Source of the DNA: Rhodopirellula bahusiensis
GTDB lineage: Bacteria; Planctomycetota; Planctomycetia; Pirellulales; Pirellulaceae
Length of the DNA stretch: 64,000 bases
Assembly: GCF_002727185.1 (NCBI RefSeq)
Contig: NZ_NIZW01000002.1
Coordinates: forward strand, 62,001-126,000
Direction of reading: 5' to 3'
Part shown: piece by piece, positions 1 through 64,000 of the stretch
Numbering within the stretch: position 1 is the first letter of the stretch
Layout of the letters: every line of letters begins with the position of its first letter
Program-made: the position numbers and the translations under genes
The notes under the pieces: model-generated
Database searches by the model: none
The model's input: the letters and a program-made list of their open reading frames with translations, nothing else
Told to the model about the DNA's origin: nothing

Positions 1-1201
1 CAACGAGTCCACTGTCTGTCACTGTTAGCCCACGAGCACGATCCGCTGCCAGATCATATCCAATTTCTGTTTCTGGAGGGATGTGAACTCCCTTGTCGAT
101 GATCGCGCGTCGGATGCGGCTGTGTCGGCCCACGTTCACATCGTCGAACAGGATGCTGTCTTCGACTTGAGCATAGCTGTTGATGCGGCACCCCGTGCCA
201 ATGATGCTGCGCCGAACGCAACCGCCGCTGACGATCGCGCCTTGGCAGACGATTGAATCAAGGGCTTCGCCGCGGCGTGACGAGCGACCTTCGCTACCGA
301 AGACAAACTTTGGCGGTGGCAATTGAGGTTGAAAGGAGCGAATCGGCCATTGGCGGTCGTACAGATTCAGCTGAGGATCGACGCCGACCAGGTCCATGTT
401 GGCTTCGTAGTAAGCTTCCAACGTGCCGACGTCACGCCAATACGCATCGCGTTTGCGGTTCTCGTCGGTGAATGGGAACGCGAACACTTGGCTGTCTTTG
501 ATCGCGCCGGGAATGATGTTCTTGCCAAAATCGTGATCGCTGTCTGGCTGAGTCGCGTCGTCACACAGTCGTTCGAACAGGAACCGAGTGTTGAAAACGT
601 AGATACCCATCGATGCCAAGCAGACATCGGGATCGTCAAGCGTTGGACGTGGGTTTTCCGGTTTTTCCTGGAATTCCACCAACCGATTGTCGGTATCCAC
701 CTGCATCACACCGAACTGTCTCGCTTCATCGCGACTGACACGCAGTGCGCCAACTGTGACATCGGCACCCTTACGATGATGGAAATTCACCATCGATTCG
801 TAGTTCATTTTGTACAGGTGGTCGCCTGCCAAAATCACGACGTACTCGGGCGCCTCACGCTCGATCGCGTAAATGTTCTGATAGACCGCATCGGCGGTGC
901 CTTGGTACCAATTGTCATCGATGCGTTGTTGCGGCGGCACAACGTCGATGAATTCCCCCAATTCGCGGCAGAAGTAATTTCGCCACGCGACGTTGATGTG
1001 TCGATCGAGCGACTGGGCTTTGTACTGCGTCAGCAACAGCAAACGCCGCATGTCACTATTCAGGCAATTGCTCAGCACAAAGTCGATGATGCGATAGGCA
1101 CCACCGATGGGGACCGCTGGTTTCGCTCGGTCTCGCGTGAGCGGTTCGAGTCGTGAGCCACGACCTCCGGCCAGAATCACCGTTACTGTTTGTCGCATCA
1201 T
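1..1201 (-). CDS. glgC: Glucose-1-phosphate adenylyltransferase, C-terminus cut by window edge
   Basis: Makes ADP-glucose from glucose-1-phosphate and ATP for glycogen synthesis in the cytoplasm. Reading the minus strand from the ATG pair at 1201/1198 gives MMRQTVTVILAGGRGSRLEP, then a pyrophosphorylase nucleotide-binding loop with KPAVPIGG. Further on come WYQGTADAVYQN, LAGDHLYKMNY and a left-handed beta-helix-like tail (CQGAIVSGGCVRRSIIGTG). About 400 residues are visible against roughly 420-430 usual for the family, so only a short C-terminal piece is missing beyond base 1. The family call is strong from these motifs. Which of the two adjacent ATGs starts translation is not decidable. Confidence 0.93.
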   Translation of the reverse strand, partial: MMRQTVTVILAGGRGSRLEPLTRDRAKPAVPIGGAYRIIDFVLSNCLNSDMRRLLLLTQYKAQSLDRHINVAWRNYFCRELGEFIDVVPPQQRIDDNWYQGTADAVYQNIYAIEREAPEYVVILAGDHLYKMNYESMVNFHHRKGADVTVGALRVSRDEARQFGVMQVDTDNRLVEFQEKPENPRPTLDDPDVCLASMGIYVFNTRFLFERLCDDATQPDSDHDFGKNIIPGAIKDSQVFAFPFTDENRKRDAYWRDVGTLEAYYEANMDLVGVDPQLNLYDRQWPIRSFQPQLPPPKFVFGSEGRSSRRGEALDSIVCQGAIVSGGCVRRSIIGTGCRINSYAQVEDSILFDDVNVGRHSRIRRAIIDKGVHIPPETEIGYDLAADRARGLTVTDSGLV

Positions 1202-1746
1202 TGGATCGTGGTTTCCTACCTCGGTGGGCATGTTGGCACCCGCAACATGCGAAGACCGCATGCTAGCAAAGTCCCTTGAGGACTGTCGAGCGGAATTTAA
1301 GTTTCCCTCACCGGCTTCAAAGGGAGTTTCATGCGTCGATGCGGGGTTGTTTCTCTATCTTAACAGTCGCCGCTGCAACCACTTTCCCCGTTGCAGGTCG
1401 TTTGCGGCATTGGGGGCTCACGAACACTCTGCGTCAGGCGCCGCCGCAGTGGCGAACCGGGGTTGCCGACTCAGCACATATCGCGCCGCTGGGATCATGC
1501 ACCGGCGGGCCGTGCCCCGAGACAGCACCGAACGTTTTCGCGAACTTGTCTCCGGTTCAAAGTGAACCAAACGGGCACCGTTCGCAGTAGTACTGCTCTC
1601 GAATTGTCATGGGAACGGTCTGGACTCGGATGCGTGCAACTCATGGCAAATGTTTGGAAGAGGTTGCGCGACGGTGCGTTGACTTCACCGCGGTACGAGC
1701 GAAATATCACTCACCCGACCATCCCCCTTTGGAGAAGACATTCACG
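1202..1746. other. Intergenic region between divergent glgC and htrA
   Basis: About 545 bases separating two divergent genes, so it should hold both promoters. Several short open frames cross it but none has a recognisable domain or start signal. I see no repeat, RNA or convincing sigma-factor consensus. Confidence 0.5.
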
Positions 1747-3243
1747 ATGCGAAATCAATGGAAACCAATCAGTTTTGCTCTGGGAAGTTTGTGGATAGCC
1801 ACGCTGACCACCGCCGTGGTCGTGAGTTTGCCGGATGGAATGCAGTCGGACGCGATGGCAGATCAAACGACTCAGCGAACGGGCGCGATCGATCCGGGCC
1901 AAGGGTTGAACACGGCTCAAGATTTGTCCGCTTCGTTCCGGACGGTTGCCGAAGCGATGCGTCCCAGCGTCGTCAGCATCAGTTCCAAGACGACCGCTAA
2001 AGCGGTCAGCAACCAATTGCCGCCAGGATTGCGGAATCAGCTCCCGCCGGGATTGGAAGATTATTTCAGAGAACGTTCGCGGGGCGGTCAACGCATGCCC
2101 AGCCGTGAGGGTCAGGGCAGTGGAGTGATCGTGCGAGAGGACGGCTACATCCTGACGAACAATCACGTGGTGGAAGACGCTGATGAGGTGTTCGTCGAAC
2201 TCAGTGACGACCGCCGTTTGCCGGCCGAAGTGGTGGGGACCGATCCGGAAACCGATTTGGCCGTTCTGAAAATTGAAGCTGACAACCTGCGAGCGATCGC
2301 GTTTGGCGATTCGGATGCAATTCAGGTCGGTGACTGGGTGCTGGCGATCGGCAGCCCGTTCGGTTTGGATCAAACCGTCACCGCAGGCATCATCAGCGGA
2401 AAGAATCGCAATCGCCGCATCGTAAACAACGGCGAGGGTTTCGAAGACTTCTTGCAAACCGATGCAGCCATCAACCCAGGCAACTCCGGCGGACCGTTGG
2501 TGAACCTGCGTGGCGAGTTGGTAGGTATCAACACCGCCATCCTTTCTCGCAGTGGTGCCAGCGCTGGAATCGGGTTCGCGATTCCTGTCACATTGGCTCG
2601 GCCGGTTTTGACATCGATCATCGAGTATGGGCAAGTTCGCCGCGGATTCTTGGGTGCCCAGGTTCGTGACGTGACGCCAGCTTTGGTCGACGAGATGGGA
2701 TTGAGTGTTGACGATGGGGCACTGATCCAAGGCGTGTTGGACAAACAACCTGCCGCAAATGCAAACTTGCAACCTGGCGATGTCGTTGTCAGCGTGGACG
2801 GAAAGAAGGTCCGCAGCAGTTCGCAATTGGTCAACTACATCGCCAGCCGTCCTCCCGGTGCGAGCGTCGCGATGGTGATCAATCGTGATGGTGAAACGCT
2901 GAACAAGACGGTCAATCTGCAAGAACGAACCAGCGAAGCGATGGCGATGTTCAACGGCGGCAGCGTCTTGGGCGCAAAGCTTGAACCCATCACGCCCGAG
3001 TCCGCTCAACGCTACGGATACGCCGGGATGGATTCGGGGTTGATCGTTGTCAGTGTGGAGGACGGCGGCGTTGCGGCTGAGTCTGGATTGATGGCCGGTG
3101 ATGTGATCGAGAGTGCCGGAGGCAACGCGGTCAACTCCGTGGCTGTCTTGCAGTCAGTGATTGCGGAAGCCAAACGCCAAGAGATTCCGTTGCGATTGAT
3201 CATTCGCCGCGGGAACACTCGGATGATTGTTCCGTTGCAGTGA
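1747..3243 (+). CDS. HtrA/DegQ-type periplasmic serine protease with two PDZ domains
   Basis: Envelope protein quality-control protease of family S1C. From the chosen ATG at 1747 (498 residues) the N-terminus MRNQWKPISFALGSLWIATL is a signal peptide or anchor; a purine-rich stretch (GGAGAAG) lies about 10 bases upstream. An in-frame ATG at 1609 would add 46 residues in front of the signal and is unlikely. The triad is visible as His140 (TNNHVVED), Asp170 (PETDLAVL) and Ser247 (NPGNSGGP). Two PDZ domains follow, roughly residues 290-390 and 410-498 (RRGFLGAQVRDV, VDGKKVRSS, SAGGNAVNS). Length and order match DegP/DegQ. A hairpin terminator follows at 3345. Confidence 0.95.
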   Translation: MRNQWKPISFALGSLWIATLTTAVVVSLPDGMQSDAMADQTTQRTGAIDPGQGLNTAQDLSASFRTVAEAMRPSVVSISSKTTAKAVSNQLPPGLRNQLPPGLEDYFRERSRGGQRMPSREGQGSGVIVREDGYILTNNHVVEDADEVFVELSDDRRLPAEVVGTDPETDLAVLKIEADNLRAIAFGDSDAIQVGDWVLAIGSPFGLDQTVTAGIISGKNRNRRIVNNGEGFEDFLQTDAAINPGNSGGPLVNLRGELVGINTAILSRSGASAGIGFAIPVTLARPVLTSIIEYGQVRRGFLGAQVRDVTPALVDEMGLSVDDGALIQGVLDKQPAANANLQPGDVVVSVDGKKVRSSSQLVNYIASRPPGASVAMVINRDGETLNKTVNLQERTSEAMAMFNGGSVLGAKLEPITPESAQRYGYAGMDSGLIVVSVEDGGVAAESGLMAGDVIESAGGNAVNSVAVLQSVIAEAKRQEIPLRLIIRRGNTRMIVPLQ

Positions 3244-3344
3244 TGAATGGACTATTGATCTGAACGGATGCATCGCCCATCGCGTTAATGCATTCGCTTT
3301 GTTCAGAGGAATGTCGTGCAAAGCGACGCGGATCGAATGAATGC

Positions 3345-3378
3345 AAACGGGCTGGTGGAAATCACCAGCCCGTTTTTG
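3345..3378 (+). terminator. Rho-independent terminator after htrA
   Basis: A perfect 13-bp stem, AAACGGGCTGGTG at 3345-3357 and CACCAGCCCGTTT at 3363-3375, with a 5-base GAAAT loop and a run of T on the plus strand. It lies about 100 bases after the protease stop and just before the next gene. Confidence 0.9.
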
Positions 3379-3436
3379 TTTATACTTCGCCTCATATCGC
3401 ATTCTTCCGGCATCCAATCCATCAGCAGCTTTGCTC

Positions 3437-4315
3437 ATGTCCAACGCGCCTCATTCGCCTTACACCCAACCCGTCCCCAACTCGCCTTCGAGTGGTGGTT
3501 CTTCGAAGAACACGGTCATCATCGTCGCGATCGTTTCGGTGACGATGCTGTTGATGTGCGGAGGTGTTTTGGGGCTCGGGTACTACGCGGTCGAACGGCT
3601 CGCGAAAGAAATCAATGCGGTCAACTATGACTACATGATCGATGACGAAGAAACCCCCGAGGCGTTGATGTTCGCGTTGTCTGAGAATGACACCCTTCGC
3701 GAGGAAGTCGGCGTAATTGAATCGATCGAATTCGCTGAAGAGCACAACGCTGACAATGCGATCTATGCCGAGAATTATTTTTATCGCGTGATCGGAACCG
3801 ATGGAGAGGCCGTCATCCGTGCCGAACTCAGTGAGAAAGAAGACGTTTGGTTCAATCGCGTCGATTGGATTCCAGACGAAACAGATTTGTACGCTCGGGT
3901 GGAGTTGGAAACCATCCCGGTGCCGTTCGACTCGACCATGGCGCACTCCACCTATCGTTTGCTGAAAGACAACGAAACGATCCAAGACAAAGTCGGAACG
4001 ATCAACTATGTCGGCTACGAATGGGAAATGACCGACGAATACACCGATGCGGAAGCGGCCAGCTATGTCTTCGTCGTTCGTGGCGACGCTGGTGAAACGA
4101 ACGTCCGAGTCATGTTCAACGATTACGACTACGTGACGGTCGAGCGAATTGAACTGATGGAGGATCCGGAGAACCCAGTGCTTCTGTTCGGCGAACCGGA
4201 GGTAGGTTTGGAGATGGAGAAATCCGAGCCGTCGCCAATCAATCAAGATCTAGCTGAATCAGAAGCTGAGGTTGCTGACCCAGACAGTTCGGAAAATACC
4301 GAAGCCGGTGAGTGA
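3437..4315 (+). CDS. Single-pass membrane protein with two Coa1-like repeats
   Basis: 292 residues from the ATG at 3437; an in-frame ATG at 3341 lies inside the terminator and is rejected. A Pro/Ser-rich head is followed by one transmembrane helix (about residues 27-50, VIIVAIVSVTMLLMCGGVLG). Two similar units follow: residues 74-145 (ALSENDTLREEVGVIESIEF) and 170-240 (YRLLKDNETIQDKVGTINYV). This pattern resembles the Coa1/Tim21-like fold of cytochrome-oxidase assembly factors, but sequence alone does not prove the family. The C-terminus is acidic. Role unknown; no oxidase gene is nearby. Confidence 0.7.
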   Translation: MSNAPHSPYTQPVPNSPSSGGSSKNTVIIVAIVSVTMLLMCGGVLGLGYYAVERLAKEINAVNYDYMIDDEETPEALMFALSENDTLREEVGVIESIEFAEEHNADNAIYAENYFYRVIGTDGEAVIRAELSEKEDVWFNRVDWIPDETDLYARVELETIPVPFDSTMAHSTYRLLKDNETIQDKVGTINYVGYEWEMTDEYTDAEAASYVFVVRGDAGETNVRVMFNDYDYVTVERIELMEDPENPVLLFGEPEVGLEMEKSEPSPINQDLAESEAEVADPDSSENTEAGE

Positions 4316-4374
4316 CACACCGTTGGCTTTCAAGGGGGGCTGTTTTCTTTGTGAGTCTGGTGTGGATTGGTTTT

Positions 4375-4492
4375 GCCACAGAGATCACCGAGTCCACAGA
4401 GATGGCGTTCGAGGCAGCGCGTCGGACCGGAACTACCACTCGCATCCCTCTGTGCACTCTGTGCACTCTGTGCACTCTGTGATCTCTGTGGC
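4375..4492. repeat. CTCTGTG-type inverted-repeat element, copy 1
   Basis: Begins TTTTGCCACAGAGATCACCG and ends with the near-complement CTCTGTGATCTCTGTGGCG plus AAAA, so the ends can pair for about 30 bases. The right arm carries extra 9-base units (CTCTGTGCA three times). The middle (about 45 bases, ATGGCGTTCGAGGCAGCGCG onward) is shared with four other copies in this region. Short open frames reading through it are products of the heptamer repeat and not genes. Confidence 0.9.
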
Positions 4493-4553
4493 GAAAACTC
4501 AATCACGACTCAGTGAGAGTGTTTGTCTCTTCCGTCCGCCGGCGTTGCGATGG

Positions 4554-4750
4554 CTAGAGCGAAAGACGTTTGATTCCGTCCACCAAACGGGACTGGCCGA
4601 AGTTGATTGCATCGACGTCTTTCTGACGCTCGCAAGCCAAGTATCGCAGGCTGAGTTCGTGACAAAACGTTTCTTCGTCGATCGTCGCCAGCAACCCGGA
4701 GCACGATCAATTGCCACACCAATGATCGTCTCTGTTATTTCATCGCTCAT
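4554..4750 (-). pseudogene. Truncated GxxExxY gene, copy 1
   Basis: Matches both ends of the intact gene at 5641-6006 but lacks about 157 central bases (roughly codons 53-104) and has a further small deletion near codon 15-20 that shifts frame. The PD-(D/E)XK core (Asp65, Glu75, Lys77 of the intact protein) is gone. The start ATG at 4750 and a TAG at 4554 remain recognisable. The same two deletions occur in copies 2 and 3, so they predate the tandem duplication. Confidence 0.88.
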
Positions 4751-4757
4751 TGGTTTT

Positions 4758-4857
4758 GCCACAGAGGGCACAGAGTCCACAGAGATGGCGTTCGAGGCAG
4801 CGCGTCGGACCGGAACAACCACGCGCATCCCTCTGTGCTTTCTGTGATCTCTGTGGC
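4758..4857. repeat. CTCTGTG-type inverted-repeat element, copy 2
   Basis: GCCACAGAGGGCACAGAGTC at the left pairs with TCTGTGATCTCTGTGGC at the right; the conserved 45-base middle is present. It sits between truncated copies 1 and 2. Confidence 0.9.
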
Positions 4858-4918
4858 TAAAACTCAATCCTGACTCAGTGAGAGTGTTTGTCTCTTCCGT
4901 CTGCCGGCGTTGCGATGG

Positions 4919-5115
4919 CTGGAACGAAAAACGTTTGATTCCGTCCACCAAACGGGACTGGCCGAAGTTGATTGCATCGACGTCTTTCTGACGCTCGCAA
5001 GCCAAGCATCGCAGGCTGAGTTCGTGACAAAACGTTTCTTCGTCGATCGTCGCCAGCAACCCGGAGCACGATCAATTGCCACACCAATGATCGTCTCTGT
5101 TATTTCATCGCTCAT
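4919..5115 (-). pseudogene. Truncated GxxExxY gene, copy 2
   Basis: Same structure as copy 1, 365 bases further on: start ATG at 5115, shared central deletion and N-terminal small deletion. The ancestral TAG stop has become CAG on the minus strand, so the frame no longer ends at the original point. Confidence 0.88.
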
Positions 5116-5122
5116 TGGTTTT

Positions 5123-5222
5123 GCCACAGAGGGCACAGAGTCCACAGAGATGGCGTTCGAGGCAGCGTTTCGGACCGGAACAACCACGCGCATCCCTCTG
5201 TGCTTTCTGTGATCTCTGTGGC
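5123..5222. repeat. CTCTGTG-type inverted-repeat element, copy 3
   Basis: Nearly identical to copy 2 over its full length, including the terminal GCCACAGAG and CTCTGTGGC arms. It separates truncated copies 2 and 3. Confidence 0.9.
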
Positions 5223-5283
5223 TAAAACTCAATCACGACTCAGTGAGAGTGTTTGTCTCTTCCGTCCGCCGGCGTTGCGATGG

Positions 5284-5480
5284 CTAGAACGACAGACGTT
5301 TGATTCCGTCCACCAAACGGGACTGACTGAAGTTGATTGCATCGACGTCTTTCTGACGCTCGCAAGCCAAGTATCGTAGGCTGAGTTCGTGACAAAACGT
5401 TTCTTCGTCGATCGTCGCCAGCAACCCGGAGCACGATCAATTGCCACACCAATGATCGTCTCTGTTAGTTCATCGCTCAT
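5284..5480 (-). pseudogene. Truncated GxxExxY gene, copy 3
   Basis: Start ATG at 5480 and TAG at 5284 retained; same central and N-terminal deletions as copies 1 and 2, plus a few private substitutions (for example GACTGACTGAAG for GACTGGCCGAAG on the plus strand). No nuclease core remains. Confidence 0.88.
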
Positions 5481-5487
5481 TGGTTTT

Positions 5488-5578
5488 GCCACCGAGTCCA
5501 CAGAGATGGCGATCGAGGCAGCGCGTCGGACCGGAACTACCACGCGCATCCCTCTGTGGACTCTGTGATCTCTGTGGC
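5488..5578. repeat. CTCTGTG-type inverted-repeat element, copy 4
   Basis: Shorter left arm (GCCACCGAGTCCACAGAG, one heptamer missing) with the full right arm CTCTGTGATCTCTGTGGC. It lies just downstream of the intact GxxExxY gene in that gene's own orientation. Confidence 0.88.
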
Positions 5579-5640
5579 TAAAACTCAATCACGACTGAGA
5601 GAGAGTGATTCGTTCCTTCCGTCCGCCGGCGTTGCGATGG

Positions 5641-6006
5641 CTAGAGCGAAAGACGTTTGATTCCGTCCACCAAACGGGACTGGCCGAAGTTGATCAGAAG
5701 GGCTCGCTTCAGACCGGTTGCTCTCAGGTAAGAAAGCGTTTGGGCCGTTGCCACATCGGGCAATTTCTTCACTGCTTTCAGCTCCAGGACAACTTGCCCG
5801 TCGACCAGGATGTCTAGCTTCTGTCCTTTGATCGTTCTCCCTTTGTAAATCACATCGACGTCTTTTTGACGCTCGCATGCCAAGCCTCTCAGGCTGAGTT
5901 CGTGACAAAGGGCTTCTTCGTAGATCGACTCCAGCAACCCGGGACCGAGAATGCGGTGCACCTCAATTGCCGCACCGATGATCTTTTCTGTCAGTTCATC
6001 GCTCAT
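5641..6006 (-). CDS. GxxExxY family protein (PD-(D/E)XK nuclease-like)
   Basis: 121 residues, the usual size of the GxxExxY family (TIGR04256). The signature is G23-LL-E26-SI-Y29. A putative nuclease core follows: Asp65 in KLDILVDG and Glu75-x-Lys77 in VLELKAVK. The gene ends LINFGQSRLVDGIKRLSL. It is the only intact copy next to three deleted copies, and it is bracketed by inverted-repeat elements at 5488-5578 and 6071-6153. The biological role of this family is not established. The link with flanking palindromes suggests it moves or duplicates with them, which is inference. Confidence 0.92.
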   Translation of the reverse strand: MSDELTEKIIGAAIEVHRILGPGLLESIYEEALCHELSLRGLACERQKDVDVIYKGRTIKGQKLDILVDGQVVLELKAVKKLPDVATAQTLSYLRATGLKRALLINFGQSRLVDGIKRLSL

Positions 6007-6070
6007 TGCTTGATACCCTCCGAGATCCGCTTGCCTGCTTGTGGTTGCAAGAGCCTAGCGAAATTATTTT

Positions 6071-6153
6071 GTCACAGAGTTCACAGAGATGGTGTTCGAG
6101 GCAGCGCGTCGGACCGGAACAACCACGCGCATCCCCTCTGTGATCTCTGTGGC
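6071..6153. repeat. CTCTGTG-type inverted-repeat element, copy 5
   Basis: GTCACAGAGTTCACAGAG pairs with CTCTGTGATCTCTGTGGC; the conserved middle is present. It lies upstream of the intact GxxExxY gene and about 50 bases from the end of the alanine dehydrogenase gene. Confidence 0.88.
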
Positions 6154-6201
6154 AAAAAACTCTTCGAGCGAAGAGCTGAAACAGCCAACAAGACCGAAGG
6201 C

Positions 6202-7287
6202 TCAGCCTTGGTAGGCGTTGGAGACGGCTTCGTGGACGATTTTTCCTGCGTGGATGTTGATCGCGGATTGCAGAGGGCCGGTGTCTTGGATGACACCGTC
6301 GATTCCCGAAGCAGCGACTTTCATCACCCAACGCATCGTGGCGTTGCACAACGCAAACGTGCTGGTCCGGCCGACTGCTCCGGGCATGTTCGCCACGCAG
6401 TAGTGGACGACCTCATCGATGATGTAGGTCGGTTCGCTGTGTGTGGTCGGACGGCTGGTTTCGATGCAGCCGCCTTGGTCAACCGCGACGTCGATCACGA
6501 CCGCACCCGACTTCATGGTGCGAAGGTCTTCGGCACGCACCAAATTGGGAGCTCGGGCCCCAGGGATCAACACGGAACCGATCACCAAGTCGGCTCGTTC
6601 GAGTTGTTCGACGATGTTATGGCGATCGCTGTAGAGCGTGTTCACGTTGGCGGGCATCACGTCGTCGAGGTATCGCAAACGATCGAGGTTGACATCTAAA
6701 ATCGCGACGTCGGCTTGGAAGCCGGCTGCGATTTTGGCCGCGTTGGCTCCCACCACACCGCCGCCCAGAATGGTGATGTGAGCGGGCGCGACACCGGGCA
6801 CTCCGCCCAACAAAATGCCGCGTCCCATTTGAGGCCGTTCGAGAAACTTCGCTCCTTCTTGGATGCTCATCCGGCCTGCCACTTCACTCATGGGGGTCAG
6901 CAGAGGAAGCTGCCCCGATGCATCGCGAAGCGTTTCGTAGGCGAGGCAGGTCGCACCGCTATCGAGCATCGCTTTGGTGAGTGAATCGTCGGCGGCGAAG
7001 TGAAAGTAGGTGAACACCATTTGGCCAGACCGAATGAGCTCGTATTCTGACGGCTGGGGCTCTTTGACTTTGATGACCAAGTCCGCTCGCGCGAAAATGT
7101 CTTCGGCGGAGGCAACCAATTCGGCTCCGGCACGGAGGTAATCATGGTCGGGCAGTCCCGATCCCAAACCGGCCCCGGCTTGCACCAAAACGGTGTGACC
7201 GGCTTGCGTGAGTTCCGCGACCCCGACGGGCAGCATGCCAACACGGTATTCGTCGGTCTTAATCTCCGAGGGCACGCCAACAATCAT
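6202..7287 (-). CDS. ald: Alanine dehydrogenase
   Basis: NAD-dependent interconversion of L-alanine and pyruvate plus ammonia, cytoplasmic. The 361-residue protein starts MIVGVPSEIKTDEYRVGMLP, the classic opening of the family. It carries the substrate Lys in VIKVKEP, the conserved His in TYFHFAADD, the Rossmann motif ITILGGGVVGANAAKIA and the IDVAVDQGGC signature. Length is slightly under the usual 370. The gene ends next to the GxxExxY array. The gene immediately upstream on the same strand stops only 4 bases before this ATG, so the two may be co-transcribed. Confidence 0.95.
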   Translation of the reverse strand: MIVGVPSEIKTDEYRVGMLPVGVAELTQAGHTVLVQAGAGLGSGLPDHDYLRAGAELVASAEDIFARADLVIKVKEPQPSEYELIRSGQMVFTYFHFAADDSLTKAMLDSGATCLAYETLRDASGQLPLLTPMSEVAGRMSIQEGAKFLERPQMGRGILLGGVPGVAPAHITILGGGVVGANAAKIAAGFQADVAILDVNLDRLRYLDDVMPANVNTLYSDRHNIVEQLERADLVIGSVLIPGARAPNLVRAEDLRTMKSGAVVIDVAVDQGGCIETSRPTTHSEPTYIIDEVVHYCVANMPGAVGRTSTFALCNATMRWVMKVAASGIDGVIQDTGPLQSAINIHAGKIVHEAVSNAYQG

Positions 7288-7290
7288 GAG

Positions 7291-8553
7291 TCACTCTATT
7301 CGATGGAATTCGTTCAAAAGGGTTTGGTGAAGTTGGTCCGCCTCTTCGAGTCGCAAACGCACCACGTTGTTGAAGTCGTCGACATCGTCGGGCTTCAAAT
7401 ACAGGTGGCATCGATCATCGGAATCACTTGGCAACGAGGGGACGTCGGACCCGGCGTCTTCCGAGAGGACGTAAAACCATTCGTTGGTGGTGATCGCGAT
7501 AGGAACATTGCGATGGTGGGTGATAACACGAGTTTCAGACGAAGGCGACGTGGTGTTTTCAGACAAAGATTCGTCGGGTTTGGATTCTTCCTTTGATGAG
7601 CCCCCAACGTTTTCGAAGACAAAACGTTCGGCTGGCATGAGGTCCCCACTCGGGTCGGCCAATCGGACGCCAATCGCTACCGCGACTTCATCAGCGGAAG
7701 CGACCATACGAGAGCGGAGCCCTGAGCCACCGGAGCAAATCAGCGGCACGTGCAGGTGACACGAACGCCACGGACCGGAGCGGTGTCCGATGCCACCGTT
7801 CTGCCCGAGTGCGAAACCGCTGGTCCCACCCAGCACGATTGTGTCAGTCGGTTCCAGCACCGAATCCAAGACATCAATCATCGCATCAACCAATTTGATT
7901 TGGCATCCGTAGGTTCGCATCCACGTTGTGATCCAATCCGGATCGTCGTTGGCGGTGATGCGATGGTCGGGCGGCGTGGTCGTTTCAACCATGAACGGCA
8001 CTTCTTCGGCCGCGTTCTCGCCGTCGTCATCTGCGTCGGTGATTTCATGGCCGAGGTCTTCTTCATACTCGTCGGCGTAGTAGACCGGTTCGTCAGCAAC
8101 CGAATCATCGCTAAGTTCTCGCGGTGCATCCCAACCATGCGTGAGAAAACGCGAGTGCAACCAAACCGAATCGCCTTGAGCCAATCGATCGGCAGCGACG
8201 GCGGTCAATCTTCCAATCGATGTGTCTTCGATTTCGATCGAAACGGTTTCGTCACCTGCGTCCTCATCGAGGTCGCTTTCCAACAAGACGATTTCTTCAA
8301 ACACGGCCGCGGATTCGCGCTCCAGCAATCGTGGGTCGTCGGTGATCACGACGATTTCGCTGGCCCGCTGCGTCTTCGCCAATGTCCTTGCCCAGCGGTC
8401 CCATTGTTCCAGCGGATCCGTGACCGGAGTGATGGCTCGGTTCCATGTTGTTCCCTCGGCCGCCAAGCGATCGATGGCGGGAGTTCGATTCCAAGAGGAC
8501 CCATAAGACGAGATCGCAGCGGGAGTGAATCCTTCCAGGGTGAAGATCAGCAT
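7291..8553 (-). CDS. Sulfatase/alkaline-phosphatase-fold protein, probably inactive
   Basis: 420 residues from the ATG at 8553. An in-frame ATG at 8706 would start on the same base as the divergent wecG-like gene and adds a non-homologous head. The N-terminus MLIFTLEGFTPAAISSYGSS and TPAIDRLAAEGTTWNRAITP follow the sulfatase pattern (metal site, then TPNIDRLAxEG). LGGTSGFALGQNGGIGHRSG matches the later metal region. The first metal Asp pair is replaced (LEG) and there is no CxPSR formylglycine motif. A strongly acidic low-complexity stretch lies near the middle. Substrate unknown. Confidence 0.75.
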   Translation of the reverse strand: MLIFTLEGFTPAAISSYGSSWNRTPAIDRLAAEGTTWNRAITPVTDPLEQWDRWARTLAKTQRASEIVVITDDPRLLERESAAVFEEIVLLESDLDEDAGDETVSIEIEDTSIGRLTAVAADRLAQGDSVWLHSRFLTHGWDAPRELSDDSVADEPVYYADEYEEDLGHEITDADDDGENAAEEVPFMVETTTPPDHRITANDDPDWITTWMRTYGCQIKLVDAMIDVLDSVLEPTDTIVLGGTSGFALGQNGGIGHRSGPWRSCHLHVPLICSGGSGLRSRMVASADEVAVAIGVRLADPSGDLMPAERFVFENVGGSSKEESKPDESLSENTTSPSSETRVITHHRNVPIAITTNEWFYVLSEDAGSDVPSLPSDSDDRCHLYLKPDDVDDFNNVVRLRLEEADQLHQTLLNEFHRIE

Positions 8554-8705
8554 GCGTTGCTTGGGGCCAAATTTGCGTTGGGTCAGAAAACGTGACGTAG
8601 GGTTCAGCGTGCAGTCTATCGCGGCACGGTCACTCTCAGAATGACAGGTGATCGGATTGTCGCGGTTGGATCGATTTTTCAACCACTCATCGAATACGCT
8701 CCGCA

Positions 8706-9647
8706 ATGAATTCGGCTTCTCCCGTCAGTTCTTATCCCGAATCCTCGACCTCGACCGCCTCGGTTGTCGTGCCGCCGGCATCGAAAGAAGCCACCGGCAA
8801 ATTTCAGTCCGGTCCGCGATTCGAGGCAACCGTTCTCACGGAATGCGATCCTTCGGTCGTCACGGCGCCACCCTGCGCCCGTGATACGGTGAGCGTTTGG
8901 GATGTTCCGTTTGATCGTTTGGATATGTGGCAATCGGTCGATGCGATTGATCAACTCATCGCCGCTCGAACACCTCAGTACGTGATCACGGCGAACCTGA
9001 ACTACTGCATGCTGCATCATCGATCGCAGCAGCTTCAACAAATCACGCATCGCGCCGCGTTGGTGTTGGCTGATGGTCAACCGATTGTGGCACGCAGCAA
9101 ATTGACCGATCGACCTTTGCCCGAGCGAGTCGCAGGTAGCGAGCTGATTGTTCACTTGTGTGGACGAGCCGCCCAACGTGGACACCGCGTTTACTTCCTC
9201 GGCGGAGAACCGGGTGTCGCCGACAAAGCGTCCAAGCGATTGAAAGCGATGTATCCCGGACTGCGAATTGCCGGATGTGAGTCACCTCCCTTCCGCAAAT
9301 TGACAGCAGAAGAACAGTCCGCTCAAGACGCGAGAATTCGCGACGCAGGAACCGATCTATTGTTCGTTGCGTTTGGCCAGCCCAAGGGCGAACAATGGAT
9401 CGCCGAACATTCCGCTCGCATCGGAGTGCCGGTCAGCATTCAGCTGGGTGCGTCGTTCGACTTCTTGGCCGGGACCGCGAAGCGAGCTCCAAAAATCTTC
9501 CAAAGCGTTGGTATGGAATGGGCCTATCGGATGCTCAGTGATCCAAAGCGTTTGGTGCCGCGCTACATGTCCAACATTGGTTACCTGTGTTCCGCATTGA
9601 CAACCGATTGGAAGAACACGGTCAAGAGTTGGGGCATGACTTCCTAG
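8706..9647 (+). CDS. WecG/TagA/CpsF family glycosyltransferase
   Basis: Transfers N-acetylmannosamine-type sugars to lipid-linked acceptors in surface polysaccharide or teichoic-acid-like pathways. The 313-residue protein has a Ser/Pro/Val-rich N-terminal extension of about 60 residues. The family core follows: TANLNYCMLHH, LVLADGQPIV, GHRVYFLGGEPGVADKA, LLFVAFGQPKGEQWI and GASFDFLAGTAKRAP. The end (MSNIGYLCSAL) may be membrane-associated. The O-antigen-ligase-like gene 1.4 kb downstream fits an exopolysaccharide role. The exact sugar cannot be read from sequence. Confidence 0.92.
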   Translation: MNSASPVSSYPESSTSTASVVVPPASKEATGKFQSGPRFEATVLTECDPSVVTAPPCARDTVSVWDVPFDRLDMWQSVDAIDQLIAARTPQYVITANLNYCMLHHRSQQLQQITHRAALVLADGQPIVARSKLTDRPLPERVAGSELIVHLCGRAAQRGHRVYFLGGEPGVADKASKRLKAMYPGLRIAGCESPPFRKLTAEEQSAQDARIRDAGTDLLFVAFGQPKGEQWIAEHSARIGVPVSIQLGASFDFLAGTAKRAPKIFQSVGMEWAYRMLSDPKRLVPRYMSNIGYLCSALTTDWKNTVKSWGMTS

Positions 9648-9708
9648 ACGAGCAGATTTTGTTCTGCGACTGAGGAAACAACGAATCCTTCCCGGACCGG
9701 GACCGGGA

Positions 9709-10902
9709 TCAACCGCCGTTCGCGGTCACGATGCTTGGATCAGGCTGCCAGAGATACAGGAACGTTGGCATTGCACTGCGATCCAGTCCTGGCAATTGAA
9801 TTGGCAGGATCGATGTCATCGGCACGTTGGGAGTGACATCAAACTCTGACATCGCTCGGTCGTTGTCTCGTCGTAGAAGCACGAGCGACGGGGAAGACGA
9901 CAGACCCGCCATGCTTCCCGCCAACGCCACGGCGTCATCGAGGTAACCGGTTTGGTCGACGAGTCCCATGGTTTGGGCTCGCACTCCCGAGACAACCCGG
10001 CCATCAAACGGAATCAGATCGCTCGGATCTATTTCGGCTGCCTCATCCTCATCCGCCTCGCCGTCCGGTTTATCAGTGTCAATATCTTCAGCACTGCTGG
10101 TGACCACCAATCGCGAACCACGCGACGAGCGGACTTGTTCAATGAATCGATGGTGGAATTCATCAGCCATCGACTGCAGAAGATCGCGTTCTTCTCGCTG
10201 CATCATCCGTTCTGGAGATCCAACGTCGATCTTCTCACCGGCTTTGATCGGCAACGAGACGATGTTGAATTGGCCCAGCGTGTCTTCCATGTTGTAGTTG
10301 TTCAGGATGACACCGATTCCGCCGACAACTGACGTCGGATGCGCGACGATCGCGTCAGTGTGGGTGGCCAAGTAGTATGCGCCGCCGGTACCGGTGGTCA
10401 TCAAGCACGCGACAATCGGAATGCCACGTTTTGCCTTGAGGTGTTGAAGTTGATGGGCCAGCATGTCCGAGGCGGTCACACCGCCACCGGGCGAATTGAT
10501 TCGAAGAACGACGGCGGAGATTGTCGGGTCGGATTCGATCCAACGCATCTTTTCACGAAACAGCGAGACTGGGTTCTCACCCATCGATCCGAATCCACTG
10601 AGGTTCTGATCGATCAGCAACCCGTCGAGGTCGACGATTGCGATGCGAGAGTCGGATCCTGGTGAAGCCGTGCCGATCTCAATCGCACGTACCGGCGATG
10701 CCGTGTTGTCGGTCTTGCTGACCGTGGTCATCGTCCCGTTCATGTTGATGTCGCCATCGACACCCATTTGTCCGTTCACGCCCATGTCGCCGGCGATCCC
10801 CATGTTCCCGCCGACCAACGCTCGCACTGGATGCGAGCAACCGGCAAGAACCAACACGCAAATGACCAAACCAGCCAATCGGCTCGCGTGGAGCAGTGGC
10901 AT
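9709..10902 (-). CDS. S49 (SppA-like) lipoprotein lacking the usual catalytic Ser
   Basis: 397 residues from the ATG at 10902, chosen because it begins a lipoprotein signal with lipobox LVLAGC (Cys22); the frame is open to 11139 but that would bury the signal. After a Met/Gly/Asp repeat (GNMGIAGDMGVNGQMGVDGD) comes the S49 core: VVLRINSPGGGVTASDM and HPTSVVGGIGVIL. Aligned to Bacillus SppA (AASGGYY), the Ser position is Gly173 (TTGTGGAYYLA), while the general-base Lys is kept as Lys224 (KAGEKID). An acidic insert lies near residues 270-290. Possibly a scaffold and not a protease. Confidence 0.85.
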   Translation of the reverse strand: MPLLHASRLAGLVICVLVLAGCSHPVRALVGGNMGIAGDMGVNGQMGVDGDINMNGTMTTVSKTDNTASPVRAIEIGTASPGSDSRIAIVDLDGLLIDQNLSGFGSMGENPVSLFREKMRWIESDPTISAVVLRINSPGGGVTASDMLAHQLQHLKAKRGIPIVACLMTTGTGGAYYLATHTDAIVAHPTSVVGGIGVILNNYNMEDTLGQFNIVSLPIKAGEKIDVGSPERMMQREERDLLQSMADEFHHRFIEQVRSSRGSRLVVTSSAEDIDTDKPDGEADEDEAAEIDPSDLIPFDGRVVSGVRAQTMGLVDQTGYLDDAVALAGSMAGLSSSPSLVLLRRDNDRAMSEFDVTPNVPMTSILPIQLPGLDRSAMPTFLYLWQPDPSIVTANGG

Positions 10903-11078
10903 GATCGAGGAACGACAACATTTTTCGCGGCGAGTCACTTGGAATCCAAACGCGATTGGATGAGCGAAGAAGGACGAGTGCAAAAGGCAGATCGCCTGTC
11001 TGATCGAATCGAACGTTTCGCTCGGGAGAATGAGTTCGATGCGTGCGACCGGCGTGAGACGCACAATGCGAAGAATCG

Positions 11079-12665
11079 TTGCAACCGTCAAAGTTGACGC
11101 TCCGCATCCGCGACAAACACCAGTTGAAACAACGTTCACGCCAGCGAAGTGAGCTATTGTTCGGCATGACCTTGCTTCTCATTCTGATTCTGTTGGCGAT
11201 CATTCCTTGGTCGATCCCGTTGCTGCACGGCGCCCGTACTTGGGCGTTGGTGATGGCGGTGTTGTTTCTGGGGACGGTCTTTGGACCCGCGTTCTTCGCG
11301 TTCAATGGTTTCATTCAAATCAGTTTGGATCGATTGCTTTGGGCAGCAGTGGTGGGCATCGCTATCTTCCGCGTCTTGACCGGCGAAAACAAATTGCCTG
11401 CCGTGACCCGCACTGATGGCATTGTGATCGGTTTTGTTGCGGTGGGCCTGTTGAGTTGTTTGCGTTTCGGGATGTTCGGTGACGGGCAGCCACCCATCGC
11501 GAGATGGCTGTTCTACATGGCGATTCCCTGCAGCTTGTACGCTGTGATGCGGACATCGACCTTCACCAAGAAAGACATCCATCGGATCGTCACCGCAGTG
11601 ATCGCACTTGGCGGATACCTGGCGTTCACCGGCGTGATGGAGATGTTGGACGTGCGAGCGTTGGTGTTTCCACGCTTTATCAACGATCCCGAAGTCTGGG
11701 AATTTTACGGACGTGGTCGAGGGCCTCTGCTCAATCCCGCCGGCAATGGAATTTTGCTGACGTTGGCTTTGGCCGCATGCGCCAGTCGCTTTCTTGAAAG
11801 CGGACGTCACGGCAAGGCTTGGTACGCGATTCTGTCGCTGCTGATGCTGGCTGGTTGTTACTCAACATTGACGCGAAGCGTCTGGCTGGGTGCGATCGCG
11901 GCGATCGGATGGATCGGAATGATCTATGTTCCCCGTCGTGTTCGAATCGTGGCACTTGCCGGCGTGGTCGTTTTCAGCGGTGCGATGGCGTTGGGGTTGA
12001 AAGACCAGATCATGAGCATGAAACGCGACAAAGCGTTGAGTGCCGCGGACGCTGCAAAGAGTGTTGAGTTGCGACCGCTACTGGCGCTGGTTGCTTACGA
12101 GATGTTCCTGGACCGACCGTTGGGTGGTCACGGGTATGGCAACTACTTCGATGCAGCGGAACCTTATCACGCGATTCGACGACATGGTGTGCCGCTGGAA
12201 AACGCACGGCCCTACATGCAACACAATGTCTTTTTGTCGACGCTTGTTGATCTGGGCTTGGTCGGATTCAGCCTGCAATTGCTGCTGCTGGTCGTTCTGT
12301 TCTGTTTGGCGTGGCAACTTGCTTCGGCCAAACACGCCGACGCGACCGGTTCGCAGATGCGAGTGACTTTGTTAGACGCCACCGCGGAGGACCATCGCCG
12401 AACGATCGGCATTCTGATGTTGGGAATGCTGAGCGGCTATGTCTGCAACGGAATGTTCCATGAGGTTGGAATCATTCACATGGTGCACATGTACTTATTC
12501 GCCGCGGCGGGCATTTTGGTCACGTTGCATCAGTCGTCCGATTCTTCGGTTGCGAGTCCATCGATTCGTTGGAACCCTTTTCTTCGTTGGATGCCCAACG
12601 CGGACGTCGCCCACGCTGCGGCCCACCTCGGAAGAGATCCTTCACGCGGCCAGCCCCAGCTTTGA
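11079..12665 (+). CDS. O-antigen ligase/polymerase-like membrane protein
   Basis: Polytopic inner-membrane protein of the O-antigen ligase family, expected to join or polymerise polysaccharide units. 528 residues from a TTG start at 11079, which gives a basic cytoplasmic head (KHQLKQRSRQRSE) before the first helix. An ATG at 11166 begins directly at that helix (MTLLLILILLAIIPW) and is the alternative. I count about ten or eleven hydrophobic segments. The large periplasmic loop carries the expected Arg/His features (LTRSVWLG, GHGYGNYFDAAEPYH, MQHNVFLSTLVDLGL). Its 3' end overlaps the convergent LRR gene by 146 bases. Confidence 0.85.
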   Translation: MQPSKLTLRIRDKHQLKQRSRQRSELLFGMTLLLILILLAIIPWSIPLLHGARTWALVMAVLFLGTVFGPAFFAFNGFIQISLDRLLWAAVVGIAIFRVLTGENKLPAVTRTDGIVIGFVAVGLLSCLRFGMFGDGQPPIARWLFYMAIPCSLYAVMRTSTFTKKDIHRIVTAVIALGGYLAFTGVMEMLDVRALVFPRFINDPEVWEFYGRGRGPLLNPAGNGILLTLALAACASRFLESGRHGKAWYAILSLLMLAGCYSTLTRSVWLGAIAAIGWIGMIYVPRRVRIVALAGVVVFSGAMALGLKDQIMSMKRDKALSAADAAKSVELRPLLALVAYEMFLDRPLGGHGYGNYFDAAEPYHAIRRHGVPLENARPYMQHNVFLSTLVDLGLVGFSLQLLLLVVLFCLAWQLASAKHADATGSQMRVTLLDATAEDHRRTIGILMLGMLSGYVCNGMFHEVGIIHMVHMYLFAAAGILVTLHQSSDSSVASPSIRWNPFLRWMPNADVAHAAAHLGRDPSRGQPQL

Positions 12666-15234
12666 AACCGTTGGACCAGCTTCCGGCCACGCGCGGGTTG
12701 TAGTTTCCGGCCGCCCATTCTTCCGGTGACAAACGGATGGCTTGAAGTGCATCGGAGAGCGAGATGGATTCGTTCACGGACAATTCCATCAACCAAGCAA
12801 GAGCGGCCAACGGTTCAAAAGCGGTGCCGGACAAATCCAGACCGACCAAGGAAACACTCTGCAACCGGTCGCAATGTGCGAGCGTCAAAACGCCTTTTTC
12901 GGTCAATGCGGTATCGTCCAATCGCAAGCGTCGGAGGTTCTTCAGGCTTGGCAGATCTTGCAAATCTTCATCGCGAAGGGGCGTGCCGATCGCGTTGAGT
13001 TCTTGCAGTCCAGGCCAGCACAGGAAGTGTTTGGCCAAACCCTCGGGATAGTGGCTGCCCGGCAGGATTAACGAGTGTAGTTGGCGACATTGCGTCAGGC
13101 TGCCCAGCGAAGACGAGTCCAGCACGCCTCGCTCCAAAGTGAACGACAGCAAGTTTGGAACACCGCTGATTTCGATGTGATTGGTCTTTGGCCGACGAAT
13201 CGAAATCTCCGTCAGGCTGGGCAAATTGACCACGCGAACGGTCTCGGCACCCGGTGCCACACGCAGGCGACTGACCAGTGATTCGAGGTTCACCAATTCA
13301 ACATGCTTGGCTCGCAGCGTCCGCGTGCCGAAAGCTCGTTTGAGTTGTCGCTGATCGATGATTCGTATTTCGTCGAGTTCTTCCCAAGGCAATTCGAGGA
13401 CTTCCCAGTTGTTGTGCATCGCCAACAACTGAGGGATCACTTCGGCATCCACATCGACACCCGATACGGACAGCTCACGCAGGGTGCTGACAACTCGCAG
13501 TTCTTCAAGTTGCCGCGGGTCGAGTTGGCAATGATCGAGTTTCAGTGATTTCAAGAACGAGCACGATTGCAACTTCGAAAGCTCACACGTGGTGAGGTTC
13601 ATTTGATCGAAGGTCAAAGTGCGAAGCGACGGTAGCGAAACCGCCCACGCCATCAGGCCCTTGGGCGACTTCTGCGGCCTTGGAGCGGGACCCGAAGCGA
13701 TCGCGGCATACAGTCGGGCTCCAACGAATTGTGGAGGAGCTTCCCAGCCTCGCATGCTGCGACGGAAGCGACCGTATCCGCCGACGGCAGGTCGTCTGAT
13801 TCGCACGTCGTGCAGTCGTGGGCATTCTTCGACTTCCCATTCATCGAAGTTCTCGCCCGCCAACTCCAAGTGTGAAAGCGAGCTCAGACCGGACATCTTC
13901 AGGGACGAGACCCAAGCCACATAGCCGTCTTCTCGTTCGGGCTGACCCTGGTGCATTGAGTGCGATTCGACGCCGTTCAATTTGGTCAATCGAGGCAGAT
14001 CCAACAGGCTCAGATCGATTGGGATACCGCCGTCGATGGAAAGTTCCGTCAACGCAGGCAGCAACCGGACAGTCATCTTGAGTTCATCAGGATTCGTTTC
14101 GCGATTCTGGCGAAGGTGACGAAACGACAGCGACTGCAAATTGTTTGCGTCTTCGAACACCCAAGAGTCGACGGTGGGGCCGATCGTTTGGATTTCCAAA
14201 GTTGAGAGGGAAGGCGCCAACAACTCTTCGGTGCAGATCGCAGACGCATGGACACGACGAAGTGACAACGATGCCAAATGACTGAGTGACTGAACCCGAA
14301 GTTTCGCGTCCGAGGGTTGTTCCGCGTTTTGGTCGCTGTGCCGGAACGATAGCGAGACGCTTCGTAGCGAAGGCAACTGTTCCAACACGGCGTTCGCACT
14401 TTCGACGCTTGGAACGCTCGACCAACGTAGTCCCGTGACCCAAGGATTTTTTTGAATCGCTTTCAACGTTTCGGGCGCAATTTCGCCGTGCAATGAAACG
14501 AAGTCGAGCGAAGGGTAGTCGCTCCAGTTGATCGATTTCATGTTCGAGTTAGGCGGGCACTGCACTTGGAAGGCGTGTGTCCATGGTCCGCGAAAAGCCA
14601 ATGGCAGTCGAGCGACCATGGGATGGTTGGTTGATCGCACCATCGTGACCATCGACTCTTTTTCAAACGCATTCAATCGGCGTTGGGTCAAGTAGAAGTG
14701 TGCAGCGGTCACGACCAAACCGACCGACGCGATGCCGACGACGGTGCGGCGATAACGCGAGTTCCCGCTTACTTTGGGCGACCACAGAACGTTCCACGGC
14801 GATTGGCCGGGCCGGACGTGGTAAGCCGCGATGCCAGCCAAAGCGAGAACGCCGATGCAGAACCAAAGGTCGATCCACAACCCCAAACCAAATGTGCTCC
14901 AACGTTCCAATCCGTCTACGCCTTCGTTTTGCGACAACCGTGCTTGATAGGCGTCCAACGGGAATCCGCCGATGTACCAACGGTGTCGAGGCGAGTTTGC
15001 TTTTGGGTATGTCACCTCCTCGGCCAGCACATCGGAGGCTTGTCGTCCGATAGGGGGGAGCTCGCTGTCGGTCACCATCACGTTGGCGGCATCCCGAAGG
15101 TAATTCTCAGAAACCAGCCGTGGTTTCCAAGCGATTCCGAGCAGAGTTCCGAGGATCACGAGTGTTGCGATTGTCCGTATCCACTGGCGGTGGGTCGGTT
15201 TCAGAGACGCTCGTTTGGCTTGCAGCTTGTTCAT
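12520..15234 (-). CDS. Membrane-anchored leucine-rich-repeat protein
   Basis: 904 residues from the ATG at 15234; the open frame reaches 15312 but the chosen Met begins a basic head plus transmembrane helix (IRTIATLVILGTLLGIAW). Two more helices follow (LWFCIGVLALAGIAAY; VVGIASVGLVVTAAHFYL). Then about 700 residues of irregular leucine-rich repeats run on (LSHLASLSLRRV, LRTLTFDQMNLTTCELSKL, LKSLKLDHCQLDPRQLEEL). The tail is basic and polar. Probably a protein-binding surface on the periplasmic side. Partner unknown. Its 3' end overlaps the O-antigen-ligase-like gene on the other strand. Confidence 0.85.
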   Translation of the reverse strand: MNKLQAKRASLKPTHRQWIRTIATLVILGTLLGIAWKPRLVSENYLRDAANVMVTDSELPPIGRQASDVLAEEVTYPKANSPRHRWYIGGFPLDAYQARLSQNEGVDGLERWSTFGLGLWIDLWFCIGVLALAGIAAYHVRPGQSPWNVLWSPKVSGNSRYRRTVVGIASVGLVVTAAHFYLTQRRLNAFEKESMVTMVRSTNHPMVARLPLAFRGPWTHAFQVQCPPNSNMKSINWSDYPSLDFVSLHGEIAPETLKAIQKNPWVTGLRWSSVPSVESANAVLEQLPSLRSVSLSFRHSDQNAEQPSDAKLRVQSLSHLASLSLRRVHASAICTEELLAPSLSTLEIQTIGPTVDSWVFEDANNLQSLSFRHLRQNRETNPDELKMTVRLLPALTELSIDGGIPIDLSLLDLPRLTKLNGVESHSMHQGQPEREDGYVAWVSSLKMSGLSSLSHLELAGENFDEWEVEECPRLHDVRIRRPAVGGYGRFRRSMRGWEAPPQFVGARLYAAIASGPAPRPQKSPKGLMAWAVSLPSLRTLTFDQMNLTTCELSKLQSCSFLKSLKLDHCQLDPRQLEELRVVSTLRELSVSGVDVDAEVIPQLLAMHNNWEVLELPWEELDEIRIIDQRQLKRAFGTRTLRAKHVELVNLESLVSRLRVAPGAETVRVVNLPSLTEISIRRPKTNHIEISGVPNLLSFTLERGVLDSSSLGSLTQCRQLHSLILPGSHYPEGLAKHFLCWPGLQELNAIGTPLRDEDLQDLPSLKNLRRLRLDDTALTEKGVLTLAHCDRLQSVSLVGLDLSGTAFEPLAALAWLMELSVNESISLSDALQAIRLSPEEWAAGNYNPRVAGSWSNGFKAGAGRVKDLFRGGPQRGRRPRWASNEEKGSNESMDSQPKNRTTDAT

Positions 15235-15536
15235 AGTGGATCCAACATCATGGGATGCAAAATGTTTCGCTCGAGTTTCAGAATTTGCGTCTAAGTTGCT
15301 TGGTGCTTGCAATCACTGCAACGGCTGTTCGAAAGGTTTTCATGAACCAAAACTGCTATTGATCCCCTGACGACATTGAGCGGAGTGAACGGTAAGATTC
15401 GGCGCCATCGCCAAACGTGTTTTTCTTGCGATTTTGCGCAACGACACCGTTGGAAGATCTTTCGGGGCTGAATCGGTCGCTCGCCGCTCCCGTCAATTTC
15501 AGTGCCTCATTCCCTTGTATTGGTAGCCGAAACGTC
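15235..15536. other. Intergenic region between divergent LRR and DHS-like genes
   Basis: About 300 bases that must contain both promoters. Nothing repetitive or RNA-like was seen. Confidence 0.4.
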
Positions 15537-16496
15537 ATGAATGTCACGGAATTCTTGGAAACTCATTTTCGGCACTTCAACGCTCGTGAACTGCTTGCGT
15601 CCGCAAAGGCTTATGGGGACTTTGTTCACGGTGGTGGCAAGATGATGGTGACTCTTGCGGGGGCAATGAGCACCGGCGAGTTGGGTCTGTCACTGGCCGA
15701 GATGATCCGGAAGGGCAAGGTGCACGCTGTCACCTGCACCGCCGCGAACCTGGAAGAAGACATTTTCAACTTGGTCGCTCATGACGAGTACGAAATCGTC
15801 GAGAATTGGCGGGCTCTGTCGGCTCAAGACGAGGTCGAGCTGCGAGACCGTGGCTTCAACCGAGTCACTGACACCTGCATTCCCGAAACGGTCATGCGCC
15901 ACCTAGAGGATCGTTTGGTTCCCATGTGGCAAAAGGCGGCCAGCGAGAACGCCGCTCGCATGCCCGTTGAGTTCATGTTCGATCTGTTGGACGATGAAGG
16001 ATTGGTGCAGCACTACCAAGTCCCACGCGAAAATAGCTGGGTCGCGGCGGCCAAGGACGCGGGCATTCCCGTGTTCACTCCCGGGTTCGAAGACTCCACG
16101 CTGGGCAACATCTACACCGCTCATGTCATCGACGGCAGCGTCTCGTCCCACGGCGCGTACGCGACCGGCACAAAGCAATTGCAGCAATTGGCCCATTGGT
16201 ACCAGAGCACGATGAAGGACCCGATCGGATTCTTCCAGATCGGTGGCGGGATCGCGGGCGACTTCCCGATCTGCGTGGTTCCGATGTTGATCCAAGACCT
16301 GAAGCTGGACATTCCACTGTGGGGCTACTTCTGCCAGATCAGCGACGCGACGACCAGCTACGGTGGATACAGCGGAGCGGTGCCGAATGAAAAGATCACC
16401 TGGTACAAGATCGACGCCGACTCGCCCAAGTTCATGATTCAAAGCGACGCGACGATTTGTGCACCGCTCGTGTTCGCTCACGTGCTGGGGTGGTGA
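15537..16496 (+). CDS. Deoxyhypusine synthase-like protein without the catalytic Lys
   Basis: 319 residues from the ATG at 15537; the in-frame ATG at 15417 adds 40 unrelated residues. The fold is clearly that of deoxyhypusine synthase: GGKMMVTLAGAMSTGELG, VTCTAANLEEDIFNLVAHD, VFTPGFEDSTLGN and WYKIDADSPKFMIQSDATI. In true DHS an active-site Lys follows GGGxx; here the segment is GGGIAGDFPIC, with Gly241 at that place. Bacteria lack the hypusine-bearing translation factor. Related bacterial proteins are thought to act on polyamines, but the missing Lys leaves the reaction open. Confidence 0.87.
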   Translation: MNVTEFLETHFRHFNARELLASAKAYGDFVHGGGKMMVTLAGAMSTGELGLSLAEMIRKGKVHAVTCTAANLEEDIFNLVAHDEYEIVENWRALSAQDEVELRDRGFNRVTDTCIPETVMRHLEDRLVPMWQKAASENAARMPVEFMFDLLDDEGLVQHYQVPRENSWVAAAKDAGIPVFTPGFEDSTLGNIYTAHVIDGSVSSHGAYATGTKQLQQLAHWYQSTMKDPIGFFQIGGGIAGDFPICVVPMLIQDLKLDIPLWGYFCQISDATTSYGGYSGAVPNEKITWYKIDADSPKFMIQSDATICAPLVFAHVLGW

Positions 16497-16526
16497 TCCC
16501 GTCTATTTCGGGCAAACATTCGCCGT

Positions 16527-17060
16527 TCAGTCGTGGCTTTGAATTTCTTCAATCAGCGACTGACGTTCCCGAATGTAGCGTTTCCGTTCGGCCTTGTACT
16601 TGTCGGCTTTTGAAAACGAGCTGAACAGACCGACGACGGCCACGCCTAAGAAGACCAGGCCGAACAAAGCCATCGGGGCAAACATCACCGCGGCCATTCC
16701 GGTCCATATCAACGCGAAAACGATTACAAATCCGGAAGTGAAAATCATGACCGCCGGATTCGGCGGTTGAGTGATTTGTTTTCCGTGCTTAGTCGTTCCC
16801 AGCAGTTTCAATCGCCGTCGTTCCCAATGTTCGTCCAAGCGATCCAGGGCGGCGTTGTGTTTGATCTGCGCGACGTCTTTGACCAAAGCATCCGTTGTTT
16901 CCTTCAGCTCTTCTACAAGCTCAGTGGAATACGACGAGCCAGTGTGATGAATCGCCAAGCTCGCATGGCAGAAACCACACGTCACAAACTTGGCTTTCGC
17001 CTTCACATCGATCGGCGCACCACAGTGGTCGCACCGAAGAGAGATCAAATGGACGTTCAT
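16527..17060 (-). CDS. Zinc-ribbon membrane protein
   Basis: 177 residues from the ATG at 17060; the ATG at 17108 adds 16 residues and overlaps the upstream gene. The N-terminus has two CxxC pairs (RCDHCGAP and TCGFCHAS) typical of a small zinc ribbon. A charged helical stretch follows (VEELKETTDALVKDVAQIKH). Then come two hydrophobic segments (VMIFTSGFVIVFALIWTGM; FAPMALFGLVFLGVAVVGLF) and a basic tail. The tail end converges on the DHS-like gene 30 bases away. Function unknown. Confidence 0.8.
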   Translation of the reverse strand: MNVHLISLRCDHCGAPIDVKAKAKFVTCGFCHASLAIHHTGSSYSTELVEELKETTDALVKDVAQIKHNAALDRLDEHWERRRLKLLGTTKHGKQITQPPNPAVMIFTSGFVIVFALIWTGMAAVMFAPMALFGLVFLGVAVVGLFSSFSKADKYKAERKRYIRERQSLIEEIQSHD

Positions 17061-17082
17061 GCTGGTCAGAATCCTTTCTGAA

Positions 17083-18135
17083 TCAATGGACCGGGTGAGG
17101 TGGTTCACTGGAAAGCAATTGCAGTGCTTCTAGCGTTCTCGCAATCTGTTCGTCATTGAGCGTGAAGTATTGGTCGCGGCCATCAGCATTCTCTTCGAAA
17201 GTGGTCAGGCCATCATCGGCGACGGTGACCTTGCCGACTGAAGTCAGACCGAAGTAATCGCGAGTCGGACGTACCAATTGCAGCACGCACGTCAGGTCCC
17301 AAGTCGGGCGATCGTGAGGCGGCGGGTTGTATGCGATGTACGCTTCCGCCAAAGGATGATGCTCGACATAGCCGAAGTCTTGCTCGATGCTTTCGTGGGG
17401 GTAACGCAGTGCGATCCCGATTTCGTAGCCGCTCCAAAGAATCGGCGTCGGCCATTGCTCGGCGAGTTTCTGTGCCGCGGGGATGTCTTTGATCACGTTG
17501 TATTCTTTGTGATCGTAAGGTTGGCCCTTGTTATTCATGATCTGAGTGAAAGCACCCGCCATCACGCTGAGTCGTTGAACCTTCTGCTTGACCAGTTCCA
17601 GCCCAGTGAGTGGGCTGATGTCATCGGCGGGTGAGTCCAGGAGGTTGGCCAGGTTGGTGGAGAATCCAACTTGAGCGATCACGACACTGTCGTCGTCAGC
17701 ATCGGCCAGCGTGCGACGCAAAACTTCGACGGCTTCAGGTGCGTCCTTGCCGCTTCGCAAGTCATGCGGGAAACGATCCTTGCCATCGTCTTTGATCGCG
17801 GCCAACCCGTTGAAGCGTCCTTCGCCGTTGGTGACATCGCTGCGGCAAACGCCGATCGGAATCTCACCGCGTCCGTAGAAGGTGTTGATCACGTCGGCGA
17901 ATGGGGCGGCCAGTTCGTGATCCTTTGTGATTGTGACGGCCAACAATTCGCATTCGCCGCGAGATTGCAGCGAGTGGATGACGCCCATGGCCAACGCATC
18001 ATCGACGTCGTTGCCGAGGTCTGTGTCGAAGATCAATTGAACGGGTTCGTCTGCGCGAAGTGACGTGTTGGAACCGGTGAAGCCAAGACTGACTGTGATC
18101 GCGAGCAGCAGCGACCCAAATGTTTTTTGAGGCAT
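17083..18135 (-). CDS. Secreted nucleoside-hydrolase-like protein (IUNH family)
   Basis: 350 residues with an N-terminal signal peptide (GSLLLAITVSLGFTGSNTSLRA). The calcium-binding ribohydrolase motif follows as LIFDTDLGNDVDDALAM; later segments include LSVMAGAF and WSGYEIGIALRYPHES. The family cleaves the N-glycosidic bond of nucleosides, but many planctomycete members are exported and their substrate is unknown. A paralog of nearly equal length is at 32065-33114 and shares NTFYGRGEIPIG, AVEVLRRTL and HDRPTWDLT. Confidence 0.88.
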   Translation of the reverse strand: MPQKTFGSLLLAITVSLGFTGSNTSLRADEPVQLIFDTDLGNDVDDALAMGVIHSLQSRGECELLAVTITKDHELAAPFADVINTFYGRGEIPIGVCRSDVTNGEGRFNGLAAIKDDGKDRFPHDLRSGKDAPEAVEVLRRTLADADDDSVVIAQVGFSTNLANLLDSPADDISPLTGLELVKQKVQRLSVMAGAFTQIMNNKGQPYDHKEYNVIKDIPAAQKLAEQWPTPILWSGYEIGIALRYPHESIEQDFGYVEHHPLAEAYIAYNPPPHDRPTWDLTCVLQLVRPTRDYFGLTSVGKVTVADDGLTTFEENADGRDQYFTLNDEQIARTLEALQLLSSEPPHPVH

Positions 18136-18442
18136 AGGAAACGAGAGGCGGGAATGGGGAGGGATGGGGATTGTTGTGGTGTTTCCTAGAACGAAACACG
18201 AACGCGTATCTTAACCCAATCCAATTGACGCGGCACATCGGACCGTCAAGGTGATCCTCGATGACGCGAAACCCTCGTTTTCCCTGTTGTCGCAAGGCTC
18301 TTAGGAACCGTTCGGAATCAAGTTCGGCTGTAGCGGAGCGGCGCGAGCCGCCCGGTGTGTCACCGGAGGGCTCGCGCCCTTCCGCTGCCTTTTTGAATCC
18401 CGAGGTTGTTTCCGAATGATTCCTTCGTGGCGCCGCGGTGTT
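18136..18442. other. Intergenic region with a REP-like palindrome
   Basis: About 305 bases upstream of the nucleoside-hydrolase gene. Apart from the GC-rich palindrome at 18332-18386 I see only the presumed promoter of that gene. Confidence 0.5.
18332..18386. repeat. REP-like GC-rich palindrome
   Basis: Left arm AGCGGAGCGGCGCGAGCC then GCCCGGTG, 3-base TGT loop, right arm CACCGGAGGGCTCGCGCC then CTTCCGCT. The 26-base arms pair with a few mismatches. No T run follows on either side, so it is better read as a repetitive extragenic palindrome than as a terminator. Similar palindromes are common in Rhodopirellula genomes as far as I recall. Confidence 0.7.
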
Positions 18443-18892
18443 TTACGCTCTGACGGGAAGCAGCGTCCACAACGCCCAGCCCACCATCACGCCGCGAATG
18501 GACCAGGCGACTGTTCGGATCCAATTGGTCGTCACCAAAGTCGAATAGACATCCGGCCGGAAACCAGAAGCAAGCTTGCCGTGCGCGGGAACTTGCAAAG
18601 CAGCGGTGCTGGTCCAAATCACAACCAACAAAATCAATCCCGACACGGCCCAGGCAAACGACAGGTTTCCGGGACGGAGGATCAGCAATCCCGCGGCCGT
18701 TGCGATTTCGATCAGCATCGGAACGGCAACGATTGGCGTGATCAATCGAGCATGGTCGGTCGCGTAGCGGGCGAACACCTCTTCGCCAACTCGGTCAAAC
18801 ATTTTGTAGTGAACGACTTGGACCATCCAAATCAATCCGACCATGTACCAAGTCGACAAAGCGTTCAGCAACAACAGCAAATTCGCGTTCAT
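18443..18892 (-). CDS. Four-helix integral membrane protein of unknown function
   Basis: 149 residues from the ATG at 18892, which overlaps the stop of the preceding gene by 4 bases (ATGA), so translational coupling is likely. Four hydrophobic segments are visible (LLLLLNALSTWYMVGLIWMV; LITPIVAVPMLIEIATAAGL; FAWAVSGLILLVVIWTSTA; AWSIRGVMVGWALWTLL). A conserved-looking HY lies after helix 1. It resembles small DUF1772-like proteins only in layout. Third gene of the sigma-factor operon. Confidence 0.8.
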   Translation of the reverse strand: MNANLLLLLNALSTWYMVGLIWMVQVVHYKMFDRVGEEVFARYATDHARLITPIVAVPMLIEIATAAGLLILRPGNLSFAWAVSGLILLVVIWTSTAALQVPAHGKLASGFRPDVYSTLVTTNWIRTVAWSIRGVMVGWALWTLLPVRA

Positions 18893-20394
18893 TCGGTCGC
18901 CTGAGGCGCTGGTTTGCGTTCTTTTCCCAGAAGCGAACGCAAGCAATCTTTCAAATCGGTGAAGCGAAACTTGTAGCCCGTCTGCTGCAGCTGTTCAGGA
19001 ACCGCCCGCGTGCTCGCCAACAGCAAATCGTCGGCCATTTCACCAAGAGCGAGGCGAAGCGCGAACGCGGGGGCCGGGAACAACGCGGGCCGCTTCAGTA
19101 CGTCGCCGAGCACCTTCGCGAAGTCTTGGTTCTGAATCGGATTGGGCGATACGAAATTGACCGGGCCGGACACCTCTTCGCGGTGGATGCAGTGAATGAT
19201 CGCTCCCAGTACGTCATCGAGAGCGATCCACGACCACCACTGATTTCCACTGCCAAGCCTTCCTCCCATCATTTTGGCGGGCAACAGCATTTGCTGCAGC
19301 GCTCCGCCTTGAGGTGAAAGGACGATCCCAAATCGAGTGTGGACCACTCGGATCCCAGCGTCTCGAGCGGGTTGGCAAGAGTCTTCCCACTCTCCGGCAA
19401 CATCAGCCAGAAAGTCATCACCGTGAGCCGACGTTTCCGTCAGAATCTCATCGCCCCGATCGCCGTAGATTCCAGTCGCCGAAGCGCAGATCAACACTGG
19501 TGGTTTACTCTGCAGTCCCGCCAGACCTTCGCATAGCGAACGAGTCTTTTCCACGCGGCTGTCTCTGATCTGCTGTTTGACTTCGGGTGTCCAGCGTTTT
19601 CCCGCGATGGACTTTCCGGCCAAGTGAACAACCGCGTCGACCGACTCAAACTTCTCCATCTCGGGTGGGCTACCCCAAGCGGCGATTGAATCCTCGTCGC
19701 CGTGTTCGTCACGCGTGATCGTCAGGACTTTGTGACCAAGCAACGTCAGCAGCGTGCAAAGCGAACCACCGACCAAACCGCTCGCACCGGAGACTGCGAT
19801 TGTTTTTGGGCTCATCGGGTAATCGACCAACATTTGCAGATCATCCTTGGTGACTCGGTGGCGATAGGCGAACATCGCTTCGATGGTCCGACGAGCCTTG
19901 CCGCTGCCGAACATTTTGCCGGCCATCCCGGCAGGCAATTTGTACTCGATCGCGTCGGTGAGCTGGGACCGATCGTCGTCGATCGATTCGAATCGATGTT
20001 GATGGGACCAGCGAGCAAATGGTCCGGAGTCCTGCACGTCGGCAAAACCGTGGGGGCGATCGTACCACACGTGCCGAGCCTTCCATCGCACCGGGATTCC
20101 GGCGATCTTGGTTTTCAGGACGACGCGGCTGCCGGGTTGAAGTGATTGATCAGAGTGTTCGAGCTGGACGCTTTCCCAAGGTGGCGTCAATCGATTCAAG
20201 CATCCTGGACGCTCGTGATAGGCGAACGCTTCGTCGATGCTCACGGGCAACTCAACACTTGCGGCGTAGAAGTCGCTTCCCGGTTGAGGTCTGCATTCCT
20301 CGGGGAGCTTTGGATCACTGGTGGGCTTCGATGACGCCAACTTATCATTGGCTATCGTTAATTTGGATTCAGCGGATTTGTCTTGGGATGTCAT
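18889..20394 (-). CDS. SRPBCC domain fused to TIGR01777/SDR39U1 epimerase
   Basis: 501 residues in two parts. Residues about 40-195 form a START/SRPBCC ligand-binding domain (FYAASVELPVSIDEAFAYHE, GPFARWSHQHRF). Residues about 200-495 form an extended SDR of the TIGR01777 family with a Rossmann motif (IAVSGASGLVGGSLCTLL), VVHLAGKSIAGKRWT, CASATGIYGDRG and RFGIVLSPQGGAL. Reaction unknown; the SRPBCC half may bind the hydrophobic substrate. The gene follows the sigma-factor gene by 12 bases and overlaps the membrane-protein gene by 4. Confidence 0.9.
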   Translation of the reverse strand: MTSQDKSAESKLTIANDKLASSKPTSDPKLPEECRPQPGSDFYAASVELPVSIDEAFAYHERPGCLNRLTPPWESVQLEHSDQSLQPGSRVVLKTKIAGIPVRWKARHVWYDRPHGFADVQDSGPFARWSHQHRFESIDDDRSQLTDAIEYKLPAGMAGKMFGSGKARRTIEAMFAYRHRVTKDDLQMLVDYPMSPKTIAVSGASGLVGGSLCTLLTLLGHKVLTITRDEHGDEDSIAAWGSPPEMEKFESVDAVVHLAGKSIAGKRWTPEVKQQIRDSRVEKTRSLCEGLAGLQSKPPVLICASATGIYGDRGDEILTETSAHGDDFLADVAGEWEDSCQPARDAGIRVVHTRFGIVLSPQGGALQQMLLPAKMMGGRLGSGNQWWSWIALDDVLGAIIHCIHREEVSGPVNFVSPNPIQNQDFAKVLGDVLKRPALFPAPAFALRLALGEMADDLLLASTRAVPEQLQQTGYKFRFTDLKDCLRSLLGKERKPAPQATE

Positions 20395-20406
20395 TGGCGA
20401 GAGTTC

Positions 20407-21429
20407 TTATGCTTCCAACTCTGCCAGTTGAACGTCACCAGCCATCGCGCGGAGTTTGTCCATCGCACGTCGCTCCAGTTGCCGCACGCGTTCTTTGGAA
20501 ACGCCCAATCGATCGGCCAGCGACTGCAACGTGTGGACTTTGCGATGCGGACCAAGCGAGAACCTCGCGCGGATGATGAACTTTTCACGGCGATCCAAGT
20601 CACCCAGCATCACGCTGAGTCGACTTCGCAATTCGTGCCAACGCTTTTCGCTGATTGCCGAAGAACGCTCTTCTTCACTGACGTCGATATCCATGTCTTG
20701 CAGTCCCCCTTGGACCTTTTGACGTTCTTGTTGCTTCTCAACGACCGTTCGATATGAATTGCGACGGACAACCTGGGTTGCGTACGTGCTGAATCGGAAC
20801 CCGCGATCGAAGTCGAATTTCTCAACCGCTCGGATCAAGGCCACGATTCCGTCACTGAGCAGGTCGTCGAATGTGTTGTTTGGATTGACGAACTTCTTCA
20901 CGATTGAGAACACCAAACGCAAGTTGGCTTCGACGATGCGGTCGCGGTGCCAATCGGCCAGGGCGACGAACAGTTCAATCAATTCGAGTCGAAGGCGCGA
21001 AGGCCGCTCAGGGTTCAGAACGCTGCGATGAATCGCCGCTTGTTGTAGCAGGTAATTCATTCGCTCGAACAACATCCTTTCTTGTTCGGGCTTGAGCAGC
21101 GGAGCTTCGCACAACCGACCCAGGTGAATCGGAAGGTCAACGCCGCTTCGTCGAATCGTCGCGATCCCAATCGCGGTTTCGCGAGGAGCCAGTCCAAGCG
21201 TTTGAGTGAAGATTCGTTTGCCTTCCCGAACCGAAGTGAACTTCTCGTTCGAGATGAAGTCGATTTCTTGTCGCAACCGGCGTTTGGTCAATCGACGCAG
21301 AGTCGCGTGATCCGCTTCCGAGAAATCGGTGAGAAGCGGCTGGACCTCAGCCATGGCTTGGTCCAATTCTTCGCTGTTGACCCATGCGGGACGTCGGGCG
21401 GGGACCGAGGAAGCGGTGACGACGGACAT
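20407..21429 (-). CDS. RNA polymerase sigma-70 family factor (group 2/3-like)
   Basis: 340 residues. Region 2 is clear: IVEANLRLVFSIVKKFV, DDLLSDGIVALIRAVEKFDF and RGFRFSTYATQVVRRNS. The usual TWWIRQ of housekeeping sigma is replaced by TQVVRRN, suggesting an altered -10 preference. Region 4 ends in a helix-turn-helix (LQSLADRLGVSKERVRQLER). A long N-terminal part (about 150 residues) precedes region 2 but lacks acidic region 1.1. First gene of a three-gene operon, and divergent from a CarH-like regulator across repeat-rich DNA. Confidence 0.93.
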   Translation of the reverse strand: MSVVTASSVPARRPAWVNSEELDQAMAEVQPLLTDFSEADHATLRRLTKRRLRQEIDFISNEKFTSVREGKRIFTQTLGLAPRETAIGIATIRRSGVDLPIHLGRLCEAPLLKPEQERMLFERMNYLLQQAAIHRSVLNPERPSRLRLELIELFVALADWHRDRIVEANLRLVFSIVKKFVNPNNTFDDLLSDGIVALIRAVEKFDFDRGFRFSTYATQVVRRNSYRTVVEKQQERQKVQGGLQDMDIDVSEEERSSAISEKRWHELRSRLSVMLGDLDRREKFIIRARFSLGPHRKVHTLQSLADRLGVSKERVRQLERRAMDKLRAMAGDVQLAELEA

Positions 21430-21893
21430 GATTCGACCTTTTCGAATGGCTGGACTGGGTGGCTGATAGCTAAATCGCAGGGTCAGTCAGCGAGGTGTCG
21501 ACGGTGGAAACTGCCAGCGGCAATTTCGAGTCGATAACCTCTCCCAACCCAATGGACATTGAGCGACGACTTCCGCAATTGATGTGCCGAACGCCGCACG
21601 TGGATGAACGTTTTGGGTTTGCAAAACGTTCACAACGTTCTTTTTTATATCGGGCTGTGAAACGTAACGCAAGCGAAATCCAATTCGAAACAGAAAGAAT
21701 CGCCAGCTCATGCAACCGGCGATGGAGGCAGAATCTGATCGGAAATGGACCATGGACGCTCATTGTGTTGGCCGATCAACGTTCACCGTTGTCAATCAAT
21801 TACACTGGAAGCGTTCACGGCAAGCGTCTAAAACGTTCAGGTCGTTCGTCAAAACGTTCATGCCCTTCCCTTCCTCGAATCCCAGCGTCTCTC
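21430..21893. promoter_or_regulatory. Divergent control region with AAAACGTTCA repeats
   Basis: 464 bases between the sigma gene and the MerR-like gene. A perfect inverted repeat, TGAACGTTTTG at 21605-21615 and CAAAACGTTCA at 21622-21632, is followed by AACGTTC at 21634-21640. Further CGTTCA cores occur at 21781 (with AA before it), 21812, 21834 and 21855, the last three spaced 22 and 21 bases on one face of the helix. This is the arrangement expected of an operator. The plus-strand frame is open throughout but shows no domain, so I treat it as noncoding. Confidence 0.65.
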
Positions 21894-22784
21894 GTGGCAG
21901 CTCGTCAGCCCCAGTTTTCACCGAAAGAAGTCGCAGCCGCGATGGAAGTCAGCGAGTCATCGGTGAAGCGATGGTGTGACAATGGTTCGATCCCGGTCAT
22001 CAAGACTGCGGGGGGCCATCGCCGAATCACGCTGGATGCTTTGCAAGCGTTCGTTCACGCCAACGATCGATGTCTTTTGAGACCCGAGGTGCTGGGGCTT
22101 CCACAGCTTTCGCCTAACCGGACGACTCGGATCGAAGGCGACGAAAATCCGCTGAATCAAAGCTTTCGCGATTCGTTGGCGGAAGGCGACGAACCATCCT
22201 GTCGCGAATTGATGTCCAAGAAAATCGACTTGGGATGCACGCGAAGCGAGGCGGCGGAGTCGTTGATCACCGACGCGATGCACGGGTTCGGTGAAGCGTG
22301 GGACAGCAACGTATTGGACGTCTATCAAGAACGTCGTGGATGCGAGATCGCGATGCGATTGATTTACGAACTGCGATCCGAAATCCCGCCGCCCTCATCG
22401 GACGCACCCATCGCCATCGGTGGTGCACCGGAAGGCGATCCGTATCAGTTACCGACGATGTTGGTCGAACTGGCTCTGCGTGAAGTCGGCTGGAATGCAA
22501 CCAGCTTGGGCAACGATTTGCCGATGGAAAGCTTCGTCCAAGCCGCCCACGATTATGATCCGCACATGGTATGGATGAGCGTTTCATCGGTCAGCGAGCC
22601 TGGTATGTTTGTCGCCGCTCAAAATCAGTTGGCCGAATCGCTCGGAGAAGACGTGCCGTTGCTGATCGGCGGACGAGCGTTGAATGACAAGCTGCGTCCG
22701 CGATTGCGATACACGGCTCATTGCGACTCGATCCGCAATTTGGTCGAGCTGGCCGCGTTGATGCGACTGAACCGCAAGAAGTGA
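21894..22784 (+). CDS. CarH-like MerR regulator with degenerate B12-binding domain
   Basis: 296 residues from a GTG at 21894, chosen because the MerR helix-turn-helix begins right after it (FSPKEVAAAMEVSESSVKRW, then TAGGHRRITLDAL); the frame stays open 133 codons upstream through the repeat region. The C-terminal half aligns with the four-helix bundle and Rossmann-type cobalamin domain of CarH. The W-x9-EH signature appears as Trp136-x9-Glu146-Arg147, and the axial His of the GExH motif is Tyr184 (GAPEGDPYQLP). It may therefore not bind adenosylcobalamin by the known mode. Likely target: the adjacent operator repeats. Confidence 0.85.
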   Translation: MAARQPQFSPKEVAAAMEVSESSVKRWCDNGSIPVIKTAGGHRRITLDALQAFVHANDRCLLRPEVLGLPQLSPNRTTRIEGDENPLNQSFRDSLAEGDEPSCRELMSKKIDLGCTRSEAAESLITDAMHGFGEAWDSNVLDVYQERRGCEIAMRLIYELRSEIPPPSSDAPIAIGGAPEGDPYQLPTMLVELALREVGWNATSLGNDLPMESFVQAAHDYDPHMVWMSVSSVSEPGMFVAAQNQLAESLGEDVPLLIGGRALNDKLRPRLRYTAHCDSIRNLVELAALMRLNRKK

Positions 22785-22841
22785 CTCGCAGCCGATGCCA
22801 GCGTCGCTCACAGATTCATGAGCGACGTGTCAGCGTTCTCG

Positions 22842-24197
22842 TCAGCGAATCGTGACGGAAGATCCTTCGGACAAAATGCCGAACACGTCCCGAGAGTAGT
22901 TGCCCGCCAGGCTGATGCAGCCCTTGTCGGTGGGGGCGTTCGCATCGGGGCTTCCGTGGATGCTCAAACCGGATCCCAAATCGATCCACATCGACCCGTA
23001 GGGGTTGCGTGGGTTGCCGGGCGGAATCGGTGTGCCAGACATGTCGTAGTAAGTCTTCGCGGATTGCTTTTCTTGGATGGTGTACGATCCTGGCTTCGGA
23101 GCCGGGTCGCTTCCGACCGCTATCTTGAATCGACCGGCGTACAGATCGCCCAAGAACAGTGTGAGCTCTTGGTATTTCAAGTCGATGTCACCACGGAACG
23201 GGCCGCGGACGACCTTTAAATCTGTGCCGGGCAGAACAGTCACGGGATCGTCGACACCGTTGATGTTCGCCAGCAATTGCCAAGGCACTTCATACTTTTT
23301 CGCGATGTCCATCAACGTTTCGTTGGGGCCCACGCGATGCGGTTCCGCCAGCAAATGCTCACCCGAGTAGATGACTTCGGCGGCGAGTGGATCAAGACGG
23401 CTGAGCAATTCGTCGCGTTGCTCGCTGGTCAGGTTGGGTGTTTCGTAAAACAGGCTGAGTGTTGCCAACGCCTCTCGTCGACGATCGGAGTGATACTGAC
23501 GATCAGCCGTCGCAATCGCGTTGCTCAGACCAGCGGAGGCGATTGCGTTGGATTCGGTGGCGACAGCGTCGGTGGCCGATTTGGTAGAAGCCTTGACCGA
23601 TGCCACGGCATCATTCGGATCAGGCGACTGATAGGTTGATCCGGTCGATGTGTATTCTTGGTTGGGATCCAACTGGATCGGCGTGCTCGAACCAGGAGTC
23701 ACTTCCGGCAAACGACTGGCTTGCAGATCACCAGCACCGGCTTCCAAATCAGACATTGAGAACGAGCTGGATTCAGTTCCCAAGTTGTCAGTCGCTGAAG
23801 AAGATTGCGAAGGAATATCCGCGAAACTTCGATTGACGGAATCCATCGACATTTGATCGGACGCGGCGCCGATTCCATCGTCGGCGTTGGAATCGTTGAG
23901 TGCCATGTCCAGGTCATTGAAGTCGCCGTTGGCGGCATCGTTGATGACTTGATCAGACTCAGCAAACGAGTTCACATCGCTCACTGTCCCATCGTCGATT
24001 CCGAACTCCGCGAGGGGGTCGAGTGTGCCCAGCGCTTCAGGAATCCCATCGCTGATATCAAACGTATCGGCATCCACGATGAGGTCCCGCGCCACTTCGG
24101 GCGGCAACGCATCGGGAGGCGTCGTCATGGAGATCCACGCCCCGTAAAGGACGGTCGTCATCAGGACGACAACGGCGGCTGTTTTCAAAGTCTGCAC
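22842..24197 (-). CDS. LysM and L,D-transpeptidase (YkuD) domain protein
   Basis: 451 residues with an N-terminal membrane anchor or signal (AAVVVLMTTVLYGAWIS). A long acidic, Ser/Asp-rich low-complexity stretch covers about residues 40-200. A LysM domain follows (HRVGPNETLMDIAKKYEVPW). The YkuD catalytic domain is C-terminal, with His414 in SIHGSPDANAP and Cys427 in KGCISLAG. The family makes 3-3 peptidoglycan cross-links or attaches proteins to peptidoglycan. This supports a peptidoglycan wall in the organism. Confidence 0.92.
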   Translation of the reverse strand: MQTLKTAAVVVLMTTVLYGAWISMTTPPDALPPEVARDLIVDADTFDISDGIPEALGTLDPLAEFGIDDGTVSDVNSFAESDQVINDAANGDFNDLDMALNDSNADDGIGAASDQMSMDSVNRSFADIPSQSSSATDNLGTESSSFSMSDLEAGAGDLQASRLPEVTPGSSTPIQLDPNQEYTSTGSTYQSPDPNDAVASVKASTKSATDAVATESNAIASAGLSNAIATADRQYHSDRRREALATLSLFYETPNLTSEQRDELLSRLDPLAAEVIYSGEHLLAEPHRVGPNETLMDIAKKYEVPWQLLANINGVDDPVTVLPGTDLKVVRGPFRGDIDLKYQELTLFLGDLYAGRFKIAVGSDPAPKPGSYTIQEKQSAKTYYDMSGTPIPPGNPRNPYGSMWIDLGSGLSIHGSPDANAPTDKGCISLAGNYSRDVFGILSEGSSVTIR

Positions 24198-24571
24198 GGC
24201 TTTTTCTCCCCTGCCGGGTACGTGCTCACACGTCGGGTTTTGTAACGATTGCCTCTTCCATAGTGAATGCGAACGCTTCAGGACCAGCCCAATCTTGGAT
24301 TCAGCTGAACATTGAGCAGGTTCTAGCCCGAACTTTGAAAACCGTTTTTCAGCGGTAGTGAACAGGAAATCTTTTGATGTGCCGTCACGGCCAAAATTGC
24401 AGCTTAGGTTTCGATGTCAAAACGAAAAGCGAACACCGGAACGAACACACCCGGCCAACATCTCAAACTTGTTTTGGATGTCGGTGTGTTGAGCAAGGAC
24501 AGCCGGTATCGCAGGTCGCTTGGCACTACATCTTGATTGCCCCCTTTGCCCAAACTTAGATAAGTAGAACG
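24198..24571. other. Divergent intergenic region and 5' leader
   Basis: 374 bases between the transpeptidase and the small exported protein; holds both promoters. No clear repeat or RNA fold was found by eye. Confidence 0.4.
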
Positions 24572-25093
24572 ATGAAAAAATTTGCCCTTACCTTTGCTGC
24601 TTTGTTGTCCGTCGGTTTCGTTTCGAACGCATCGGCTGATCTCACCGACACTCAAAAATTCAGTGCCAACGTTGCGGTCACCATGAGCGTGACTGCACCT
24701 GCCGACGCAGTGTTGACGCACGATGAAACTCACACCAACCAAGCGTTCACCGCACAACCGTGGAACGTGATTGGTAACAGCCAAACGGGAGTCAGCGTCT
24801 CTTTCGCGACTGACGGTCCTTTCGTCAACACCACGGATCCCACTTTCAAACGCGATGCGAAGTTGGGACTGTCAATCAACAGTCAAACCGGTCCGGGGTC
24901 ATTCACGATCTCGCAGGGCACTGCCCAAACGGACTACGCCAATTCAGTCAACATCGCGACTGTTTCCGCTGTCAGCGATGGTGTCTCCAACGCAACCTTG
25001 GATTTGTCCGTTGAGTTCATCACAGGAACCTTCGGCACCTTCGCCGCTGGTACTTACGAGACAGTCGTCACAGGCACAATCACTGCTCTCTAA
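24572..25093 (+). CDS. Small exported beta-sandwich-like protein
   Basis: 173 residues with a textbook signal peptide (MKKFALTFAALLSVGFVSNA, then SAD). The mature part is rich in Thr, Ser, Val and Asn with alternating hydrophobic residues (VAVTMSVTAPADAVLTHDE; VSVSFATDGPF). It ends TYETVVTGTITAL, as in many beta-strand-rich pilin or coat-type subunits. No cysteines in the mature part. A terminator lies 185 bases downstream. I do not recognise a named family; resemblance to spore-coat-U or fimbrial subunits is only in style. Confidence 0.85.
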   Translation: MKKFALTFAALLSVGFVSNASADLTDTQKFSANVAVTMSVTAPADAVLTHDETHTNQAFTAQPWNVIGNSQTGVSVSFATDGPFVNTTDPTFKRDAKLGLSINSQTGPGSFTISQGTAQTDYANSVNIATVSAVSDGVSNATLDLSVEFITGTFGTFAAGTYETVVTGTITAL

Positions 25094-25547
25094 TCCGAAC
25101 CGTGGTGCTTGTTCAGCAAGCATCGCAAGACGCATCCCCACGAGTTGATAGGCTGGTTCGCCCCGACCGCCGCGATCAAAGTTCCTGACCGACGTTGCTT
25201 CCTTCATCATTGCCCCGATGGAAGATGCCCTGAAGAAACGTCGTCTTGGTTCCATCAAGATCACAACTCGATCCGCGACAGCCCGTGAGTGATCACGGGC
25301 TGTTTGCGTTGGTGTCCTCAAGTTTCCCGAATCTGGTTGCATAGTGAACGCTTTGCGGAACCATCATCGATTGGATTCGAATTGAGTACGCAAATAGCGG
25401 ACGTTTTCCAAACCTTTCAGAAATCGGGATTGGCACACCACTGTACAACCGGTAACAGCTTGGATGAGTGAAACATCGCGTTTCGCTTTGCTGCCCACCT
25501 GAGATGCATCGTTGTTGTTTTTGCCCCGTTCCAAGCCGACTCCACGA
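25094..25547. other. Intergenic region with a terminator
   Basis: 454 bases. The first half carries the trailer of the exported-protein gene and the hairpin at 25278. The second half should hold the promoter of the secretin gene. Nothing else was recognised. Confidence 0.45.
25278..25306 (+). terminator. Hairpin terminator after the exported-protein gene
   Basis: Perfect 10-bp stem ACAGCCCGTG (25278-25287) and CACGGGCTGT (25294-25303) with a 6-base loop, followed by a weak TTGCGTT tail. Confidence 0.75.
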
Positions 25548-27128
25548 ATGAAATCCATTCGTCCGATTTGCATGCTTGGGATTCTCTGCCTGATCTCTAT
25601 GTTGGTGGGGTGTGTCTACCGCCCGGGCTATCGCCGGACGAACATGGACGAATTGATCCAACAATCCTTGGACCAGTCCAATGCAGCCAGGGGTGGCGAT
25701 ACCGAACTGATTGGAAATATGCACGATGAAGGCGTGGTGTTTGACCACGGCGAATTCAGAGCAAACGTCAGCGAAGAAATCTTGTTCGATTCGGACTTGC
25801 CGCCTGAATCTCAACCGGTGATCGATGGTGACTGGCACGGAGATGGATACAGCCAGATCCAAGAAGAGGAAATCATTCCGCTGGAATTGATACCGATCTC
25901 TCAGGCTCGGTCATCTGCGATCGCCCGTGTTGAGTACGACGAACCGTTCTTGATCAACGAAGATTTCATTGAGACCGATGTCCGCGAAGTGCTGACGCTG
26001 TTGGCGACTGATGCTGAGTTGGATTTGATTCTCGATGACAACGTCGCTGGCATCGTCAACACGCAGATCATTGACTTGACGGTCGACGAAGCGGTCGAGA
26101 AAGTTCTGATGCCGTTGGGATTGGCGTCCACACGACGAGGAAAGCAATTGATCGTGGCTCCGCCGGATCCCGAATCGCCGCTGTTTTCGTTGGTGTCAAT
26201 CAAGACGCAGTACCAGCCGCAACACATGGATCCGACCACGTTGTTGGAAACCGTTCCGGTTCCGTGGTTGCAATACGTGACCGAGATTGAACAAGCCAAA
26301 ACGATGTTGGTCGAAGCTCCACCGCGAATCGCGAATGACATCATCGCTCGATTTCAAAACATCGATCAACCGATTCCGCAAGTCGTTTTGGAAGCGATCA
26401 TTTGCGTGGTCTCGCCGGATTCAGGGTTTCAATTTGGATTGGATTGGCAACACGCTGTTGAGATGGAAGGTGTCAAACAGTTGTCGCTCAGCGCGTCCGG
26501 TTTGGCTCTTAACGGAGAGGTTTCTCAGGCCGGCCTCGATGCGATCTTTTCAGACTTCGGCAGCACTTCAGCGTTCGTGCGGTTGTTATCCGAAAAAGGC
26601 GATCTCACCATTCGCGCGACGCCACACGTGATGGCCAAAGACGGAGAGCCAGCGAACATCGCCATCAATCGCGAAACGTTCTTCAGTGTGCAACCGCCCG
26701 GGACGACCGGCAGCAACTCGGTGTTCTTTCAACAGGACATTCAAAAGGTTGATGCCGGCATCGTGTTGGACATCACGCCGCACATTCGAGGCGATGAAGT
26801 GACCATCGATATCGAGAAGGCAGAAGTCAGCGAAGATGTTCGAAATGCAACCTCGCAGTTGTCAATCAATCAGTACCCAATCATCAACCGTCGAAGCGTC
26901 TCCACAACGGTCACTGTCAAAGACGGCAAAACCATTGTCATTGGTGGATTGGTGCAACGGGAGACGGTGGATCAAATCAATCGCATCCCAGGACTGAGTC
27001 GGTTGCCGGGAGTGGGCTACCTTTTTCAAACGACCCAGCGGCAGACACGCGACGCGGAAGTGGTGATTTTTATCTCGCCGCGAATCGTGCGTTCCGCCAG
27101 CAGTGCTTTCATCACCTCGGGGGGATGA
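25548..27128 (+). CDS. Secretin-domain outer-membrane lipoprotein
   Basis: 526 residues from the ATG at 25548, selected because it opens a lipoprotein signal (MKSIRPICMLGILCLISMLV, then GC). A short STN/N0-like domain (FIETDVREVLTLLATDAELD) and an N1-like region precede the secretin core. The core is recognised by GLVQRETVDQINRIPGLSRL, PGVGYLFQTTQRQT and AEVVIFISPRIV. Secretins form gated outer-membrane channels in type II/III secretion and type IV pili. No ATPase, pilin peptidase or platform protein is adjacent. The gene sits 186 bases before a large exported chaperone-like protein. Confidence 0.9.
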   Translation: MKSIRPICMLGILCLISMLVGCVYRPGYRRTNMDELIQQSLDQSNAARGGDTELIGNMHDEGVVFDHGEFRANVSEEILFDSDLPPESQPVIDGDWHGDGYSQIQEEEIIPLELIPISQARSSAIARVEYDEPFLINEDFIETDVREVLTLLATDAELDLILDDNVAGIVNTQIIDLTVDEAVEKVLMPLGLASTRRGKQLIVAPPDPESPLFSLVSIKTQYQPQHMDPTTLLETVPVPWLQYVTEIEQAKTMLVEAPPRIANDIIARFQNIDQPIPQVVLEAIICVVSPDSGFQFGLDWQHAVEMEGVKQLSLSASGLALNGEVSQAGLDAIFSDFGSTSAFVRLLSEKGDLTIRATPHVMAKDGEPANIAINRETFFSVQPPGTTGSNSVFFQQDIQKVDAGIVLDITPHIRGDEVTIDIEKAEVSEDVRNATSQLSINQYPIINRRSVSTTVTVKDGKTIVIGGLVQRETVDQINRIPGLSRLPGVGYLFQTTQRQTRDAEVVIFISPRIVRSASSAFITSGG

Positions 27129-27314
27129 TTGGCGAGGTCGTTGGATTGAAATCGAATTCACAGCTCGATGCTGACGCTCACTTTGCGGACGACCACCTTG
27201 ATGAACTCGCTAGCCAACTTCCGTAGCACTCTCGCCTCCTTGCGTACTTCGCTGCGAACAACACTTCGTTCAGCAACCAGGTTTGCATCGACAAATTCTG
27301 CAGCAGATCGTTCT

Positions 27315-29042
27315 ATGGCCCCTCGCAAACGATGGACGACGCTCGGATGTATGAGTTGCCTGCTGGTGTCTGGATCCGTCCATGCACAACAACCCGGCGT
27401 CCAAACCGCTGCGGTGAGTGAGCAAGACGGTCGACGTGTCAGTATCGAACGACGAGTGGAACAGGCGTTTCGAATCGAGCCCGTGGTTCAACGATTCCGA
27501 GGTCGTCGTGGAGAGGTGATCCCGTTTTCGTTCCAGGTCACTTCGACCGGAAAGACGATGCAAATCGATGTCTCGCCCATTCAGTTGCGGCAAGAAGAAA
27601 CGGGCATCATCTTGCACGATGAACACAGCCCACCGATGGAAGGCGTGAAGTTCACGACGCCGACCCGGTTCACGTTGAATGCTGGCGAGACTGTTGAACT
27701 GAAGGGCAAGGTCACGATTCCTTTGGTGAAAACCAACTACATTTCGTTCGGACTGTTGGTTCGCGACGAGGGAACCGTCAACGATCCTTCGGCGGAAGAG
27801 TTCGCCGGCGATCAAACCCAAGCCAGTGTTCGATACGTCACTCAGTACGTTTTGCGAGTTGATGTGGAAACGGGTGTGTCAGACCTCAGCAGCGTTGAGC
27901 GACTCGAACTGCAAGAGGCCCAAGTTGTTTCGCACGAAGGCATGCCGTACGTCCGAGCCTATGTTAAAAACCCAACAAACTTCGCACTCGAATGTCGTAT
28001 CCGTGCCGAGCTTACTCCTGCCGATTCCGGAAACCTGCCAAGGTCGCGTTCTGCCAATCCCGTGTCGCTTTTCATGCCTTCACGAGCCAACGTGGAAGAC
28101 AAAGACAAGTACTTGATTCGCATGATGCCCAACGCTCGATTGCGTTTGGAAGCTCCACTGGAAATGTCGTTGGTTGACGGGCAGTACGATTTGAATCTGC
28201 AAGTCAGCAACGGACGCCGGACGATGCTGGAGCAAACGTTTCCGCAAACGTTGTTGGTCGACGCCTTCCGAGCTTTAGACACTCGCATCGCGAATTTGGG
28301 TCCTGGTGTGACCTTGGAACCGGCGCAGATCGAACTGGGCCGCGTCGAAGGAACCCAGCGAATGCTGACGATTGAAATCAGCAATAACAGCGAGGACGAT
28401 CAACAGATTCACCTGGTTCCTCGGGATCATCTCGGTGACCCGATGAGCCGATTGATGTTGTCGAAGTCGAAGTTCGATCTTGCCGCGGGTCGTTCCAAAA
28501 CGATCCGAGCCCTGCTGCGTGGCATTTCGAAAACCTCGTCGCAGTGGGGAACGCTGGATGTCATTCGACGCAATCTCAACTCGCCCAACGATGTTGAGTC
28601 AGCGACATCGTTGCCGCTGGAATTGGTGCATCAACAGCGACCGGTGCTGAACGTTGAATCGGGGCCGTTGCAATGGGCGAACCTTGCCGGCGGGAACGCT
28701 TTCGTGATGGAGATCACCAATCAAGGCGAAGGTTACGCGCCGATTCAAGGCGAACTGTTGCTGGGTCGGGATGATGGATCGCGCCCGCACCGATTGCTCG
28801 ATGGTTTTGGTCGGTGGCTGGCTCCCGGGCAAAAACGCGAACTTCAATTTCACGTGCCCGCCGATTTGGAAGCGGGCAAGTACCAAGTCCGCTTGAGCGT
28901 TCGATCACGAGAGAACGTTGCGGTGGAAGAACAGGTTGTGGTGTTGGATTTGACGGAGGACATGCTTGTCGGAACCGGCAGTGTGGCTGATCAATCGGCG
29001 GAGTTGTCGCACGTGGTACCAGCTGGTGCCACCGTTCGCTGA
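27315..29042 (+). CDS. Large exported protein with chaperone-like Ig-fold repeats
   Basis: 575 residues from the ATG at 27315, which begins a plausible signal (RKRWTTLGCMSCLLVSGSVH, then AQQ). In-frame ATGs at 27168 and 27201 would add an Arg/Ser/Leu-rich head and cannot be excluded. The first domain (FRIEPVVQRFRGRRGEVIPF, FTLNAGETVELKGKVTIPLV) follows the layout of PapD-like periplasmic chaperones. Further Ig-like segments follow (LTIEISNNSEDDQQIHLVPR; LQFHVPADLEAGKYQVRLSV). Reads like a multi-domain periplasmic binding protein for exported beta-sandwich subunits. This is inference from pattern only. Confidence 0.75.
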   Translation: MAPRKRWTTLGCMSCLLVSGSVHAQQPGVQTAAVSEQDGRRVSIERRVEQAFRIEPVVQRFRGRRGEVIPFSFQVTSTGKTMQIDVSPIQLRQEETGIILHDEHSPPMEGVKFTTPTRFTLNAGETVELKGKVTIPLVKTNYISFGLLVRDEGTVNDPSAEEFAGDQTQASVRYVTQYVLRVDVETGVSDLSSVERLELQEAQVVSHEGMPYVRAYVKNPTNFALECRIRAELTPADSGNLPRSRSANPVSLFMPSRANVEDKDKYLIRMMPNARLRLEAPLEMSLVDGQYDLNLQVSNGRRTMLEQTFPQTLLVDAFRALDTRIANLGPGVTLEPAQIELGRVEGTQRMLTIEISNNSEDDQQIHLVPRDHLGDPMSRLMLSKSKFDLAAGRSKTIRALLRGISKTSSQWGTLDVIRRNLNSPNDVESATSLPLELVHQQRPVLNVESGPLQWANLAGGNAFVMEITNQGEGYAPIQGELLLGRDDGSRPHRLLDGFGRWLAPGQKRELQFHVPADLEAGKYQVRLSVRSRENVAVEEQVVVLDLTEDMLVGTGSVADQSAELSHVVPAGATVR

Positions 29043-29307
29043 GTCGACGTCGGATGCGAACGTCGGGATGATACGAGCGATTCTTTTCGAGGGTCGAAGC
29101 CTAGCGTTTCGGCGAGTCTGATCAACGTTCGAACAGGAATCCAAGAATGCGGGACCAGCTCGCTTTGGATCCACCCGGGTAGTGCGAGATTCACATGTCC
29201 GCTTAGATTGTTGGCGTGACATTTCGTGATGCACGACCGGCGAGGCTCAGTCGCTTCGAATTCCGGGTGTTCTCGTTTTCCTACCGCACGCACAACTTTG
29301 GATTCTC

Positions 29308-30135
29308 ATGTCGGATTGGACTCCCGCCCAATGGCAATCGGATCACGATGGACGACTCACCGCGATGGTCGACATCGCGTTGAAAGCCGGGCAGCACACG
29401 CTGACTCACTTTGGCAAACCGTCATTGTCGGTGGATCGCAAATCCGATGATTCGCCAGTCACGATTGCCGACCGAGAGGCCGAACAATTGGTTCGCAAAC
29501 TGGTTGCCGAGCAATTTCCAGATGACGCGATCGCTGGTGAAGAATTTGCCGACAGCGAAGGTGCCAGCCGATATCGCTGGGTTGTTGATCCGATCGACGG
29601 AACCAAGTCATTCATCTGTGGGGTGCCGCTGTACAGCACGCTGTTGGCGTTGGAATGTGACGAGACACCGTTCGGCGGAGTCATCTATCTGCCGGCGACG
29701 GACCAAATCGTCGTCGCCGCGTTGGGCGGTGGGTGTTACCACAGCGAAGACTTGAAGATATGGCGTGAAGCTCGCGTTTCTGACCAAAGCGATTTGTCCA
29801 AAGCCGTCTTCGTGACCAGCGAGGCGAAGTCGTTTGGTGATCGTGGCGAAGGACCTCGCGGTGACAGCGACGTTTTCGAAGCCTTGCAGCGGGACACGTG
29901 GCTGACGCGAACTTGGGGCGATGGATACGGGTACGCGATGGTCGCAACCGGCCGCGCCGATTTGATGGTCGATCCAATTTGCAACGCCTGGGACATCGCG
30001 GCAATGGCTCCGATCATGAGCGAAGCCGGCGGACGATTCACTTCATGGAAGGGCATCGACACGGTCCGCGGCGGCGACGGCGTCGGAACCAATGGCCACC
30101 TTCACGATGCGGTGTTGGCTCGGCTGCAGAAGTAG
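29308..30135 (+). CDS. Inositol-monophosphatase-family phosphatase, HisN-like
   Basis: 275 residues. The metal-binding motifs of the family are intact: AGEEF, VVDPIDGTKSFICGVPLYST and NAWDIAAMAPIMSEAGG. The FICGVPLYSTLLAL wording and the acidic AIAGEEF match histidinol-phosphate phosphatase (HisN) better than classic SuhB, so a role in histidine biosynthesis is likely but not proven. Cytoplasmic, magnesium-dependent. It ends near a shared terminator with the convergent DUF1559 gene. Confidence 0.9.
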   Translation: MSDWTPAQWQSDHDGRLTAMVDIALKAGQHTLTHFGKPSLSVDRKSDDSPVTIADREAEQLVRKLVAEQFPDDAIAGEEFADSEGASRYRWVVDPIDGTKSFICGVPLYSTLLALECDETPFGGVIYLPATDQIVVAALGGGCYHSEDLKIWREARVSDQSDLSKAVFVTSEAKSFGDRGEGPRGDSDVFEALQRDTWLTRTWGDGYGYAMVATGRADLMVDPICNAWDIAAMAPIMSEAGGRFTSWKGIDTVRGGDGVGTNGHLHDAVLARLQK

Positions 30136-30156
30136 AACGCAACATTCATACACGAA

Positions 30157-30193
30157 ACGAGCCACCTCGAATTGCATTTCGTGGTGGCTCGTT
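30157..30193. terminator. Bidirectional terminator hairpin
   Basis: AACGAGCCACC (30157-30167) pairs perfectly with GGTGGCTCGTT (30183-30193) between the convergent phosphatase and DUF1559 genes; the T-rich ends suit both strands. Confidence 0.75.
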
Positions 30194-30230
30194 CGTTATC
30201 GACTTGATGGATGTCGCTTCTTCTCGTCGA

Positions 30231-31493
30231 TCAGAATTCCTGATCGATCACCTCTTTGGAGGCACGTGTTCCGAGGGCACCCCAGATACCAAACGGACTT
30301 TGAGATCCGCCCGGATTGATTGCCCATCCGTCCCATCGAACCGGTGGAGCCCCGGAGTTGCCGGCATCGATCGATTCGGTGATGAACTTCACCGCACCAT
30401 CAGCCATCAACACATGCACGCCGCCTTGGTGATGGCTGCTCGGTGGCAAGATGCCTTCGTTGTGACGGTTGCCTTGCATGCAAATTTCGGAGTTCGGTGG
30501 CAGAATCGTGTTCATGCCAGAAAATAGCGGACGCCCATAGGCCCACTTGTATCCACGTTCCATTTCGCCGGCTGGACCCGTGACCGCTGGCGATGCAACG
30601 AACGGTGCTCCGTTGCGCCAAAACAGGGGACGCTCTGGATCGATCATGTCACGACATGCCAATGCGTTGTCGGGACCGCTGGGGTTTCCGCTATCAGCTT
30701 GAATGCTAGTGGGTGCATCCGGTGGCATGGCACGAATGTCGCGGTCACCAAGGCTGGTGATGATCTCGCCCGCCGCGATCGTGTTTGACAAACCGTCCAA
30801 AATTTCTTTGAACTTGGTCGAACGACTGGCGACAAACGTTCCTCGGCAGGCGGCTCGTTCGGCTTGGGCCCAATTCCCGTTTGGAATGAGTCCGGGATCT
30901 TGCTCGGCGCCAACGTGCATATGGTGGGTTGAATCTCCAAGACATGCCGCGTAGTTGGTTCGGCCTTGGGCGGGCAAACCTTCGCCTGGATCGCTGGGGC
31001 ATCGCAACGTGGGAACATTGGTCAGCCACGGACGGTAGCGATTGCCGGCCGCATTGTGATCGCTCAAGTTCATGCGGGCATCCGGCCCCATCGCTTGAAA
31101 ATCGATGACACCATCGCCATCCGAGTCCATCGGATTGCTGATTTCTTCCCACAACCCCTGTTGTTCAAAGAATGGTGTCAGGCCTGGCAACCAACTGAGT
31201 TCGTTGCGGTTGTGTCCGCCACCTCCGGCAATCCGACGCGATGGGTTCGGATTCCCTGAGTTGGCACTGTTGGTGGTTCCCGCGGAGTGCGCCGGGAGCA
31301 TGTTGTAGGCGGAATGGTAATTGTGCAGTGACAAACCAATTTGTTTGAAGTTGTTGCTGCAGCTCATTCGACGCGCCGCTTCACGTGCGGCCTGAACAGC
31401 AGGCAGTAAGAGTCCAACGAGGACTCCGATGATGGCAATGACCACCAACAACTCGACCAGTGTGAATCCCTTGGGACGGGCTCGATGTGGCAT
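30231..31493 (-). CDS. DUF1559 protein with prepilin-type N-terminus
   Basis: 420 residues from the ATG at 31493, which has AAGGA 10 bases upstream; Mets further upstream at 31520 and 31511 are alternatives. The type IV prepilin signal is clear: KGFTLVELLVVIAIIGVLVG then LLLPAVQAAREAARRMSCSN. The C-terminus carries the H-x9-DG signature (HQGGVHVLMADGAVKFI). The family is hugely expanded in planctomycetes; exported pseudopilin-like proteins of unknown role. A 56-residue lipoprotein gene precedes it by 65 bases, a recurrent pair in this phylum. Confidence 0.95.
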   Translation of the reverse strand: MPHRARPKGFTLVELLVVIAIIGVLVGLLLPAVQAAREAARRMSCSNNFKQIGLSLHNYHSAYNMLPAHSAGTTNSANSGNPNPSRRIAGGGGHNRNELSWLPGLTPFFEQQGLWEEISNPMDSDGDGVIDFQAMGPDARMNLSDHNAAGNRYRPWLTNVPTLRCPSDPGEGLPAQGRTNYAACLGDSTHHMHVGAEQDPGLIPNGNWAQAERAACRGTFVASRSTKFKEILDGLSNTIAAGEIITSLGDRDIRAMPPDAPTSIQADSGNPSGPDNALACRDMIDPERPLFWRNGAPFVASPAVTGPAGEMERGYKWAYGRPLFSGMNTILPPNSEICMQGNRHNEGILPPSSHHQGGVHVLMADGAVKFITESIDAGNSGAPPVRWDGWAINPGGSQSPFGIWGALGTRASKEVIDQEF

Positions 31494-31558
31494 CAGGGGA
31501 GGTTCCTTCATATCAATCAAAACGAAAATGAATGTGAGTCGGTCGACAACGAACGCGG

Positions 31559-31729
31559 CTAATTTGCGGTGTCGCCATCGTCCAGCGAGGCATTGCTGTC
31601 GAAGTCGTGTGGATTCTCATCGACGTACTGTGTCAGCTCGTCGTCGGAGGGCGCCGTGGTGGCCGAGCTGTCGCAACCGAGGGAGCCGAGAAGGCCCCAA
31701 AGTGCCATCAAGCAAAGCAGTTTCTTCAT
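31559..31729 (-). CDS. Small lipoprotein paired with the DUF1559 gene
   Basis: 56 residues from the ATG at 31729, giving a lipoprotein signal MKKLLCLMALWGLLGSLGCD. The mature part is short and acidic (DDELTQYVDENPHDFDSNAS). It is just upstream of the prepilin-like gene on the same strand. The longer frame from 31801 would bury the signal. Confidence 0.85.
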   Translation of the reverse strand: MKKLLCLMALWGLLGSLGCDSSATTAPSDDELTQYVDENPHDFDSNASLDDGDTAN

Positions 31730-32064
31730 CGTGTTCGTCTTTCTAAGAACGGGGAATATCTTGGAATGAGTCCCGGGCTGGCATGGCCATTTCGTTGGCA
31801 AGCTCGGTCAAATTTGGCCGAGCGAGACGCGAAATTGGTGAGCGATGCCTGTCTCCCAAACAGGGGATTACTGTCACCCGCAAGGAAGTCTATAGTCCTG
31901 TTAGGCGCAATGTGAACCCCTTTCGGGCGTCCAGTGTGGCGGAAAACGCCGGAGGAACCCCGGTAAATGCGTCAAAGCCCGTTTGGAACCGGTTGCAAGC
32001 GCGAAGTGTTTTTTTGAATCTGTTTCAGTGCGAACCCAAACCTTTGATTTTGAAAGCCGCGTTG
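31730..32064. other. Divergent intergenic region
   Basis: 335 bases between the lipoprotein and the second nucleoside-hydrolase gene. The plus-strand frame is open across it but lacks any domain, so the promoters of both genes are the likely content. Confidence 0.4.
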
Positions 32065-33114
32065 ATGTTTCGACTGAGTCTTGCTGTGCTGGCCGCCGCG
32101 TTGTTTGACTGCTCTGGTCTTCACGCTGAATCGGAGGCGGCGCAAAGCGTCAAACCAACTCCGGTCATCTTCGACACCGACATCACCGGGGACTGCGATG
32201 ATGTGTTGGCACTGGCAATGTTGCACGCGTTGCAAGATCGAGGCGAATGCGAGTTGAAGGCGGTCACCATCTCGAAGGTCAATCCGCTCGCGGCACCTTT
32301 TGTCGACGCGGTGAACACGTTCTATGGTCGCGGCGAAATTCCGATCGGTGCAACCCGAGACGCTCAGCATCGCCCGAGCCTCTATCTGAAATTGTGCAAG
32401 ACTCTCGATGGCGAATCATTGCGATATCCACATGACTTGCTCAGCAGCGATGACGCACCCGATGCGGTTGAGGTCTTGCGCCGGACGCTGTCAGAGTCGG
32501 AGGACGCCAGTGTCGTGATCATTCAAGTCGGTTTGGCGGCCAACCTGGCTGATCTCTTGGAGTCGAAAGCGGATGCGATCAGTCCGTTGGACGGTCCGAC
32601 GTTGCTTCGAAAGAAGTGCAAACTGATCTCGGTGATGGCCGGATGCTTCGGGCCGACGCTGGGCAAACCACGGCATGACGAGGCCAACGTGGTCAATGGC
32701 ATCGATGCGATGCGGCGCTTCGCTGAGTTGTCGCCCGAGGATGTGCCGGTGGTATGGAGTGACTACCGTATCGGGATCGCTGTTGCCTACCCCCGCGAAA
32801 GTATCGCTCGTGATTTTTCGTACGTGCAGCACCATCCAGTCCGCGAGGCTTACTTGCTGCACAGTGGTCCCAACCACGATCGACCAACCTGGGATTTAAC
32901 CAGCGTGCTTTTCGCGATTCGTCCAGACGATCAATACTTCGATCTGTCCGAACCCGGTCGTGTGGTGGTGGACGAAAAGGGGTTCACCGAATTTCACGCG
33001 GATGCGAACGGGCGTGATCGATTGCTGGAGATGGGCCCAGAGCAAGCCATTCGGGTGATCGAAGTCCAGCGAGCACTTTCCAGCCAACCGCCGCGTCATT
33101 CATCGTCGCAGTGA
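32065..33114 (+). CDS. Secreted nucleoside-hydrolase-like protein, second paralog
   Basis: 349 residues from the ATG at 32065, which opens a signal peptide (MFRLSLAVLAAALFDCSGLH, then AES); the frame is open back to 31783 without homology. The metal-binding motif is VIFDTDITGDCDDVLALAML. Segments NTFYGRGEIPIG, APDAVEVLRRTL, WSDYRIGIAVAYPRES and NHDRPTWDLTSVL match the paralog at 17083-18135 closely. The two genes therefore derive from a duplication, now 14 kb apart. Substrate unknown. Confidence 0.88.
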   Translation: MFRLSLAVLAAALFDCSGLHAESEAAQSVKPTPVIFDTDITGDCDDVLALAMLHALQDRGECELKAVTISKVNPLAAPFVDAVNTFYGRGEIPIGATRDAQHRPSLYLKLCKTLDGESLRYPHDLLSSDDAPDAVEVLRRTLSESEDASVVIIQVGLAANLADLLESKADAISPLDGPTLLRKKCKLISVMAGCFGPTLGKPRHDEANVVNGIDAMRRFAELSPEDVPVVWSDYRIGIAVAYPRESIARDFSYVQHHPVREAYLLHSGPNHDRPTWDLTSVLFAIRPDDQYFDLSEPGRVVVDEKGFTEFHADANGRDRLLEMGPEQAIRVIEVQRALSSQPPRHSSSQ

Positions 33115-33224
33115 ACCAGGTTGCGAAGGCTCGTCGATCTCCAACGTGAGAAGAGTCACTCTTCAACCTGCACCAATTAGCCGACGGCCGTTAGGCCCGG
33201 TTGCGCCGCAAATGCCTCTAGCGT

Positions 33225-35315
33225 TCAGAACTCAATGAGCTGAAGCTTGCTCGGGATTCCTTGCTTGCCAACGTATCCGATCGCCTCCAGTTGAATCGGA
33301 CCTCGGCCGACTTTGTCAGCCGTCAACGAAACGGTTCCGGATGTCCCAGTGGTTTCAGCCACGACTCGTCCCAGATGTTTCAATTCGATTCGATCCGCGT
33401 CAGGGCACGCGAGCTTGATCTGCAGCGTTTCGTTGTCGGTCGATTGAGCGTCGATCGTGGGCACGATGTTGGGATTGCCTAGCACCAACGTTTCCGTGAT
33501 CGCGACGCGAGGCTGGGTGGGATGGCGTCCGATCACTACGGCTCGGCAGCGCAGGGCTCCTTCCAGACTGCTTGGCAGTTTGACTTCGATTTTGCGGGTC
33601 GGCCGTGCCACCGCGATTCGTTTGTCTTGAAGGTACAACTCGATGGCGGCGGTTGGCGACGTGTTCTTGTTGCCGGGTAGGGCTTGCCAAAAGAAATTCA
33701 CCGGGACTTTGTCGCCCGACGCTTCGCCGACTTCCATTCGCACGAAATCAATCGGTGCTTTTGCATAGGGTTGGCATGCGGGATCACCGACGATCAACAA
33801 CTGATACGGCGACGTCGTGGTCAGGTAGAACGCTTCGATGGCAGAAACGCCTTCTGCGTAGTAGGCGTGCATCATCGGGGTCGGGAATTTTGGAACCAGC
33901 GCGTAGGGCTCCGCAACGGCACCACTGCTGATCGCGGCACCAGCATGCAGAAGCTCAGTCAGCTTGGTTTGGGAATTGGTTTCGAATGCAGCGCCCAAAC
34001 TGGTCAGGTTCTCGGCGATCGCTCCGGGAGTCATCGACCACGACCGTTTCCGAGCATCAAAGCTGGCGGCGCCAAGCATCAATCCCGAGTATCGCTTGTC
34101 CGAAGTTGGCAACTTCGAAGAAAAGATCTCCACGTCGCGGTCGCGCGAAATCAACCAAGCGAGAGCGTCGGCGTACAGTGGTTCTCGAGTCGTGACACGG
34201 ACGTCGGATGTCTTCGCGAATGCGACGGTGCCATCAGGGGTGGTTCGGTCGGCCTTTCTAGCTCGCTTTAGAACCTCGATGGCTTGTTCAAGAGTGCTGC
34301 CGCGTTCATTCACGACTCCCAGCACGCACGACAGCATATACGGCATGCCACCTTTTGCGTTGGGGATCGGGTGGCCGGCGCTCGTCCACCCCACCCTTGC
34401 TGCGAACGGGACCGGACCTTGGTTCTTCATTGGAACGTCTTGAAGCTGCTCCAATTTTTCATTGAAACCCTCCGTCCCTGAAAGCTTTTGCAAGGATTCA
34501 GAATCTTCGACATACCGACGATTAGCCCAACCCGACGCGACTGCCTTCGCCAAACGTTCCAACGCGGATTCTAGGTCGTCCGCATTGGCGAACGCTTCCG
34601 CGGCGCGAATGTTCAGCGGATGCAGCGTTGGGTAGTCGTCGGCGATGTCTGACCATCGCGTGGCAGCTGCGGTCCACTCTTCCGCTGTGGTTGCATCGTT
34701 GGTCGCGGATTCCGCCGCCTGGAACGTCTCACCCGCTTCCCCCGCGAAAGGATTCGCGAAATGACGTTCGAATTTTCCTCGAGCGTAGAAGTTGCTGCCC
34801 CAACCCAGATAGTCCGGCGAATCCGAAATCACCCAACGGTAGAAGTACGTCATTGAGTTGATGGACGCGACCGGACGCTGGTACTTCTTCTGGTTCTCGT
34901 CGGTCAGTTTCTTGGTGTGTTCGCGAATGTCGACCGCGGTGGGGAAGCCCGCAGAGTACGCGATCACTCGGGCATGGGCCGCGAGCTCCCGCCGATTCAG
35001 CTCATTCAGAATTGGCTTCAGAATCTTTTCGCGAAAGTCGTCTAGGGAGACTCGAAGACCCGAGGGAACGTCCTCCAATAAGACTATGTTGGACGGCGGA
35101 ATGTCTCGCAACTGGACGTAGTGGTTCGCTAGCGTCAGCGAGTCTTCCGACTTCGCGTTCACGACCACGATGATGTTTTCACCACCGATTCCGGCTTGAG
35201 CCGAATTGCAAAATATCCAACCGACGAGTGCCAGCAGAAACAGGCAACCAAAACGCCGAAGCGTCAGAAGGCTGGGGAAAAACGGCGTCGCCAAGTTGGG
35301 AGTGTGCGAAAGCAT
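33225..35315 (-). CDS. TIGR03790 family exported protein
   Basis: 696 residues with a signal peptide (LLALVGWIFCNSAQA). The N-terminal domain IIVVVNAKSEDSLTLANHYV, RDIPPSNIVLL is the hallmark of TIGR03790. A central helical part holds a TPR-like stretch (AAEAFANADDLESALERLAK). A beta-rich C-terminal part follows (IRLKLACPDADRIELKHLG-like strands). Found mostly in planctomycetes and related bacteria, function unknown. It stands alone between a convergent nucleoside hydrolase and the antiporter operon. Confidence 0.85.
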   Translation of the reverse strand: MLSHTPNLATPFFPSLLTLRRFGCLFLLALVGWIFCNSAQAGIGGENIIVVVNAKSEDSLTLANHYVQLRDIPPSNIVLLEDVPSGLRVSLDDFREKILKPILNELNRRELAAHARVIAYSAGFPTAVDIREHTKKLTDENQKKYQRPVASINSMTYFYRWVISDSPDYLGWGSNFYARGKFERHFANPFAGEAGETFQAAESATNDATTAEEWTAAATRWSDIADDYPTLHPLNIRAAEAFANADDLESALERLAKAVASGWANRRYVEDSESLQKLSGTEGFNEKLEQLQDVPMKNQGPVPFAARVGWTSAGHPIPNAKGGMPYMLSCVLGVVNERGSTLEQAIEVLKRARKADRTTPDGTVAFAKTSDVRVTTREPLYADALAWLISRDRDVEIFSSKLPTSDKRYSGLMLGAASFDARKRSWSMTPGAIAENLTSLGAAFETNSQTKLTELLHAGAAISSGAVAEPYALVPKFPTPMMHAYYAEGVSAIEAFYLTTTSPYQLLIVGDPACQPYAKAPIDFVRMEVGEASGDKVPVNFFWQALPGNKNTSPTAAIELYLQDKRIAVARPTRKIEVKLPSSLEGALRCRAVVIGRHPTQPRVAITETLVLGNPNIVPTIDAQSTDNETLQIKLACPDADRIELKHLGRVVAETTGTSGTVSLTADKVGRGPIQLEAIGYVGKQGIPSKLQLIEF

Positions 35316-35450
35316 CGATCGAAAGTCGTTTCTGATAGGGCTGGCGTTTGCGGAACCAGCTCATTGTAGATCGATTGCTTCAGTCGTTTGCCCAACACGA
35401 GTTTTCACGTCGCGGGATTTGCCAGAAATACCCAGTGCTGGGGATGATTG

Positions 35451-37190
35451 CTAGGTGTAGTACAGCACCAAGCTGATCGCCAGCAGTGTCGCGGCCCAGA
35501 ATGCCATCGTGCTGGTGGACCAAGTCTGGCCGATCCAGCCGTTGACGTTGAACGAACGCTGGATCATTCGAAGGACGCTGCGCAGGGTCAACAAGAAGTC
35601 GTGGCGGAACGTTTGGTCCACCAGTTCAATCGCGACTTGACCGCCACGTGTTACCTTGGGGATCAGACGTCGGTAGAACCAATCGGTGTCCAGGTTCACG
35701 GCTCGTTGTTCTGCTGGGTACAGTCCCGACTTCATCAGCGCGACGAATGCGAGAGCCGCGAAAAGGAGCAGCTGCAATTGGGTGACGACGTGGGTGATCG
35801 TGTATGGGTGATAGTCCACGTCGAAGGGAAGCAACCGGTACAGCAACGGGTAAGCGATGCCCAACGCGATGCATGAGAAAGCAGCGATGCTCATCGCGAG
35901 TAACATGTTCCAAGGAGCTTCCTTGACTCGTTTGCCGCTGTCATGGGCAAAGAACGCAAAGAACGGAATCTTGATTCCGGAGTGCTCCATCACACCCGCC
36001 GAAGCGATCAGCAACACAATCCAAACGCCGAACATGTGTTCTTCGCCGGCGGCTGAGATGATCATCGATTTGCTAACGAATCCGCTGAGCAGCGGGAAGC
36101 CGGAGATGGCACCCGCACCGATCATGCAGAACGCGGTGGTCCATGGCATCGACTTGTGAAGTCCGCCCAGTTCGGTTGCCTTGGCGGTGCCGACTCGGAA
36201 CAGCACCGCGCCGACGGACATGAACAACAATGATTTGTAGATGATGTGGCAAAACGCGTGAGCCACGGTTCCGTTGATGGCGAGCTCGGTCCCGATGCCA
36301 ACACCGACGACCATGAACCCAAGTTGGTTGTTGAGCGAATATGCCAGAACTCGACGCAGGTCATTTTCGATGACCGCGAAAATGATCGGGAACAGCGTCA
36401 TGACGCAGCCGACGGTGATCAGTGGATCGAAGCCAGCAAACCCACGGGCCAGCGAATACACGGCGAGCTTCGTCGTGAACGCGCTGAGGAACACGGTGCC
36501 GGTGACCGTTGCCTTGGGATACGAGTCTTGCAACCAGTTGTGAAGCAACGGAAAGGCACACTTGATCGCGAACGCGAACAACACGCACCATGCGGCGGGC
36601 GAGATCGAATTGTCGCCGAAAAGGGTTTGACCTTCGCTGACAAACAGTTCGAATTTCAGCGAACCCGTTTCCACATACTGGATGATGGCTCCGGTGAGCA
36701 ACAACACGCCCGAGCCAACTTGGACGATCAGGTAACGCATCCCAGCGCGGTAAGCGGCGGGTGTGTCCGACGCCCAAACAAGAAACACGCTGCTGATTGC
36801 GGTGAGTTCCCAAAAAACGAACAGCGTCATCAAGTCTCCGGCACAGCAAGCGCCGATCGCGCCGCCGGCGTACACCATTCCCGCGATATGTTGCCGGGTG
36901 TCTCGCACGTGCAAAGCATAAATCGCCGACACGACCGCAGCGATGTGGAATACCAATCCAAATGGTCGACTGAGCGAATCGATGCGGATTGGTTGCAGTT
37001 CCGCACCCAACATCGAGAACGTTTTCGCGGACTCGCCTTCACCCAGGACGGGCGTGAACCAGAACAGCAAACCGCTGAGGATTGCCAGGCTGAGTGCACC
37101 GCCGGCTTGGGCTCGTTTGGGAAGCAACCACAGGAAAACGCCGCCGACAATCATCGGCCATCCCGGAGGCAAAGCAGACAAGAAATTCAT
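35451..37190 (-). CDS. Large antiporter-like subunit (MrpA/D, NuoL/M/N family), third in operon
   Basis: 579 residues, about 14 or more transmembrane helices. Contains the transport-critical Glu in FVFWELTAISSVFLVW and a Lys in AFAIKCAFPLLHNWLQDSYP, as in proton-pumping NuoL/M/N and MrpA/D proteins. The C-terminal extension (residues 460-579) ends in one extra helix after an amphipathic stretch (AIELVDQTFRHDFLLTLRSV). Last gene of the Mrp-type operon; its start overlaps the preceding small gene by 4 bases. Confidence 0.9.
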   Translation of the reverse strand: MNFLSALPPGWPMIVGGVFLWLLPKRAQAGGALSLAILSGLLFWFTPVLGEGESAKTFSMLGAELQPIRIDSLSRPFGLVFHIAAVVSAIYALHVRDTRQHIAGMVYAGGAIGACCAGDLMTLFVFWELTAISSVFLVWASDTPAAYRAGMRYLIVQVGSGVLLLTGAIIQYVETGSLKFELFVSEGQTLFGDNSISPAAWCVLFAFAIKCAFPLLHNWLQDSYPKATVTGTVFLSAFTTKLAVYSLARGFAGFDPLITVGCVMTLFPIIFAVIENDLRRVLAYSLNNQLGFMVVGVGIGTELAINGTVAHAFCHIIYKSLLFMSVGAVLFRVGTAKATELGGLHKSMPWTTAFCMIGAGAISGFPLLSGFVSKSMIISAAGEEHMFGVWIVLLIASAGVMEHSGIKIPFFAFFAHDSGKRVKEAPWNMLLAMSIAAFSCIALGIAYPLLYRLLPFDVDYHPYTITHVVTQLQLLLFAALAFVALMKSGLYPAEQRAVNLDTDWFYRRLIPKVTRGGQVAIELVDQTFRHDFLLTLRSVLRMIQRSFNVNGWIGQTWSTSTMAFWAATLLAISLVLYYT

Positions 37191-37513
37191 GCTTCGTCTC
37201 CTGGGTGGTTGTCTTCGGGGCGGTCCAAACGCGGGAATTCGTTTTCGGGTTCAGGGTCGTAGTAGCCCTCTGGCTTTTTGATCAACGGACGCAGCAACGT
37301 TCCCAGGAAGACGACAGCGACGAAAGCGATGAACCCGAACCAAGCTTGGAAACCAAAGAACGTTTCCACCTTGCCAAAGTGTGGGTGAGGGTTTTCGTAG
37401 AACAGGTTGGCGAAGACCAGCAGCACGCAAACGACCACCAGACCGATGATCATCCGTTGGATGTTCTGCGGCCGTTCGAACCAGCTGGGATCGGAAGGAG
37501 GGTTGTGGCTCAT
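37187..37513 (-). CDS. Small two-helix membrane protein of the Mrp operon
   Basis: 108 residues from the ATG at 37513, overlapping the stop of the upstream antiporter gene by 4 bases; the longer frame from 37618 would run deep into that gene. Two helices are visible (MIIGLVVVCVLLVFANLFY; FQAWFGFIAFVAVVFLGTLL), then an acidic tail (GYYDPEPENEFPRLD). It may be an accessory subunit. No named family recognised. Confidence 0.82.
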   Translation of the reverse strand: MSHNPPSDPSWFERPQNIQRMIIGLVVVCVLLVFANLFYENPHPHFGKVETFFGFQAWFGFIAFVAVVFLGTLLRPLIKKPEGYYDPEPENEFPRLDRPEDNHPGDEA

Positions 37514-39057
37514 AAGTTTGGCGTCTGCGTGATCGGCAACAGGGCTTCGTAAATCCAGTCGGCGGCGAAGAACAACGCGACACTGCCAATCGCGGTGATG
37601 CAAAGTGGAACCACGCACATCATCGGAGCTTCGTGAATTCCCTCGGTCGGTGCGTGCCCATGCGAGTCATGGCCGTCCGATTCATGTCCATGCGAGTCGT
37701 GATCGGCGGAGTCATCCGCTTTGGGTTTGCCCATGAAGGCGAGCATCGGAATCGGCACCAAGTAAGCGATGTTGAGCAGTGAACTGACCATCAACGCTGC
37801 CGTCAACAAATACTGATGAGTTTCCACCGTGCCAACGGCCAAGAACCATTTGCTCCAAGCACCTCCGCCCGGCGGCAATCCAATGATGCTGACCGAAGCG
37901 AGCAGGAAGGCACCGAACGTAAACGGCATTTGCCGCCCGAGTCCTCTCATGTCGCTGATGTTCTTCTTGTGAGCTCCGACATAAATCGCTCCGGCGCAGA
38001 AAAACAGCGTGATCTTGCCAACCGCGTGCATCGCGATGTGCATCCCGCCACCGATGATGCTGCTGGGAGTTGCGAGCGCCGCACCCAGCGTGATGTAGGC
38101 CAATTGACCAATCGTCGAGTACGCGAGTCGTGCTTTCAGGTTGTCTTTCGTCATCGCAACCAACGACGCGACGACCAATGAGAATCCGGCGACATAGGCC
38201 AGCCAGAGATTCACGCCTGATTCGGTCAGGAGGTCCAAACCGAAGATGTAAACCACGACTTTCAAAACCGAGAACACACCGACCTTCACGACGGCGACCG
38301 CGTGCAGCAAAGCACTGACGGGTGTCGGAGCGACCATCGCGGCGGGAAGCCAGCGGTGGAACGGCATCAAAGCGGCTTTTCCGATCCCGAACGCAAACAA
38401 CGCGAGGAGGAATCCGAGACCCACGATCGAGATTTTTTCGTCCGCTACGCTTTGGGCCAGGATCCCGCCAGGAGCGAAGTCCAACGTTCCGGCCAAGGTG
38501 TAGGTCCAGGCGATCGCCAGCATGAAGAACGCGATCGAGGTGGATAGCAAAATCCCCAGGTAGACTCGTCCGCCATTGCGGGCTTCTTCGTTGCCATGAT
38601 GAGTGACCAACGGGTAAGTCGAGATCGTCATGACCTCATACGCGACAAACAGCGTGAACAGGTTTTTCGCATAAGCGGCCGCGAGAGCAGCGAAAATAGC
38701 GAAAGCAAAGCAGCCAAAGAATCGCGTTTGATTTTCTTCGTTATGGCCCCGCATGTAGCCGACCGCGTAGATCGTCGTCAGGATCCAAAGTCCCGATGCG
38801 ACGAGTGCGAAGAGCATCCCCAGCGGTTCGACTTGGAACGCGATTTGGAAGCCGGGCAACCATTCACCCCACATCCATTCTGGACGCTCACCGGCGAACA
38901 CGCCGCTGGCCATCCGGCAAGTCAGCAAAAACAGAATGGTGGCGACCGTCAGCGTGCAGCCTTCGCGAACGTTTGGCGATTTGCCCGTTAGCGTGAGCAA
39001 CACGTACGCGATCAGCGGCAGCAGCAATGACACCCAGATTTGCATGGAGTCCGTCAT
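37510..39057 (-). CDS. Large antiporter-like subunit, second in operon, with His-rich loop
   Basis: 515 residues from the ATG at 39057, overlapping the upstream mrpD-like stop by 4 bases; the frame from 39120 is rejected for lacking a signal or homology. About 14 helices. Key residues: Glu in FVAYEVMTISTYPLVTHH and Lys in GIGKAALMPFHRWLPAAMVA. An unusual loop near residues 445-475 is packed with His and Asp (DHDSHGHESDGHDSHGHAP), which could bind a divalent metal. Part of a membrane cation/proton antiporter complex. Confidence 0.9.
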   Translation of the reverse strand: MTDSMQIWVSLLLPLIAYVLLTLTGKSPNVREGCTLTVATILFLLTCRMASGVFAGERPEWMWGEWLPGFQIAFQVEPLGMLFALVASGLWILTTIYAVGYMRGHNEENQTRFFGCFAFAIFAALAAAYAKNLFTLFVAYEVMTISTYPLVTHHGNEEARNGGRVYLGILLSTSIAFFMLAIAWTYTLAGTLDFAPGGILAQSVADEKISIVGLGFLLALFAFGIGKAALMPFHRWLPAAMVAPTPVSALLHAVAVVKVGVFSVLKVVVYIFGLDLLTESGVNLWLAYVAGFSLVVASLVAMTKDNLKARLAYSTIGQLAYITLGAALATPSSIIGGGMHIAMHAVGKITLFFCAGAIYVGAHKKNISDMRGLGRQMPFTFGAFLLASVSIIGLPPGGGAWSKWFLAVGTVETHQYLLTAALMVSSLLNIAYLVPIPMLAFMGKPKADDSADHDSHGHESDGHDSHGHAPTEGIHEAPMMCVVPLCITAIGSVALFFAADWIYEALLPITQTPNL

Positions 39058-40532
39058 GGTGTGGCTCCCAGCAATCCCGCGGCCGCGGCCGCGGCCATGT
39101 CGGCTGAGTAGGTGGTCCAAACACCGAACAAGAAAGTTCCAGCTAGGACGATGTAGGTTGGGATCAACATTCCCAGGGGAGCCTCCTTGGCCTTCAGGAC
39201 TTTCGCGGTTGGTTCGCTGAAGTACAGGGTTTCAACCACACGCCAAACGTAGACCACGGCAAGTAACGAACTGAACAGCATCAACACAGCGACCGGCCAC
39301 ATACCTTTTTCCATTGCCGCGGTAAGAAGCAACCATTTGCTGATGAAACCCGCCGTGACCGGAACACCAATCAGTGCCAGTCCCCCGATTGCCCAGCCGA
39401 GCGACGTCCAAGGCATCGTTTTGCCGGCGCCCTTCCAGTCATCGAGTTTGACGCTGCCCAATCGCAACGCGAAGCAACCGACGATCATGAACAACCCGCC
39501 TTTGATCAACGCGTGGTTGAACATGTGAACGATGCCGGCGGTCAGTCCACCCGGTGTCGCCATGCTGATGCCCAAAATCATGTAGCCGATCTGAGCGACA
39601 CTGGAATAGGCGAGCAGGCGCTTGACGTTGGCTTGATAGATGGCCGCTGTCGATGCAACGAAGATGCCAATCAATGCCAGGATGGTCAGTTCGGTGTCCA
39701 GCGGCAGATAGTCGAACGCGAAACTGGGAGTGATGATCCCAAAGATGACCCGGATGAACGCGTAGACCGAAACCTTGGTCGCGGTCGCCGCGATGAAGCA
39801 TGTCACGACGGAAGGTGCGTACGTGTAGGCGTTGGGCAACCATGTGTGCAGCGGAAACACCGCCATCTTCACACACAATCCGATGACCAGAAAACCAAAC
39901 GCCACCAAAACCGTTCGAGGGCCGTTTTCGTGTGGCACACGAGCGGCGATGTCCGCCATGTTGAGCGTGCCGGTCATTTGGTACAGCAACCCGATGCCGA
40001 TCAAGATGAACGTCGCGCCAATGCTACCGATGATCAGGTACTGGAACGCAGCCAATGGAGCTCGCCGGGTTTGCCCGAGGCTGATCAGTGCGTACGACGA
40101 CAGCGATGAGATTTCCAAGAAAACGAAAACGTTGAAAAGGTCACCCGTCACGCACATGCCCAACAATCCGGTCAGGCACAACAGATAGGTTGCGTAGAAC
40201 AGATAGTGTTTCGATCGAGCGATCTCGTCGTCGACCGATTTCGGTGCATAAACCAAGACGATGGCACCGATCCCCGAGACGAACATCATCACAAAGGACG
40301 ACAACGAATCGACCACGTATTCGATGCCGTATGGCGGTGCCCAGCCACCCAGGTTGTACCGGATCACTCCGGACTCGCTGACTTGTGCGACCAACGCGAT
40401 TGAGATGGCAAACGTGATCCATGAGACCACCAGCGCGAGCGTGTAGGCGGCAGTTCGCTGGTGCAGGATCATGCACAGCGGAGCCGCCACCAGCGGCAGC
40501 ACGATCAATAAAATGGGGAGATGTTCCGTCAA
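39054..40532 (-). CDS. mrpD: Mrp-type antiporter subunit D
   Basis: 492 residues, about 14 helices. Carries the family signatures FVFLEISSLSSYALISLG (Glu), GLCVKMAVFPLHTWLPNAYT (Lys, His) and KRLLAYSSVAQIGYMILG. This is the closest of the three large subunits to canonical MrpD, given its position directly after mrpC. Function: sodium or potassium/proton exchange as part of the complex. Both ends overlap neighbours by 4 bases. Confidence 0.92.
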   Translation of the reverse strand: MTEHLPILLIVLPLVAAPLCMILHQRTAAYTLALVVSWITFAISIALVAQVSESGVIRYNLGGWAPPYGIEYVVDSLSSFVMMFVSGIGAIVLVYAPKSVDDEIARSKHYLFYATYLLCLTGLLGMCVTGDLFNVFVFLEISSLSSYALISLGQTRRAPLAAFQYLIIGSIGATFILIGIGLLYQMTGTLNMADIAARVPHENGPRTVLVAFGFLVIGLCVKMAVFPLHTWLPNAYTYAPSVVTCFIAATATKVSVYAFIRVIFGIITPSFAFDYLPLDTELTILALIGIFVASTAAIYQANVKRLLAYSSVAQIGYMILGISMATPGGLTAGIVHMFNHALIKGGLFMIVGCFALRLGSVKLDDWKGAGKTMPWTSLGWAIGGLALIGVPVTAGFISKWLLLTAAMEKGMWPVAVLMLFSSLLAVVYVWRVVETLYFSEPTAKVLKAKEAPLGMLIPTYIVLAGTFLFGVWTTYSADMAAAAAAGLLGATP

Positions 40533-41128
40533 TTCACTGACTCCGAATCGGTGGGGTTGTCAGGCGAACTCCCCGCCAGCGAATGAGTCTCCGTGTCGAT
40601 CCATTGGTCTTCGTCATCGTCGTCCGGCAATCCATCTTCGCGATCAATTTCCAAAATCCGATCTTCTTCAATCGTTCCATAGTCTTCGCGAATGCGAACC
40701 ACCAACGCGAGTGCGAGCGACGTGGTAGCGATGCCGACCACGATCGCCGTCAGCATCAAAACACTTGGCAATGGATTGGAGTAAATGATTTCGGCACCCG
40801 GCAATTCAGCATGCCCGGTGTGAGCACCAACGATCTCTTCGGAAACAGTTCCCAAAGCGTGCGTCGAATGTTCGCCATGCCCCGCATCGTGCATCACTTT
40901 GGCCTGAGCCGCGGCGACTTCAGGTGGGATGATCGGAGCGGTGCCGCCACGAACTTTTCCCATCGTCACGTAGAGCAAGAACACAGACGTTTGAAAGATG
41001 TTCAGACCAATGACAGCTTTGATCAGGTTCCGACGCGCAAGCACGATGTAGAACCCGGTCATCATCAAGACGATCACGATCCAGTAGTTGTAGAGCCCCG
41101 CGGCTTGTTCCAAAGCTGGACTGCTCAT
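40529..41128 (-). CDS. mrpC: Mrp-type antiporter subunit C (NuoK-like), with extensions
   Basis: 199 residues, against about 110-120 for usual MrpC. Three helices are present (YWIVIVLMMTGFYIVLA; LIKAVIGLNIFQTSVFLLYV; PLPSVLMLTAIVVGIATTSL). A His-containing loop is inserted between helices 2 and 3 (HDAGHGEHSTHALG) and a highly acidic tail is added (DGLPDDDDEDQWIDTETHS). Overlaps both neighbours by 4 bases. Confidence 0.92.
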   Translation of the reverse strand: MSSPALEQAAGLYNYWIVIVLMMTGFYIVLARRNLIKAVIGLNIFQTSVFLLYVTMGKVRGGTAPIIPPEVAAAQAKVMHDAGHGEHSTHALGTVSEEIVGAHTGHAELPGAEIIYSNPLPSVLMLTAIVVGIATTSLALALVVRIREDYGTIEEDRILEIDREDGLPDDDDEDQWIDTETHSLAGSSPDNPTDSESVN

Positions 41129-41562
41129 ACGAATCGACTCCGGCTGGCGAAGGCGTAGAAGATCATCGTCATCACCGAGGTCACCGTGATACCCACGCCG
41201 ACTTCCACCAAGAAGATCCCCAGGTGTTGTCCACCGGGCAGGTACTTGTGGTTGAAGGAATGTTCCAAAACGTCGTAGTCCAAAAAGTTGCCGCCCAGCA
41301 TCATCGTGGCAAAGCCGGTGCCGGCATAAACCAACACGCCGATCGCCATCAGCTTTTCAATCACGATTGGAGGAGCAACGCGTTTGATTGCATCAAGGCC
41401 GAATACCAGGCCGTACAGGATCAACGCTGCGGCAAAGATGACTCCCGCCTGAAAACCACCGCCCGGGCCGTAGTCACCATGGAATTGAACATAGAAGGCG
41501 AACAGCAAGATGTACGGGATCAGCAACTTGGTGATCACGCGAATGATTGGGAACTTGATCAT
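41125..41562 (-). CDS. mrpB: Mrp-type antiporter subunit B (MnhB domain)
   Basis: 145 residues, four helices. The MnhB signature is visible as FYVQFHGDYGPGGGFQAGVI followed by FAAALILYGLVFG. The end (GVGITVTSVMTMIFYAFASR) packs as the last helix. Overlaps mrpC by 4 bases and the DUF4040 gene by 4. Confidence 0.93.
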   Translation of the reverse strand: MIKFPIIRVITKLLIPYILLFAFYVQFHGDYGPGGGFQAGVIFAAALILYGLVFGLDAIKRVAPPIVIEKLMAIGVLVYAGTGFATMMLGGNFLDYDVLEHSFNHKYLPGGQHLGIFLVEVGVGITVTSVMTMIFYAFASRSRFV

Positions 41563-42137
41563 GCGCTGGCCTTCCGTTTGCGTCGTTTAGCGCGGCTCGC
41601 GATGGCCGGGCGTTCCAATTCATCTCTTCGTAGAATCAGCAACACGGCGATGCCGGCGGTCAAAACCACGGTCGTTTCACCCAGCGTGTCGTAACCCCGG
41701 TAAGAAGCCAGTAGCGCCGTCACGACGTTGGGAAGACCGTGCATGTCCTCGAGTGATCGCTCGACAAACGACGGATCCGGATGCATGTGCACGGCGGCGT
41801 TGGGATCGCCGTAGTGAGGCATGTCCAACGTGCCGTAGATCAGGGCTCCGCCGGTGACGATGACCACCAACAAAGGGATGATGGGCGAACGTTTGGTTGG
41901 TTGTTCTTGTTCGCCGGTCAGCGCCAACGTGCTGAGCATCAACACGGTTGAGATGCCCGCGCCGACGGCGGCTTCCGTGAACGCGACGTCGGGTGCATCC
42001 AGGATCATCATCCAGGACGCACTGAGAAAACTGTAGATGCCGGTGAACATCACCGCGGCCCATAGCTGCCGCAATCGTGCGACTGTCACGGCGGTGAGTG
42101 CCAGCAACGCCAAGATGGCAAAGACGATCCAGTTCAT
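41559..42137 (-). CDS. DUF4040/MbhD-MbhE-like subunit (C-terminal MrpA equivalent)
   Basis: 192 residues. Residues about 1-80 match DUF4040 (RQLWAAVMFTGIYSFLSASW, DAPDVAFTEAAVGAGISTVL). The second half (YRGYDTLGETTVVLTAGIAV) matches the MbhE-like part that forms the end of MrpA in Bacillus. So the long MrpA of Firmicutes is split here. The basic tail (RAKRRKRKASA) is cytoplasmic. Overlaps mrpG by one base and mrpB by four. Confidence 0.9.
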   Translation of the reverse strand: MNWIVFAILALLALTAVTVARLRQLWAAVMFTGIYSFLSASWMMILDAPDVAFTEAAVGAGISTVLMLSTLALTGEQEQPTKRSPIIPLLVVIVTGGALIYGTLDMPHYGDPNAAVHMHPDPSFVERSLEDMHGLPNVVTALLASYRGYDTLGETTVVLTAGIAVLLILRRDELERPAIASRAKRRKRKASA

Positions 42138-42499
42138 TAGGAGACGTCTCCATCACGCGTAGTGGTCGGTGGGTTACACGCCTGATTGGTTTTTTGTTTG
42201 ACGTCCAGTTCCGGTTTGACTCCATGAATCAACGCCGAGTGTGCCAATGCGTGACAGGAACTTGGGCTGGTGATGGTCAGAAAGAACAGGATCGCGATCA
42301 GCTTCGCCGCGACCAACGTAGGGCCCGCCAAACACAGCAATCCAATCAAGATCAAACCGGCACCCATCGTGTCGGTGATGCCGCCGCCGTGCATTCGCGA
42401 AAAGAACTCGGGCAATCGGATGATGCCGATTCCTCCCACGATGGAAAAGAACGCTCCCGCGATCAGGAAGAACCAACTTGCGATTTCAAACGCGATCAT
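42137..42499 (-). CDS. mrpG: Mrp-type antiporter subunit G
   Basis: 120 residues, three helices. Signature segments: FFLIAGAFFSIVGGIGIIRL followed by PEFFSRMHGGGITDTMGAGL, as in MnhG/PhaG. The tail is polar. Starts 13 bases after the mrpF stop. Confidence 0.93.
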   Translation of the reverse strand: MIAFEIASWFFLIAGAFFSIVGGIGIIRLPEFFSRMHGGGITDTMGAGLILIGLLCLAGPTLVAAKLIAILFFLTITSPSSCHALAHSALIHGVKPELDVKQKTNQACNPPTTTRDGDVS

Positions 42500-42512
42500 G
42501 AGTCACCTCTCA

Positions 42513-42923
42513 TCAGGCGGGTTCCTCACCAAAGCTGCGATATTGGGTGAATCGCAACAAAGCGACCATGCCGATGAAATTCATCAAGCTGTAGAGCAAT
42601 GCGAGATCCAGAAAGTCGGTGCGAGCGGTCATAAAACTGACCACGCAAATGAACAGCACCGTTTTGGTGCCGAACATGTTGAGCGCCAAAACGCGATCGA
42701 AAACGGTCGGTCCCGCCATCGCTCGGATCAACGCCAGCGTCATGGTGATCAAGACTGCAGCGGAAGTTGCCATCATCACGTGATGCGTCGCGCTCAGGCT
42801 GAACGCTTGCGCCGAATAGCTCAGCATTTCGTGCAGGTCAGCGGAGCTGGCGTGCCCGCGTCCCGACGGCGTTTTCGCGGCGTGAGCTGCCGCTTCGCTG
42901 ACGGCGAGCATCATCGGCATCAT
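42513..42923 (-). CDS. mrpF: Mrp-type antiporter subunit F
   Basis: 136 residues from the ATG at 42923, 14 bases after the mrpE stop; usual MrpF has about 90, and later ATGs (for example the pair preceding ATSAAVLITM) are alternatives. The family core is clear: TLALIRAMAGPTVFDRVLAL then FGTKTVLFICVVSFMTARTD and FLDLALLYSLMNFIGMVALL. Three helices. The extra N-terminal 45 residues are polar and His-containing. Confidence 0.9.
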   Translation of the reverse strand: MMPMMLAVSEAAAHAAKTPSGRGHASSADLHEMLSYSAQAFSLSATHHVMMATSAAVLITMTLALIRAMAGPTVFDRVLALNMFGTKTVLFICVVSFMTARTDFLDLALLYSLMNFIGMVALLRFTQYRSFGEEPA

Positions 42924-42937
42924 GCAAGTCGGAAAAA

Positions 42938-43420
42938 TCACTTGGATTTCTCCAGCCGGCAGATGCGTTCGTCCATTTCGCCGGACATGTCTTCTTCGGT
43001 TTCTTCCAAATTCAAACCGTGAATCAGGATCTTCTCGCCTTCCATTTGGACTGACACCGTACCGGGGGTCAGCGTGATCGAATTGGCCAAGATGACTCGG
43101 CCGAGTTCGCATTTCTGATGCGATTTGATGGTGACCATGTTGCGTTTCAGCTTCATCTTGCGAGACAAAATGATCTTGGCGACCGCCAAGTTGCTTTCAA
43201 CGATTTCTTTGGCCAACCATGGTGCGTAGAAGACAAACGGACGAATCCCGAGTTGCGCCGGAGCACCTTCTTCGTCGACGATGTCCATCCGCAACGAGAC
43301 GTAGAGGCTGACCAGCACCGACAACGCACCGAGTCCAAGAAGGAACGGGTTGTCAAAATGTCCTGACCAGAACAGCCAGGTCGCAACCAGTGCGACGGTG
43401 AGCCAAAACGCGTATCTCAC
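42938..43420 (-). CDS. mrpE: Mrp-type antiporter subunit E
   Basis: 160 residues from a GTG at 43420 (VRYAFWLTVALVATWLFWSG); the open frame from 43561 adds residues without homology. Two N-terminal helices precede the soluble MnhE domain: FYAPWLAKEIVESNLAVAKI, ILANSITLTPGTVSVQ and ILIHGLNLEETEED. First gene of the operon, so the promoter lies in 43421-43745. Confidence 0.9.
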   Translation of the reverse strand: MRYAFWLTVALVATWLFWSGHFDNPFLLGLGALSVLVSLYVSLRMDIVDEEGAPAQLGIRPFVFYAPWLAKEIVESNLAVAKIILSRKMKLKRNMVTIKSHQKCELGRVILANSITLTPGTVSVQMEGEKILIHGLNLEETEEDMSGEMDERICRLEKSK

Positions 43421-43745
43421 GAGAGGATCCGATCCGTGGGGAGATGTGCAAAACGTAGACACGTTATCCACAAACTTGCGCCCGCAACAAGTGGGCCCGA
43501 TGCGAGAAATCGCTTTGTTGGAACGATTCGTTCGAACAGAGATACGTGCTCTATGTTTCACCCCATGGCAGATTCACCGGGTGGGAATCCAGAGCGATTT
43601 TCTTGCTGTGGTTGCCTGGTTTAGCTGCTTTGCTCAGTTTGTTGTTTTGCGGTCCGCACAAACCCGCCATTGTGATGTTTGCCGGACCTTTCAGCCTGGT
43701 TATGTGTTCAGCGTTTGAGCCAGTGCAGGGTGATCGTCAGGGAGG
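43421..43745. other. Intergenic region upstream of the Mrp operon
   Basis: 325 bases between two minus-strand units. It should hold the mrp promoter and the end of the TPR gene's transcript. Short frames on both strands look accidental. No repeat seen. Confidence 0.4.
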
Positions 43746-44501
43746 TTATGCGACGTTGCTGTGTTGCGCAGTGGTCGATTGTTTCGACAGCTTTTTGAGT
43801 CGCGACGCGCAAAGTCGCGCTCGTTGGACATCGTCGCAGTCGAAAAACAGGTTCGCGATGCGCTTGAGGCAGCACTGACAGTCCACTTCGTCCAGACGGT
43901 CGGGAATGACCGCGGCGAGAACCTTGATCGCATCGTCCTTGCGTTGCAACCGAATCAGCATCGAAGCCAGCCCGATGCGAAAGTGCACGTTGCGAGGATC
44001 CAGGTCGATCGCATGGCGGATCAATGATTCGCAAATTTCAGTGGGGTGGCCGCACTGTTGAGCATAGTAGCCCATTTGGTAGTGAACCTCGGGTTGATCC
44101 GGATTCAGAATGCCAGCTTGGCGGCAAGCTTCCATTGCCAATCTCGGTGAGTCGATCGCTTCCAAGCCCGCCGCGATTCGCAGAAGTTCCGAACTGTTGA
44201 CCTTGCCCGATGTCGCAACCGACATCAGCAACTCTTCCGACAGGTTGCGTCGGCCAATCGATCCGTACGCGATTGCCAGTTCGATTTGAATGGCTCGAGA
44301 CAACGGTCGAATGAGGGCCGCACGTTCGAGTGCATCAATGCCTTCGCCGAATTCGCAATCGCAAAGACTGGCCATTCCCAACAGCGTCAGAGCGGCGACG
44401 TCATCGGGGTCTTGGGCCAACGCGTACTGAGCGAACTGGACGGCACGAGCAAACTGGCCCGCTTCGAATTCAAGGTGAGCGATGGAGAGAGATTCGTTCA
44501 T
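43746..44501 (-). CDS. TPR-like protein, paralog 2
   Basis: 251 residues of helical repeats: AVQFAQYALAQDPDDVAALT, GIDALERAALIRPLSRAIQI, HAIDLDPRNVHFRIGLASML. No signal peptide, so cytoplasmic. A Cys-rich segment near the end (VDCQCCLKRIANLFFDCDD) is shared in part with the upstream paralog (CFSCLQRIADLL). The two genes are 6 bases apart and arose by tandem duplication. Probably a protein-interaction adaptor; partner unknown. Confidence 0.85.
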   Translation of the reverse strand: MNESLSIAHLEFEAGQFARAVQFAQYALAQDPDDVAALTLLGMASLCDCEFGEGIDALERAALIRPLSRAIQIELAIAYGSIGRRNLSEELLMSVATSGKVNSSELLRIAAGLEAIDSPRLAMEACRQAGILNPDQPEVHYQMGYYAQQCGHPTEICESLIRHAIDLDPRNVHFRIGLASMLIRLQRKDDAIKVLAAVIPDRLDEVDCQCCLKRIANLFFDCDDVQRARLCASRLKKLSKQSTTAQHSNVA

Positions 44502-44507
44502 TTCGGT

Positions 44508-45290
44508 CTAAATTGATGGCTTGGTGAGGTGAAGCGACTTGGCAGTGCGTTCGGTTCGCAGAACCTTCACGCGAGCTTGGCAAGCGGTCGCCAGATCGGG
44601 TTGTTTGTGTCGGGATAGCAAGTCCGCGATTCTTTGCAGGCAAGAAAAGCATGTTGCTTCTTGGATTTGAGCGATCTCGAAGGTGCGAGCGATGTCGAGT
44701 GCTTCGCCTTCGCATTGAAGTTGAATCAGCAACGAGACCAGCCCGACTCGATAGTGAAAGTTGCCGGAGTCCAGGGCAATCGCCCGACGCATGAGCGCTT
44801 CGCTGATGTAAAGGGCGTGACCACAGTTGGCCGAGTAGATGCCCATGTCGTAGTAAGCCTGCGCGACCGATTCGTCTTGCTCGGTGATCCATTCGCACAC
44901 CTTCATCGCCAACTGTGGCGAATCAATCGCGGACAAACCTCCCGCGACTTTTAGCATCAAGTCAGGTTCGAGTCGTCGACTGAGTGCAAGCTCGAGATAC
45001 AAATCGCGAGCCAGGTCGATCCGCCGAAGCTGTGCATAGCACGATGCCAGCGTGATCCGCGCTTCGTCCGGGATCGGCCCTAGCAAGCTGGCTTTTTCGA
45101 ATGCGTCCGCGGCTTCGATGACTCGGGAACGATCGTGAAGCGCCAACCCGAGCAACACCGCGGGTTCGATATCGCCATGCGACTGAGCCAGAATGTCTTT
45201 CGCCGCGAGAAGTTCAATGACTCGATCGGGATCGCTGCTGGCGTGAGCTTGCCAAGCGAGGTCCAGTGTCTCTGGTGAGATGTTTTTCAT
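44508..45290 (-). CDS. TPR-like protein, paralog 1
   Basis: 260 residues from the ATG at 45290; the frame back to 45338 adds 16 residues. Same repeat architecture as the next gene (AGGLSAIDSPQLAMKVCEWI against AAGLEAIDSPRLAMEACRQA). Also shared are YYDMGIYSANCGHALYISEA and CFSCLQRIADLLSRH. Cytoplasmic by lack of a signal. Forms a two-gene operon. Confidence 0.85.
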   Translation of the reverse strand: MKNISPETLDLAWQAHASSDPDRVIELLAAKDILAQSHGDIEPAVLLGLALHDRSRVIEAADAFEKASLLGPIPDEARITLASCYAQLRRIDLARDLYLELALSRRLEPDLMLKVAGGLSAIDSPQLAMKVCEWITEQDESVAQAYYDMGIYSANCGHALYISEALMRRAIALDSGNFHYRVGLVSLLIQLQCEGEALDIARTFEIAQIQEATCFSCLQRIADLLSRHKQPDLATACQARVKVLRTERTAKSLHLTKPSI

Positions 45291-45545
45291 AGGGCCAACC
45301 TTGATGACGGATTTGCTGCTTCGAACATTTCGAAGCAATCAGGTCATGGCTGGCTGGCATTTCGGCGGCTTTCGCACAAAGCGTCGGTGGTCCGACGCGG
45401 GCGAATGGTGGCCGCCAAACGGTGCTCGCTGGCTATCAGTTCAATCGCTTATTGCGACTGGTTCTCAGCATGGTAGCAATTTGCTGATTTGCGTCAACAT
45501 CGGCTGCGAAAAAGAATTTCCGCGCGACCGATAACGCGGTGGATG

Positions 45546-46958
45546 CTACTTCGCACCAATCGCGTAGAGCTTGTCGCCGCGTCGGATCAGCAAACGGTCG
45601 CCGGCGGGAGCTCCGGCGTACAGCACGTTTCCGCCACCGAAACCGGGCGTCTTGTCCCCGTCGCCGCCTTCGGGCCAGCAACGATTTTCGGCGATCTCTT
45701 TGCCATCGGCGAGCGAGATGACGCTGGTCGTTCCCTTGTAGCCGAATAGGTACAGGTTGCCTCCCGCGACCAAGGGTGTCGCCCAAAGGCCACCCGCGTC
45801 AGTCCGTTTCGCCGAGACTCGTTCGCCAGTTTCCAAATCCAGTCGGTAAAGAACTCCGGTGCGATTGACGATCGCGGCGGTGTCACCGGCGACAACCGGG
45901 CTGCCAAAAGTGCAGGTCGCTTTCTCCGCTTGCCAAACGAAGCTCGCTTGGAAGGAGCCGTCTTCGCCGCGACTGATTTCGATCAATCCGTTGCTAGCCG
46001 CCGATGCGCCCGTGTTCGTTTCGCCGCGACCATCCGATGCTCCAATCAGAAACCTTCCTTCGCTAACAAAGGTTGGTGTGCAGGAAGTGTTGTTGGACAG
46101 CTCGGTGAATTCCCACAGACGCTCGCCGGTGGATGGATCCAGTCCAGCGAGTTTGCCGCTGGCACTGCACACCAGTTGCTCACCACCGTCAACGGGAATC
46201 AATCGCGGCGATCCCCAAGACGTCGCGCCCAACCCATCGACCTTCCAGATTGTTTCGCCGGTCGTTGGATCGACGGCCAGGACGTACGGGGCTTCGTCGC
46301 GTTCGACCCACGAATAGACTCGCTGGGAGTCGGCTTCCAGTGAAGCGGACAATCCATGCCGAGCGTTGATCGGTCCATGCTCGGCGACCAAGTCGCGTTG
46401 CCACTGAGTCTCCCCCGCAGGCGAAATTGCCAGCAACACGCCGCCCTCGAAGAAAGCGACAAAGCCAGCGTCCGTTGCGACAGCGCTGGGAGCCGCGCGA
46501 CTGACCATCGGAGAGTTCTTGAAGGGAGATGGGTTGGCTAAGTCGACTTGCCAGTTCAGTTCGCCGGTTTCGATCGCGAAAGATTGCACGTGGTACTCGT
46601 CTTTGTTTTCGCCGCTGGTGGATGTCACAACGATTTGGTCGTGAGCCACGATTGGAGTCGACTGACCGTAGCCGTTGATGTCGGCGGTCCAGGCGATGTT
46701 TTGTTCTGGTGACCACTCGGTCGGCAACGCTGTGTCGGTCGACGAAAGTCCGCCGTTTTGAAACTTAGGCCATTGGGCTTCGACTGCCCCGGCGAGCGGG
46801 AATCCTGTTAGCAACCAACACGTGACAGCCGCCACGAAGGGAACGCGGACGAAGCGGTGTACAGGTGAACGTCGGATCTGGCTCACGGGTCGAGTCCTGG
46901 TGCGAGTGGATGATATGTGTGCCACGTCACTCTGACCCAGCGGCAGATCATTTGCCAA
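45546..46958 (-). CDS. Exported PQQ-type beta-propeller protein
   Basis: 470 residues. A signal peptide follows a long polar head (FVRVPFVAAVTCWLLTGFPL, then AGA). The rest consists of PQQ-like blades: AIETGELNWQVDLANPSPFK, LAVDPTTGETIWKVDGLGAT, LAGLDPSTGERLWEFTEL and YRLDLETGERVSAKR. Without a dehydrogenase motif this is likely a structural or binding propeller of the kind abundant in planctomycetes, and not a quinoprotein enzyme. Stands alone, divergent from the regulator. Confidence 0.9.
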   Translation of the reverse strand: MANDLPLGQSDVAHISSTRTRTRPVSQIRRSPVHRFVRVPFVAAVTCWLLTGFPLAGAVEAQWPKFQNGGLSSTDTALPTEWSPEQNIAWTADINGYGQSTPIVAHDQIVVTSTSGENKDEYHVQSFAIETGELNWQVDLANPSPFKNSPMVSRAAPSAVATDAGFVAFFEGGVLLAISPAGETQWQRDLVAEHGPINARHGLSASLEADSQRVYSWVERDEAPYVLAVDPTTGETIWKVDGLGATSWGSPRLIPVDGGEQLVCSASGKLAGLDPSTGERLWEFTELSNNTSCTPTFVSEGRFLIGASDGRGETNTGASAASNGLIEISRGEDGSFQASFVWQAEKATCTFGSPVVAGDTAAIVNRTGVLYRLDLETGERVSAKRTDAGGLWATPLVAGGNLYLFGYKGTTSVISLADGKEIAENRCWPEGGDGDKTPGFGGGNVLYAGAPAGDRLLIRRGDKLYAIGAK

Positions 46959-47282
46959 CCCGGGACAGGATTTTGTTACCGACCGGAACGCGGTCCTTGC
47001 CCGGTTTGACGACTATCAAACATCAGCAACAGAGCTCGGAAACGGTCTCCGCAGGTCCATCCGAGAACACCGAGTTCGCGTCTCTTGGGTGGTTGTTTGC
47101 GACACCGGATATCTCTTGGTTTTGGTCCGGTTCGAGATTTCGGTGCCGTAAATTGCAGTGGGTTCGCGATCTGCTATGATGTTGCATGCCTATAGATTTT
47201 CGCGTTTGCATGTTGGCTGTATCGATTTGCGTCGCGTTGTGGTGTTTCGAAGTCAGCAGCTTGGCTGTGGAGAAAGACGATC
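46959..47282. other. Divergent intergenic region, propeller gene and regulator
   Basis: 324 bases holding two promoters. A ribosome-binding site GGAG at about 47269 precedes the GTG of the regulator. No obvious operator palindrome was found by eye. Confidence 0.45.
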
Positions 47283-48500
47283 GTGAATCCAACCGCTCGA
47301 CCTCGTATCGCTTTGCTGGTGGAGGTCTCTCGGGCCTACGGTCGTGAGCTGCTTCGTGGGATCTCGCTCTTCGCCAGGACCAAAGGTGATTGGTCTTTGT
47401 TGCACGAAGAGATGACGATTGATTCGGGAGTTCCCGAGTGGATCTCAAAAACGCGTGTCGACGGCGTGATTGCGCGATTGGACCATCATTCGATTGGTCC
47501 ACTCCGCGAGCTGCGCGTCCCGATTGTGGATGTGCGTTGCAATCGAAAGTTCACCGGCGTGCCCCAGGTCGAGGCTGACAATCGGCAAGTCGCTCAGATG
47601 GCGTTCGATCATCTTTGGGAGCGAGGGTTTCGACGATTCGCCTTTTGCGGCTTTCGCTTTGCGACTTACTCGGATGCTCGCTTGGTCGCGTTTCGCGAAT
47701 TGGTTGAGAAGGCGGGCTGTCCGTTCACGGAGTATCAATCACCAGGCGCACCCGGAATCGCGTTGACAGAATTGGAACGCGCCGGCGTGGTCGAGCAAGA
47801 AACCTTGGTCGAGTGGTTGGCAACGTTGAAGCGTCCCACCGGAATGTTTGTGTGCAACGACATTCGCGGCCAGCAAGTTTTGAATGCTTGCCGGTTCGCC
47901 GGCATCGCGGTCCCTGACGATGTGGGTGTGATCGGAGTGGATGACGACGACACGATCTGTTCGATCTGCGATCCGTCGCTCTCAAGCGTTCGGCCGGACG
48001 CGGAGCTCGCGGGTTATCGCGCCTCCGAAATCTTGCACCAGATGTTGTCGGGCTGGGTTCCTGATCAAGAGGTGGAACGCATTCCGCCGGTCTCGGTGAC
48101 GGAACGATTGTCGACCAAAGTCGTCGCGGTCGAAGATGCGGAGTTGGCTCGCGTTTGCCGGTTCATTCGTCAAACCGCTTGCACGGGAATCAACGTGGGC
48201 GATGTGGTCGAATTCACTTCGCTGTCACGCCGGCAGCTTGAACGGCGTTTCCGTGACGTGCTGGGGCACACGCCTCATCACCAGATCACGATGACTCAAG
48301 TCGAACGCGTCCGACAATTGCTCACCGAAACCAAGATGACGTTGGAACAAATCGCTCCTCTGGCTGGTTACAGTCACAAGGAGAGCCTTGGTGCTGTCTT
48401 CAAACGCGAGACCGGTCAATCGCCGGGTGAGTTCCGAACCGAGCAGCAGAAAAAGGTCAAAGGTGCGGGTGACGAGATGGATGAAGTGGAAGCAAACTGA
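47283..48500 (+). CDS. XylR-type AraC-family transcriptional regulator
   Basis: 405 residues from a GTG with GGAG 10-14 bases upstream. The N-terminal 280 residues form a LacI-like sugar-binding module (ALLVEVSRAYGRELLRGISL, DHLWERGFRRFAFCGFRFAT, VPDDVGVIGVDDDDTICSIC). The C-terminus holds a double helix-turn-helix of the AraC type (FTSLSRRQLERRFRDVLGHT; LEQIAPLAGYSHKESLGAVF). This matches E. coli XylR in layout. It lies at the head of the sulfatase/beta-helix locus and probably activates it in response to a sugar. Confidence 0.93.
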   Translation: MNPTARPRIALLVEVSRAYGRELLRGISLFARTKGDWSLLHEEMTIDSGVPEWISKTRVDGVIARLDHHSIGPLRELRVPIVDVRCNRKFTGVPQVEADNRQVAQMAFDHLWERGFRRFAFCGFRFATYSDARLVAFRELVEKAGCPFTEYQSPGAPGIALTELERAGVVEQETLVEWLATLKRPTGMFVCNDIRGQQVLNACRFAGIAVPDDVGVIGVDDDDTICSICDPSLSSVRPDAELAGYRASEILHQMLSGWVPDQEVERIPPVSVTERLSTKVVAVEDAELARVCRFIRQTACTGINVGDVVEFTSLSRRQLERRFRDVLGHTPHHQITMTQVERVRQLLTETKMTLEQIAPLAGYSHKESLGAVFKRETGQSPGEFRTEQQKKVKGAGDEMDEVEAN

Positions 48501-48592
48501 CCGGCAACAACCGTCGCAACTTGAGTTGCAAGTCCTTCGACATCGTTGTTGGATCAGAACACCTCTTTAGTAATGAACCGAGTGAAAATCGA

Positions 48593-50056
48593 ATGTGGAA
48601 TACAAGGGACATCGTCGGCCAAGTGATCCAGTGTGGGATTCGCGTGGCCTTGGTTGGGGCATTCGCGGTCTTTCTCATGGTGGACTCGAATCCCATTTCG
48701 GCTGCCGACGCGATCGAATCCGATCGCGACGCAAAGCCGAACATCTTGTTTATTTTCGCCGATGATTGGGGATGGGGCGACCTTTCGTGCCACGGTCATC
48801 CGTACGTTAAGACACCGAACATCGACCGACTCGCTCGCGAAGGCACGGACTTCCATCGATTCACGGTCGCCAGCGGAGTTTGTTCGCCGAGTCGAACGGC
48901 GGTGATGACGGGACATTTTCCCGCTCGGCACAACATCGATGGCCACTTCGCTTGGGTGCCCAGCAATGCCAAGCGAAACATGCCCGATTGGTTGGATCCG
49001 AGTGCGGTCACACTGCCAAGGTTGTTGCAATCCGGTGGGTACAAGACTGCTCACTTTGGCAAGTGGCATCTCTCCAACGACATGATTCCTGATTCGCCCA
49101 CGCCGGCGGAATACGGATACGATCGATACGGAGCGTTCAATTGCTCGGGCGAGCAAATGCCTGTGCACGAAGACGCGAATGAAACGATCGCGTTCATCGA
49201 ATCGGCGCACGCTGATGACCAGCCATTTTTTGTGAACCTTTGGATTCATGAACCGCACACACCGTTTCATGTGATCCCGAAGTACCGTTGGCGTTTTCGT
49301 GAGCTTGGGCTGAGCGAAGCCGATGAGATTTACGCCGCTGTGTTGTCTCATGCGGACGATCGGATCGGTGAAGTCTTGGATGCCTTGGACCGATTGAATT
49401 TGACGGACGAGACATTGGTTGTCTTCAGTTCCGACAACGGCCCGGCGCGTGGTTCCGCCAATTCCAAGTTGGAACTGAGCTACGACACAGCGACCGGAGC
49501 CGGTTTTGGCATCGGAGCGGCGAAAGGTATCACGGCGGGTCGCAAAGGCTACAAGGCGTCGCTGTTCGAAGGCGGCATCAATGTGCCTTTCATTGTTCGT
49601 TGGCCAGGAAAGGTGGCCGCGGGACAGAGCGATGAATCGGCGATGATGAGCGGCGTCGATCTGCTGCCAACATTTTGTGATGTCGCCGGTGTCGAGTTGC
49701 CTGCGGACTACCAGCCCGATGGAGTCAGCCAGGTCTCTGCGTTAAAAGGCGAAGCAAACTCCGGGCGTTCCAAGCCGCTGTTTTGGAAGTTCGCCTCGCG
49801 TTGGCCGCCGCGAGCCAACCATCCGCACCACTGGGCCTCGTACTGCGTGGTGCATGACAAGTGGAAGCTTTTGACGAACGAAGACGCGAGCTACGTCGAG
49901 CTCTACGACATCGTGGCCGATCCCTACGAAGCAACCGACTTGAAAGAGTCACAACCGGACGCCGTCGCCAGCTTGTCTCGTCAACTGCAAGAGTGGCAAG
50001 CAACCCTGCCAGATTCACCAAGTCCGCAACTTTTTTCCAAGCTCAGAAGCGAGTGA
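48593..50056 (+). CDS. Secreted sulfatase (formylglycine type)
   Basis: 487 residues from the ATG at 48593, giving a signal (IRVALVGAFAVFLMVDSNPI). The formylglycine motif is Cys97-SPSR. Metal ligands include Asp57-Asp58 (FIFADDWGWGD) and the SSDNGPARG region; the conserved HFGKWHL follows. Hydrolyses sulfate esters on glycans after activation by a formylglycine-generating enzyme encoded elsewhere. 90 bases downstream of the regulator. The next gene is convergent. Confidence 0.95.
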   Translation: MWNTRDIVGQVIQCGIRVALVGAFAVFLMVDSNPISAADAIESDRDAKPNILFIFADDWGWGDLSCHGHPYVKTPNIDRLAREGTDFHRFTVASGVCSPSRTAVMTGHFPARHNIDGHFAWVPSNAKRNMPDWLDPSAVTLPRLLQSGGYKTAHFGKWHLSNDMIPDSPTPAEYGYDRYGAFNCSGEQMPVHEDANETIAFIESAHADDQPFFVNLWIHEPHTPFHVIPKYRWRFRELGLSEADEIYAAVLSHADDRIGEVLDALDRLNLTDETLVVFSSDNGPARGSANSKLELSYDTATGAGFGIGAAKGITAGRKGYKASLFEGGINVPFIVRWPGKVAAGQSDESAMMSGVDLLPTFCDVAGVELPADYQPDGVSQVSALKGEANSGRSKPLFWKFASRWPPRANHPHHWASYCVVHDKWKLLTNEDASYVELYDIVADPYEATDLKESQPDAVASLSRQLQEWQATLPDSPSPQLFSKLRSE

Positions 50057-50058
50057 AT

Positions 50059-51354
50059 TCAAAGGTTGTTGGTCAGGCGAGCTTTCCAGTAGGCGCCTTG
50101 GTGGTAGATGATTCCGCAGCTGGAATTGCGTGAGTAGTCCGTGGTCAGGATCAGGTTTTGCAGTCGTCGTTTTTGATCGGGCGAGGTGGCTGGATGGTTC
50201 ACCATCAGCGGTACCATCGCCGACTCCCCTGCTTCGCGTGTGAGGTGCCAAACTTCACGGTATTTGCCCCATTGCGGGTTGGCATATTCGTTCTGGTTGA
50301 TCCAACGATCCACGTGACGCCAATCGGGACCCAGCATTTGCATTTCTTCTGCCGTCTTGTGCGAAAGGCGATCTGCAATGTGCGAGGATCGCTGCTCCGC
50401 CATGTCGGACACATGACGCATTCGGTCCTCGATTTCCTTCTTCAATGTTTCGTCGATTTCCAACGAGTGCAGCAGCTCCAATGAGCACTGCATTTGTAGG
50501 AGCGCGTAAGCGGGAGTGTTCTTGTCAGGGGCCGCGGATTGTTGGATCGCATCGGCAACGTAGTGCCTCCATTGCCGATAGTAGGTTTCGTCCTGGGTGA
50601 CATCCCATGCGGCTGCGAAAATCATTGGGAGTCGGGCGGCCTCATGCGGTTGAACGTTCCACATGCGACAGATCCCGAGCGGACAACGTTGCCCATCGGC
50701 TCGACAAAAGTCGAAGTCGTTTTCCGGCGTTGCGAATTCGATCATCCGCTCGGCGACCGCGGTCAGGATGTCGCGAATTTCGGCTCGAGTTGGCTCGTCT
50801 GACAACGGGCTTCGATAGTATTTCCAAAGGCCATGCACGCCGTGTGTGTATTGGTCGCGAGAGGAATTGATGTAGACGCTCGTTTGATCTTCCGGACAAA
50901 CGTTTCGAGCGAGGAATCCTGGGACGCCGTGAACGGTCGCGCAGAGTTTCAAACCGGCGAACACTTTTTGAGCGTCGGCTCGCAGGCTTGCGTCATTCGT
51001 CACCGCGAATCGATCTGCCAAGACACTGAGCATGGCTCCGCCCAAGATCATTCCGTCTTCCATGCCGGTGCTGTAGCCGCATGGGTTGGGATATTGACGT
51101 TTGACTTCGTCCGCGGTGGGCAAATGCGCGAGCTCTTTGCCCGGTTCATAGCTGCTGAGGTAGTCGGCGAACGTTTGCACGTCCTTTTGAAAGAACCGGT
51201 TCCAGGTGACTTCCCAGGCCTGATCCATTTGCGATTTCAGATCAGCGGTTCCGGGCGGTGAGGCTTCTTCAGCTACGACTTTCATAGCCACTGTGAAGAG
51301 AGACAATGTCGCCAAAGTCAGCATCAAAGCGTGGGAGATTCGGAAGGGATGCAT
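50059..51354 (-). CDS. Exported alpha-helical protein, possibly a toroid-fold enzyme
   Basis: 431 residues from the ATG at 51354, which opens a signal (ISHALMLTLATLSLFTVAMK, then VVAEE). Trp/Tyr/His-rich helical sequence with motifs such as YSTGMEDGMILGGAMLSVLA and SSRDQYTHGVHGLWKYYRSP. It looks like an (alpha/alpha) barrel of glycosidases or epimerases, but no catalytic motif is recognised. Its placement inside the polysaccharide locus suggests a glycan substrate, which is inference. Starts 10 bases after the RDD gene. Confidence 0.78.
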   Translation of the reverse strand: MHPFRISHALMLTLATLSLFTVAMKVVAEEASPPGTADLKSQMDQAWEVTWNRFFQKDVQTFADYLSSYEPGKELAHLPTADEVKRQYPNPCGYSTGMEDGMILGGAMLSVLADRFAVTNDASLRADAQKVFAGLKLCATVHGVPGFLARNVCPEDQTSVYINSSRDQYTHGVHGLWKYYRSPLSDEPTRAEIRDILTAVAERMIEFATPENDFDFCRADGQRCPLGICRMWNVQPHEAARLPMIFAAAWDVTQDETYYRQWRHYVADAIQQSAAPDKNTPAYALLQMQCSLELLHSLEIDETLKKEIEDRMRHVSDMAEQRSSHIADRLSHKTAEEMQMLGPDWRHVDRWINQNEYANPQWGKYREVWHLTREAGESAMVPLMVNHPATSPDQKRRLQNLILTTDYSRNSSCGIIYHQGAYWKARLTNNL

Positions 51355-51364
51355 GCGAACTTCC

Positions 51365-51946
51365 TTAGTGCGACGGCAAGTCGATGATTGACACTGGCCG
51401 CACAACGCGTGGGTAGGACGGAGCTATTCCGGCGGCGAAGTAGCGGGTCAAGTGGAGTGGTGCGGTGCCTTCGGGCTGTGCCGTGGACCGAACCACAAAT
51501 GTGCTGCAGTAACAGTCTCGCAAAGTCTGTTGCTCGGAGTCAGCGCCCAGCCAAACCATGTCGAGGATGAAATTGAATGGACCAAAAATCCACATCAGCA
51601 TTCGAAACGTCATCCTGGTCAGCGAAGGTCTGGACCCGCGAGCGTCGACGATTTGAAGTCCTGCCAGTCGGTAGCCGACTGTGCGGAGCCAGGAGCGTTT
51701 GATCACCGTCATGTAGAGCCAAGTGATGGCCGACCAAATCGCAAAGTACAGCGCGTCGGGGCGATGGCTGAACTCCATGGCATAAAACAGCAGCAATAGC
51801 AGCATCCAAATCGCGGTTCCAGCGAGCATCAGAATCGTCCCGTCAATCACCATCGCAAGCGTGCGGCGGATGAACCCGGGGTACGACTGACGCGAGAAGT
51901 AAACGCCGTCGCCAAGTGAACTGTCAACCTGCATGGATGCATCCAT
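51365..51946 (-). CDS. RDD-family membrane protein
   Basis: 193 residues from the ATG at 51946; the frame to 52066 overlaps the upstream gene. RDD motifs: PGFIRRTLAMVIDGTILMLA, KRSWLRTVGYRLAGLQIVDA and ADSEQQTLRDCYCSTFVV. Three or four helices. RDD proteins are small membrane proteins, some acting in ion exchange. First or second gene of a minus-strand operon with the exported protein. Confidence 0.88.
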   Translation of the reverse strand: MDASMQVDSSLGDGVYFSRQSYPGFIRRTLAMVIDGTILMLAGTAIWMLLLLLFYAMEFSHRPDALYFAIWSAITWLYMTVIKRSWLRTVGYRLAGLQIVDARGSRPSLTRMTFRMLMWIFGPFNFILDMVWLGADSEQQTLRDCYCSTFVVRSTAQPEGTAPLHLTRYFAAGIAPSYPRVVRPVSIIDLPSH

Positions 51947-52034
51947 TGAAACAGAGGTTTCCCCTCGGACGATCGAAAGTGCCTCGAGTGAATTGACGCC
52001 CGAGACGCATCGAAGGGATGTCGCGGCTCGCCGC

Positions 52035-52415
52035 CTACATAAGTGTGAAAATGAACCAGGCCACACCAGTCAAGGAAACCACTTGCGCGACCATGTACTT
52101 TCGCTGATATTCTGCAGGCATTTCAAGCGATCGCAACTTGCGTTGATTGAAAACTGTTTTCAAAACAACGATGATGATCAGCAGCACAAAGTACATCGCG
52201 GTGACGGCTTGTCGACCCATGTCCGTCTGAGTCATCAGCAGCCAGAATCCAGCGACCAGAAGGAAGAACGGAATCATCGAGTACATGCGTGTCGATGAAA
52301 ATCCATCCATCAACCTCAGTTTCTGTTCCGGATCCAATTCGCGAAAACTGTGTTCGGTGATGAATCGACTGACAACCATCGATCCTAGCAAGGCGATGAA
52401 GCCTGAGATTTGCAT
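52035..52415 (-). CDS. Small four-helix membrane protein
   Basis: 126 residues with segments ISGFIALLGSMVVSRFI, SMIPFFLLVAGFWLLMTQT, AVTAMYFVLLIIIVVLKTV and VAQVVSLTGVAWFIFTLM. No family recognised. It precedes the RDD gene by 88 bases on the same strand and may belong to its operon. Confidence 0.72.
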   Translation of the reverse strand: MQISGFIALLGSMVVSRFITEHSFRELDPEQKLRLMDGFSSTRMYSMIPFFLLVAGFWLLMTQTDMGRQAVTAMYFVLLIIIVVLKTVFNQRKLRSLEMPAEYQRKYMVAQVVSLTGVAWFIFTLM

Positions 52416-52738
52416 GGTGGTTGCACCTTGTCAGGTAGAGATGTGATTCGGTTTTTCTTCGTTCTCGACAGATTCGAATTCTTTGCAATGTCTCGCGAGA
52501 TTACATCGGAGCATCAGAAGCAGCCAGACGTTCCTGCATTCCGTTTCGCGGCTGGAGGCTTTCACGGCCGATTTTAAGATGTCTGGGTTGCCTTCGGGGC
52601 CAGTAAGATGGTTTAGCGGTCGATCGACATGCCTTCCGTGTCGCAAATCATTTTCAGGTCGCCGCATTGGCGTGTCGAGTTTTCGAGCGGTTCGATCATG
52701 GTCTTTGGTTGGCGAAACCCATCTCATTTTAGAATGCA
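52416..52738. other. Divergent intergenic region
   Basis: 323 bases between the small membrane protein and the first beta-helix gene. Promoters of both are expected. Nothing else recognised. Confidence 0.4.
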
Positions 52739-55705
52739 ATGATTCATATTTCTCGATTCCAAAACTCGTGGGTGCTTTTCAGTGTATCACGAGTTCTTCT
52801 TACGCTGATTCTGCTCGGGCTGGCGATGCCTTCTGCTTTCGCGTTGGATGTGCACGTCCGATTGAATGGCGATGACTCCAACGATGGTTCCGAGCAGTCT
52901 CCAGTCGCTTCGATCGAGCGTGCTCGCGAGATTGCGCGTCCGGTCGCTGGGAAAGAAGCGGTGACGGTTCGAGTCGGTGACGGCGTGCACTATTTGCCAC
53001 GAACGTTGGTGTTTGATTCCGGCGATTCAGGAACGGCCGAGTATCCGGTCATCTATCGCGCCGAAAACGAAGGCCAAGCGATACTGAGCGGCGGTTCGCT
53101 ACTTGAACTGAATTGGAAGCCGTTTCGGGATGGCATCGTGCAAGCCAGCACGGAACCGGGGTTGGCGATCGATCAATTGTTTGTCGATGGCCGGATGCAA
53201 CGCATGGCTCGCTATCCCAATTTTGATCCGACTAAGAAGACGCAAGCGTATCAAGGTCATGCTGCGGATGCGTTTTCAAAGGAACGTGCAGCGAAGTGGA
53301 AGGATCCGAATGGCAGGTTCATCCACGCAATGCACCGAGCACGCTGGGGTGGGTATCACTATCGAATCACCGGCAAGGATGCAGATGGCAACGTGACCTA
53401 CGAGGGTGGATGGCAAAACAATCGCCCCTCGGGAATGCACAAGGACCAGCGGATGGTCGAGAACATCTTCGAAGAGTTGGATGCGCCGGGCGAGTGGTAT
53501 CACAACGCGAAAACGAACACGTTGTATTTCTATCCCGGCCCAGCGTTGGATTTAAAGACGGCCAAAATCGAGGTCGTTCGGTTGCGGCACTTGATCGAGT
53601 TCAACGGCACCGAGCAACAACCTGTTCGTCACATCACATTGAACGGTTTTGTCTTCCGGCACTCGGCGCGAACGTTCATGGAAACCAAGGAACCGATGCT
53701 GCGATCGGACTGGACGATCTACCGCGGCGGTGCTGTTGTGTTGACTGGAACCGAAGACGTCGAAATCGCGAATTCGGAGTTTGATCAAGTCGGTGGCAAT
53801 GCGATCTTTGTCAGCAATTACAACCGCCGGGCTCATATTCACGGATGCCACATTCACGACGCGGGAGCCAGCGGCGTTTGCTTTGTCGGGGACCCCAACG
53901 CGGTGCGAGACCCGTTGTTTCAGTACGGTCACAAAAACGATTTGGCAAAGGTCGATCGAACGCCAGGACCGAAAACGAACAACTACCCAGCGGACTGCAC
54001 AGTCGAGGATTGTTTGATCCACGGGATTGGACGAGTCGAACGGCAACCCGCTGGCGTGCAGATCGAAATGGCGCAGCACATCACCGTTCGTGATTGCTCG
54101 ATCTACGACTGCGCTCGGGCCGGCATCAACATCGGCGACGGAGCTTGGGGCGGTCACTTGATCGAAGGATGTGATGTCTTCGACACCGTCCAAGAAACGC
54201 ACGATCACGGCTCGTTCAATTCATGGGGACGCGATCGTTACTGGAGCAGCGACCGAGGTGCCAGCCAGAAAGTCATCGACAAAGAGCCTGACTTTCCATT
54301 CTTAGATGCGGTGGAAACGACCGTCATTCGAAACAGTCGCTGGCGTTGCGATCATGGTTGGGACATCGACCTGGACGATGGATCGTCGAACTATGACATC
54401 ACCAACAACTTGATGTTGGCTGGTGGATTGAAGTTGCGTGAAGGTTTTCGTCGTCGGGCGTGGAACAACATCACGATCAATAACGGACTGCACCCGCACG
54501 TTTGGTACAACAACAGCGGTGATGAAGTCTTCAGCAACATCTTCATGGCCGCGCCGCAAGGTGCTCGAATGCCGACGAAAACGGCCAAGGGAAAACGAGT
54601 CGACGGCAACCTGTACTACGCAAACGCTCCGGACATGAAGGATCGTTACGCCAGTTTTGGTTGGGATGTGAATTCGATTGTCGCGGATCCGAAATTCGTC
54701 GATCCCGAAAAGGGAGACTTTCGCGTGGAAGCAGGTTCACCCGCGATGGCGATCGGTTTCAAAAACTTTCCGATGGACCAGTTCGGAGTGAAAAAGCCTT
54801 CGCTGAAGAAGATTGCGGCGACGCCTGTGATTCCGGAATTGGATGTCAAGAGTTCGCTCAACAAACCGCGATCGGACAGCGGTCGTGTGACGCGGCCTCA
54901 GCCGATTTATTGGTTGGGTGCGAGAGTGGCGGACTTGAAAGGGGCGGAGTTCTCGGCATACGGCGTTGCCAAAGAAGACGGCGGCGTGGCGTTATCGGCC
55001 GTCGTGGCGACCACCTCCGCCGCGGAGGCCGGTTTGCAAAACGGCGATCTTGTCCAAGCACTCAATGGGAAACCGTTGCGAAAGGTTTCTGAGTTGCTGA
55101 CGGAGTACCAACGAGCGAGCGGAGAGACGTTGCAGCTCAAAGTGGTTCGGGAACAACGGGTGATCGAGCTTTCGGTTGAGAAAACGCCGATGGTGATCGT
55201 TGAAAACTTCGAGTCCGCTGCCGCTGCAGGAGAAATCAACGAGACGCTCGGTTCGGATGCGAAGGTCGAAGCCAATGATTCCGTTCGCGATGCACCCGTT
55301 GGAACGCTCCTCGATGGCAAGTTGGCGGACGGATACGGTCCCGTGTTTGCAAATGGAGTCAACTCGGGGGCGTACCGAGTGGACTTGGGGACCGTCGCGG
55401 AAGTTTCTTCCATCCTCAGTTGGTCAACGAACCTGAACGGTGTGCGTGGTCCGCAAAAGCTGACTTTGTATGCGAGTGCGATGGATTCCGACCCCGGATG
55501 GAACGTCGAAGATCGGTCCAAATTCGTTCCCCTGACCACGATTGACACCACCGGTCTGAAACACGGCAAGTATTGCTCCGTCGAGTTGCGATCACGAGAG
55601 GATCAATCGCTGGGCCGTTTTCGATGGATCGTTTGGAAGGTCCAACCCGTTACCCAACGCGGTGAGAACTCTGCCTTTCAAGAACTGCAAGTTCTGACGC
55701 GGTGA
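52739..55705 (+). CDS. Secreted right-handed beta-helix protein with PDZ domain
   Basis: 988 residues with a signal peptide (LLTLILLGLAMPSAFA). Begins with the DUF1565-like entry to a parallel beta-helix (HVRLNGDDSNDGSEQSPVAS). Helix rungs follow to about residue 610 (HITVRDCSIYDCARAGINIG, TVIRNSRWRCDHGWDIDLDD). A PDZ-like domain lies at about residues 723-815 (SAAEAGLQNGDLVQALNGKP). A C-terminal discoidin-like sandwich (GAYRVDLGTVAEVSSILSWS) may bind carbohydrate. Probably a polysaccharide lyase or hydrolase; the PDZ insertion is odd for this class. Confidence 0.88.
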   Translation: MIHISRFQNSWVLFSVSRVLLTLILLGLAMPSAFALDVHVRLNGDDSNDGSEQSPVASIERAREIARPVAGKEAVTVRVGDGVHYLPRTLVFDSGDSGTAEYPVIYRAENEGQAILSGGSLLELNWKPFRDGIVQASTEPGLAIDQLFVDGRMQRMARYPNFDPTKKTQAYQGHAADAFSKERAAKWKDPNGRFIHAMHRARWGGYHYRITGKDADGNVTYEGGWQNNRPSGMHKDQRMVENIFEELDAPGEWYHNAKTNTLYFYPGPALDLKTAKIEVVRLRHLIEFNGTEQQPVRHITLNGFVFRHSARTFMETKEPMLRSDWTIYRGGAVVLTGTEDVEIANSEFDQVGGNAIFVSNYNRRAHIHGCHIHDAGASGVCFVGDPNAVRDPLFQYGHKNDLAKVDRTPGPKTNNYPADCTVEDCLIHGIGRVERQPAGVQIEMAQHITVRDCSIYDCARAGINIGDGAWGGHLIEGCDVFDTVQETHDHGSFNSWGRDRYWSSDRGASQKVIDKEPDFPFLDAVETTVIRNSRWRCDHGWDIDLDDGSSNYDITNNLMLAGGLKLREGFRRRAWNNITINNGLHPHVWYNNSGDEVFSNIFMAAPQGARMPTKTAKGKRVDGNLYYANAPDMKDRYASFGWDVNSIVADPKFVDPEKGDFRVEAGSPAMAIGFKNFPMDQFGVKKPSLKKIAATPVIPELDVKSSLNKPRSDSGRVTRPQPIYWLGARVADLKGAEFSAYGVAKEDGGVALSAVVATTSAAEAGLQNGDLVQALNGKPLRKVSELLTEYQRASGETLQLKVVREQRVIELSVEKTPMVIVENFESAAAAGEINETLGSDAKVEANDSVRDAPVGTLLDGKLADGYGPVFANGVNSGAYRVDLGTVAEVSSILSWSTNLNGVRGPQKLTLYASAMDSDPGWNVEDRSKFVPLTTIDTTGLKHGKYCSVELRSREDQSLGRFRWIVWKVQPVTQRGENSAFQELQVLTR

Positions 55706-55806
55706 GCTGGTGCATTCGCCGCTCACCGCGATTGAAGTCCGACCAAACAACCTCCCTCCTTCCCGCCCCCACCTTCACCTCCCTCCTCTCACCTCGGTGA
55801 ACCCTC

Positions 55807-57675
55807 ATGTCTCGCTTCCTGAAAATTCAGGCATTGGCCACGTGCGCCGTTCTTGGTGCGATCGGTTTCGCTGCTCCAGCATTCTCGCAGGATCGTCCGG
55901 ACAAGCCCAATGTGGTGTTGCTGTTGACGGATGATCTCGGATGGCAAGACGTCGGTTGCTACGACATCGACGAGCCCTGCCCCTATGAGACTCCCAACAT
56001 CGATCGGCTGAGTCAGCAGGGCGTCTTGTTTCGGCAAGCGTATTCGCCGGCACCAACTTGTGCCCCGTCGAGGGCTGCGATTCTGTCAGGCAAGCATCCC
56101 GCCAGAACACAGAAGACTCATGTGGTTGGAGGAGCACCTCCGTCGCCTTACACCAAGAAATCGCCACTGATCTCGCCGTGGTACAGCGGCCGAATGAAGT
56201 TGAGCGAAATCACGATTGCCGAGGCGCTTCGCGAAAACGGGTATCGGACGGGGCACGCGGGGAAATGGCATGTCGCGATCAATCATTTCGCGTTCCCACA
56301 ACCGGAAGACCAAGGCTTCGATTTCACTCGGGCCGAACGAGGCGTGACCCGACCAATGCGTCCCAACCGCTTGTCCGGATTCGCGAGCGATGCGGACGAC
56401 GATCCTTACAAGCTGGATGAGGATGGATTCCCGTTTCATCAGAATGTGGCTGACGTGATGTCGTTCATGGACGAAGCCAAAGCCGAACCCTTCTTTCTGT
56501 ATCACGCGACGTACTTGGTGCACGCTCCGATTCACACGCGATCGGAACGGTTGCTGCGGAAGTACTGTGAAAAAATGAATGTTCCGTTCCCGACTGATCC
56601 CAAGATCTGGGAGCTCGAAGGGCAACGCAATCCGTTCTACGGTGCGATGGTCGAGATGCTGGACCACTATGTTGGCAACGTGTTGCGTTACCTCGACACC
56701 ACGGAAGACCCGCGTTGGCCGGGACATCAACTGAGCGAGAACACGTACGTGATCTTCACGTCGGACAATGGCGGGATGGAGCGTCATCCGGGCGAGATCA
56801 TCACCGACAACTATCCGCTCGACAAAGGCAAGATCAACGCGAAGGAAGGCGGCGTCCGCGTCCCATTGATCATTCGCGGTCCAGGGATCGCACCAGGAAC
56901 AGAATCCAATGCGATGGTAAACGGTTTGGATTTCTATCCGACCATTTTGTCTTGGACCGGAACCTCCAAGCCGGCCGAGCAACATCTCGATGGAACGGAC
57001 CTGTCGTCGTTGCTTGCATCAGATCCAACGGATGCGTCCTTGATCGTTGATCGCGACGGAAAGCCTCGTGATTCGATGTTCTGGCACTTCCCGCACTCGT
57101 CGATGCAGTCCACTCTTCGCGTCGGCGGCTACAAGCTGATTCGAAATTGGAACGATGTCTTGCAAGGCGGTGACAATCCGCTGGAACTGTACCTCCTCTA
57201 TGACGAGCGGAATCAACGTGTGGACATCGAGGAGTCCAACAACTTGGCCGACGATATGCCTGAGAAAGCAGCGGCGATGAATGAAGAGCTGCAACGGCGT
57301 CTCGATGAAACAGCCGCGAGCACGCCCTCTCTGAACCCAACTTGTTCGCGTCGTTTGCCAAACAAAGACAAGGTTTGCGAGGTTTCCGATCACGGACGGG
57401 ATGGAAGCATTGTGTGGGCGAAGTTTGAAACGAACGGGGCGAAGGTGGTGAAAGCCAATCTGATCTACACGGACAACGGAGGCGAACGATACGAGGAATG
57501 GTATCGGCTGCCCGCGAAAATCGTGGGTGACCGTGTGGAGGTTGAATTGCCCAAAGAGGCGACGCACTACGTTTTCAACCTGATCGACGAGAACCAATAT
57601 TTGGTCAGTTACCCGACGATGAAAAACGGAAAGGATTCGTCGGAACCGTATTCGAAACGGGCGATCGCGAAATAG
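55807..57675 (+). CDS. Secreted sulfatase (formylglycine type), second
   Basis: 622 residues with a signal (FLKIQALATCAVLGAIGFAA). Formylglycine motif Cys85-APSR; metal pair Asp42-Asp43 (LLLTDDLGWQD); HAGKWHVA and FTSDNGGMERHPGEI complete the active site. Longer than the first sulfatase. A C-terminal beta-rich extension of about 110 residues (ANLIYTDNGGERYEEWYRLP) resembles carbohydrate-binding modules. 101 bases after the beta-helix gene. Confidence 0.95.
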   Translation: MSRFLKIQALATCAVLGAIGFAAPAFSQDRPDKPNVVLLLTDDLGWQDVGCYDIDEPCPYETPNIDRLSQQGVLFRQAYSPAPTCAPSRAAILSGKHPARTQKTHVVGGAPPSPYTKKSPLISPWYSGRMKLSEITIAEALRENGYRTGHAGKWHVAINHFAFPQPEDQGFDFTRAERGVTRPMRPNRLSGFASDADDDPYKLDEDGFPFHQNVADVMSFMDEAKAEPFFLYHATYLVHAPIHTRSERLLRKYCEKMNVPFPTDPKIWELEGQRNPFYGAMVEMLDHYVGNVLRYLDTTEDPRWPGHQLSENTYVIFTSDNGGMERHPGEIITDNYPLDKGKINAKEGGVRVPLIIRGPGIAPGTESNAMVNGLDFYPTILSWTGTSKPAEQHLDGTDLSSLLASDPTDASLIVDRDGKPRDSMFWHFPHSSMQSTLRVGGYKLIRNWNDVLQGGDNPLELYLLYDERNQRVDIEESNNLADDMPEKAAAMNEELQRRLDETAASTPSLNPTCSRRLPNKDKVCEVSDHGRDGSIVWAKFETNGAKVVKANLIYTDNGGERYEEWYRLPAKIVGDRVEVELPKEATHYVFNLIDENQYLVSYPTMKNGKDSSEPYSKRAIAK

Positions 57676-57744
57676 CGAGACGATGATGTCTTCCTGTCTG
57701 AGTTTCTCCGTCCTCATCCTTCCTGCCCATCCAATACCAAACCG

Positions 57745-60700
57745 ATGAAGTCCTGTCTTCGTTCTCGATGTGTGTCGATTCGCTGCATGTTGTTGGCTTT
57801 CATGGTTGTATTGTGCGGCGCAGATTCCGCGTCGGCACAATTGGATGAGACTTTGCCGTCACTCGTCGACGGACGTGCTCCAGAAAACTTTGAGGAGATG
57901 TGGCGAGGCTTTGATCCCACGAGCGAGCCTCTGAATGTGGAGGTGGTGAAAGAATGGGAAGAGGACGGCGTCGATCTCAAGATCGTTCGCTTTCGAATGG
58001 GTGTGTTCAAAGGACACGAAGCCAAACTCGCCGCGGTCTTTGGCGTTCCCAAATGTGCCACGAATGTGCCGGGGTTGGTTCAAATTCACGGCGGCGGTCA
58101 ATTCGCCGACCACAAGGCTTGCGTTGCCAATGCAAAACGAGGTTATGCGACGGTCTCGATTGCTTGGGCCGGTCGGATCTCAGCACCCGGCCACCGAGTT
58201 TCTCGCGACGAAGTGAAGCTGTTCTGGGATCAGAAAACGGATGATCCCGCCTACAGGCTGACCACCGACTGGGGCGTGGTGGATGGCTATCACGCTCCAT
58301 CACGCAATCCTGGGAATCAGTTCCCGAGTGCGAAGCCCGCGGAGTGGACGTTGGACGATGTGGAATCGCCACGCAACAGCGGTTGGTTCTTGTGTGCGAT
58401 CGCTGCCCGTCGAGCGTTGACATTTTTGGAATCGCAACCGGAAGTCGACGCAAGCCGACTTGGCGTCTACGGGCACTCCATGGGCGGCAAATTGACGGTG
58501 CTGACCGCGGTGGATCCTCGAGTCAAAGCCGCCGCGCCATCATGCGGCGGAATCAGCGATCGCTACAACGACAGCGAATTGTTTCGCAAGACGTTGGGCG
58601 ATGACGTGAGCCTGAGTGAGATCCAGTGCCCGATCATGTTCCTCAGCCCCGCGAATGATTTCCATGGACGGATTGGTGACCTGCCCAGTGCGGTGAGTGA
58701 GATTCAAAGTCAAGATTGGCGGGTGACTTGCTCGCCTCATCACAACCACCAAGACACGCCCGCCTATGAAGCGGCGACGTTGCTTTGGTTTGATCAGCAT
58801 CTGAAGAACGCCTTCCAATTTCCCCAGACACCCCAGGTGACGATGGTTTGGGATGGTTCCGAGGGCGTTCCGAAAGCCAAGGTTCAGGTGGATGCGTCCA
58901 TGCCGATCGAGTCGGTTGATATGTACTACACCCAAAACGGCAAACCCGGCGAAACACCAGCCGATCGAGACGACGTCGTGCATCGATTCTGGCACCATGT
59001 TTCCGCCGCCGAAGGTGATGACGTATGGACCGCGAAAATGCCGATTTCCAGTACGAGCAAGCCGTTGTGGGTTTATGCCAACGTGACCTATCGGTTGTCT
59101 GAAACAGTGGAAGGCGTCGGCTACTACTACCGAACGTATCGCACCGACGAAGTGAACCTGTCTTCGGTGGTTCAAATGTTTGACTCCGAACAGTTGCGTG
59201 CCGCAGGTGTCAAAGCGACCAAGCAACACACCAACCTCATCGAAGATTTCGCGAGCGATTGGGAGCGTGAATGGTTCACCTATCGGCCGGAACAGTGGGC
59301 TCGGACGACGAACAAGCTCTGCGCCGATCAGTACAAAGCTCCCGCAAACGCGAAGCTGGCTCTGGAGGTACAGTCATTGCAAGCGAATTCGTTGGTGGTC
59401 GTGATCGATGAATATGCGGCGACTGTCGAGCTTGATGGCAGTGAGACTTGGCAAACGATCGAACTCTCGCCCGGCGATTTTCAGAATGCCGCCGGAAAGT
59501 TGCTTGCCAATTGGGAAGGCATTCGTCAATTGAAACTGAGCGATGCCGAACGTCTCACCGGCGGCAGAGGCGAAGCGGCTCAATCACGCATCGTCGGTCG
59601 GCGTTGGAAAGGCGAACCGCCTCCATTTCGAAACTTGCGATGGACAACCCAAGCGGCCGACTCCGCCAATTCCAGATTGGACGTGTTTCCTGCGTCCACG
59701 GTTGGAGTCGAATCGGTCAACGGCGAAACCAAATTTCAGAAGCAGTATTCGCCCAGCCCAAGCGTGTGGGACGACCGGATTGATGAAGCGGCTGTCTTTC
59801 AAGTCGAGATGCAGCATCAACAATCCCCCGCGAATTCGTTTCGATTGCGAATGGGCAAAGGCGGTCAAATCTATTCGCTTCGAGGCTCGTTCGGCGAGAG
59901 TTTGCCGCCATCTTGGAGAAAGCCCGGTGGCAAACTGTCGCCTTGGAACGATGAGGTTTGGCAGTTCGTTGCTGTGTGTACTCAGTTCAACGGCATCAAG
60001 ACACAGCGGCCCAATCGACGTCGACCGGAACAATCATCGTCACAAGTCGAAGAGGTCAAGAACAAACTGGCGGAACTCGGGCTGAGTGACACTTTCTTTG
60101 TTCACAACTCGGGGGCGTACATCCCCAATTCGTCGGAGCTGAAGTCTCTGTACTGCCCACTGCTGGCCTACGAGATCGACGAAGACGCTCGTGCCATTCG
60201 AATGTTGAACTGGGGGTTGGTTCCGCAGATCCGAAGCGTGCATCGATCGCCGTTGCTGTATTACACACAAATTCGCGATGCGGGCGATGGCGTGATCGAG
60301 ATGACTTGGGTGGTGCATAACTTCAGCCAACGAGAGGACGTCGTTTTTGATCACCTCAATGCACCATGGGGCGGCACACGGATTAGCAGTTTGCCGCTTC
60401 GGTACGTGGCGTCTCCGGAAGGCGAATTGCTTGAGCGGGAAGGGTTTTTGAGCGAACACGGCACCGTGGACGTTCGCGAAACCGCGGGTTGGAATTTGTC
60501 GTGTCAATCCGATGCGGACGACAGCCCAAGTTTGGCGTTGGTGTACGGTCGCGACAAACATCTGGAACGCGAGTTGGAACGCAAGGCCAACGGCGAAGCT
60601 TATTGCCAATTCAAACACTCGTTGTATCGCGATTGGCGTGCGAGCGATCCGCTCTACAAAAACGAATGGAATGATTGGGCGACTCGGCCGGAAAATAGTT

Positions 60701-61302
60701 TCCGCAACTACGACGTTTGCGAGATAATTCCAAAGCTTCGCATCGTTCCGGGATCGACGATTTGGTTTCGCAGCTACCTGGTTGTTGGTGAAAAAGCAGC
60801 AACCATGAAGCGGGCTCAATCGCTGGTGGACCACGTCGACTATGGGCTGTTGGATTTTCGTGCGGACCAGTGCCCCATGACGACGGTTGTTCGTGGCGAC
60901 GTGTCGATGCAGTTGTTTGCGAAGCCGGTTTCCGGATCGTTGCCGGTGTTTGAAATCGAACATACCGAAACCGGGCAAAACATTCTGACCACTGATCCTT
61001 ATTACTTTGTCGAAAACCAACCGCTGGATTTGGATCTGCCGAGCGATCACCCACAGCGAGATTATTTCGCTAGCGTTCGTGGCTACTTTCTCGACCGCAA
61101 CCACAGCAAGTGGAAACGTTTGGTGGGATACGCCCTGGTCGAACCTCCCGCAGAAGGCGGCTCACATGCGAATGGGACCTGGAAACGTCTGTCCAGCGTG
61201 CTGAACTTGCAAGTGGCGGCGGAGGACAACAAGTATCATCGAGATGTCTGGGTTCAATGCAGTGACACGGCATCCAATGTAGAAGCGAGGGCAACGGAAT
61301 GA
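57745..61302 (+). CDS. Acetyl-xylan-esterase-like hydrolase fused to a large unknown module
   Basis: 1185 residues with a signal peptide (CMLLAFMVVLCGADSASA). Residues about 60-360 form an alpha/beta hydrolase: oxyanion region LVQIHGGGQF, nucleophile Ser245 in VYGHSMGGKL, Asp in LSPANDFHG and His in SPHHNHQDTP. Residues about 370-480 look like a sandwich domain. The remaining 650 residues contain beta-rich sequence (ITYSQIRD-like strands, YYTQIRDAGDGVIEMTWVVH) with no family recognised. Likely removes acyl groups from the glycan. The stop overlaps an upstream ATG of the next gene. Confidence 0.85.
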   Translation: MKSCLRSRCVSIRCMLLAFMVVLCGADSASAQLDETLPSLVDGRAPENFEEMWRGFDPTSEPLNVEVVKEWEEDGVDLKIVRFRMGVFKGHEAKLAAVFGVPKCATNVPGLVQIHGGGQFADHKACVANAKRGYATVSIAWAGRISAPGHRVSRDEVKLFWDQKTDDPAYRLTTDWGVVDGYHAPSRNPGNQFPSAKPAEWTLDDVESPRNSGWFLCAIAARRALTFLESQPEVDASRLGVYGHSMGGKLTVLTAVDPRVKAAAPSCGGISDRYNDSELFRKTLGDDVSLSEIQCPIMFLSPANDFHGRIGDLPSAVSEIQSQDWRVTCSPHHNHQDTPAYEAATLLWFDQHLKNAFQFPQTPQVTMVWDGSEGVPKAKVQVDASMPIESVDMYYTQNGKPGETPADRDDVVHRFWHHVSAAEGDDVWTAKMPISSTSKPLWVYANVTYRLSETVEGVGYYYRTYRTDEVNLSSVVQMFDSEQLRAAGVKATKQHTNLIEDFASDWEREWFTYRPEQWARTTNKLCADQYKAPANAKLALEVQSLQANSLVVVIDEYAATVELDGSETWQTIELSPGDFQNAAGKLLANWEGIRQLKLSDAERLTGGRGEAAQSRIVGRRWKGEPPPFRNLRWTTQAADSANSRLDVFPASTVGVESVNGETKFQKQYSPSPSVWDDRIDEAAVFQVEMQHQQSPANSFRLRMGKGGQIYSLRGSFGESLPPSWRKPGGKLSPWNDEVWQFVAVCTQFNGIKTQRPNRRRPEQSSSQVEEVKNKLAELGLSDTFFVHNSGAYIPNSSELKSLYCPLLAYEIDEDARAIRMLNWGLVPQIRSVHRSPLLYYTQIRDAGDGVIEMTWVVHNFSQREDVVFDHLNAPWGGTRISSLPLRYVASPEGELLEREGFLSEHGTVDVRETAGWNLSCQSDADDSPSLALVYGRDKHLERELERKANGEAYCQFKHSLYRDWRASDPLYKNEWNDWATRPENSFRNYDVCEIIPKLRIVPGSTIWFRSYLVVGEKAATMKRAQSLVDHVDYGLLDFRADQCPMTTVVRGDVSMQLFAKPVSGSLPVFEIEHTETGQNILTTDPYYFVENQPLDLDLPSDHPQRDYFASVRGYFLDRNHSKWKRLVGYALVEPPAEGGSHANGTWKRLSSVLNLQVAAEDNKYHRDVWVQCSDTASNVEARATE

Positions 61303-61361
61303 ACGACATGTATTGTTTGCTCCCTTTTCCAAATCCAAAGCTTGGTTCAATAGTCATTTCC

Positions 61362-63656
61362 ATGCAGCGTTCTCTGTTTGCATCCCGTTTGTTCGTTGTC
61401 CTCGCCGTGTTGCTCGGCGGTGGTCACTTCGCCGTGGCCGGTGCTGAATCGGCGAGCCAGGTCGAATCGTCGGGATCTGTTCAGACGGACGAGTCGTCGC
61501 CTGTTGTGCTCGGCTATGGCGTGGGGAACTTTCGTGATGGCAAGTTACTTGCGAAAGACAACTTTGAAACGCTCGACGACTGGGTGGTGCAGATCGAAGA
61601 TCGCAAAGGGTTCCCAGAGGCTTCGGTTCAAGCGAAGGATGGGACGTTGGATTGTTTGGTTCCGGGGCGTGGTTGCACGGTTTGGTACCGGAACAAATTG
61701 CCGACACGAATCGCGATCACGTATGACGTGGTTTGCCCCACCCATGATCCCGCCATTCGCGGTGTGGAACCGCGGGATTTGAATCAGTTTTGGATGGCGA
61801 CCGATCCAGCGGATCCAGAGAAGGGATTGTTTGATGAATCTCGCTATTCGGGGAAGTTCACGGACTACGATAAAATGCATGGCTACTACGCCAGCAGTGG
61901 AGGACGCAAGAACACGACGACTCGCATGCGCCGCTACCCTCGGTCAAAGAACGGCAAGCCCGTTCCTCACGTGGCTTTGAACGAACAAGACAACCACCCC
62001 GGTTATCTGATAAAGCCCAATCGCAAGATGACAGTCCAGTTGGTCGCTTATGACGACGTGGTTCAGTACATCTTGGACGGAAGGTTGGTCTATCAATTTC
62101 GACAAGGCGACTCGGTCGGATTGGAAGACCGAGATTCTGAGGGCAAGATTGTTCAGCGGATGACGCAACTGGGGCCTGAAGGCGGCGTTGCTTATCGCGA
62201 AGGTTTTTTCGGTTTCCGCATGGTCGGAACCCACCATGTCTATTCCAATTTTCGCGTGCACGAGTTGCTGCCGATCGAACCGGATGAGACGTCTGCCAGC
62301 CGACCTGTCATTCGAGTCCATTCCATTGAAGGACTTCGGCGCGCTGCGAAGGAGAGTGGACAGCAGATTGTGATGACGCCCGGTGAGTACTTCATCGCGG
62401 ACCGCAAAGGGCTGAGGTTTTCCGGTTCCGACAATGACGTCGAGCTGACTGGCGTCAAACTGAACGTGCCAATTGAGGTGGCATCGGGGCGAGACTTGTT
62501 TCGACTCACGGGAAACGACATCACCATTCGTGGCGGTTTCATCGAAGACACGTACCCGGATGGTTCAACGGAAGTGACCGATTTTGGAAGTTACAACCAA
62601 GGTCGCAAGTATGGGAAAATGAATGAGATGGAGATCACCGGCGACAACAATCGGGTGATCGGGATGAAGATGATCATTCGCGGGTCGTACCCGTATGGAT
62701 ACGGCAACATGTTCGGCATCGGTGGCGGCAGTGTGCTTCGGCTGAGGAAACACTGCGGCATTCAAATCACGGGAAACGATGCCGTGATCGACGGTTGCCA
62801 GATCAAGATGGAAGCCTTTGGCCACGCGATTTTTGTGCAAGGTGGCAATCGCACGACGGTCCGAAATACGATCGTCGAGGGCACGGTTCGGCGCAGCAAC
62901 GATTGTTACGCTGAAACCGACGACGGTGATTTGGCCAATCGATTCAACTACAAATTGCAGTGGCCGGAAGACGTGCGTGGTTTGCCAATTCCCCGCGACC
63001 ACATGATCAACTGCACCGAAGACGGCATCCGTGCGTACAAGGGCGCCGGCGAGATGGTCGTGGACAATTGCGTGGTCAAGAAAGCACGTGGCGGAATTAA
63101 GCTTTACATGGCGAAGAATGCGACGGTCACCAATTGCGAAGTCCTCGACTGCGTCGTGCAGGGTTATTCATTGCCTCGGCGCGGTGTGATCCGAAACTGC
63201 TGCGGCAACGCAGCCTATGGTCCTCTGTTGTACGTGCACTCCGATTCTCACTCGGGTCAGCAAATTGATCTGGAGGTGCTGCCTGCTCCTCATTCACTCG
63301 GTGATCACCCCTTGGCGGCGATTAAAGGCAAGGGGCATGACATCCGGCTGTGGCAACGTTCGCCTGCGGAAGAAACGCTGCGTCCGATCATCATTGGCTA
63401 CGCTTTGAGGTTTGATTTCTTGAGCGTTGACTTTCCAGATGTTCCAAAGGGGCATGAGACGCTCTTTGAAACACACGCCCCGAAGACCTATCGAGCCTCT
63501 GACATCACGCTCACCAACGACACACAGCACCCCGTTGTGCTGGCTGAACTGTCGAGCGGCAATCACGTCAGCAGTCTGGGCTCCGTGACGGATCTTGGCA
63601 TCGACAATGAACTGGAATCAATTACCCACACCGACAACGTAAAGGACACACCATGA
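61362..63656 (+). CDS. Secreted beta-helix protein with DUF6250-like N-terminal domain
   Basis: 764 residues from the ATG at 61362, whose sequence is a signal peptide (SLFASRLFVVLAVLLGGGHF). An ATG at 61299 overlaps the previous stop (ATGA) and adds 21 residues; it may serve in translational coupling. Residues about 45-310 form a lectin-like sandwich of the DUF6250 kind (FETLDDWVVQIEDRKGFPEA, FRMVGTHHVYSNFRVHELLP). A right-handed beta-helix follows (NAVIDGCQIKMEAFGHAIFV-type rungs, TVTNCEVLDCVVQGYSLPRR). Likely polysaccharide lyase. Confidence 0.87.
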   Translation: MQRSLFASRLFVVLAVLLGGGHFAVAGAESASQVESSGSVQTDESSPVVLGYGVGNFRDGKLLAKDNFETLDDWVVQIEDRKGFPEASVQAKDGTLDCLVPGRGCTVWYRNKLPTRIAITYDVVCPTHDPAIRGVEPRDLNQFWMATDPADPEKGLFDESRYSGKFTDYDKMHGYYASSGGRKNTTTRMRRYPRSKNGKPVPHVALNEQDNHPGYLIKPNRKMTVQLVAYDDVVQYILDGRLVYQFRQGDSVGLEDRDSEGKIVQRMTQLGPEGGVAYREGFFGFRMVGTHHVYSNFRVHELLPIEPDETSASRPVIRVHSIEGLRRAAKESGQQIVMTPGEYFIADRKGLRFSGSDNDVELTGVKLNVPIEVASGRDLFRLTGNDITIRGGFIEDTYPDGSTEVTDFGSYNQGRKYGKMNEMEITGDNNRVIGMKMIIRGSYPYGYGNMFGIGGGSVLRLRKHCGIQITGNDAVIDGCQIKMEAFGHAIFVQGGNRTTVRNTIVEGTVRRSNDCYAETDDGDLANRFNYKLQWPEDVRGLPIPRDHMINCTEDGIRAYKGAGEMVVDNCVVKKARGGIKLYMAKNATVTNCEVLDCVVQGYSLPRRGVIRNCCGNAAYGPLLYVHSDSHSGQQIDLEVLPAPHSLGDHPLAAIKGKGHDIRLWQRSPAEETLRPIIIGYALRFDFLSVDFPDVPKGHETLFETHAPKTYRASDITLTNDTQHPVVLAELSSGNHVSSLGSVTDLGIDNELESITHTDNVKDTP

Positions 63657-64000
63657 AATCACGACGATCGTTGAACGCCCTTTTGCCCTCATTGCTGCTT
63701 GGCATGGTCTGTTGTCCGAATCTCGCAGTGTCCGATGAGACCTGGCGGATTGAAACGCAGGAAGAGTGGACGTCGGGCTTGGAATCGAGTTCTGAACTCA
63801 AGCTGAAGGATGGCCAAGCTGTTCCGACGGCCAAGCTCGCGACTTTGATGAGTGAGCTGAAAACGTTTCCGATGAAGCGGTCGGCCAAGTCCATCGTTGT
63901 GACTCAGTCGGCTGATTGGTTGAACTGGGAACCAGCGGGAAACCTCGGACCAGTCAATCTGGGTGACGCGCCGGTGATGTTGAGTCTCGGACCAGACAAT
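63653..64000 (+). CDS. Secreted protein of unknown function, cut by window edge
   Basis: The ATG at 63653 overlaps the preceding TGA by 4 bases, so it is coupled to the beta-helix gene. The frame stays open to the window end (116 codons). The N-terminus is a signal peptide (SLNALLPSLLLGMVCCPNLA, then VSDE). The mature start is ETWRIETQEEWTSGLESSSE, then VVTQSADWLNWEPAGNLGPV. No family is recognisable from the visible part; operon context suggests another glycan-acting protein. Confidence 0.85.
   Translation, partial: MKSRRSLNALLPSLLLGMVCCPNLAVSDETWRIETQEEWTSGLESSSELKLKDGQAVPTAKLATLMSELKTFPMKRSAKSIVVTQSADWLNWEPAGNLGPVNLGDAPVMLSLGPDN

Follow-up and report, generated by a model that had tools for sequence, protein, structure and literature searches.

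What does it mean that a small nuclease gene lies between palindromes, next to shortened copies of itself that lie between palindromes as well? The question is raised by a GxxExxY locus in the window, i.e., the whole 64-kb stretch of DNA that was analysed. The locus spans 4366-6162 and reads hairpin-unit-hairpin-unit-hairpin-unit-hairpin-intact gene-hairpin, with a synteny anchor on either flank.

3341..4315 (+): 324-aa gene on the other flank, synteny anchor
4371..4496 (no strand): hairpin 1, inverted CACAGAG-type heptamer arrays; DNA fold z -6.5
4497..4753 (-): core-deleted GxxExxY copy, unit 1
4754..4861 (no strand): hairpin 2; DNA fold z -6.3
4862..5118 (-): core-deleted GxxExxY copy, unit 2
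5119..5226 (no strand): hairpin 3, palindrome by sequence
5227..5483 (-): core-deleted GxxExxY copy, unit 3
5484..5582 (no strand): hairpin 4; DNA fold z -4.9
5641..6006 (-): intact GxxExxY gene (PD-(D/E)XK, Cas4/RecB-like), 121 aa
6067..6157 (no strand): hairpin 5; DNA fold z -6.6
6202..7287 (-): 361-aa neighbour gene, synteny anchor, which we take to be alanine dehydrogenase (ald)

The locus and its protein

The sequence, TIGR04256 and PF13366 bear out the first-pass annotation, which had described one intact gene, three tandem deleted copies and five palindromes. Folding as DNA, against 200 shuffles each, gave four of the five hairpins z-scores from -4.9 to -6.6. Their arms are tandem CACAGAG-type heptamers with a 9-bp period and 2-nt spacers, inverted across a loop that is 46 nt long in most of them. 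All three-heptamer arrays within the window are at this locus. Gene-less hairpins occur genome-wide, and CTCTGTGNNCTCTGTG, with at most one mismatch, has 80 matches in the genome (G000) versus 0 for the reversed control. An Rfam scan of the locus returned a single match, below threshold (E 0.16).

The three units have an exact spacing of 365 bp and are 97% identical over 300 nt. They were thought to have two deletions in common. The core loss of ~157 bp stands, but three stretches, not two, are absent relative to the intact gene region. The largest (5694-5852, residues ~52-104) takes out D65, E75 and K77, which are invariant, and Q89, which is nearly so. The others are 14 bp (5940-5953) and ~57 bp ahead of the start codon (6009-6065). 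At the last joint the gene start (CTCATTG) and the left flank (GGATTGG) have ATTG in common by eye, as expected for a tandem-duplication junction. The 365-bp units are local tandem duplications; one unit would have been enlarged in this way and a core-deleted copy multiplied. The proposal that the units had spread as dispersed non-autonomous copies was rejected, since there is a single array at exact spacing, its upstream joint has the look of a microhomology duplication, and tblastn found no same-type GxxExxY remnant beside the other CTCTGTG hairpins fetched. The one remnant encountered there is of the CACGAAG type and lies ~1 kb from one hairpin. The solo hairpins of this genome have no detectable gene remnants, so that gene loss is only a putative source of them.

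The window's genome contains four complete GxxExxY genes plus a remnant, each between inverted arrays of differing words. By eye, these are CACGAAG at C1:69k, CRCTAAT at C7:30k, CGCGGAG at C29:11.7k and CACAGAG in the window, with a CACGAAG-like word at the remnant (C18:5.9k). Core-deleted forms are not confined to the window. Copies with both gene ends and no core lie next to the C29 gene as well as at C18, gene-end fragments are found at L379, L380, L381 and L385, and gene-less forms occur at orthologous sites, as described below.

The window protein matches TIGR04256 (E 6.1e-41; 139.4 bits, curated cut-off 35) and PF13366 (PDDEXK_3; E 1.5e-39), the only Pfam domain given. Conserved residues in the family are E, D, ExK and QxxxY, which we take to be the named motifs of Cas4/RecB-type nucleases. 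PF13366, the invariant D65/E75/K77 and the fold search all place the protein among the PD-(D/E)XK nucleases. The AlphaFold2 model (75 rows, pLDDT 93.3, pTM 0.85) has Cas4 SSO0001 as its best fold match (probability 1.00, TMq 0.60), followed by LHK-Exo, AdnAB, MGME1 and lambda exonuclease, all with E-values of 0.001 or more. A sequence search of solved structures gave no match up to E 10, and PADLOC Cas4 profiles matched two of three proteins weakly (E 0.019-0.039). Cas4 carries iron-sulphur cluster cysteines, whereas GxxExxY proteins are only ~120 aa long and have no such cysteines among their invariant columns; with no clear profile E-value either, they do not class as Cas4. Going by its predicted fold, together with the conserved E, D, ExK and QxxxY, the protein is a minimal nuclease of the type of Cas4, RecB and lambda exonuclease. 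No function for GxxExxY is described in the papers searched. One of them (PMC8934634) reports a reverse transcriptase with a neighbouring GxxExxY domain, at a place where a different program apparently called cas4. A full-text search of open-licence papers (including PMC12085832 and PMC8934634) returned none, in the text it covers, that links GxxExxY with repeats, and a description elsewhere is possible.

Heptamer arrays flank the gene across phyla

The pairing of palindrome and gene is general. Our first set took the 80 best-matching relatives out of 577 that were listed and confirmed; it comes from many bacterial phyla and includes two archaeal records, and 67 loci with 500 bp on either side were usable. 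We defined an outward array as at least two CRCNRAG heptamers with starts 8-12 apart. Such arrays lie upstream in 49/67 loci, downstream in 52/67 and on both sides in 40/67. Both-sided arrays were found at 8/1377 random positions and in 0/670 dinucleotide shuffles, and inward-facing arrays on both sides in 7/67 loci. A motif-free inverted-repeat score of at least 16 was reached by 32/67 loci, versus 20/400 mismatched pairs and 0/236 random positions. The second set was drawn from 67 genomes in the phylum of the window and has 68 loci, of which 65 were usable after leaving out L321 (without flank) and L270 and L290 (cut by contig ends). Arrays are on both sides in 45/65, and the inverted-repeat score is at least 16 in 49/65, versus 77/1000 mismatched pairs and 0/65 shuffled downstream flanks. 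Two loci (L267, L284) duplicate first-set loci (L150, L170); without them the count with arrays on both sides is 44/63.

Pooling the sets and removing near-copies (90% identity) left 125 non-redundant loci with full flanks. Arrays occur on both sides of 80 and on either side of 106; inward arrays occur on both sides of 10, and 78 have an inverted-repeat score of at least 16. Palindromes are found genome-wide, yet they are strongly enriched beside GxxExxY genes, which goes against the first of the two results that the first-pass annotation had named as refuting it. The pattern may differ in weaker family members, as both sets are made up of the top-scoring ones. In the window's genus only 10 of 28 loci meet a three-heptamer rule on both sides, further ones being visible by eye, and several loci that fail the motif bear related words, e.g., CACGGAT, CGCGGAT, CATGAAG and ACAGATT. 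The 19 pooled loci without a CRCNRAG array on either side count against the selfish-unit reading considered below, as does the figure of 10 of 28 for the window's genus. GxxExxY genes occur in 185/392 sampled genomes of the window's phylum and, among the matches listed, in numerous further bacterial records and a small number of archaeal ones.

The arms follow the consensus T[C/A]AC-CRCNRAG-n(1-4)-CRCNRAG-n(1-4)-CRCNRAG, in two inverted arrays of typically three heptamers. In the non-redundant pool, 148/184 arrays of at least three heptamers have exactly three, and 375/407 start intervals are 8-10. The base ahead of the outermost heptamer is C in 149/184, and the next one out is A in 155/184. 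Median distances from the matched coding stretch are 36 bp for the arm ahead of it and 19 bp for the arm behind it, and across 97 loci the terminus is TT[C/A]AC at both ends with little conserved beyond. The two arms have the same consensus heptamer in 36/44 loci (14% expected). In 70 loci, mirrored spacer lengths are equal in 95.7% of cases versus 36.8% when permuted, and mirrored heptamers in 61.9% versus 15.0% (0/1000 for each). Spacer bases agree at 53% versus 41% (74 loci; 11/1000 as high). The arms are matched in word and geometry, and hardly in spacer letters. Across 80 loci there are 56 adjacent outward array pairs (at least three heptamers), with GxxExxY inside 29, gene-less stretches under 220 bp inside 25 and something else inside 2, one being an ORF of 154 aa that has PDIE and EAK motifs and lacks any Pfam match. 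Since these loci were chosen for GxxExxY, only the rarity of other genes between arrays is informative.

The heptamer word also tracks the protein, across proteins that have diverged to 42-60% identity with that of the window. On a tree of 85 proteins, with 28 loci of the window's genus as candidates and with four by-eye labels (L002, L003, L054, L065), the heptamer changes 36 times versus 53.8 when shuffled (0/500); many forks of this tree are weakly supported. With 114 non-redundant proteins and rule-only labels, leaving out near-copies and the four labels set by eye, it needs 53 changes versus 71.5 (0/300 as low). Heptamer positions 2, 4, 5 and 7 are each clustered on the protein tree (0/300). 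At the level of sequence, this shows gene and arms to have descended together while the protein diverged; co-divergence does not prove recognition. When four words are counted across 13 genomes, array numbers go with the cognate gene (p 1e-5, uncorrected for relatedness). When gene-adjacent matches and a 198-bp repeat (see below) are removed, a modest link to gene count is left (p 0.0066, with 0.037 as the lowest value for any one word; likewise uncorrected).

Orthologous sites and mobility

The window's genus was sampled with 13 genomes, all of which carry the GxxExxY family. At the ald locus the intergenic stretch could be read in five relatives, with five more aligning in the ald gene only. 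One relative (G003) has one hairpin within the same flanks and no gene, another (G002) has a decayed hairpin, and three (G006, G012, G004) have no hairpin. At C28:70k the window's genome has one solo hairpin and G002 has three gene-less hairpins, while G012 has four and a fifth with a GxxExxY gene in its loop. At C1:69k the gene is present in G000, G012 and G006; in G002 it is cut off by transposase-like sequence (by eye), and G003 is gene-less, the joint lying within a repeated arm. Orthologous sites thus differ by discrete presence or absence, which mostly goes against the second refuting result named in the first-pass annotation (gradual decay and no discrete insertions), though they also show hairpin decay and common positions. 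A gene in the hairpin loop at one site is matched by gene-less hairpins in two relatives, G003 has a gene-less hairpin at two other sites, and loss fits as well as gain. As far as the alignments go, either a hairpin took up the gene at these sites or the gene was lost from between its arms. A reading of C1:69k as mobile, from its sharp left homology edge, was given up, since G012 has an orthologous right flank; the site is a single resident locus that has been rearranged.

Homology confined to the unit is seen in genus g223, where matches of at least 150 bp were listed. Three loci (L268, L276, L282) are 88-91% identical over 420-451 bp, i.e., arm-gene-arm, with unrelated flanks. A fourth (L275) matches L268 and L282 at 91-93% over the 360-bp gene stretch and L276 at 84% over 461 bp, and L267 matches L272/L280 at 82.6% over 426 bp only. 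The L276 site lies between two co-directional genes, and both flanks were matched in eight other genomes. One of these (G406) has arms and gene ends, the interior being masked. Another (G407) is empty, with the neighbour genes 5 bp apart. The remaining six (G404, with a 94% left flank, G408, G409, G411, G334 and G357) have other sequences, mostly short repeats. No target duplication was found in 97 loci (best k-mer excess 5% over mismatched loci), so any insertion chemistry is putative. Searching with one family member as query (tblastn), we found 8 relatives in 72,556 plasmid records and none in 50,697 phage records; a pattern scan found 3 in viral contigs.

It had also been suggested that the nuclease may mobilise the palindromes, which the evidence does not bear out. 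Hairpins or single arms at C2:656k and C16:161k are common to G002 or G003, and by BLAST coordinates the hairpin position at C8:317k is common to relatives as well, so much of the hairpin set is inherited in place. Hairpins that dispersed recently sit in MITE-like repeats. Some solo hairpins of G409 belong to a 180-bp repeat, its copies up to 98% identical, that has IS-type ends (GTAACTATTCA-type) and 8-bp duplications, the latter clear by eye in 5/8 copies. In the window's genome, a dispersed 198-bp repeat accounts for 34/41 ATTAG matches. Hairpins may therefore be moved from place to place by insertion sequences, and dispersed hairpins were withdrawn as proof of arm-driven transposition.

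A possible selfish unit and its rivals

We consider it an even bet (probability about 0.5) that the locus represents a selfish, horizontally spread unit, in which a Cas4/RecB-type nuclease gene lies within two cognate inverted arrays and moves by array-targeted recombination. The nuclease, or a partner, would recognise the arrays and cut at or near them. Recombination via the arms could then copy the gene into array sites, as in homing and with no target duplication, and recombination between the arms could delete the gene and leave the hairpin. Such a mechanism of break and recombination would be in keeping with the absence of target duplications, with a gene that sits in a hairpin loop and with hairpins that stay behind. 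Speaking for the unit are the two-sided arrays, the common variant and mirrored geometry of their arms, the tracking of the protein by the heptamer, the rarity of other genes between arrays, the homology confined to the unit, the operon site that is filled or empty, the gene-less hairpins at orthologous sites and the nuclease fold. Speaking against it, besides the loci that lack arrays, are the missing target duplication, the local origin of the 365-bp units, the hairpins inherited in place or dispersed within MITE-like repeats, the solo hairpins devoid of gene remnants and the modest link to gene count. A wider claim is held more tentatively, at somewhat less than even odds. It is that of a new and very widespread selfish element whose sole protein is a minimal Cas4/RecB-like nuclease, whose 3+3 heptamer-array ends co-evolve in variant and geometry with that protein, and which sits co-directionally in operons, homes into or recombines with arrays without target duplication, and leaves gene-less palindromes that populate genomes. 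Apparently, this kind of selfish movable gene has not been described so far.

Several known systems resemble the unit in part. Like REP/REPIN elements and RAYTs, it combines dispersed palindromes with one protein gene between them, has gene-bearing and gene-less forms, and has one word per protein subfamily. The 80 matches versus 0 and the paired arms agree with the dispersed, many-copy, paired inverted palindromes of REP/REPINs. However, GxxExxY is a PD-(D/E)XK nuclease and RAYT an HUH tyrosine transposase; Pfam gives PDDEXK_3 alone for the window protein, with no HUH/Y1 domain. The GxxExxY arms are tandem arrays of three heptamers rather than a tagged hairpin as in REP, and, unlike in REP/REPIN, the palindromes enclose the gene in their loop. 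Free-standing homing endonuclease genes are similar in that a small nuclease gene would split its putative recognition site and gene-less sites may keep the site. PD-(D/E)XK examples exist among homing endonucleases. In contrast to theirs, the GxxExxY targets would be palindromic arrays at many genomic places. If the pairing reflects recognition, it would give an orphan nuclease family a function, explain one kind of palindromic repeat that environmental genomes contain, and provide naturally occurring pairs of nuclease and site (CACGAAG, CACAGAG, CGCAAAG, CRCTAAT and others) for reading DNA specificity. If the selfish-unit reading is true, a REP/RAYT-like system would have arisen on an unrelated enzyme.

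The strongest rival, in itself unlikely, is that the arrays are the terminal inverted repeats of a true transposon with GxxExxY as transposase, alone or with a host partner, short intergenic insertion sites, and the gene-less hairpins as its MITEs. The unit does resemble IS elements and MITEs in its inverted ends, single gene and internally deleted and gene-less derivatives, and the symmetric TT[C/A]AC termini and homology that stops at the unit where the flanks are unrelated point the same way. Against this, the 97 loci lack target duplication, which we found only for the hairpin-containing repeat of G409. The ends are heptamer arrays, no recognised transposase is present, and gene-less orthologous sites often retain the hairpin. 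We know of no PD-(D/E)XK enzyme that acts as sole transposase.

Next, and improbable, is that the nuclease gene is passive cargo riding between arrays or hairpins that unrelated insertion sequences and recombination spread. The repeats that contain hairpins in G409 and in the window's genome would be expected in this case, as would the hairpin positions common across the window's genus. Yet across phyla the arms go with the gene in variant and geometry, arrays seldom enclose other genes, and the gene-bearing units have no duplications like those of G409. The selfish unit remains our preferred reading.

The genomic setting bears on the least probable rival. In 91 non-redundant two-arm loci, both neighbours are oriented with the gene in 48/64 cases and both against it in 2/64. 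Gaps to the neighbours are short (medians 27.5 and 34.5 nt). Loci without both arms have the same bias (20/28 with, 2/28 against), so it belongs to the gene and not to the arms. That the arms fold the transcript around the gene, insulating or processing it in a host operon while the nuclease has some unrelated role, is in keeping with this co-directional setting, with the strong stems predicted with DNA parameters and with mirrored spacer lengths that hold the stem in register, but very doubtful given the gene-less hairpins genome-wide, spacer bases that hardly pair, an orientation independent of the arms and, as only a hint since the copies are non-independent, spacers in 23 hairpins of the genus that pair less than permuted ones. 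For the selfish unit, the operon orientation suggests dependence on read-through transcription. In Empedobacter, for example, the unit is located between two genes that are presumably carA and carB.

Dispersed repeats that carry heptamer hairpins

Scattered through the R. bahusiensis genome is a repeat, roughly 198 bp long, that contains an ATTAG-type hairpin (L247-L262). A pattern search located this repeat at 18 sites, and 17 copies lie within the fetched stretches, with identities of 86-99%. Judged by eye, its termini are similar to GCCTTTTTATACCCCACATC. Several of the copies are directly adjoined by GGC...GCC palindromes. In a second genome, G409, a CGCAAAG heptamer hairpin is carried by a 180-bp MITE-like family (L368-L377) that has GTAACTATTCA-type ends and 8-bp duplications.

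Repeat arrays and contig ends in R. bahusiensis

Repeats of 130-150 bp are arrayed at a spacing of 400-1000 bp in two stretches of the R. bahusiensis genome, at the start of contig C1 (L036, 1-6400) and at C4:285k (L040, 4200-10000). CACAGAG arms, the type found in the window, adjoin some of these repeats. Going by the spacing, our guess is that the arrays resemble an integron attC cassette array. Contig ends in this genome (L038, L043, L049) are occupied by hairpin arrays or near-identical repeats, as if these had broken the assembly.

Surroundings of GxxExxY genes

An arm-gene-arm unit in Empedobacter stercoris (L182, 3700-4600) is flanked by two co-directional genes, which we take to be carA and carB. 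In genus g223, the operon gap at the site of unit L276 is a repeat hot spot: the short repeat families there, GGAGTCC-type hairpins and AGTGCCTAA-type arrays, differ from species to species (L339-L346).

The GxxExxY gene of an Acidobacteria MAG is immediately preceded by a further pair of CGCAGAG arrays, its second, and between these lies a 154-aa ORF (L142, 686-1217). The ORF has PDIE...EAK motifs, and a Pfam search with it returned no matches. Very long open frames, which may reflect a fusion, an in-frame insertion or chance, contain some of the GxxExxY matches in the phylum survey; they reach up to 1062 aa (e.g., G013:C7:20120).
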